Source: a virus
Virus record (IMG/VR): IMGVR_UViG_3300023108_002893
Coordinates: 1-26,653 of that record
DNA length: 26,653 bases
Reading direction: 5' to 3' (one strand)
The number at the start of each line of letters is the position of its first letter. The stretch's first letter is position 1. This document shows, in pieces, positions 1 to 26,653 of the stretch. The notes under the pieces are model-generated. The model saw only the letters and a list, made by a program, of their open reading frames with translations, was not told where the DNA came from and ran no database searches. The position numbers were made by a program, and so were the translations under genes.

Positions 1-791
1 TTTTTCCATCCTGCTGCGTCCCAATCAATAGTTCCCAAAAAAGGGTTTGATACTAAATTCCAGCCATTTTCGTCACTATTATTTACTCCTGAATAATTTG
101 GTCTATAGTCAAAATTTTCTGTTAAATCAACAAAACCATTTAATTGTATATTAAAACTTTCTGTAAGAGAGGTTGTAGAAGAATCAAACAAATATATTGA
201 ATAACCTCTTGGCAAAATATCATTTATATTTCCAGGGATTGTCCATCCTATATTTCTATCAACATCAGGTGTTGTTTCATCATAAATATAAGTATTAGTC
301 CAAAAAGAAGGAAAAGAACTTCCGGGTACACCTGTATGAAAAAATCCATAATCGCTTATAGACACTTCAAAAGGCCCTCCATACATTCCCCAACCATCAC
401 AACGCTCAATCCACTTTTGCCATACAACTTCAGAAAGCAATTCTCCTGCAGATGTTGCGCCAAGCCTACCTTTATCAACACTATTATTAATAAAAAATAA
501 GACCCCACCAGATATGTCAGACTCAATATTTAGAACACCTTTTACAAAAATGGTGTCATATAAAATGGTAATATCATTAATTGTAATATCTGTTACAGTG
601 TCTTTTACGTCTATTTCTAATGTGTGATTTATTATAACATTATCTCCACTTTGTGGTATTCCATTGTCCCAAACTAAAGGATTAGACCAAAATCCATCAC
701 TAACAGTTATTTTTGTTGATTGAGAAAAAGATAAATTTTTTAATAAAAAAATTAAAAAAAATATTATTGTTATATATTTTATAGATTTCAT
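1..791 (-). CDS. Secreted Bacteroidetes-type surface protein, 3' part beyond the left edge
   Basis: An open frame starts with ATG at 791 and runs without a stop to the window edge (263 complete codons), so the C-terminus is missing. Residues 1-24 form a clear signal peptide: two Lys near the start, a long Ile/Phe/Leu core and a LSFSQ end typical of Flavobacteriia. Residues about 33-62 contain DGFWSNPLVWDNGIPQSGD, the W-rich, G8-like opening common in secreted Bacteroidetes proteins. Near the edge is GWNLVSNPFLGTIDW, a phrase typical of large exported proteins that often end in a type IX secretion sorting domain; that end cannot be seen here. No Cys follows the signal peptide, so it is not a lipoprotein. 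The gene lies downstream of the DUF1566-like gene after a 122-bp gap with no recognisable promoter. Function is unknown. A host-like exported protein is unusual in a phage and may alter the infected cell surface or be acquired cargo. Confidence 0.8.
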   Translation of the reverse strand, partial: MKSIKYITIIFFLIFLLKNLSFSQSTKITVSDGFWSNPLVWDNGIPQSGDNVIINHTLEIDVKDTVTDITINDITILYDTIFVKGVLNIESDISGGVLFFINNSVDKGRLGATSAGELLSEVVWQKWIERCDGWGMYGGPFEVSISDYGFFHTGVPGSSFPSFWTNTYIYDETTPDVDRNIGWTIPGNINDILPRGYSIYLFDSSTTSLTESFNIQLNGFVDLTENFDYRPNYSGVNNSDENGWNLVSNPFLGTIDWDAAGWK

Positions 792-913
792 ATACTCATT
801 TTTTATATAAATATAATAAACTTTTTAATTATAAATCAAACAGTTACAATAGCCATATTAAAGTTATAGTATAAGGTTAATTTTAATTATAAAATTGTTG
901 AATAGTTAAATTG

Positions 914-1240
914 TTAAGAAGCCCGAACAGCACGAACATAGTAGTAGTAGTTCTTACTGAAGTTGAGCTGGTAACCATCGAGGAAATTCTGTTTCCACGC
1001 AAGGTTGTAACCGACCTCCGTAGAACTCCAATAGAAGACATTAGCAAAACCGCCAATTTCTTCATTGTTTTCGTAAAGCATATTCAATTCGTCTTTTGTT
1101 GGCAATCTCCATCTTGGTCCGAGCTTTTTACAAACTTCAACAGCTTCATGCCAAGTCATACATCCTAAATTATTAGATACTTCTAATCCATTGATTGACT
1201 TTTTACCTTCTAGCAATATGTGTTTTTTAATTACTTCCAT
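914..1240 (-). CDS. DUF1566/Lcl-type C-type-lectin-like protein, candidate DGR variable protein
   Basis: This 108-residue protein has the DUF1566 signature: MTWHEAVEVCKKLG (about 28-41), WRLPTKDEL (44-52), IGGF, then YWSSTE (70-75), W82, a G-Q core and a terminal VRAVRAS. The family has a C-type-lectin-like fold related to FGE-sulfatase domains. Such domains are common scaffolds for diversity-generating retroelement targets, where the C-terminal residues vary. No signal peptide is present. The ATG at 1240 is 8 bp after the stop of the upstream helicase gene, so the two are probably co-transcribed. The last third of the gene has base composition and codon endings unlike the rest of the window, described in its own entry. 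The domain call is firm. The DGR role is an inference from codon pattern, because no reverse transcriptase or template is in view. Without DGR activity it would be a small phage binding protein. Confidence 0.85.
   Translation of the reverse strand: MEVIKKHILLEGKKSINGLEVSNNLGCMTWHEAVEVCKKLGPRWRLPTKDELNMLYENNEEIGGFANVFYWSSTEVGYNLAWKQNFLDGYQLNFSKNYYYYVRAVRAS
917..1042 (-). other. Candidate DGR variable region (VR) at the 3' end of the DUF1566-like gene
   Basis: Residues 67-70, 76-80, 85-90, 92-95 and 97-101 are 24 codons that all end in C or T, 15 of them in C. They encode N, V, F, Y, G, L, D and S, all amino acids reachable from AAC or AAT when adenines are randomised. They are interleaved with invariant family residues (W71, SSTE, AW, Q, G, VRAVRA). 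A hand count over 113 bases of this region gives about 47% G+C, far above the AT-rich surroundings. The 3' end (VRAVRA codons, then stop) would be the fixed anchor. No second copy resembling a template was seen in the window. Confidence 0.55.
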
Positions 1241-1248
1241 ACTAAACG

Positions 1249-2712
1249 TTAAAATTGTAATAACATATAATACAACTTCTTTTTAGGTCTAGATATGGCA
1301 ACATAGTGAACATTTTTTTCTTCTTGATAATTTTCCATATCTGATGTGAATGTATAAAATTCCTTTTTGTTATCTGGTATTTTTACTTCGTTTTTTTCTA
1401 TTATATCTTCTGATATTGAATTTACAACAATACAAGTATTATATTCTTTACCTTTTGATTTATGTATTGTAGTAACAAAGCTGTTATTATTTTGATTGTC
1501 CTCTATAAATTTAATTAAATCATCTTTTGTTCCAACAAAATCTTCTAAAATATATTCAACTCTTTTTTTTATTAAACGATTTTCTGTTCCGCTTTTAATT
1601 TCTTCTATATCTTTAGGTTTAAGATAGTTGAAATATTTCATTGGAACTTTTCTTTTAAGCATATTAAACTCTATAAGTTTTACTATAAAATTTGTTCTTG
1701 CTAATACTGCCACTTCTTCATCACTTTTAATTAATTCAATCAACTTATCAAAACTAACAAAACTCTCTTGTATTTCTCCATCAAAACTGTTAAAAGGAGT
1801 GGCTTTTAAATTTGAAAACTTATTAGAGTTTTCTACTATTTTAGGTGCGCTTCTAAAATTTATAGACAGAGACATTCTTTCTATTTTTCTTCTTTTTTCT
1901 AATCTATCCTCGATGTGGTTGCAATTGCTTCCACTATATCCATAAATTGATTGGTTTATATCTCCTACAAGATAATAATATTTAGCATTTAATCTCATAA
2001 GAATATCCATTTGTATAGCACTAGTATCTTGATATTCATCTAAAAACAAATAATCGTATTTATCTTTAAACATTTTCAACCACTTATTTTCTTTTAAAAG
2101 ATTTCTTACATCAACTAATATGTCTGCAAAATCTCTTTTTCTTTCTTCTTTTAAAAACTTTGAATATTGTATAAAATAATCTGGTATTCTGACTTTTATA
2201 CCGTCAGCTGTTTGCAATTTATAAGAAGATATATTTGAATCAAAAAAATCAGCATCATCATATAAATTTGAAATCTTTTTATCAAACTCAAATTTTTCTT
2301 TTTCAGAAGCTCTTGAGCTTGGTTCATTCTTTTTTTTGTACCAATCTATAAACTCATAAAAATTTGTAACCTTTTTAAATTTACCCATTCTGTGAAGCAT
2401 CCAAAAACAAAAAGAATGTATTGTAGTTATTCTTATATCTTTATTATTTACTCTTTCTTTCAATTCGTCTACTGCAGCGTTTGTAAAGCTAAAGAATATT
2501 ATTTTCTTTGGGTCTACTCCTCTATTTAATAAAACTTTCAACCTCTGAACGCAACAGAAAGATTTACCTGAACCAGCAGTTGAAGACATTATTATAGATT
2601 TCTTTCCATCATATGTAACAAACTTTCTTTGTTCATCTGTTAATTTTGATAACATTTCATCAAACTCTTTTTGTTCAAAAGCATCTATCTGTATTGATTT
2701 ACTTGTCTTCAT
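1249..2712 (-). CDS. UvrD/Rep-like superfamily 1 DNA helicase
   Basis: An ATP-dependent DNA helicase, predicted to move 3'-5' on single strands, for replication restart, recombination or repair of phage DNA. All SF1A motifs are visible in its 487 residues: Q-motif LTDEQRKFV (24-32), Walker A STAGSGKS (44-51), motif Ia FSFTNAAVDEL (74-84), DEYQD (225-229), GDINQSIY (250-257, the UvrD-type motif III), NFRSAP (285-290), VTTIHKSKGKE (413-423) and YVAISRPKKKLY (470-481). It is much shorter than bacterial UvrD (about 720 residues), so the 1B/2B accessory domains must be reduced. This is not the RecD-like Dda of T4. It starts 10 bp after the stop of the 150-residue upstream gene, within a tight run. 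Confidence 0.93.
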   Translation of the reverse strand: MKTSKSIQIDAFEQKEFDEMLSKLTDEQRKFVTYDGKKSIIMSSTAGSGKSFCCVQRLKVLLNRGVDPKKIIFFSFTNAAVDELKERVNNKDIRITTIHSFCFWMLHRMGKFKKVTNFYEFIDWYKKKNEPSSRASEKEKFEFDKKISNLYDDADFFDSNISSYKLQTADGIKVRIPDYFIQYSKFLKEERKRDFADILVDVRNLLKENKWLKMFKDKYDYLFLDEYQDTSAIQMDILMRLNAKYYYLVGDINQSIYGYSGSNCNHIEDRLEKRRKIERMSLSINFRSAPKIVENSNKFSNLKATPFNSFDGEIQESFVSFDKLIELIKSDEEVAVLARTNFIVKLIEFNMLKRKVPMKYFNYLKPKDIEEIKSGTENRLIKKRVEYILEDFVGTKDDLIKFIEDNQNNNSFVTTIHKSKGKEYNTCIVVNSISEDIIEKNEVKIPDNKKEFYTFTSDMENYQEEKNVHYVAISRPKKKLYYMLLQF

Positions 2713-2722
2713 TTATAAAACT

Positions 2723-3175
2723 TTAAAGAATAGCACTAATAATATATCCAGCTTTATTTGATTTGTTAAATAATAAAACAAAACTGTTGGGAATACCCAT
2801 ACCTTTTCTTTCTAGAATAAGATTTCTTTTTCTGAATGTTACTTGTGAAAGGTCACAATAAACTTTATATCTATTTGAAATTTCTCCAGAATACAATAAA
2901 TTAGGTTCTAACTTAAATGTTCCAAAATTATTAACATTAGTTTCTGAAAACATACTTATACTACTAATTATAGGCATCATATCCATAGAACAAATCACAG
3001 TATCTAGTAAATATCCATTATTAATATTAGAGATTGCAGAAAGTCTATTTATTAATGTAACAATTGTCGTGTTCCACATTTGTGAACTCATATAATGTGG
3101 GCGCCTATCATTAAAACCACTCCAACAATAATGTCCTAAAACTTTACAAAAATTATTGTTGTAATTTGGATTCAT
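2723..3175 (-). CDS. Hypothetical protein, 150 aa, weakly capsid-like C-terminal half
   Basis: Not confidently recognised. The gene overlaps the end of the exonuclease gene by 23 bp, suggesting translational coupling. The N-terminal third is rich in Asn, aromatic residues and Cys. The C-terminal part reads GEISNRYKVYCDLSQV, then a run ending LERKG, then a hydrophobic tail (AGYIISAIL). The order 'G-x-(R)-(K)VY-x-D ... KG' resembles the C-terminal region of T4 gp23-type capsid proteins (G-x-L-G-x-R-F-K-V-Y-x-D ... G-x-K-G), but the similarity is by eye only. If real, it would be an orphan capsid-domain fragment outside a structural cluster. It could equally be an unrelated beta-rich protein. 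No signal peptide or clear membrane segment is visible. Confidence 0.6.
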   Translation of the reverse strand: MNPNYNNNFCKVLGHYCWSGFNDRRPHYMSSQMWNTTIVTLINRLSAISNINNGYLLDTVICSMDMMPIISSISMFSETNVNNFGTFKLEPNLLYSGEISNRYKVYCDLSQVTFRKRNLILERKGMGIPNSFVLLFNKSNKAGYIISAIL

Positions 3176-3989
3176 GTATTTCTGCTCTATTTTTTTCCAT
3201 TATATTTTCTAGAACTTTTTTTGTGTCAGTTGCAAACTCCCCTTTCATAAACCAGCTATAATAACCTGGGTTGTTGGTTATTACATCTACAACAGATTGA
3301 TTTTGGTATTTTCCGAAGTTAAATACGGGTATATCATTTTCGTTTAAAATAATTCTGCCAGCATAATCCAGTTGACCTGAAAAGTTTGTAAAGTCATGCA
3401 ATGCTTGCATATCATTTTTGATTGGATTTTCTTCTATAATTCCATTTCCATCTTCGTAATCTACTCCATCATAATGATTAATTTGACAACTTAAAATTTC
3501 TGCAGTTGCCTTAACATCATTTAAAGCGTCATGAGCTCCTTCTAAAGTTTTTCCACAATAAAATTTATATGCTGCAGATAAATTTCTTGGCTCCATCTTT
3601 TGAAATATTTTCCAAACGTCAATAGATTTTCTATTTGTCATATCAAAATCTAAATTAACTCTATTAAATTCTTCAATTAACATTGGAACGTCAAATCTAT
3701 TGCTATTAAAGCCACACAAATCTGCATCTCCTATTAAATTTTTCAACCCCTTTGCTAGCTGTTGAAATGTTGGTTCATTTTTAACGTCTTCATTTGTAAT
3801 TCCATGAATATCTGAAGCTTCTTTTGGAATTGGAATAGTAGGATTTATCAATCTACATTTTTCAAGATTTTCTCTTCCATCAGCAAAAACTTTCACAATT
3901 CCTATCTGAACTATTCTATCATTTGAAACGCTAACTCCTGTTGTTTCTAAATCAAAAAACACCAAGTCTTTATCTAAATTTAATTTCAT
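3153..3989 (-). CDS. DEDDh 3'-5' exonuclease (DnaQ/ExoX type) with C-terminal ExoX-like module
   Basis: A 278-residue, probably proofreading-type, 3'-5' exonuclease. The exonuclease motifs are complete: DLETTG (D13, E15), GFNSNRFD (93-100, D100) and HDALNDVKATAE (H153, D158), which makes it a DEDDh enzyme like DnaQ/PolC-epsilon. A second module at about 208-262 contains DYAGRI, VFNFGKYQNQSV and NPGYYSWFMKGEF, the small C-terminal domain seen in Bacteroidetes DnaQ-like exonucleases and ExoX relatives, suggesting origin from a host gene. The polymerase at 21002-22639 has no visible exonuclease domain, so this protein may supply editing in trans; that link is inference. It starts 3 bp after the stop of the 60-residue gene and its end overlaps the next gene. 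Confidence 0.93.
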   Translation of the reverse strand: MKLNLDKDLVFFDLETTGVSVSNDRIVQIGIVKVFADGRENLEKCRLINPTIPIPKEASDIHGITNEDVKNEPTFQQLAKGLKNLIGDADLCGFNSNRFDVPMLIEEFNRVNLDFDMTNRKSIDVWKIFQKMEPRNLSAAYKFYCGKTLEGAHDALNDVKATAEILSCQINHYDGVDYEDGNGIIEENPIKNDMQALHDFTNFSGQLDYAGRIILNENDIPVFNFGKYQNQSVVDVITNNPGYYSWFMKGEFATDTKKVLENIMEKNRAEIHESKLQQ

Positions 3990-3992
3990 AAT

Positions 3993-4175
3993 TTATTTTT
4001 TATATTTTTTTAAAAGACTTTTTTCTACCCAAAAAATTCTTTTTACATTTTCATTTTCACAAGTTTCAACTTTTAACATACCATCAGAATCTTCATGTAT
4101 AACTATAACTTTAGAACCCTCTTCTACATAGTTATCATCTTTAAAATGGATATCTTTTAACAATACATAACACAT
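3993..4175 (-). CDS. Small hypothetical protein, 60 aa
   Basis: Not recognised. It begins 1 bp after the stop codon of the first sigma gene (4177) and ends 3 bp before the exonuclease start, so the three genes are almost certainly translated from one mRNA. The sequence alternates short beta-like stretches (CYVLLKDIHF, SKVIVIHEDS, RIFWVEKSLL) with charged turns and ends in a Lys-rich tail (LLKKYKK), consistent with a small SH3-like or KOW-like barrel, though this is only a reading of the pattern. No Cys cluster, membrane segment or signal peptide is visible. Tight packing and length support a real gene. Confidence 0.6.
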   Translation of the reverse strand: MCYVLLKDIHFKDDNYVEEGSKVIVIHEDSDGMLKVETCENENVKRIFWVEKSLLKKYKK

Positions 4176-4176
4176 A

Positions 4177-5049
4177 CTACTTTAAGTGTTGCTTTAAAAT
4201 TTTACTTCTACTTCTGTGTTTTAAAACTCTTATTGCTGCATCTTTTATTTGTCTAACACGCTCTCTTGTCAATTCATAATATTCTCCAATTTCTTCTAAT
4301 GTCATTTTTGGATAACCCATAAGGCCGTAGTACATGCAAACAATTTCTCTCTGTCTAAGTTTTAATGTTGAAATTACTGTTTCTATATCTGTCGACAAAG
4401 ATTCTTTATCCATAAACATCTCTATATTGTTTTCTTCTTCTAGAATTATAAGGTCATTCAAAGTATTAGAACCACTATCGTCATCATTTTTTATCGGAGC
4501 ATCTAGAGATGAATGTTTTTTACTAACTCTTATAAGTGTGCTTATTTTTTTCACATCTTCTTCCATCATTTCTGATATTTCTTCTTCTGTTGGAGGTCTT
4601 TGATTTTTCTGTTCAAAATCTTGAAAAAATTTATTCATTTTATACAATGAAGTAATTTGATTAGATGGAATTCTTATAAGTCTTGAGTTGTTTGCTAAAG
4701 CTTCCATTATGGATTGTCTAATCCACCAAACAGCATAAGATATAAATTTAAAACCTCTAGTTGAATCAAATCTTTCAGCAGCTTTTATCAGTCCAATATT
4801 TCCTTCATTTATTAAATCTTCAAATAGTATTCCCTGATTTTGATACTGTTTAGCTACAGTTATTACAAATTTTAAATTGGAAACTATAAGCTTTTCTTTT
4901 GCCAGCTCATCTCCTTCTTTAATTTTAACAGATAAATTAATCTCTTCTTCTTCTGTTAGTAATTCTATTTTTGATATTTCTGATAAGTAATTTTTTACAG
5001 AATCACTATCTCTGTTAGTGATTTGATTGGTTATTTTTATTTGTTTCAT
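4177..5049 (-). CDS. Primary-type sigma-70 factor (Bacteroidetes RpoD-like), copy 1
   Basis: A 290-residue sigma factor expected to bind host core RNA polymerase and direct it to phage promoters. It begins MKQIKITNQITNRDSDSV, nearly the same opening as Bacteroidetes primary sigma factors. Region 1.2 is about 15-50, region 2 about 52-128 (including FEDLINEGNIGLIKAAERFD and YAVWWIRQS, 105-113), region 3 about 130-185, and region 4.2 has an intact helix-turn-helix LTRERVRQIK (260-269) keeping the RER residues that contact the -35 element. In region 2.4 the residues after WWIRQSI are MEAL rather than the LQAL of the second copy. Length matches the host housekeeping sigma, which lacks a long region 1.1. 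A -7-like element lies 33 bp upstream, and a terminator separates this gene from copy 2. This is not a T4 gp55-type minimal sigma. Confidence 0.95.
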   Translation of the reverse strand: MKQIKITNQITNRDSDSVKNYLSEISKIELLTEEEEINLSVKIKEGDELAKEKLIVSNLKFVITVAKQYQNQGILFEDLINEGNIGLIKAAERFDSTRGFKFISYAVWWIRQSIMEALANNSRLIRIPSNQITSLYKMNKFFQDFEQKNQRPPTEEEISEMMEEDVKKISTLIRVSKKHSSLDAPIKNDDDSGSNTLNDLIILEEENNIEMFMDKESLSTDIETVISTLKLRQREIVCMYYGLMGYPKMTLEEIGEYYELTRERVRQIKDAAIRVLKHRSRSKILKQHLK

Positions 5050-5082
5050 TCATTTGTATATGTTAGTATTTGCAAATTGTTA

Positions 5083-5090
5083 CAAATATA
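5083..5090 (-). promoter_or_regulatory. Bacteroidetes-type -7 element upstream of sigma copy 1
   Basis: TATATTTG on the minus strand matches the Bacteroidetes -7 consensus TAnnTTTG, 33 bp before the ATG at 5049. The -33 position, about 19 bp further upstream, lacks a clear TTTG and is T-rich terminator sequence, so the match is partial. Confidence 0.4.
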
Positions 5091-5113
5091 ATGTTTTTTT
5101 ATAATAAAAAAGA

Positions 5114-5140
5114 ATTGCTAGTAAAATAATTACTAACAAT
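5114..5140 (-). terminator. Intrinsic terminator after sigma copy 2
   Basis: An 11-bp stem, 5114-5124 paired with 5130-5140 around a 5-nt loop, contains one wobble pair and is followed on the minus strand by a T-rich tract (TTCTTTTTTATTAT). It lies 22 bp after the stop of sigma copy 2 and before copy 1, so the two sigma genes can be expressed independently. Confidence 0.7.
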
Positions 5141-5162
5141 CCTCTCTTTTATTTGTTATGTA

Positions 5163-6020
5163 TTATAAATACTTTTTCAACAAATTTACAGCGCTTTTAT
5201 TTCTAGACAATTTTTTTTCTGCACCTCTACTAATTTGCCTAATTCTCTCAGCTGAATAGTCTAGCTCATAAGCCAATTCTTCTTTACTTTTTGCTTTACA
5301 ACCTATTCCATACAATTTCTTTATAACATAAACTTCTCTTTGACTTAGAATATTCAAAGCTCTTTCCATGTCTTTAGTTAAAGATTCGTCTATTAAAACT
5401 TCTTTATCGCTAGAATCATTTGGTATTACATCTATCAAAAGCGAAGAGTTATCTTCTGTTGAAATTTTTCTATCTAAAGAATCTGTTTTTGAACAAATTT
5501 CTTCTAAAACTTTAATTTCTTTTAGAGAAATTTCCATATGTTCTGCCAACTCTAAAGAAGTAGGATTTCTCTCAAGTTGTTGGTTTAAAGTAGATAATGA
5601 AGCATAGTATCTACTAACAAGTAAATTTTTATTAGAAGGTATTTTAATGATTCTGTTTTTGTCAGACAAAGCTTGTAATATAGATTGTCTAATCCACCAA
5701 ACAGCATAAGATATAAACTTAAAACCTCTGCTTGAGTCAAATCTTTCAGCTGCTTTTATCAAGCCTATATTAGCCTCATTTATCAAGTCGGTTAATTCTA
5801 ATCCCATGTTTTGGTATTTTTTTGCAACACTAATTGCAAACTTTAAATTTGCAACAACCAACTCTTCTAGAGCTTTTTCATCACCCTCTTTAATTCTATT
5901 TGACAATTCAACCTCTTCTTCTGGAGAGATTTCTTTTTGTTTGTTTACATCATTGAAATATTTCTCTACAGATTTTTCGCTTCTATCAGTTAATGTTTTT
6001 TGAATTTTAAATTGCTTCAT
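5163..6020 (-). CDS. Primary-type sigma-70 factor, divergent copy 2
   Basis: A 285-residue sigma factor paralogous to the gene at 4177-5049. The ATG at 6020 is chosen because MKQFKIQKTLTDRSEKSV aligns with the start of copy 1 and of host primary sigmas; an in-frame ATG at 6047 would add nine unrelated residues. Region 2 is strongly conserved (LINEANIGLIKAAERFD, YAVWWIRQSILQAL, about 79-118), keeping the -10 recognition and melting face. Region 4.2 is divergent: YELDYSAERIRQIS (251-264) has Ala257 in place of the usual first Arg of the RER -35 contact, and the linker before it (CKAKSKEELA) is unusual. It probably reads a different -35 element or relies on an extended -10 or an activator. It carries its own terminator downstream. 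Confidence 0.93.
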   Translation of the reverse strand: MKQFKIQKTLTDRSEKSVEKYFNDVNKQKEISPEEEVELSNRIKEGDEKALEELVVANLKFAISVAKKYQNMGLELTDLINEANIGLIKAAERFDSSRGFKFISYAVWWIRQSILQALSDKNRIIKIPSNKNLLVSRYYASLSTLNQQLERNPTSLELAEHMEISLKEIKVLEEICSKTDSLDRKISTEDNSSLLIDVIPNDSSDKEVLIDESLTKDMERALNILSQREVYVIKKLYGIGCKAKSKEELAYELDYSAERIRQISRGAEKKLSRNKSAVNLLKKYL

Positions 6021-6124
6021 AGTTTTATAAAATTGATTACAAAACATAAACGAAACAAAAATAAAAATATTACAAAAAAATTGATTTTTTTTTTACAAAA
6101 TTAATTTAAAGAATAAATAAATGA

Positions 6125-6919
6125 TTATTTTTTGGCTTTTAAATAAGCTATTCTATCTCTTATTTTAGCGCAAAGTTCAAAGTTATCACTTTTGATTGCA
6201 CTCTTCATTACCTCATTTAAAAAAGGAATGTTATATATATCATTAATTTTACTTTCTATTACAAACTCCATGTCATGACCTGTAAAGTTATCCACATCAT
6301 AAGAGCTTGATATGTTATACCCTGGGTAGAATGTTTGATTTGGAATTTCTTTAAAAACTATACTGCTTACTATACTTTCTATTATTTTATCCCTTTCTTC
6401 TGTGCTTACATCTAATATATCTGAAAGATTTGTGTTATTTCTAATATCTTTCATCATATTATTGTTTTCATAATCATTGCACATTTTCCTAAAATCTGGT
6501 GGGAGATTTTCTATATCCATTTTACAAGATACATTATTTATTGTATTATATATTGATATTTTATTTTTTTCTTTGTTAGTTGTTGCAACTAAATAGCAAC
6601 CAGACAAATCGTAAAACAAGCCTAACTTTTTAAAATAGCTTGGTTGTGAGTTCTTTTTTTCAAGAAATTTTATAAATTTTCTATTTGTATCTTCATCTGA
6701 GAATAAAATATAATTTCCACTGTCATTGTCAAAATTAAATTCTTCAGACACATCTTTACAATCTATTACTAGATAATAATTTAATTTAGAAATATCTTCT
6801 AACTTTGATATGGGACTTTCTGGTTTGTTTTTTATAGACTTTTCTATTTTCTTTTTCAACAAGCTAAACCTTTCTAGTTTTTTTGCTTTTTCAAAAGATA
6901 TTTTTTTGGATATTCTCAT
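6125..6919 (-). CDS. Hypothetical protein with C-terminal UVR-like motif
   Basis: A 264-residue protein with no recognised enzymatic domain. The N-terminus is strongly basic and helical (KKISFEKAKKLERF, LLKKKIEKSIKNK). The middle is a mixed alpha/beta region (YYLVIDCKDV, NYILFSDEDTNRKF, LGLFYDLSGCYLVAT). The last 32 residues, FLNEVMKSAIKSDNFELCA then KIRDRIAYLKAKK, match the UVR motif (A-x(5-6)-F/Y-E-x-A-x-x-RD-x-I) that mediates UvrB-UvrC contact and also occurs in McsA and ClpC-type proteins. A second protein in the window (10102-11901) ends in the same motif. The gene lies between the 122-residue protein and sigma copy 2. A coiled interaction hairpin is likely; the overall role is unknown. 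Confidence 0.75.
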   Translation of the reverse strand: MRISKKISFEKAKKLERFSLLKKKIEKSIKNKPESPISKLEDISKLNYYLVIDCKDVSEEFNFDNDSGNYILFSDEDTNRKFIKFLEKKNSQPSYFKKLGLFYDLSGCYLVATTNKEKNKISIYNTINNVSCKMDIENLPPDFRKMCNDYENNNMMKDIRNNTNLSDILDVSTEERDKIIESIVSSIVFKEIPNQTFYPGYNISSSYDVDNFTGHDMEFVIESKINDIYNIPFLNEVMKSAIKSDNFELCAKIRDRIAYLKAKK

Positions 6920-6967
6920 ATTTTAGAAACTCTATTTATTATAAATATGTTTTTTTTTTAATTATGA

Positions 6968-7336
6968 TTAACTATTCCAATCTAAGTTACAGAAAAAATC
7001 TTTCAATCTTTCAAAGCTTTGCCTATCTATATCTACTGATTTTTCAACCATTTCTTTTTTTTCCATATCTATTCCCATAAAATTTATAGATAAACGTCTA
7101 GTCTCTTTACCTTTCTCTCTAGAGATAATTAAATCAACTTCTAATGCACTAACAGGTTGACCTGATGCATCTTTTTCAGATATTATTTCTATATATGTTG
7201 ATGGAGCTTCATTAGTTTTTGGCAATACTGTTTCTGTAGAATTTAAAACGGATTGCATTTCAGATTTTGTATTAACTTTTTCCTCATTGTTTACTCCATA
7301 ATCTTCTGAGATTCTTGAATTTTGAACTTCTTCCAT
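6968..7336 (-). CDS. Hypothetical protein, 122 aa
   Basis: Not recognised. The first 45 or so residues are polar and probably disordered (Glu, Asn, Ser, Thr-rich). The rest looks like a small beta-rich domain with charged strands (STYIEIISEKD, SALEVDLIISREK, ETRRLSINFMGID) and a helix ending SFERLKDFFCNLDWNS. It starts a transcription unit: a terminator sits upstream after hsp20, and a sigma-70-like promoter lies between that terminator and the ATG at 7336. It ends 48 bp before the UVR-motif gene. No membrane segment, metal site or enzymatic motif is visible. Confidence 0.6.
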   Translation of the reverse strand: MEEVQNSRISEDYGVNNEEKVNTKSEMQSVLNSTETVLPKTNEAPSTYIEIISEKDASGQPVSALEVDLIISREKGKETRRLSINFMGIDMEKKEMVEKSVDIDRQSFERLKDFFCNLDWNS

Positions 7337-7358
7337 AATTTTTATTTTATTAACTGGT

Positions 7359-7386
7359 AATATAATATGTTTATTATAAAAGTCAA
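7359..7386 (-). promoter_or_regulatory. Candidate sigma-70-like promoter for the 122-aa gene
   Basis: On the minus strand TTGACT (7386-7381) is followed after 16 bp by TATATT (7364-7359), 23 bp before the ATG at 7336 and just downstream of the hsp20 terminator. Its placement in a new transcription unit supports it; AT-richness makes chance matches common. Confidence 0.4.
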
Positions 7387-7427
7387 CAAAAAACTATTTT
7401 TAGTTCATCAATTTTAAAATATATAAA

Positions 7428-7452
7428 AAAAGAGGCTAAAAAAGCCTCTTTT
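7428..7452 (-). terminator. Intrinsic terminator after hsp20
   Basis: A perfect 10-bp stem (7428-7437 with 7443-7452) around a 5-nt loop has an AGGCT/AGCCT core and is followed by Ts on the minus strand. It begins 21 bp after the hsp20 stop. A-runs on the far side mean it might also work in the opposite direction. Confidence 0.85.
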
Positions 7453-7472
7453 AAAAATTACAACCAAACAAA

Positions 7473-7946
7473 TCACTTAACTTTTATAGTTCTTTTTCTT
7501 TTTATTTCAGATTCTTTTTTAGGTATATTAATGAATAATATTCCGTCTACATACTCAGAAGTTATTTTATCTAAATCTGAAGACTTAGGCAACAAAAAGC
7601 TTCTTGAAAAAGATTCTACTTTAAATTCTTTTAATTTAACTTTAGAATCTTCATTTAGAACTTCTTCCTTTTTATTAAACTCCACCTTTAAAGTAAAATC
7701 ATCAATAGACAAATCAATTAAGTCTTTTTTAACACCAGGAACTTGAATTTCTAGGGAAAAAGATTTGTCATCTTCTAAAAAATTAGACTTTACATTATTA
7801 AAAACAAAATCTCTACTTATTCTATTTGTTGGGAATAAATTTTCAAAATCATCTAAAAAAATTTTGTCTAATTGTCTAAACGTATTTCCTAACAAGTGAA
7901 AGTCAGGAATTCTTGTTGGGAACTTTTTTTCTTTAATAGTTAACAT
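7473..7946 (-). CDS. hsp20: Small heat-shock protein, Hsp20/alpha-crystallin family
   Basis: A 157-residue ATP-independent holdase chaperone. The alpha-crystallin domain covers about 55-145: FSLEIQVPGVKKDLIDLSIDD is the classic opening strand pair, and DGILFINIPKKE the conserved G-(I/V)-L-x-(I)-x-(I)-P-K end. The C-terminus RTIKVK holds an I-x-V motif of the kind that drives oligomer assembly. Hsp20 genes are known in T4-like phages, notably cyanophages, where they are thought to help head or tail assembly or protect proteins during infection. Here the gene is a single-gene transcription unit between two strong terminators, with a TTGACA element upstream, so it can be regulated separately from its neighbours. 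Confidence 0.95.
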   Translation of the reverse strand: MLTIKEKKFPTRIPDFHLLGNTFRQLDKIFLDDFENLFPTNRISRDFVFNNVKSNFLEDDKSFSLEIQVPGVKKDLIDLSIDDFTLKVEFNKKEEVLNEDSKVKLKEFKVESFSRSFLLPKSSDLDKITSEYVDGILFINIPKKESEIKRKRTIKVK

Positions 7947-7957
7947 CTTTTTTATTT

Positions 7958-7984
7958 TTATTAGTTATGTTTTTTCTTTGTCAA
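7958..7984 (-). promoter_or_regulatory. Weak candidate promoter for hsp20
   Basis: TTGACA (7984-7979 on the minus strand) is a perfect -35 hexamer. The best -10 is TAATAA after only 15 bp (7963-7958), shorter than ideal. A promoter must lie in 7947-7999, because a terminator precedes and follows this gene, but the exact elements are uncertain. Confidence 0.3.
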
Positions 7985-7999
7985 AACATATACCAATAA

Positions 8000-8035
8000 A
8001 AAAATGCCTTATATTTCTGACAATAAGGCATTTTT
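8000..8035 (-). terminator. Intrinsic terminator between the 73-aa gene and hsp20
   Basis: A perfect 13-bp stem (8000-8012 with 8023-8035) around a 10-nt loop, core ATGCCTTAT, is followed by TTTTTTTATTGG on the minus strand. It lies 37 bp after the stop of the 73-residue gene and closes the transcription unit upstream of hsp20. Confidence 0.88.
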
Positions 8036-8071
8036 AATTAAAAAAAATATTATAATTTATGACAAAAAGTC

Positions 8072-8293
8072 TTAATTTCTTGATTCTTCAAATTTTTTCA
8101 AATTAAGCTTCCAGTTTCCAAATCTTTTTACAAACCCAGACAAAGTAGATTGTAAAAGTTTTAAATCACTAGTTTTTTTAGGCATTTTTGGAACTTCAGG
8201 CTTGAATCCTATTTTTACAGCTTTAGAATTAAGCTCTCTTCTTTCTAAGTTTAATTCGTTATAATTATCTAAAATTTTATTTAAAGCAGACAT
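8072..8293 (-). CDS. Small hypothetical protein, 73 aa
   Basis: Not recognised. The N-terminal half is a likely helix (NKILDNYNELNLERRELNSK), followed by a Pro/Lys-rich linker (PEVPKMPKKTSD) and a second, basic helix ending KLNLKKFEESRN. It looks like a small helical adaptor or assembly protein. It starts 10 bp after the 92-residue gene and is followed by a strong terminator, so it is the last gene of its unit. Compactness and a clean ATG context support it as real. Confidence 0.6.
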   Translation of the reverse strand: MSALNKILDNYNELNLERRELNSKAVKIGFKPEVPKMPKKTSDLKLLQSTLSGFVKRFGNWKLNLKKFEESRN

Positions 8294-8303
8294 ATTATTA
8301 ATT

Positions 8304-8582
8304 TTATTTTTTATTATTAGGCTTAAACTTTCTACATGACTCTGGGTAGATTGTTATTCTATTTTCTGAAGTATCATATCTGCAATCAAGAATTTCTACA
8401 ACATACTTTTTACTATCAGAATCTAAAAGACCAACTCTACAACTGCTGTTTAATGCGTTAATTACTTTAGATGTTGATTCACAATATTCTTCTTGAGTTT
8501 GATAAACCAAATCTATAGGGTTTAAATTTTTATAGTTAGAACCTGTAACGATAGGTTTTAAAGAGTTTCCTATAAAATCCAT
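8304..8582 (-). CDS. Small hypothetical protein, 92 aa
   Basis: Not recognised. Three Cys residues (CESTS, SSCRVG, LDCRYD) plus a fourth near the end (ESCRKF) are spread out rather than clustered, so a zinc site is possible but not shown. Short strands (RVGLLDSD, KYVVEILDCRYD, NRITIYPESC) suggest a small beta domain. The tail is basic. Its start is preceded by the best Bacteroidetes-type promoter in the window (8618-8648), with a leader of about 29 nt and no Shine-Dalgarno. It is probably transcribed with the 73-residue gene down to the terminator at 8000-8035. Confidence 0.6.
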   Translation of the reverse strand: MDFIGNSLKPIVTGSNYKNLNPIDLVYQTQEEYCESTSKVINALNSSCRVGLLDSDSKKYVVEILDCRYDTSENRITIYPESCRKFKPNNKK

Positions 8583-8617
8583 ATTTTTATTTATTTTTTA
8601 AATTTTTATTAACCATA

Positions 8618-8648
8618 CAAATATATAAAATAATTTAAAAAAAGCAAA
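8618..8648 (-). promoter_or_regulatory. Bacteroidetes-type promoter (TTTG-N19-TAnnTTTG)
   Basis: On the minus strand TTTG (8648-8645) is followed after exactly 19 bp by TATATTTG (8625-8618), matching the Bacteroidetes -33/-7 consensus in both sequence and spacing. It lies 35 bp before the ATG at 8582. It is the only full two-element match found in the window. Confidence 0.6.
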
Positions 8649-8651
8649 GTG

Positions 8652-9104
8652 TTAAACTATTTTATATAAAAACTTAGGCTTTATTACCTCTGAATTTTCA
8701 TAATTTAATTCATATTGGTATCCTATGTTTACAATATCATAGTCAAACATCTTTATTATCTTACCTATTGCATCTACAATATATAACTTACAAATATTTG
8801 CTTTTAAAAACTCATCTATCCACCCATCTATGGACAACATTGATTCTATCTCTATGTTTTGTCCACTTTTACTAGAAACAAACTTAAAACCTCCTATTCT
8901 TGAATTTGGTATTTTTTTGCATAAAGAGTTTGAGTCTATTTCTAAATCAACTATAAACCTATTTGACCTTAAAGGCTCAAAAGGTTGAAAAGTTTCTACA
9001 TTTGAAAAAATTTTAGTAGTAAAACGACCATGATTTCCTATATAAAATCCAGAAGTTTCTGGTTTTATTACTTTATTTTCTAAAATTAACTTTCTTCTTC
9101 TCAT
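8652..9104 (-). CDS. Hypothetical protein, 150 aa, possibly tail-tube-like fold
   Basis: Not firmly recognised. After a basic start (RRRKLILENK) comes FQPFEPLRSNRFIVDLEID (about 39-57), similar in pattern to the N-terminal strand of contractile-tail tube and related proteins ('P-x-x-x-N-x-F-x-V-x-I'). The rest alternates beta strands (RIGGFKFVSSK, IEIESMLSIDG, ICKLYIVDAIG, YDIVNIGYQYELNY) and ends KFLYKIV, compatible with the strand-rich tube fold that also underlies baseplate proteins such as gp48/gp54. The match is by eye and could be coincidental. It lies downstream of the coiled-coil protein at 9131 with a 26-bp gap and upstream of the promoter at 8618-8648. Confidence 0.6.
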   Translation of the reverse strand: MRRRKLILENKVIKPETSGFYIGNHGRFTTKIFSNVETFQPFEPLRSNRFIVDLEIDSNSLCKKIPNSRIGGFKFVSSKSGQNIEIESMLSIDGWIDEFLKANICKLYIVDAIGKIIKMFDYDIVNIGYQYELNYENSEVIKPKFLYKIV

Positions 9105-9130
9105 ATTATGAAGAGTTTTTTAGAAAATAT

Positions 9131-9802
9131 TTAATACCTGTTTTTGTACTTTAATATTTTCTGCATTTTTACTGGTGTTAATATTAAACCAGTTTTTAAA
9201 GTTATTGAGAACTCTTTTGATATTGCTCTTTCAATAGTTTCAAAGCTTAATCTTGTATTTCCGACCACAAAACCTCTATCTGTGAATTTTACGGTAAAAG
9301 GAGAGTTTGTATTTTTATCAAACCTAACTATTAAATCTTTCTTTTTTGGCTGAATTTGTTGTTCCATCTCTTCACTTATATTAATTTGAATGTTAGAATC
9401 AGAATTAGCATCTTCTGCTTCTGCTCTCTTGGCATCAGCATCAGATTTTTGAGCAGCTTTTATCTGTTCAGACCTTTGCTTCTTTAAATCGTTTGCTCTT
9501 GCTTGTTCATCTTTTAGTTTTTGAGATAAATCTTTAGCTTTTTTATTATCTCCTTTTATAAAATTTTGCCATTTTTGTTTTCCAACATTGTCAACCTCTT
9601 TAGAGAGCATGCTATTATGATAGGTTGTAGATATTCTATTTTTTTCTATACTCTGTTGAGTTTTCTTTATGCTATCTTTAACTTTTTGGTCTTTTTCGTC
9701 AAATTCGTCATTAATATTTTGCATGTCTGCTTGAAGGTCTTCTTTTATTATCTTAGAAGCCTCTTTCAAAATAAAATAATCTAACTGCTTTTTTGTAATC
9801 AT
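9131..9802 (-). CDS. Hypothetical coiled-coil protein, 223 aa
   Basis: Not recognised by family. Residues about 15-130 are a long charged, Ala/Lys/Gln/Glu-rich helical stretch (IKKTQQSIEKN, AKDLSQKLKDEQARANDL, IKAAQKSDADAKRAEAED), almost certainly coiled coil. A compact C-terminal domain (about 150-223) has strands DLIVRFDKNT, PFTVKFTDRG, RGFVVGNTRLSF and a basic end (KILKYKNRY). Such architecture fits a structural, scaffold or chaperone-like phage protein. It follows the terminator at 9847-9870 and so begins a new unit. Neighbouring proteins of unknown function may be virion components, but nothing proves it. Confidence 0.65.
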   Translation of the reverse strand: MITKKQLDYFILKEASKIIKEDLQADMQNINDEFDEKDQKVKDSIKKTQQSIEKNRISTTYHNSMLSKEVDNVGKQKWQNFIKGDNKKAKDLSQKLKDEQARANDLKKQRSEQIKAAQKSDADAKRAEAEDANSDSNIQINISEEMEQQIQPKKKDLIVRFDKNTNSPFTVKFTDRGFVVGNTRLSFETIERAISKEFSITLKTGLILTPVKMQKILKYKNRY

Positions 9803-9846
9803 AATAACTATATAATATAAATAGTTGTATAAAAAGTTTTACAAAA

Positions 9847-9870
9847 AAAAAGCACTATAAAGTGCTTTTT
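9847..9870 (-). terminator. Intrinsic terminator after the 60-aa basic protein
   Basis: A perfect 10-bp stem (9847-9856 with 9861-9870) with a 4-nt loop, core GCACT/AGTGC, is followed by more Ts on the minus strand. It starts 1 bp after the stop at 9872. Confidence 0.88.
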
Positions 9871-9871
9871 G

Positions 9872-10054
9872 TTATTGTCCTATAAGACTATTATAATGCT
9901 CTTCCCAGATTTTTTCCTCTTTTCTTTTTAGAGCTTCTTTTTTGATTCTTTTTTCTTCTAGGTGTCTTTTAGCTATTTTTTTTCTAGCAACTTTTTTCTT
10001 ACCTTTTTTTACAGCCAATCTTTTTTTTACAGATGAATTTTTAGTTTTCTTCAT
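9872..10054 (-). CDS. Small very basic protein, 60 aa
   Basis: A strongly basic protein: the first 45 residues are mostly Lys, Arg, Ala and Val (VKKRLAVKKGKKKVARKKIA, then HLEEKRIKKEALKRKEEKI). The composition suggests a long helix binding nucleic acid or an acidic protein. Its upstream neighbour at 10102-11901 is very acidic, so the two could interact, but this is conjecture. It resembles the Lys-rich tails of bacterial histone-like proteins without an identifiable fold. A terminator follows directly after its stop. The frame runs over A-rich DNA, so composition alone could exaggerate the basic character; the clean start, tight spacing and terminator argue for a gene. Confidence 0.6.
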   Translation of the reverse strand: MKKTKNSSVKKRLAVKKGKKKVARKKIAKRHLEEKRIKKEALKRKEEKIWEEHYNSLIGQ

Positions 10055-10101
10055 AATTTATTTTTTTATAAATTTATAAAATAGAAGCAAAAAGTAAAGA
10101 A

Positions 10102-11901
10102 TTATCCTCTTGAATTTATTTCATCTCTAATTTGAGCTGCTTTTTCATAATTTTCACTACCTAAAGCTTTAGCTAAAGCATTATTTAGCTCATCAATTTC
10201 CATATCTTCTAATCTCTTTGTTGGAGCTGGCTCTTCTTCTTCTACTTCTGGCTCTTCTAACCTTTCATCATCATTGTTAAGAGCTCTTAAAATATCATCT
10301 GTATTATCTGCTCCTCCTGTAACTATATCATCTGCTTCTGGTTTTTCTCCATCATTTTCTTCTTCATAGTTATCAATATCTTCTTGTATTTCATCTAACA
10401 AATTAGTAAGCATTGGTATAGCTTCAGCTCCATCATGTAAAACTGTGTCCATCAAATTTAAAAAATCGTCTGGTTCTAACATTGCTAATTCGTATAATAA
10501 AATTGAATAAATACCATTATCATAATCATTGTTTGGGTCTTCGACTATAAGTTTAATTAAGTCATTTAAATATTTCCAAACTCTATTACCTAAAAGTTTC
10601 ATCCAGTGCTCTTCTTGGTAAGAATCTGCTCTACCCAAAACAGCTTTTCTCATGTTTGCAGGTATATTTTCTATACTGTAAGCAAATATATATTCTAAAT
10701 AAGCTTTTGCAACTTCATGTATTAGTATAGGAAATAAATGAGCAGAACCTTTAGCTCCAGTAACTTCTCTAACTTCTTCCATTCCTGGTTCATCATCTCC
10801 TTGTTCTTCTTGGCCTTCTTGGTCTTCTCTTTCTCCTTGAGGTCCTCCAAATTCTAATTCAGATTTACCCATATTGTGTCTTATACCAACTTGTTTAGGG
10901 CTAAATTGCCAAGTTGTTAATTCTACATTTGGCATAAGTTGAGCATATATTGGATAAAGTTCTGGGTTTATTGCATCTAATGCTTGTTTTACATCTTCTA
11001 TTTTTATTTTTTTATGAGTTGCATATCCTGCTCCCATAGAAAGTAGATTTTGCATAACCCTTTTGCTTATATGCTTTTTTATAATTTCTTGTTCTTGTTC
11101 TGTAAATTCATCTTCTAAAACTTGTTGAAGTTGCTCTTCCTGTTCTTCCCCATTGTCTTCTTCCATGTCTATATCTGGGCCGTTTTCTAAACTTCTTAAG
11201 TCTGCACTTATTTTGTCCATTATTCTATCTTCAACTTTAAATGCATCTTTAACCACTCTTAATGCAAGTTGCTCTAAAGCTTCTTTATGTCTTTGCTCAA
11301 TCATACTTGCCATCATTACATTTTGCATCATAGACATTTGATTTAACAAACCAGCTTCTCTTGCATTTGCTAACACTTCATTAAACTCTTCAGTTCCTAA
11401 TTTTGAAATTGTCTTAAAATCAGGCTCTCCTTTTTGGAATAAATCAATTTTATCAAAAGGTGTAGATTCTGAATCTTCTTGACCAGAAAGTCCAGACTTT
11501 ATGTCTGGGTGTATATATCTATCTGCTGCACCCTCATCATCAGGTCGTAAAGGAGCTTCATTTATAAATCTTCTATATTTATTGTATTCATATATTTTTC
11601 TAAACTTTCTTTCTAAAGAATTTTTATTTTCTAACTTAATTCCTTTTATTGACTTTAACAAATCCTCTACATCTTTAGTAACTTTTGCTAATTCGTCTTG
11701 TGCTTTTTTTATTGCCTTTGGCTTAATATCTGTGTTAGGCTTAGGGTCTCTATCTGGAATTCCTCTCCTTCTTTTTTTTCCTGTATCTTTTTGAGTGTCT
11801 GTATCTGGTTTAGTTTGAGTTTCTGATTCTAAAATTCTTCTTTTTTCTAACTCTTTTTTTACAGCTTCTCTTAAAAGTCTTAAAAATTCTTTTTTTTCCA
11901 T
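10102..11901 (-). CDS. Large acidic hypothetical protein with C-terminal UVR-like motif
   Basis: A 599-residue protein. The start is basic and helical ([20 protein letters not shown]). Central helices (about 165-225) are Met/Gln-rich ([20 protein letters not shown]). There are acidic linkers (about 245-265 and 365-385), a conserved-looking helical domain with [22 protein letters not shown] (about 390-411) and [20 protein letters not shown], and a very acidic tail region. The last 36 residues, [19 protein letters not shown] then [10 protein letters not shown], are a clear UVR-type motif. HEVAK is not a complete HExxH, so a metalloprotease is not claimed. Similar 'LIHEvaKg' proteins of unknown function are, to my recollection, found in marine T4-like phages. 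A structural or scaffolding role is plausible but unproven. The gene lies downstream of the nrdA terminator with its own candidate promoter. Confidence 0.75.
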
Positions 11902-11907
11902 TTGATA

Positions 11908-11936
11908 AATATATTGTTATAATAAATAGATTACAA
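11908..11936 (-). promoter_or_regulatory. Candidate sigma-70-like promoter for the 599-aa gene
   Basis: On the minus strand TTGTAA (11936-11931) and TATATT (11913-11908) are separated by 17 bp, immediately after the nrdA terminator. The -10 lies only 7 bp before the ATG, so a transcript from it would be nearly leaderless. Either that is the case or the true element lies elsewhere. Confidence 0.3.
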
Positions 11937-11939
11937 AAA

Positions 11940-11969
11940 ATAAAAGCCCTACTGTTGTAGAGCTTTTAT
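11940..11969 (-). terminator. Intrinsic terminator after nrdA
   Basis: A 13-bp stem (11940-11952 with 11957-11969) with a 4-nt loop. The one imperfect pair is a G-U wobble in minus-strand RNA but a C-A mismatch in plus-strand RNA, so the hairpin is better formed for minus-strand transcripts. A T-rich tract (TTTTTTGTAA) follows. Confidence 0.85.
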
Positions 11970-11991
11970 AATCTAATAGTTAATAGTAAAA

Positions 11992-14649
11992 TTAACTTCC
12001 ACAAGATTGGCATGCTTCTGGGTTGTCTAAGCTACACTGCAATTGAGACATTGCATCTAGCTCTTCTTGAGAAATGTCTGTAGAATTATTTTGAGGAATT
12101 TCTTTTTCTACATAAACTTCTTCACTCACTTTAACTCCAGAACTTTCTTTACTTTCATAATTACCACTACCATTTCCATTATAAGTAGTAGGAGCAACAA
12201 CTTCAATTTCAACCATTGGTTTGCTATTGCTTTCTTTTACAGAGCTAATATCAGCACCTAAAGATTTTCTAGCTTCAGATTTTGCATTACTTCTTAAATA
12301 ATACATACCTGTTTTCAAACCTTTTTTCCATCCGTAAAATAAAGCTTTGTTTAACTTAGCAACATTAGCGTCTCTTATAAATAAATTCATTGATTGTGAT
12401 TGGTCTATAAAGACACCTCTATCTGCAGACATATCTATTAATTTACTAGCTTTCATTTCCCAGACAGTTTTATACACCTGCTTTAATTCAAATGGTATTT
12501 CTGATATTGTTTGTATAGAGCCGTTATTTTGAATCATTTTTAATCTAATTTCATCATTCCACAAATCTATATTTATCAAATCTTCTACTAAATGTCTGTT
12601 AACTACCACAAACTCTCCTGATAAAACATTTCTTTTGTATAAATTGTTTGTGTAAGGTTCAAAACACTCGTTGTTTCCTAATATTTGAGCAGTAGAAGCA
12701 GTTGGCATAGGGGCTAAAAGCAAGGAATTTCTTACTCCATATTTCATTACAGACTTTTTTAATTTAGACCAATCCCAAAGACCAGAAAGCTCTGATTCTT
12801 TTACGTTCCACATGTCAAATTGAAAAATTCCTTCTGAAACTGGTGAACCCTTAAATGTAGAGTATGCTCCTACAGTTGTAGACACTTCTGAATCTGACTT
12901 AGCTTCTGCTTTATATAAATCTTTAGAAACATCATTTGAAGCAGTCATTGCTGCAAAATATATTGTTTCAAAGATGTCTTTATTTAGTTTTTTTGCCTCA
13001 TCAGACTCAAATGGCATTCCTAATATAGCAAAAGTATCAGCCAAACCTTGAACTCCTAAACCTATAGGTCTATGTCTCATATTTGACTTTTTAGTTTCTT
13101 TAGTAGGATACCAATTAACATCTATAACTTTATTTAAATTTAAAGTTGCTTGATAAGTAACATCATATAATTTTTGAAAATCATAACTTCTCAAAGACTT
13201 GTCTTTAGATTTTACTTTTCCTGTTGGAATGTTTATCATTTTAGGCAAAGCAATAGAAGCTAAATTACATACAGCAGTTTCATTTGGTGTAGAAACTTCC
13301 ATTATTTCTGTACACAAATTAGATGACTTTATTATTCCTATGTTTTTTTGATTACTTTTTTTGTTAGCAGAATCTTTGTATAAAACATAAGGAGTCCCAG
13401 TCTCTATTTGAGCTTCTAATATATTGCCCCACAACTCTCTAGCTTTTACTGTCTTTTTTCCTCTACCTTCCGATTCGTACTTAGTATAAAGTTCAGTAAA
13501 AGCCAAATTCACTTTTTCTTCATTTAAAATATTTCCTAAATCATCATATTCAGGATAGACATCATAAACATCAGAAAGTCCTGGGCACTCGTTAGGACAC
13601 ATTAAAGTCCAATTTCCATCTTCCTCGATTCTTTTCATAAATAAATCTGGTATCCACAATGCTAAAAACAAATCTCTAGCTCTTTCTTCTTCTTTACCAT
13701 GATTTTTTCTTAATTCTATAAAACTTTCTACATCATAATGCCAAGGCTCTAAATATATTGCAAAAGAACCTTTTCTTTTGCCACCCTGATTTATCCAGCG
13801 AGCAACTTCATTGTAAGTTTTTAACATAGGAAGAAGACCGTCAGATTTACCTCCTGTTCCTTTAATATAAGAACCTTTAGACCTTACATCATGAACGTGA
13901 AGACCAATACCTCCAGACCACTTAGATATTTTTGCAACATCTTTTAATGTATCAAACAAAGAGTCTATATCATCTCCTTTGTTTGCAACCAAGAAACAAG
14001 AAGAAAGTTGAGGCTTTGGAGTGCCAGAATTAAATAAAGTAGGAGTTGCATGAGTAAAGTATCCAGTTGATAGTAATTCGTAAGTTTTTTGAACCTCTTT
14101 AAAATTGTCACCCCATATACCTAATGCAACTCTCATATACATATGTTGAGGAGTCTCAGCAGTATTTCCATTTATTTTAAGAAGGTATGAACGCTCTAAA
14201 GTTTTAAATCCAAAATATTCCATATCATAATCTCTATCATGGATAATCATGGATTCAATTTTTTTATGGTGAGCATTAACTAAATCATAAATTTCTTTAG
14301 AAACTAATGGTGCGTTTTCTTCTGTTTTAGGGTCTATATAATTATATAAATCCATTACAGTTTCTTTAAAAGATTTTTTAGTTTCTTTCTTTAAGGAAGT
14401 TAATGACAATCTAGCTGCCAATATAGAATAGTCTGGGTGTATTCTTGTTAAAGAAGCTGCTGTTTCAGCAGCTAAGTTATCTAACTCTCTAGTTGTAACT
14501 CCATCGTATACTCCTGCAATAACCTTTTTTGCAACTTCCATATACTCTACATAGTCAGGGTCTAAACCATAAGTTTGTTTTTTTATTCTAGATGAAATTT
14601 TATCAAATTTCACATTTTCTTCTGAGCCGTCTCTTTTAATTACTATCAT
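11992..14649 (-). CDS. nrdA: Class I ribonucleotide reductase, large (alpha) subunit
   Basis: Reduces ribonucleoside diphosphates to deoxyribonucleotides for phage DNA synthesis, working with NrdB. Its 885 residues start with an ATP-cone allosteric domain (about 1-90, IKRDGSEENVKFDKIS). The catalytic residues are all visible: C218 (QLSSCFL) and C461 (ETAVCNLAS) as the redox pair, and N444, C446, E448 in NLCTEI as the active-site triad. The phosphate-binding PMPTASTAQILGN is at 648-660, and the YY radical-relay pair appears in GMYYLRSNAK. The C-terminal CQSCGS (C880, C883) is the thioredoxin/glutaredoxin-reduced swinging arm. The tail QCSLDNPEACQSCGS closely resembles Flavobacteria NrdA ends, suggesting acquisition from a host-like source. 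It starts 25 bp after nrdB and ends before a terminator. Confidence 0.98.
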   Translation of the reverse strand: MIVIKRDGSEENVKFDKISSRIKKQTYGLDPDYVEYMEVAKKVIAGVYDGVTTRELDNLAAETAASLTRIHPDYSILAARLSLTSLKKETKKSFKETVMDLYNYIDPKTEENAPLVSKEIYDLVNAHHKKIESMIIHDRDYDMEYFGFKTLERSYLLKINGNTAETPQHMYMRVALGIWGDNFKEVQKTYELLSTGYFTHATPTLFNSGTPKPQLSSCFLVANKGDDIDSLFDTLKDVAKISKWSGGIGLHVHDVRSKGSYIKGTGGKSDGLLPMLKTYNEVARWINQGGKRKGSFAIYLEPWHYDVESFIELRKNHGKEEERARDLFLALWIPDLFMKRIEEDGNWTLMCPNECPGLSDVYDVYPEYDDLGNILNEEKVNLAFTELYTKYESEGRGKKTVKARELWGNILEAQIETGTPYVLYKDSANKKSNQKNIGIIKSSNLCTEIMEVSTPNETAVCNLASIALPKMINIPTGKVKSKDKSLRSYDFQKLYDVTYQATLNLNKVIDVNWYPTKETKKSNMRHRPIGLGVQGLADTFAILGMPFESDEAKKLNKDIFETIYFAAMTASNDVSKDLYKAEAKSDSEVSTTVGAYSTFKGSPVSEGIFQFDMWNVKESELSGLWDWSKLKKSVMKYGVRNSLLLAPMPTASTAQILGNNECFEPYTNNLYKRNVLSGEFVVVNRHLVEDLINIDLWNDEIRLKMIQNNGSIQTISEIPFELKQVYKTVWEMKASKLIDMSADRGVFIDQSQSMNLFIRDANVAKLNKALFYGWKKGLKTGMYYLRSNAKSEARKSLGADISSVKESNSKPMVEIEVVAPTTYNGNGSGNYESKESSGVKVSEEVYVEKEIPQNNSTDISQEELDAMSQLQCSLDNPEACQSCGS

Positions 14650-14674
14650 ATTATTATCGTATTATTTATTTATT

Positions 14675-15679
14675 TTAAAAATCATCATCATCACCTTCGA
14701 AAGCGATTTTATTTTCACTTGCATCCAGCCCAACACCAGACTTAGAGTATTCTCCAACTCTTTTTTCAAAGAAGTTAGTTTTATTTTCTAAAGCTATCAT
14801 AGACATAAAATCAAAAGGATTTTTTGTTTTGAACATTGGAGAGCAGTTTAAATCTCTTAACAACGCATCTGCTACATACTCTAAATATTCAGACATTAAT
14901 TTAGAATTCATCCCTATCAAACTAACAGGTAGAGATTCGGTGATAAACTCTTTTTCTATCTCTAATGCAGAGCCTATAATTTCTTTTATTCTTTCTTCTG
15001 AAACTTTATTTATCAAGTGATTATTGTGTAAGTGAACTGCAAAATCACAATGAAGGGCTTCGTCTTTAGAAATCAACTCATTAGAAAAACTTAAACCAGG
15101 CATTTTACCTCTACTTTTAAGCCAAAATATAGAACAAAAAGACCCAGAAAAAAATATTCCTTCTACAGCAGCAAAAGCAATAAGTCTCTCTGCAAAACTA
15201 TCAGATTCAATCCATTTTAAAGCCCACTCAGCCTTTTTTTGAACTGCTGGTATATTCTCTAATGCTTTAAATAATTTATCTTTTTCTTTTTTATCTTTAA
15301 CATAAGTATCTATCAACAAAGAGTAAGTTTCAGAATGTATATTTTCCATAGCTATTTGAAACCCATAAAAAAACTTAGCTTCTGGGTATTGAACTTCATT
15401 TACAAAATTCTCTGCTAAATTTTCATTTACGATACCATCTGACGCTGCGAAAAATGCTAAAACATTTTTTATAAAATATTTTTCATTTTTATTGAGAGTC
15501 TCCCAATCCGACAAATCACTTTGCAAATCTATTTCTTCTGCCGTCCAAAAACTAGCTTCTGCTTTTTTGTAAAATTGCCATATATCATCATGTTGTATTG
15601 GAAAAATAACAAATCTATTAGGATTTGTTATTAAAATCGGCTCTTGATTTTTGTTAGTTTTTTTGTCGTCTTTATTCAT
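14675..15679 (-). CDS. nrdB: Class Ia ribonucleotide reductase, small (beta) subunit
   Basis: The radical-generating di-iron subunit, 334 residues. All ligands can be placed by comparison with class Ia R2 proteins: D51 (EEIDLQSD), E112 and H115 (MENIHSE), E173 (VEGIFFSG), E207 and H210 (DEALHCDF). The radical tyrosine is Y119 ([11 protein letters not shown]), so this is a tyrosyl-radical enzyme rather than a Tyr-less variant. The sequence is close to the eukaryote/Bacteroidetes branch ([25 protein letters not shown]). The acidic C-terminus ending in DDDDF would dock into NrdA. It is the first gene of an nrdB-nrdA pair, with a TAGATTTG -7-like element 25 bp upstream of the ATG. It begins about 69 bp after the helicase stop. 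Confidence 0.98.
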
Positions 15680-15704
15680 ATTTATTATTTTTTTAGTTTA
15701 GTTG

Positions 15705-15712
15705 CAAATCTA
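15705..15712 (-). promoter_or_regulatory. Bacteroidetes-type -7 element upstream of nrdB
   Basis: TAGATTTG on the minus strand matches TAnnTTTG, 25 bp before the nrdB ATG. The -33 position has TTTT instead of TTTG, so only one element is convincing. Confidence 0.4.
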
Positions 15713-15747
15713 AGTTATATTAATTATAATAAAAAATTATTAATTAG

Positions 15748-17148
15748 TTATTTTGCAGTAATAATTTCTTCTATGTTCAGGCCAGATATGTTAGATATAC
15801 CTAATTTAGATTGATTTATATCTTGCAAAACTCTAATATCTAAATTTGAAGTATCAAAATGTAAATCTATTGTGAAACCATCTTCACCATTTCTATTTTT
15901 TAGAATCATCATCTTTGCCTTCTTATCCATCTTATCCTCTTCTGTTCTTCCTATTCCCAAAATAAGGTCTGCTGTTTGAGCTTTTCCTAAACTTTCACTA
16001 ATAACCTTTAAGTCAAACTTTGGAGAGTTTATAGCATCTCTATTAGCCTGAGTTGCTGTCCAAATAGGTATATTTAGCTCCATCGCTAAGGCTCTTAAAG
16101 TTTCGTATATACTTGTTAAGTTATATCTTCTCTCAGAATATTCAGCAGTAGATTTCATAATATCAGCATAATCAACAAACATAATATCTGGCTTTATTCC
16201 ATGCTCTCTCTCTAAAGCTTGTAAGTGAGCCCTTAAAGTGTTGACGGATGCTGTTCCTGTTGGAAATTCTTTAATAAACAAATCACCTCCTTTGTTTGAT
16301 ATATACCTAGATGTTTCTCTGATTTTATCTACATATTCAGTAACATATTTTAGAGGTATATTGTTTAGTGCAGCATCAAATCTATGTCCTATTTTTTCTT
16401 CTTTCATTTCAAGACTATAGTAAACAGCTTTTTTCCCGTCCAATATAGCATTACTTGCAAGTTTAACTAACCCCATAGATTTACCACCACCAGTTGGAGC
16501 TAACAATATAGCCAACTCACCACCAGAAAGACCTCCTCCAATAATTGGGTCTAAACCTTCCATTGCAGTTATAGGATTTCTATTCTCAGCTATCAACCTT
16601 CTTTCTACATCAACCAAATAATTGTGCCCACTACTTTTAGGTTCTCCTAACTTTAAAGATTCTCCAATAATAACTGAAATGTTATCATAATCTTCTATTT
16701 CCCATGCCTTTGCAGCTTTTAACAAACCTCTTTTTAAGGATTGTTTTTTGCAAAACTCTAAAGAAACTTCTTTTACAAATTTCTGGTCATTATATTTATA
16801 TCCAGATATTATATCTACTAATTCAACTAGTTGTTCTTGTTGAATTCCTACTTCTTTATATTTTATTACACTTTTTAAAGTATCATAATTTGGTAGTAAA
16901 TTGTATTTATTTACATACTTTACTATATGCTGGAAAAGAATTTTATGATGAATATTATCAAAATATCTAGCATGTAAAATATCTAATATCTGCTGTGAAA
17001 ACTCTTCATCTTCTAAGAATATTTTTATCAACTTCGTTTGAAAACTCACCTCTTTCATAGCTTCCCTTCTTGAAGTATCTTCTATATCATTAAAAGCATT
17101 TATTATTTCGCTTTCCTCTATATTTTTTATGCTAATTTTTTCTTCCAT
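15748..17148 (-). CDS. Replicative DNA helicase, DnaB/T4 gp41-like
   Basis: The hexameric 5'-3' helicase that unwinds the fork. The 466 residues have an N-terminal helical domain (about 30-150, including FSQQILDILHARYFDNIHHK) and a RecA-like motor. Walker A is APTGGGKS (217-224), the catalytic Glu is in YYSLEM (E247), Walker B is IMFVDY (322-327, D326), and the sensor TATQAN has Q367. The DnaB-family SESLGKAQTADLIL segment (384-397) is present. The overall arrangement is closer to phage gp41 helicases than to bacterial DnaB, which carries a different N-terminal domain. No primase gene is in the window. The gene follows a 52-nt inverted repeat (17212-17263) and a 63-bp A/T-rich leader. Confidence 0.95.
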   Translation of the reverse strand: MEEKISIKNIEESEIINAFNDIEDTSRREAMKEVSFQTKLIKIFLEDEEFSQQILDILHARYFDNIHHKILFQHIVKYVNKYNLLPNYDTLKSVIKYKEVGIQQEQLVELVDIISGYKYNDQKFVKEVSLEFCKKQSLKRGLLKAAKAWEIEDYDNISVIIGESLKLGEPKSSGHNYLVDVERRLIAENRNPITAMEGLDPIIGGGLSGGELAILLAPTGGGKSMGLVKLASNAILDGKKAVYYSLEMKEEKIGHRFDAALNNIPLKYVTEYVDKIRETSRYISNKGGDLFIKEFPTGTASVNTLRAHLQALEREHGIKPDIMFVDYADIMKSTAEYSERRYNLTSIYETLRALAMELNIPIWTATQANRDAINSPKFDLKVISESLGKAQTADLILGIGRTEEDKMDKKAKMMILKNRNGEDGFTIDLHFDTSNLDIRVLQDINQSKLGISNISGLNIEEIITAK

Positions 17149-17211
17149 TTATTCTTTTAGGTTTTAATAAATAACTATTTTTTTATTCGTTTTTTTTAAA
17201 ATATACTATGG

Positions 17212-17263
17212 GTTTTAAACAATTGCTCTACAAGTTTTGTAAAGAGCTTTTTTTGTTTAAAAC
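17212..17263 (-). repeat. 52-nt nested inverted repeat between the 5' nuclease and helicase genes
   Basis: Perfect 10-bp outer arms (17212-17221 and 17254-17263) enclose an inner hairpin: 17225-17233 pairs with 17237-17247 around a 3-nt loop, with a 2-nt bulge. The outer arm begins at the base next to the nuclease stop codon (17264). The T7 run after the inner stem lies on the plus-strand side, so for minus-strand RNA it is not a classic terminator. It may be an RNA-processing or stabilising structure, a weak terminator, or a terminator of antisense transcription. Confidence 0.65.
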
Positions 17264-18307
17264 TTATCTTTTTACATTTTTTAAAACTTCTAAAGAGTAA
17301 TCTTTTTCTTTAGAAACTATTCTATAAAAAGGTCTAAAAAATAAAGACAAATCATTGTTGAACATGTGCATATTAAATCCATCTTGAACACACATATCCA
17401 TGGCATTTTTTATGCCTCTCTCATCATTTATATCTGGCATTACTATTAGGCAGTCAGATATTTCATTTACCTCATCTATAGCCTTTTGATTTACAATAGG
17501 ACTTTTTAAATTCATCAACTTTCTATTTAACTCTAAAGTCTTTCTTGAATTTATTATAGACTCGTATATTTTTAAAGATTTTTCTTTTTGTTTTTCCTCT
17601 GCTTCACTTATAAGCATATCTAAAGTGTACCTTTCTTCAAAGAACCTGGGGAAATATGTTTTCATCTTTTTTAAACCCACCCCTTTGACTCCACTTATAG
17701 AATCTGAATCATCTCCTTCTAAGCATTTTACAAAAAGAGCATTTTCATGTGTATAACCAAAAACTTCTTTGAAATTTTCGACAGTTATTACCTTTCCATC
17801 AGAAGGTCTTATTATAGAAACATTTTCATCTACAAGATGATGAAAATCTTTATCACTACTAAAGATTAATATGTTGTCATCTTCATTTCTGTTTTTAACA
17901 TATAAACCCAGCAAATCATCAGCTTCAACATATTCAACTTCTACTTGTCTAACACAAAGTTCTTCAAGATAATTTTTAACTTTTATCTTTTGTTTTAATA
18001 TGCTATATTTTCTTTGCCTCTCCTCATCTATTTCATCATCAGTATAGTAATAAGATTCTTCTTCCCAAGACTTATCTCTTTCAGATTTATATAAAGGATA
18101 AATTTCTTTTCTAAAAAAACCAGACATTATACCATCCCAAAACACAACAACTCTGTCTGGCATAACCTTATCAACTACAGACCTTAAACTATCTAAGAAA
18201 CCATATGAACCGCCACAATGTTCTCCTTTTGAAAACAAATCTTGTCGTTTCATAAAGTTTCTTTTCAAGTTCCACTCTCCATCTATTAAGAGTATTTTTT
18301 TTGCCAT
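17264..18307 (-). CDS. FEN-family 5'-3' nuclease (T4 RNase H-like)
   Basis: A 347-residue structure-specific 5' nuclease, likely removing RNA primers and flaps from lagging-strand fragments. The acidic metal-binding residues of the family are visible: D9 (LLIDGEW), D58 (VVFWDG, followed by FRKEIYPLYKSER, the arch/basic segment), E128, D130, D131 (VEADDLLG), D152, D154 (SSDKDFHHL), and D199, D200, D202 (GDDSDSI). These run into SGVKGVGLKK (205-214), the helix-hairpin element that binds duplex DNA with a K+ ion. The C-terminal third is divergent and may contact the SSB. It begins 16 bp after the recombinase gene, within the replication cluster. Confidence 0.93.
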   Translation of the reverse strand: MAKKILLIDGEWNLKRNFMKRQDLFSKGEHCGGSYGFLDSLRSVVDKVMPDRVVVFWDGIMSGFFRKEIYPLYKSERDKSWEEESYYYTDDEIDEERQRKYSILKQKIKVKNYLEELCVRQVEVEYVEADDLLGLYVKNRNEDDNILIFSSDKDFHHLVDENVSIIRPSDGKVITVENFKEVFGYTHENALFVKCLEGDDSDSISGVKGVGLKKMKTYFPRFFEERYTLDMLISEAEEKQKEKSLKIYESIINSRKTLELNRKLMNLKSPIVNQKAIDEVNEISDCLIVMPDINDERGIKNAMDMCVQDGFNMHMFNNDLSLFFRPFYRIVSKEKDYSLEVLKNVKR

Positions 18308-18323
18308 AAATCAATAAAGATTT

Positions 18324-19319
18324 TTATTCATTATCCCCATACTTTTCCCAGTCCTTGTCAAACCTTAATTCCCAACCGTCTCTATGATTTTTCTTGTAAT
18401 TATTTAAATCTGTAGTGGTATTTTTTACAAAACCATGAGCAGTACAAAGAATTTTATCTCTAACAGCTATATTGGTAACATGGTTTTTATCAACAACAAT
18501 TGCAGTTTTGATAGCAAAAGAAACATCTATACCTTGCTTGGTTGCATAAACTTTTGTTGAGTTAGAAATAATGCCTCCCATTCTTATTACAAGACTAGCT
18601 GCCTTTGTAATTCCTTTTCCACCATAAGGAATAAGCATGTTTGCATTTGTTCCTTCATATGCATGGTTTACAATTAACAAAGTTGCACTATAAGGATAAT
18701 CAGCTCTTTTTGTAGCAGAAACTTGCTTTTCAATAACTCTATGTATTTGTTGAGTTAACACTTTTGCTGTTTTCATTATAGCCCCATCAGCATCTTTTTC
18801 AATAGCTTCTTTTTCAGCCTTACTTACAACATTACCAATTGAGTCTATAATTATAAGTATATCTGTGGGCAAAGCCCCTTCTCTTTGGTCTTTAAGCCTG
18901 TCTCTAGTAAATCTACATATATCCTCAACTTCCTCAATTGAATCAACATATAGCATGTCATCTTGAAGAATTCCCATTTCATTAGCATGACCCCAATTAA
19001 ACTTCTTCTCTGTATTGATAAAAATAGGAAGAATATCGTTTTGTATAGCACCTCTTGCAGCTTCTAAAGCCAAAGTAGACTTTCCAGAGTCTGGGTGTCC
19101 ATAAACCATAGTAACTCCATACATAGGTATACCAGGCAATTGTGTTGTGTCTTGGTAAGCTTTACTAAGAGGAATCCACTCGTCTTCTTTATATTCTACT
19201 TCTTCTATATCAAGATTTTTTCTATAATCATTAAGTGAAAAAGTTTTTTTAGCTTTTACTTTTACAGACTTTTTTTCTGTTGTTTCTATTTTTTCTTCTG
19301 ACTTTTCTTTTGTTGACAT
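18324..19319 (-). CDS. uvsX: UvsX/RecA-like recombinase
   Basis: A strand-exchange ATPase for recombination-dependent replication and repair. The 331 residues start with a Lys/Glu-rich, probably flexible tail (1-25). The RecA core carries Walker A GHPDSGKST (74-82), the catalytic glutamate in INTEKKFNW (E104), and Walker B ILIIIDSIG (154-162). The L2-like segment VNHAYEGTNANMLIPYGGKG is the DNA-binding loop in T4 UvsX-type proteins. The length is shorter than T4 UvsX (about 390). It lies between the membrane protein and the 5' nuclease, in the core replication order shared by T4-like phages. No UvsY-like mediator was recognised, though small unknown genes nearby could play that part. Confidence 0.95.
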   Translation of the reverse strand: MSTKEKSEEKIETTEKKSVKVKAKKTFSLNDYRKNLDIEEVEYKEDEWIPLSKAYQDTTQLPGIPMYGVTMVYGHPDSGKSTLALEAARGAIQNDILPIFINTEKKFNWGHANEMGILQDDMLYVDSIEEVEDICRFTRDRLKDQREGALPTDILIIIDSIGNVVSKAEKEAIEKDADGAIMKTAKVLTQQIHRVIEKQVSATKRADYPYSATLLIVNHAYEGTNANMLIPYGGKGITKAASLVIRMGGIISNSTKVYATKQGIDVSFAIKTAIVVDKNHVTNIAVRDKILCTAHGFVKNTTTDLNNYKKNHRDGWELRFDKDWEKYGDNE

Positions 19320-19324
19320 ATTAA

Positions 19325-19690
19325 TTAATTTTTGTTTATTTGTTTTATTTTATCTACCACTAATGTGTTCACTTCCCATAAGAAAGAATTTAAAAAGGAA
19401 GCACTGATAACTACTAGAATCCATTCAGGTATATTACTTCCAAAAAAAGACCAATAAATAATAGTCCCCCAAATGCTTGACATACAAGCGCAACATAAAA
19501 GTATTGGTTTTCCTAAATTTGTTGGTAGTTTTTTTGCTAAATCCCTTAGGGGCTGACCTATCTTTCCATCATCAGTTATTGTTCTTAACCCAAGACAAAA
19601 TAAAGATATAATAATTATTATTTTAAAAGATACATTTAAATCTAAATTAAATAAAAATAAATGTTCTAAAGTATTATAAGTTTCTGACAT
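19325..19690 (-). CDS. Small membrane protein with CxCMSSIWGT motif
   Basis: 121 residues with three likely membrane segments: about 21-35 (SFKIIIIISLFCLGL), 62-84 (PILLCCACMSSIWGTIIYW) and 88-107 (PEWILVVISASFLNSFLWEV). The intervening loop is polar and basic (GQPLRDLAKKL). The Cys cluster C66, C67, C69 followed by MSSIWGT sits at the start of the second segment and looks like a conserved family motif; I do not know its function. It is placed between SSB and UvsX (5 bp before the latter), so it is co-expressed with replication genes. Possible roles are a membrane anchor for the replisome or a holin-like protein. Nothing confirms either. Confidence 0.75.
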   Translation of the reverse strand: MSETYNTLEHLFLFNLDLNVSFKIIIIISLFCLGLRTITDDGKIGQPLRDLAKKLPTNLGKPILLCCACMSSIWGTIIYWSFFGSNIPEWILVVISASFLNSFLWEVNTLVVDKIKQINKN

Positions 19691-19699
19691 AATTTTAAT

Positions 19700-20464
19700 T
19701 TATTGTTGTTCAACATTTCCATTTGAACTATTTTTGTTCAAAATTTTAACAATAGCATCATAAGGTAATTCTATAAAAATTTCTTCTATAGGTTTTACTA
19801 GATTTCTTAAAGTTTGTATTTTTTCTTCATCTGGGTTTCCTGCAGAATCAGACATTAAAGCAGATTTCATAGGTGCTGGCATTATTGTTGCCACATCAGC
19901 ATCAGAAGGAAATTCTATTTGCAAATCATTTCCTTGATAAGAATCTGATATATCACCGTAATATTTGTTTTTGTACAAGCCAGCTATGGTGTTTAATATT
20001 GTTTTAGGGAATCCCCACCACTTTGGACCTTCACTTTCTTTTCCTCTAACAACTATAGGAAGAAAATATCTAGTTTTAGCTTCTTTTTTCTTTTTATCAT
20101 CTCCATCTGGTTGATTTTGTAAATCTTGACAAATTGGACACTCTCTTCCATATTGTGCAGGACACACAACCATTTTAGATGAGCCTATATTCCAGTGAAA
20201 ATCAATTTTTTGAAAAGCTTTACCTTCAATTGGTGCAACAATTCTAATTTCTTCTCCTTCAGGAACTTTACCAGGCTTCGGATTGTAAGTAGCTTCTTTT
20301 AAATCTACTTTTTTTCTGTTGTTCTTAAAAGTTTCTTGATTTACTTTTTCTACATCACTTAAGAATTCCTCAACGTTCATACCAGAAGAGGTATTTTGAG
20401 TGTTTTGATTTGAATTTGTTCCCCCAACATTGTTAGTTGAGGGAACGTAGTTTTCTCCATTCAT
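19700..20464 (-). CDS. Single-stranded DNA-binding protein, T4 gp32-like
   Basis: 254 residues. The central zinc site is the main evidence: DFHWNIGSSKMVVCPAQYGRECPICQDL supplies His plus three Cys in the order H...C-x7-C-x2-C, as in T4 gp32. The following region contains KTRYFLPIVV and KWWGFPKTILNTIAGLYKN, corresponding to the OB-fold aromatic/basic DNA-binding section of gp32. The N-terminus (about 1-40) is Asn/Gln/Ser-rich followed by a Lys/Arg patch (KNNRKKVDLKE), which could serve cooperative binding. The extreme C-terminus (NSSNGNVEQQ) is not acidic, unlike gp32, so partner contacts must differ. It is 9 bp upstream of the membrane protein gene. A sigma-70-like promoter precedes it. Confidence 0.93.
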   Translation of the reverse strand: MNGENYVPSTNNVGGTNSNQNTQNTSSGMNVEEFLSDVEKVNQETFKNNRKKVDLKEATYNPKPGKVPEGEEIRIVAPIEGKAFQKIDFHWNIGSSKMVVCPAQYGRECPICQDLQNQPDGDDKKKKEAKTRYFLPIVVRGKESEGPKWWGFPKTILNTIAGLYKNKYYGDISDSYQGNDLQIEFPSDADVATIMPAPMKSALMSDSAGNPDEEKIQTLRNLVKPIEEIFIELPYDAIVKILNKNSSNGNVEQQ

Positions 20465-20505
20465 TTTTCTCTTTTTTAATTAGTTTTAACTAGTCTAAAC
20501 AGCTT

Positions 20506-20533
20506 TTTATACAGCCTTGTGACTTTTTAACAA
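20506..20533 (-). promoter_or_regulatory. Candidate sigma-70-like promoter for the SSB gene
   Basis: TTGTTA (20533-20528) and TATAAA (20511-20506) on the minus strand are 16 bp apart and leave a 41-nt A-rich leader before the SSB ATG. The surrounding gap 20465-20621 also holds two small hairpins, including a 7-bp stem at 20562-20579, which may attenuate upstream transcription. Confidence 0.45.
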
Positions 20534-20621
20534 ACTCTCTAATAGAGTGTATTTATAAATAGAAATTAATTTTAATTTCCATTACAAATCAAAGAAAAAA
20601 AACAGCAAAAAGCAATAAGAT

Positions 20622-21011
20622 TTAAAGATATTTTAAAATACTTTTCAACTTATATTTTAACTTGTTGAAAAAAGTGGGTTTTATAAATAAGAAATCTAAA
20701 TTTCCAACCAAAAATACTCTATCAATACGTTCATAAATTTCTTTATGAAGTAAAATTATATTAAATTTTGAATCAAATAAAAAAATTGAATCACTATATT
20801 CTTTTTCTATTATTAAAAATCTTCCTCTTGATTTTATCTTTTTTTTTATATACTTTTTTTCTGTAATAAAAACTGAAACAAATTTAGATTCTTTATATTG
20901 AGAAATTCCTATAAAATATTTATCTGTATAGTCCTCAAAAAAATAACAATCTTTAATAGTTTTATATCCAGGTATATTAATTTCTATAAAATCAAATTGA
21001 TTTAATTGCAT
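20622..21011 (-). CDS. Hypothetical protein, 129 aa, strand-rich and basic
   Basis: Not recognised. It overlaps the end of the polymerase gene by 10 bp, indicating translational coupling. The sequence is a run of hydrophobic strands and charged turns (FDFIEINIPGYKTI, YFIGISQYKESKFVSVFI, GRFLIIEKEYSDSIFLFD, FNIILLHKEIY) ending in a basic helix (NKLKYKLKSILKYL). Aromatic and Ile/Lys residues are abundant. Coupling to the polymerase suggests a replication-associated or polymerase-accessory role, but no motif supports a specific one. No signal peptide is visible. Confidence 0.6.
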   Translation of the reverse strand: MQLNQFDFIEINIPGYKTIKDCYFFEDYTDKYFIGISQYKESKFVSVFITEKKYIKKKIKSRGRFLIIEKEYSDSIFLFDSKFNIILLHKEIYERIDRVFLVGNLDFLFIKPTFFNKLKYKLKSILKYL

Positions 21012-22639
21012 TCCATATAATTTTTTCCAGACAAAACATCTACATCAAAAACCATATCATTATATTTTGATAATATAGACTTAATCTCTTCAATTGCATT
21101 CAAATCTTCTGGTGAAATATCTAACACAAAAGAATCGTGAACTTGAAACATAAAAGAAGATTTTTTATTTTTTAACCAATCTTTTATTTCTGAAATTTTA
21201 TCAACTACTATATCTGCAGCTGTAGATTGAACATAATTATTAAAAGCTGCATAAGATTTATTAGGCTTAATTAAAGTTCCAAAAGGGTTTATTATATATC
21301 CCAACTCTTTATATACATCATTTATATAACTAGAAGTGTTTAATATTGGTTCTAAAAAATGCTTTACTCTATCAATAGAATCTTCTACATTAGAAATTTC
21401 TCCTGATTCTGATATTATGTTTTTCAACAAAACATTTCCTCCCCCATAAAGTATGGCATGATTTATATCTTTACCTAACTTTCTTTGTTCTGAAGTTAAT
21501 TCTTCACTTTCAAATATAGCTTTTGCTGTATTTAAGTGTAAATCAGAATTCATATTTTTTAATATAAACTCTTCGTCTCTAGAAAGATACATAGACAATC
21601 TTGTTTCAAAAGATTTGTAGTCAAATATAACTATTTTTCCACCATCATATCTGGATATAATCTTTTCTCTTACTTCGCTATCTTTAGGTAGCATTTGTGG
21701 ATTAAAACTATCTACACAGTTAATTCTACCAGTTATAGTTCTTTTGTCAGAATATCTTAATATTAAATATTTTTTTCCATTATCCCAAGTAAACTTCAAT
21801 CCATTTTGACTATTAAAACTTTTATCAAAATATATTTTATTTTGAGATAACCAAGAAGTAATTTTATCTTTTTTAGTCTGTCTTTTACAAGAATTTAATT
21901 CATCATTATTAACTTCATTGTTTTCTCTTATTATTTTCATTAAGAGAGGTATGTTTTTATGCATATTTTTACCTAAAAACATATTGCTAAAATCTCTTGG
22001 CTCTATATTGTAAGAATATTTAGACCAAAATATGTTTTCAGTAGTCATAACATCTCTTACTTCATCTAAATAAACATACCTAGATATATTGTAATAACTA
22101 AGTATTGTACATTCTATTTTGTTTATTAAAGAAGTTAGTATTTTCTTAAAATCTTTACCTATAAACTCTAAACTTAAAAGACTTATCGCATAAGTGTTTT
22201 TATCATTATGTATGTAACATGCGTTTTTATGAAAATATATAAAAGACCTAATTTGAGGGTTTATATTATTTAACAAAAAATCTTTAAGTTCTCCATCTAT
22301 TATGCTATCATATGTGATAAGCTTTTTATTAAAAAATTTTTTTATAGAGAAATTTAAAAAATTTTCAACATCAGACTTACATTTAGATTCATCTTCTGTT
22401 AAACTATATGTCCAATACAAATTATCGCTTATTTTTGGATTTAATATGGACTGCTCTGGGAAATGTTTTTTAACTGTACCCCAACCTATTATTAACGTTG
22501 GCAATATAAAGTTTTCTTCTAAAATAGAATTAGGTTTATAAAGTTCTAGTGCAAAGTTTTTATAATTTAAAACTATAAAATCTTCATCCTCAGAAGTGTA
22601 AGGTATTATTTTGCATATTTTTATAAGCTCATTTAACAT
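21002..22639 (-). CDS. Family A DNA polymerase, small, no recognisable 3'-5' exonuclease domain
   Basis: The likely phage replicase, 545 residues from the ATG at 22639. An in-frame TTG at 22660 is rejected because it forms part of a TATATTTG promoter element. Motif A is IVIFDYKSFETRL (D340, E345). Before it lies TITGRINCVDSFNPQMLP, the usual T-x-TGR...N-x-Q-x-x-P. Motif B RKLGKDINHAILYGGG keeps R386, K390 and Y398 but has His394 where E. coli Pol I has F762. Motif C is FMFQVHDSF (H501, D502), with Ser503 replacing the usual Glu. VQSTAADI is also conserved. The N-terminal 270 or so residues show no DxE exonuclease motifs and are not otherwise recognised. T4-like phages normally carry a family B enzyme, so this is a notable replacement. 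It starts 43 bp after the hub/lysin stop. Confidence 0.9.
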   Translation of the reverse strand: MLNELIKICKIIPYTSEDEDFIVLNYKNFALELYKPNSILEENFILPTLIIGWGTVKKHFPEQSILNPKISDNLYWTYSLTEDESKCKSDVENFLNFSIKKFFNKKLITYDSIIDGELKDFLLNNINPQIRSFIYFHKNACYIHNDKNTYAISLLSLEFIGKDFKKILTSLINKIECTILSYYNISRYVYLDEVRDVMTTENIFWSKYSYNIEPRDFSNMFLGKNMHKNIPLLMKIIRENNEVNNDELNSCKRQTKKDKITSWLSQNKIYFDKSFNSQNGLKFTWDNGKKYLILRYSDKRTITGRINCVDSFNPQMLPKDSEVREKIISRYDGGKIVIFDYKSFETRLSMYLSRDEEFILKNMNSDLHLNTAKAIFESEELTSEQRKLGKDINHAILYGGGNVLLKNIISESGEISNVEDSIDRVKHFLEPILNTSSYINDVYKELGYIINPFGTLIKPNKSYAAFNNYVQSTAADIVVDKISEIKDWLKNKKSSFMFQVHDSFVLDISPEDLNAIEEIKSILSKYNDMVFDVDVLSGKNYMECN

Positions 22640-22657
22640 AAACAAATGTTGTAAATG

Positions 22658-22665
22658 CAAATATA
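22658..22665 (-). promoter_or_regulatory. Bacteroidetes-type -7 element upstream of the polymerase
   Basis: TATATTTG on the minus strand, 18 bp before the chosen ATG (22639), in a short gap after the hub/lysin gene. No TTTG is found at the -33 position. The element includes the alternative TTG start, which is one reason that start is rejected. Confidence 0.4.
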
Positions 22666-22681
22666 AATAAAATTTATTGAA

Positions 22682-25600
22682 TTAGTTTATTTGAACATGA
22701 AAATGTCCAGCAGTAGCTGCACTAGAAGGTCTTCTATATTCATCTATATAAACTCCTTTTGGATTGTATTTCTTTTTGAATGATTCTAAAATTAAAACTA
22801 TATTATCTAAATCTTTAGGATTTTTTGATGGGCTTACCACAAAGTCCATAGCATAACCTGATTTATGCCTACTATTATAGCTTAATTTTTGATGATACTC
22901 ATCATTACCTCCAGTTAGCGTTACAGCATAACTTGGATGCTTATCTTTAATATCTTGAAGTATTGCAAGCATGGCTTCTGTAATTTCATTACTTATATCT
23001 CCACCATTTGATATTTCTCTTCCTTTTTCTTTATATCCTAATTCTTTTAGTTTATTTCTTAACTTATCAGCATTTGGACTTGGCCCTGTGTAAGGTAAGC
23101 TTCCTCCTTCATTTGAATTGAATGTACCGGGAGTAGATGAAGAAGGTGTAGAAGCACCACCTTGACCGTCTTTTGAAATAGGTAAGTTTAAATATTTTTC
23201 TACAAACTCTAGCAAGTAAGGAGCTCTAGCTTGAGCTTTTTGCATACCTCCTAACTTACTATTTGGAGAGTTTAAAGCTTTTACTTCTGCAACAGACTTA
23301 CCTGTACCAGTATTACAATGATATGCATAAAATACAGCGTCAGATACTTTAGAAAAACTAACAGAAAGACTATTTCCATTTGTAGCACCCCACTCCTTCC
23401 ACTTACTTGCTGGGAAGCCTTCGATTCTTCTTTTGAAAAATGCTATACAAGACTGCTCTGATGTTGGCGACTTTATTATTAATTCTGGATTTGTTAGTAC
23501 ATCTATTCCTGAAGCTTCTTTTACTTTTTTATAAGCTGATTTAAAAGTAATCTGATTATACCCTCCACCACGATATCTATACCCGTCATATCCGTCAGTA
23601 TAAGGTCCAGCAAAATCTATGTCGAATTCGTGGTTACTTCTTCCAGGTTTTCCTCGATATCCGTCATTTCCATAAGTTCTTCCATAAACTAATTTTCCCA
23701 ATTCCTTTCTATATCTTTCTGTATCAGCTTTTTTAGTTGTAGGATTAAAACATTTATCTATAACTGATTGGTCGTAATCTTTAAGTCTAGGCCAAACCTC
23801 ATAAGCTCTTTCTAAGCTATATGTCAAATTTTCAAACTTTAATTCAAAACCACTTTCTTTACTAACAATAGAAAGTATACCAGCAATCATTTTTGGATTT
23901 GTAATTCCTACTTTTACACTTTCATCTATAAGTCTTTCTATATTTGTCCTAGTTTGAGTACCTTCTTTTAGATAGTCAGAAACTTGTTTTGAACCTTCTC
24001 CTGTTCCAACAATTCCACTAGGACCTGAAGAGATTGGTCTTATATTATCTAAATAATTTTGTTGAGCTTGAGCTTCAGCTGCTGTTTGTGCTTTTTCTTC
24101 TAAAGGAGCTTGTTTAGTTGCTAATGCAGCTTCTCTAAAATCAGCTAACGTAACTGGTACAATACCTCCATAACTTCCTGCAGCAAACCTCATTTTTATA
24201 CCCTCAAATTCAGTTGTCATATTATTAGGACTTATGGTATGGTCTACTTTAATTATTTGATAAAGACCTGTAAAGATAGTGTGGTTCTCTAGGTAGAAAA
24301 ATTGCATAGGAGAAATTTGAGCATTTCCTATAGTTTCAACTCTACACTTATAACTTCTTCCTTCAAAAACAGACAATAAACTACAATCAGTAGTAACAGT
24401 TCTAGAATTATCTTCATTATCAACTATCTTCTGTAAGTTAACAATACTTTCAGCAGTAACTTTATTTTCATCAGTAGAAACAGTAACATTTCTAACTATT
24501 TTATTGCTAGGGTCTCCAAACTTTACTGGAAATGCTTGTACTGTAAAATCTTTTGGGTCATCTTTTAAAGATTTTGCTTCATCAGAATTTGCGTCTAAAG
24601 TTCTACTTTCTGGTGTTGGATTAAACAAAATTTGAAAGAAATTTCCTATTTTTGGATTTCTTACAGTGGTTACTGGTCTGAATATATCTTCTATACATTT
24701 ATACCTAGAATTCCCAGGTATAGGAAAAAACATAAAATTGTTTTTTGTACAAACTTGTTGAAAAATATTTAAAACTGTTGTATTTGCTTTTGCGTTATAC
24801 AAAGGGTCGATATTTATTACTGAATCAGCAACATCAATAGCTGGTTTTCCGTCTGGGTTTATTTGAGACTGTAAAGGATAATCATATCTAAAGTTTACAA
24901 TTTCCTTATCATCTGCTATTGAGTCAGCTTGGCCACAATTACCTTCCGTATTGCCAGTAGCTCCATATATTTTTTCTAATTTCAAAGCCGCATTAGGAGT
25001 TAATGTTTTTATCGCTGGGCTATTTATTCTTTTGTTTCCAATAGAGCCTAAAATTTGCCATTGATGAAATAAAGTGTGAAATTGTTGATATATCAAATCC
25101 TCATGTTCCCCAGCTCTGCCTAAAATTTGCCCAAATATTTCGCTTGTTTCATTTTGTACCTCATCGATTCTGCCATATAAATTTGAACAAAATTTTCTTA
25201 AAAAAGACCTACAAGCATAAGCCATGTCTGAAACTCCAAATAAACCAAGAGCTGGATTGTTAGTTCCTGAACTTACATCCCAAGTCATAGCATAGCAAAC
25301 AAATGCTGTAGGATTTGTTGTTGGATTTAACTTATCTCTAGTGACTCCGCCTATACTAATAGTTCCTCCATCACCCTCTGTTGGGAAAAAATCTCTTTTC
25401 ATATCACCTCTTCTCATATCAGAAAAGTCTATATATAAGATTCCTTCACCTCCAGCATCTTTAATCGTTCCACTTCTTGTTAAAGTTGGAGCTATATCAC
25501 TTAAAGTGTTAGCTCCTTTACACCAATTATATCCTAAATGTTGGTCTTCATCTATTTCATCTGAAAATGTAATTCCTGGGTTTGGTTGCTTATTTGGTGT

Positions 25601-26653
25601 GCCCCAAAAACTTGAACTATTTTCAGGCTCTTCTGGGTCTACTAAATACGTTGGACTATCAATAACAAATACTCCTACAGGTTCTAAGTCTACAGTTTCT
25701 TCATTTTTTTCTTCTTCATCTTTATTTTGACTTTCGCCATCAGAAGTTCCTTGAACTGGTTGTAACTCTCCTATTCTAGAAACATCTTGCTCGTCTCTAA
25801 ACCATACAAACTCAAAAACATTATCATTAGTTACATCTGAAACGTGAGCGAAACTTAAGCCATTATAATTAACAAATGGCGCTAAAGTAGTATAAAAACT
25901 TGATGTAGCTAATAACGAAGGTCTAACTATGGGCGTTCCATCTATAGCTTGTCTAGTACTTCTACCATTAAAAAGGTAGTTAGGACCAATAAATTGCTCT
26001 AAATATTCTTCAAAAGTGTAAGCTTCAAACCCAGCATCTTTCATTGCTACATAATTAGTGTTTGATTTGTTTATAGCATTTCTTTTTTTATCTATAATTC
26101 CAAAATTTTCTAAAGCAACTCTAGTAGAATATGGCAAAATTCTATTATCTCTATCCCAATTTTTTTCTATTGTTTCCATTATAGCTTTAGCAGCGCCATT
26201 AGTTACAATTTCTTTATTCCCTGGGTTTAATACAAAAATTTGCCTATTTAAAGAGAGTGGACCACTACCTGAGTCAGATGCATTTCCACCTCTCCACTTC
26301 GAATTTTGAAAACTAGTTTTTGCAGAATCTTTTCCAACTAAACCTTGACCAGTATTTGCGCCATCAGCATCTGATATAGCATTAAGCCAAAATGTGCAAA
26401 ATTCTTTTAGCTTTTGTAAGTCTGGAGGTTCTAATTGAAGCAAAACATCATCTGTAATATTAGAAATGTCATTATCTGCCATTTTCCTCATTTTTTCTGG
26501 GTTCAAACTATAAAACCATTCATCTGGCCAATATCCTGGCTTGTTGGGGTCTGAATTTTTAGTTAAATACGCAGCTATTCCAGCTCTTTTCATTATTATA
26601 GAAGCTATTTGCCTCCAGTCAGTAATATTTAAGAATGGGTTGTCTGAAATTAT
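22682..26653 (-). CDS. Tail hub protein fused to GH19-like and M15 peptidase domains, 5' end beyond the right edge
   Basis: At least 1,323 residues. The frame stays open to the right edge (ISDNPFLNITDWRQIASII precedes the ATG at 26593), so that ATG is probably internal. Numbering below starts at that Met. Residues about 610-800 resemble a baseplate hub domain of the gp27/GpD type (YLENHTIFTGLYQIIKVDHT, MTTEFEGIKMRF). Residues about 890-1125 look like a GH19-family muramidase/chitinase fold, with a candidate catalytic Glu in SKESGF (E913) and YRGGGYNQIT (around 1008-1015). The C-terminus is an M15 D-Ala-D-Ala-type zinc peptidase: SRHKSGYAMD (H1243, D1250) and GHFHVQI (H1297, H1299). Low-complexity linkers (about 1130-1165) separate the lytic domains. 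This would be a hub-lysin that cuts both glycan and peptide bonds during DNA entry. The N-terminal 600 residues are not recognised. Confidence 0.88.
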   Translation of the reverse strand: MISDNPFLNITDWRQIASIIMKRAGIAAYLTKNSDPNKPGYWPDEWFYSLNPEKMRKMADNDISNITDDVLLQLEPPDLQKLKEFCTFWLNAISDADGANTGQGLVGKDSAKTSFQNSKWRGGNASDSGSGPLSLNRQIFVLNPGNKEIVTNGAAKAIMETIEKNWDRDNRILPYSTRVALENFGIIDKKRNAINKSNTNYVAMKDAGFEAYTFEEYLEQFIGPNYLFNGRSTRQAIDGTPIVRPSLLATSSFYTTLAPFVNYNGLSFAHVSDVTNDNVFEFVWFRDEQDVSRIGELQPVQGTSDGESQNKDEEEKNEETVDLEPVGVFVIDSPTYLVDPEEPENSSSFWGTPNKQPNPGITFSDEIDEDQHLGYNWCKGANTLSDIAPTLTRSGTIKDAGGEGILYIDFSDMRRGDMKRDFFPTEGDGGTISIGGVTRDKLNPTTNPTAFVCYAMTWDVSSGTNNPALGLFGVSDMAYACRSFLRKFCSNLYGRIDEVQNETSEIFGQILGRAGEHEDLIYQQFHTLFHQWQILGSIGNKRINSPAIKTLTPNAALKLEKIYGATGNTEGNCGQADSIADDKEIVNFRYDYPLQSQINPDGKPAIDVADSVINIDPLYNAKANTTVLNIFQQVCTKNNFMFFPIPGNSRYKCIEDIFRPVTTVRNPKIGNFFQILFNPTPESRTLDANSDEAKSLKDDPKDFTVQAFPVKFGDPSNKIVRNVTVSTDENKVTAESIVNLQKIVDNEDNSRTVTTDCSLLSVFEGRSYKCRVETIGNAQISPMQFFYLENHTIFTGLYQIIKVDHTISPNNMTTEFEGIKMRFAAGSYGGIVPVTLADFREAALATKQAPLEEKAQTAAEAQAQQNYLDNIRPISSGPSGIVGTGEGSKQVSDYLKEGTQTRTNIERLIDESVKVGITNPKMIAGILSIVSKESGFELKFENLTYSLERAYEVWPRLKDYDQSVIDKCFNPTTKKADTERYRKELGKLVYGRTYGNDGYRGKPGRSNHEFDIDFAGPYTDGYDGYRYRGGGYNQITFKSAYKKVKEASGIDVLTNPELIIKSPTSEQSCIAFFKRRIEGFPASKWKEWGATNGNSLSVSFSKVSDAVFYAYHCNTGTGKSVAEVKALNSPNSKLGGMQKAQARAPYLLEFVEKYLNLPISKDGQGGASTPSSSTPGTFNSNEGGSLPYTGPSPNADKLRNKLKELGYKEKGREISNGGDISNEITEAMLAILQDIKDKHPSYAVTLTGGNDEYHQKLSYNSRHKSGYAMDFVVSPSKNPKDLDNIVLILESFKKKYNPKGVYIDEYRRPSSAATAGHFHVQIN

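Follow-up and report, generated by a model that had tools for sequence, protein, structure and literature searches.

An orphan diversity-generating retroelement target on a large phage, probably diversified in trans by a chromosomal element of its inferred Flavobacteriales host

The target gene and its neighbours

The window, by which we mean the whole stretch of DNA analysed, is a linear fragment of 26,653 bases from an IMG/VR virus record. Near one end, on the minus strand, it carries a short gene recognised as a target of a diversity-generating retroelement (DGR), with its variable repeat (VR), directly downstream of a helicase gene:

1249..2712 (-), UvrD-like helicase gene, directly upstream of the target (Pfam and protein comparison)
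914..1240 (-), DGR target gene, encoding a 108-aa DUF1566/Lcl_C (C-type-lectin-fold) protein (ORF, Pfam, structure model)
1046..1240 (-), N-terminal part of the target protein, conserved and non-varying (alignment A2 of 15 phage copies)
922..1045 (-), variable repeat of 124 bp (alignment with template repeats)
922..937 (-), 3' end of the VR with the template barcode GTTCGTGCTGTTCGGG (barcode comparison)
899..921 (-), IMH-like 3' flank CTTCTTAACAATTTAACTATTCA, just past the VR (flank comparison)

The 108-aa protein matched the Pfam family PF07603 (Lcl_C/DUF1566) with E=1.4e-11, above the curated cut-off. Its structure model (pLDDT 86.5) had as best PDB match the C-terminal domain of Legionella Lcl (8q4e; TM 0.75, 35% identity) and also resembled C-type lectins, so that, by family and by fold, it meets the criterion that a DGR target be a C-type-lectin-fold gene with the VR at its 3' end. 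No signal peptide was recognisable in the protein, and the closest host relatives of its N-terminus are small Flavobacteriales lipoproteins, in L030. We infer that it most likely serves to bind a ligand, which is not identified, whether in the virion or at the infected cell. The phage group also has a non-hypervariable version of the protein: relatives of 144 and 147 aa without any VR pattern are encoded at G037:14242-14676 (-) and G045:43273-43716 (-), between DnaJ-like and ClpP-like genes.

The helicase has a 68.7% identical counterpart in a 232.5-kb virus contig (G042), and its position upstream marks what we read as a phage context for the target gene. We think it unlikely that the contig is chimeric, since the target gene starts 8 bp past the end of the helicase gene and sister contigs flank the gene with phage sequence on both sides. 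At the contig end, positions 3-791 (-) encode a truncated, apparently secreted protein of Bacteroidota type with a signal-peptide-like start, for which we found no Pfam match and no relative among the sister phage contigs.

Variable repeat, host templates and barcodes

The bases shared without variation by the window and five phage relatives were combined into a pattern, which was searched for in 84,980 species genomes, and nearly all matches fell in Bacteroidota, mostly in Flavobacteriales assemblies. They included five clean template repeats (TRs) in Flavobacteriales, in which every variable dinucleotide reads AA; a further TR, L141, came from a sampled search of 399 Flavobacteriales genomes. 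The TRs found match at all but 2-5 of ~72 non-adenine sites. Compared with the TR of L045, the window VR differs at 23 of 52 adenines and at 2 of 72 other bases (p=9e-9), with 15 of 20 AAY codons changed and a total of 16 nonsynonymous and 1 synonymous codon changes. Because the search pattern itself favours matching bases, the count was repeated outside the stretch that it covers, where 17/39 adenines and 2/46 non-adenines differ (p=1.4e-5); keeping in mind that the sites are not fully independent, we take both p-values as indicative only. When 11 related phage copies were pooled, differences lay at 249/561 adenines vs 23/803 other bases. The criterion for a DGR variable repeat, adenine-specific differences between TR and VR, is met.

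The variation is also recent. Two phage copies, G002_2 and G004_1, have the same 186 bp upstream of the VR, and within the VR they differ at 24/51 adenine sites and at 0/73 non-adenine sites. Because the changes fall on adenines and these two copies differ only there, we regard the target gene, on the evidence of sequence comparison, as a real and recently used DGR target. That the gene is a DGR target is what the first-pass annotation had proposed from the codons of positions 917-1042, and both comparisons that it had suggested came out in its favour: copies differing almost only at adenines exist, as TRs in Flavobacteriales chromosomes, and variation among related phages is clustered at template adenines. 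The oddity of composition on which it had relied was likewise borne out, with a G+C content of 44.4% over the 126-bp tract vs 28.7% for the window (only 0.13% of 126-bp windows reach the tract's value); the annotated 47% over 113 bp was slightly high. Against the T-ending background, the tract has 15 C-ending and 17 T-ending codons, so that C makes up 0.47 of its Y-ending codons, compared with 0.26 in the remaining target gene and 0.08-0.24 in the 21 other ORFs. That the presumed variable codons all end in C or T holds for those derived from AAY, though not for every codon of the tract, and the tract overlaps the VR, which is slightly wider at its 5' end.

In three Flavobacteriales loci (L027, L017, L045) an Avd-like gene, the TR and a reverse transcriptase (RT) gene lie side by side, and in L027 and L045 a DUF1566 target gene adjoins them. 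The Avd proteins of these two loci match bAvd (PF22296) above the cut-off; host RTs are 82-84% identical to that of L027 and carry the motifs IGNLTSQ and YVDD. The criterion for a chromosomal DGR, namely an RT with the DGR motif, Avd, TR and target together, is met in L027 and L045, and L027 is set among ordinary, housekeeping-type chromosomal genes. Most targets of the host DGRs themselves are secreted or are lipoproteins, and their N-terminal parts are long. Some host genomes, e.g. those with L024 and L031, hold VRs away from the template.

The templates differ from one another at non-adenine positions just before the final GGG, and these differences serve as a barcode, as adenine mutagenesis leaves non-adenine sites unchanged. 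In hosts, a VR and the TR belonging to it have the same barcode, and the remote VRs L024 and L031 match their own template at these sites, or nearly so. Among the phage copies at least three barcode types occur, two of them within a single array, that of G004. The L141/L045 type is found with zero mismatches in 7 of 11 copies, and the window and G002_3 differ from it at one or two sites; the barcode of G004_2 most resembles the L034/L026 type (1 mismatch vs 4-6) and that of G001 the L027 type (2 mismatches vs 5-7).

The 3' boundary behaves differently. VRs end mostly in GGG followed by CTTYTTAA and TRs in GGG followed by GTTTTAAAC; the flank CTTCTTAACAATTTAACTATTCA of the window corresponds to CTTTTTAACAATTTA, which follows host VRs, and differs from the GTTTTAAACAAAAC that stands behind host TRs. 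A 3' boundary of IMH type that differs between VR and TR, a further DGR criterion, is thus present. Directly 3' of the VR the phage-type CTTCTTAAC is found in all 11 copies whatever the barcode, with G003_1 reading CTTCTTAAT. Because the flank stays phage-type while the barcodes differ, we interpret retrohoming to the IMH as fitting these data better than exchange with host genes.

The same observations bear on the possibility that diversification takes place only in the host chromosome and that already varied VRs reach phages through homologous recombination and are then passed from phage to phage, which we consider unlikely. The framework of the VR is common to host VRs, and some phages hold a non-hypervariable relative of the gene. 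Further, the target gene forms tandem arrays in the sister contigs, with five (G002), three (G004) and two (G003, G005) copies, and these arrays, when mapped onto the 232.5-kb relative, lie at three or more different places. Recombination clearly moves VRs also, since G003_1 and G004_1 carry identical VRs on different N-termini. However, exchange with host VRs would often import CTTTTTAA, which follows the GGG there, and all 11 phage copies (11/11) have the phage-type CTTCTTAA at this point despite differing barcodes next to it; moreover, several phage VRs equal the template at 73/73 non-adenine sites.

Downstream of many host VRs there is a GC hairpin, ACCGCGAAGCGGT. A hairpin of the form ACCGCG(A/T)AGCGGT occurs within ~90 nt after the host VR genes of L015, L021, L023, L027, L030-L033 and L040, and it is a candidate for a DGR target-recognition element. 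The GC-rich hairpin is missing after the phage VRs, most of which are followed by AT-rich inverted repeats or none, not above the level of shuffled sequences; this absence tells somewhat against action of a host DGR on them.

Searches for reverse transcriptase and template in phage records

With stops read through, no RVT_1 match was obtained in 51 virus records, that is, the window and 50 others, comprising its sisters, relatives found through UvsX and another 30 virus contigs that encode related proteins. The set includes orphan-VR contigs of 180, 161, 89, 88 and 79 kb. A clear VR is present in most of the 30 contigs, though not in all (none showed in the 292- and 306-kb records), and among these 30 a clear VR without RT was seen in contigs of 180, 161, 89 and 75 kb. 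No TR was found in the six VR-bearing contigs of the window's phage group, two of which (G002, G005) extend ~15 kb or more on either side of the arrays, or in their relatives, nor did the contigs of 180 and 161 kb, whose VR is related, contain a TR-like second copy. A strict TR pattern gave no matches in IMG/VR. A looser pattern recovered 29 virus contigs with phage-borne TRs of other types, 26 of them with an RT in the same locus; these control TRs match the framework at only 39-54 of 73 non-adenine sites, and the host TRs at 66-72, except for L026 (53), because its shorter template shifts the ungapped comparison. The 29 phage DGRs were rejected as template source for their poor framework match. 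Among the RTs encoded in virus contigs, the closest share 64% or 38-46% identity with the host RT across most of their length, and these too were set aside as a source of the RT, the best being 64% identical and the contigs having no TR of the window's type.

The first-pass annotation had placed TR and RT outside the window or elsewhere in the genome. Neither lies in the window, and the TRs were found beside RT genes in Flavobacteriales chromosomes, so that the first part of this statement stands, while for the second the evidence points to a host chromosome, not to the phage genome. The RT search that it had called for gave none in the 51 virus records, among which there is no complete VR-bearing genome of the window's phage group, and RTs in Flavobacteriales chromosomes.

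An ordinary phage DGR, with RT and TR in a part of the genome outside these contigs, nevertheless has to be weighed, as the contigs are fragments (the window covers 26.7 kb, and ~55 kb of the 232-kb reference are not covered by any VR-bearing contig) and remote targets within genomes are known (PMC10907252). We hold this explanation to be quite improbable, given the absence of an RT from all 51 records, the large orphan-VR contigs among them, the absence of a TR from the VR-bearing contigs even where both sides of the array are available, and the distance of the nearest virus-contig RTs, which lack a TR of the window's type. Moreover, a single phage TR does not fit more than one barcode in one array. 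A complete phage DGR of BPP-1 type is therefore unmet in both its requirements, RT and TR, within the records and contigs scanned, with the proviso that the genome of the window is incomplete. That no DGR is at work, the tract being due to chance, to a bias in composition or to selection acting on a lectin loop, is practically untenable: VR-less DUF1566 proteins exist, but so does, in other genomes, a template with adenine at all variable positions whose adenines the changes hit, the C3 bias does not extend beyond the tract, and both the window/L045 counts and the 11-copy adenine counts contradict it.

Bacterial assemblies can lack an RT as well. Of 25 bacterial genomes that match the framework, 16 showed none, and because of this the absence of an RT from fragmented assemblies can be an assembly effect. 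Two bacterial assemblies, G025 (L030, L040) and G030 (L041, L042), have two or three VRs and no RT that we could find.

Possible action of a host element on a phage gene

Cumulatively, the target gene is probably an orphan DGR target on a large Flavobacteriales phage, diversified in trans by a host chromosomal DGR, the trans action being inferred. During infection, host RT and Avd would copy the RNA of the host TR into cDNA with random bases opposite adenines; this cDNA would be installed in the phage VR by retrohoming, guided by the homology of VR and TR and by the IMH-like 3' end, and the phage may in this way gain new versions of a C-type-lectin-fold binding protein without an RT, Avd or TR of its own. 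What the sequences by themselves establish is the identity of the VR, its adenine specificity and recent variation, the existence of host TR-Avd-RT loci and the lack of an RT or a TR-like copy in the phage records and contigs scanned. Trans action during infection, which has not been observed, the identity of the host and the role of the protein are inferred. Dependence of phage VR diversification on host RT and TR is supported by the template match and the barcodes only, and for the link to the host there is, besides the template, only the evidence of distant cultured Flavobacteriales phages, without a CRISPR or isolate link.

The closest precedent is the DGR of Bordetella phage BPP-1 (mtd/avd/TR/brt), which likewise combines adenine-specific TR-to-VR transfer, a C-type-lectin-fold gene with the VR at its 3' end and an IMH-type boundary. 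Unlike the present case, BPP-1 carries all parts itself, whereas in the phage here we detected neither RT nor Avd nor TR, and BPP-1 has a GC-rich hairpin after the VR, which the window VR lacks. When avd, TR and brt are supplied on a donor plasmid in the laboratory, they act in trans on a BPP-1 target carried by a phage (PMC3240598), and because of this we regard action of a host on a phage as feasible by analogy, though not shown. Remote or trans targets are also known from Thiohalocapsa PB-PSB1 (PMC10907252), with TR and VR in one genome; here the VR is in a phage and the TR in bacterial chromosomes. The Flavobacteriales chromosomal DGRs (L027, L017, L045) agree with the phage VR in template, barcode and IMH-like 3' end, but the phage protein, with 108 aa and no signal peptide, is unlike their mostly secreted or lipoprotein targets with long N-termini. 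Phage DGRs from metagenomes (PMC8144416) and crAss-like phages (PMC12386605) similarly have phage receptor-binding or C-type-lectin targets, but they were detected through an RT adjoining the target; remote targets would be missed, by its own statement, in the former survey (PMC8144416). It is thus already known that DGRs exist, that phages carry them and that they can have trans targets inside the same genome. In the literature searched, which did not cover most subscription papers and preprints, we came upon no description of a host DGR serving targets on a phage.

If host-driven diversification is true, a phage can obtain accelerated protein evolution without carrying the machinery, viruses can exploit host DGRs, the DGR content of a host is tied to the adaptability of its phages, barcodes are a sequence record of past hosts, and surveys that start from the RT miss a class of phage targets. 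We incline, if only slightly, to the broader view that, among large phages of Bacteroidota-like hosts, many have orphan VRs that the chromosomal DGR of each host rewrites, with barcodes recording the last one. At least three VR frameworks occur in phage contigs, some of 161-180 kb, without a detected RT. In two further VR frameworks pairwise differences lie mainly at codon positions 1 and 2 (e.g. 18/11/1); their templates were not found, and for the second VR family none was present in 395 Bacteroidia genomes. Phage GenBank records yielded nothing but distant DUF1566 matches.

One framework, without a detected RT, is represented by L197, L201, L203-L206, L208, L214, L241 and L252, and another, likewise without one, by L212, L218, L225, L243, L245 and L267. 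VRs with the same framework as that of the window were seen in other virus contigs (G006, G007/G008 and G009; L006, L008, L012 and L013), in proteins of 120, 208, 214 and 219 aa, and G009 carries two such VRs in tandem.

Follow-up and report, generated by a model that had tools for sequence, protein, structure and literature searches.

The window, that is the whole stretch of DNA analyzed here, is a virus record of 26,653 bases with 28.7% GC and its main genes on the minus strand. Two genes encoding RpoD-like sigma factors are found in tandem on this strand, S1 (4177..5049, 290 aa) and S2 (5163..6020, 285 aa). An earlier note on this DNA had described a tandem pair of full-length primary-type sigma factors at 4177-6020, and these coordinates are exact. 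Regions 1.2-4.2 are covered in both proteins by four Pfam domains each (Sigma70_r1_2, r2, r3 and r4), all matched above the curated cut-offs. The start of S2 was set at 6020 because the mechanically called ATG at 6047 overlaps a promoter-like motif; the starts of its homologs, which begin with M(K/R)(Q/S)(L/F/I)K, agree with this choice. S1 and S2 of the window are 43.7% identical to each other, and share 55.2% and 45.9% identity, respectively, with one Bacteroidales RpoD. Minimal sigma factors of the gp55 type are without region 4, whereas S1 and S2 both have regions 3 and 4. That S2 could be an ECF sigma (regions 2 and 4 only, with a region 4 of r4_2 type) was also considered and ruled out, as it has r1_2 and r3. 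No Sigma70 r4_2 match is present within the window.

The two proteins differ in the helix that reads the -35 element. This helix is intact in S1 (TRERVRQIKD), while the corresponding TRERVRQ segment is SAERIRQ in S2, which bears out the RER motif previously noticed in the first copy and the alanine at its first position in the second. Among the 11 tandem pairs described below, an arginine at the position of Escherichia coli R584 is found in every S1 (11/11) and in no S2 (0/11), to be compared with 18 of 19 cellular RpoD proteins. The S2 residue at this position is Ala in the window and N, T, P, S, G or K in the other pairs. The equivalents of E585 and R588 are retained in all S1 and S2 of these pairs. 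In region 2.4, W434 and Q437 are likewise retained throughout, W433 is missing from two S2, and R451 is replaced by Lys in 5 of the 11 S2. The claim that the second copy keeps its region 2.4 face thus holds in the window for W433, W434 and Q437 and fails for R451, which is Lys. The numbering of all these residues follows that of sigma-70 proteins in general, and the roles given to them here are presumed. Loss of the R584 equivalent alone is not special, since many single phage sigmas have no Arg at this position either.

A strong intrinsic terminator, consisting of a hairpin and a U-run, is located between S2 and S1 on the minus strand (5106..5143; about -21 kcal/mol, z -7.2), in agreement with the terminator reported earlier between the copies. 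Four close relatives have a hairpin and a U-run of different sequence at the same position. Directly upstream of S2 is a gene encoding a 264-aa protein with a C-terminal UVR motif and a CAKIRDR hairpin (6125..6919, minus strand), followed further upstream by a small gene (6968..7336, minus strand, 122 aa) that is kept in five close genomes and heads the presumed S2 transcription unit. A promoter-like site, TTGACTTTT...TATATT, lies 5' of this unit on the same strand (approximately 7356..7386) in five close genomes. It sits downstream of a hairpin and takes the variant form TTTACTTTT in L003. A gene for an HSP20 small heat-shock protein (7473-7946) adjoins the sigma cassette.

The UVR-motif protein gene is present in all 11 cassettes, always directly 5' of S2. 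No match to the protein was found in 50,697 phage records and no family was recognized beyond the motif itself. A fold search returned nothing significant, the top non-significant match being a chain of the McsB-McsA complex. When 2.9 million viral contigs were scanned, the family was detected at 17 loci, all 17 beside S2, with scan patterns that were drawn from these same loci. S1 also adjoins in 16 of the 17, and in the remaining one the contig ends. A second protein with a C-terminal UVR motif is encoded at 10102-11901 of the window (599 aa); it has counterparts at 57% in G002 and G004, and no PHROG match.

The genes of the window on the minus strand include, together with the two sigma factors and HSP20, a UvrD-like helicase, an exonuclease and the large and small chains of ribonucleotide reductase. 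A DnaB-like helicase, a 5'-3' exonuclease, a UvsX-like recombinase, a gp32-like SSB and a family A DNA polymerase are also among them. The window shows synteny with two longer records, over about 52-79 kb for G002 (125 kb) and about 54-79 kb for G004 (232.5 kb). All phage records used are metagenomic and possibly incomplete, and their gene calls are mechanical. The carriers of the cassette are large tailed phages, as seen from their portal, terminase, tape measure, baseplate hub and tail sheath genes. No match to an RNA polymerase beta subunit was obtained in the 7 phage records searched for it. Judged from the sigma type and the promoter type, the host is suggested to belong to the Bacteroidota. 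In nucleotide comparisons with named phages, only a short conserved stretch of S2 was found, in Lak megaphages, LR756500 and one gut phage record; within the stretch examined, LR756500 has a single sigma gene, with no tandem pair and no UVR gene. Two records, G034 (216,699 bases) and G041 (222,069 bases), match complementary parts of G004 and have almost no genes in common, so that a single genome type of about 430 kb may have been split between them. In G004, a protein encoded at 26258-28114 (L199:6258-8111) matches an exonuclease family in its N-terminal part and terminase large subunit families, and is distinct from the product of the main terminase gene at 104904-106565.

Viral contigs often carry RpoD-like sigma genes, with at least 594 stretches for the S2 query. 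In view of this number, and of a gp55-like protein that one close relative encodes as well, the contrast previously drawn with the minimal sigma factors of phages was overstated. The tandem arrangement is rarer than single RpoD-like sigma genes: searching with each of the two proteins and with alignments yielded 11 non-redundant S2/S1 pairs, the window among them. The contigs bearing them belong to several divergent lineages and reach 232.5 kb. The transcription order, UVR-motif protein, S2 and S1, is the same in all 11, and S1-S2 identity within pairs ranges from 37.9 to 49.3%. Some other sequences met in the searches deserve mention. A contig of a Bacteroidales MAG (L146 4003-5858, JAAVFV010000053.1) has two adjacent RpoD genes with TRERVRQ in both, which could be an independent duplication. 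The best database match, 'Microcystis phage MaAM05' (L194, MW495066.1), was set aside because its neighborhood resembles a bacterial chromosome, with acnA, icd, hemW, mnmA and rpoD flanking the match; contigs of Acinetobacter phage MD-2021a (L192, L193) likewise seem bacterial-chromosomal. A Bacteroidota-type RpoD was also found in L139 (CALPOI020000052.1), filed under Planktophila (Actinomycetota), which is probably a binning error.

A tree of 63 proteins, in which alternative sigma groups were sampled thinly (one RpoH), was built to place both proteins relative to host RpoD, as had been proposed. S1 and S2 group with Bacteroidota RpoD and related phage sigmas (support 100/100 against SigA of other phyla), thus with the Bacteroidota primary sigma and not with an unrelated alternative family. 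The 11 S1 proteins are united in a single clade (100/98), next to Bacteroidota RpoD. The S2 proteins form one group by label, with support of 39/37 and longer branches than S1; S2 evolves faster than S1. The AU test did not reject S2 as a single clade (p 0.354), so that a single origin of S2 is neither rejected nor shown. A clade uniting S1 and S2, which would correspond to the duplication suggested by the earlier note, is not rejected either (p 0.385) and is absent from the recovered tree. The pairing of S1 and S2 is clearly old. To judge from these sequences, its source may be either a duplication that took place within a phage or two separate captures.

The stretches preceding mechanical gene calls were searched for promoter-like motifs in G004, G002 and the window, and later in G034. 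This work was exploratory. The class A motif, TATATTTG, is located upstream of S1 (5083..5090, minus strand) and resembles a -7 box of the host sigmaA type: TA(T/C)ATTTG precedes S1 in 11 of 11 pairs, and TATATTTG fits the Bacteroidota -7 box consensus TAnnTTTG (PMC9723704). In G004, class A occurs in 22 sense and 5 antisense upstream regions versus 1.5 expected, and in both G002 and G004 it precedes S1, the ribonucleotide reductase beta gene and one PolIII gene. A stand-alone class C promoter (TTGACTTT) was rejected, as a position weight matrix could not cleanly split it from class A; the TTGACTTT-type site is used here only as a conserved site 5' of the S2 unit.

Class B, with the core (A/C)TATTTAT, is found in 61 sense and 19 antisense upstream regions of G004 versus 9.2 expected, with a peak 10-50 bases 5' of the start codon; no such peak is seen in the reversed control, which is flat. 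Its position weight matrix has no clear -35 element. In relatives of the window, this motif (TATTTATA) precedes the portal, TerL, tape measure, baseplate hub and tail sheath genes. The late box of phage T4 is TATAAATA, from which TATTTATA differs at 2 of 8 positions; the two are also reverse complements of each other, and the orientation of class B was fixed from the sense versus antisense counts.

The motif upstream of S2 is different. Class D was first detected as CGTTTAAAT in the G034 upstream set and later resolved as the bipartite consensus TTGTAAY-N14-16-T(A/T)CGTTTA; its occurrence at S2 in other lineages was recognized only afterwards. In the window it reads TTGTAA-N15-TTCGTTTA (6047..6075, minus strand), and the same motif precedes S2 in 10 of the 11 pairs; the S2 of L064 has no D, one base is changed in L045, and L050 and L051 have a variant end. 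G034 has 9 exact sites (about 0 expected) and G004 has two, including the one at S2; exact sites stand at S2 in the window lineage against a Markov expectation of about 0. None was found upstream of about 79 single phage sigma genes, and a tie between D and loss of the R584 equivalent by itself was rejected because many single phage sigmas without Arg there are also without D. D as a widespread host promoter is unsupported as well, since 198 Bacteroidota genomes, which need not include the host of the phage, were no richer in it than the reversed control. Contigs with several strict D sites are G034-type phages or probably complementary fragments of them. The D-associated genes of G034, G041 and G035 encode a RadA/KaiC-like ATPase, DUF932, an RlaP-type RNA repair protein and, on visual inspection, proteins resembling RNA ligases and ParB. 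None of those examined in these three records is structural, and G041 and G035 share orthologs of two D-linked genes.

Further sigma-like genes are present in relatives. The protein encoded at 165718-166602 of G004 (L206:5718-6599) matches Sigma70_r2 (PF04542) below the cut-off (E 5.5e-5), and has relatives in G019 and G034 (48-49%) and a more distant one in Flavobacterium phage immuto (78174-78872). This family, annotated as hypothetical, is thus shared by uncultured jumbo phages and a named Flavobacterium phage. The AlphaFold model of the protein (pLDDT 68.6) matched many sigma factors among its PDB hits, none of them significant (E of at least about 0.5), and PHROGs and a PDB profile search gave nothing. 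We refer to it as possibly gp55-like, a weak assignment from sequence and model, and do not call it gp55. The distant tandem-pair lineage G034 encodes S1, S2, a gp55-like protein and also an ECF-type sigma of 225 aa near D sites (199979-200656; ORF of L486 1393-2070; Sigma70_r2 and r4_2 above cut-off).

The consistent divergence of the -35-reading helix (11/11) and the different conserved motifs upstream of S1 and S2 fit a division of labor between the two proteins, and to this extent the proposal of the earlier note appears supported. The data also fit one transcription unit and one promoter type for each sigma, which suggests that the phage may steer transcription by the host enzyme in successive, distinct stages. 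Which sigma reads which motif is what we infer from these data. We tentatively favor, at slightly less than an even chance, a reading in which the phage owns two derivatives of the Bacteroidota primary sigma that redirect the host RNA polymerase, S1 to class A and S2 to class D. S1 would be expressed from a host-type promoter and, with its host-type DNA-contact residues, would take over or sustain class A promoters (ribonucleotide reductase, DNA polymerase, S1). Transcription of S2 would begin from the upstream TTGACTTT-type site. S2, its -35-reading helix altered, would then steer the polymerase to class D (TTGTAAY-N14-16-TWCGTTTA), and as its own promoter would be among the D targets, positive autoregulation would result. 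The late virion genes would form a class of their own (TATTTATA), with the gp55-like protein as its probable sigma, and the UVR protein may modulate S2 or S1. A cascade of at least three phage factors, with S1 as a stand-in for the host sigma, S2 neofunctionalized with an autoregulated D class, the gp55-like protein for late genes and the UVR protein as a dedicated regulator, is conceivable and rather more doubtful. Some observations count against this reading: the S2 of L064 is without D, the R584 equivalent is often lost in single phage sigmas that have no D, and the window lineage has few D sites besides that at S2.

Another sigma may read D, since this motif (GTAAC ... CGT) resembles ECF-type promoters and G034 encodes an ECF sigma. 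The strongest rival is that D is read by an ECF-type sigma, the phage's own in the G034 lineage or the host's elsewhere, with S2 being a step of the cascade that is switched on by this ECF sigma, for example under envelope stress at infection, and that reads another class of promoters. The gene of the G034 ECF-like sigma is indeed close to D sites. However, no ECF sigma was found in the G004 record (232 kb, such records being possibly incomplete), which keeps D at its S2, and the lack of enrichment of D in the 198 Bacteroidota genomes, with the same reserve about the host, does not point to a host sigma either. We consider this explanation somewhat unlikely.

It had also been suggested, as an example, that the two copies divide middle and late promoters; in this version S1 would serve the former and S2 the latter. 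Class B (TATTTATA) precedes virion genes and has no clear -35 element, a -10-only type of promoter that would suit the weakened -35 reader of an S2 that has lost the R584 equivalent. Yet S2 itself is preceded by a motif other than class B, the genes associated with motif D look non-structural, and late promoters could be served, as in T4, by the gp55-like protein of G004, G019 and G034, weak as this assignment is. With virion genes carrying this third motif, the middle versus late split is not upheld, and we regard it as improbable. Still less probable is that S1 and S2 both read class A and are partly redundant, the upstream motifs setting the timing and both proteins competing with the host sigma for the polymerase. 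The conservation of W434 and Q437 in both sigmas and of E585 and R588 in S2 would agree with shared promoters; the R584 equivalent, lost in 11/11 S2 and kept in 11/11 S1, would not. Retention of the pairs together through deep divergence (37.9-49.3% S1-S2 identity) also disfavors redundancy.

RpoD-like phage sigmas are already known; what is new is the conserved pair, its partner gene and the split promoters. The phage holds two copies of a host primary sigma side by side, one keeping the host-type -35-reading residues and the other changed. With genes and upstream motifs both in pairs and a common ancestry, this system allows a direct test of how promoter specificity evolves. Predicted promoter classes are also supplied for large Bacteroidota phages without cultured members, as well as a new family of UVR-motif proteins linked only to the sigma cassette. 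Like the Bacteroidota primary sigma of RpoD type, S1 and S2 have domains 1.2-4.2 and a short N-terminus (MRQLKITKSITNR), the window pair being 46-55% identical to it. Unlike it, they are phage-encoded and paired, the -35 helix of S2 is changed, and a UVR-motif partner gene is linked. The RpoD-like sigmas of jumbo phages (group 2) are described in the sigma passages of PMC7824862 as near-full-length proteins of phages without their own RNA polymerase, presumed to recruit the host core enzyme; S1 and S2 are likewise near-full-length sigmas of a large phage in which no polymerase of its own was seen. A conserved sigma pair that has two types of promoter and belongs to a fixed cassette is absent from these passages and from the other literature searched. 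In phage SPO1, gp28 (middle) and gp34 (late) form a sigma cascade (PMC9429907). Several phage sigmas per infection would be a common trait, but S1 and S2 are in tandem and are paralogs of the host primary sigma. Finally, gp55 is the late sigma of T4 (PMC2988020). Relatives of the window phage encode a gp55-like protein, and no clear -35 element accompanies their late motif; S1 and S2 differ from gp55 in having regions 3 and 4, and the gp55-like gene of the relatives lies elsewhere in the genome.
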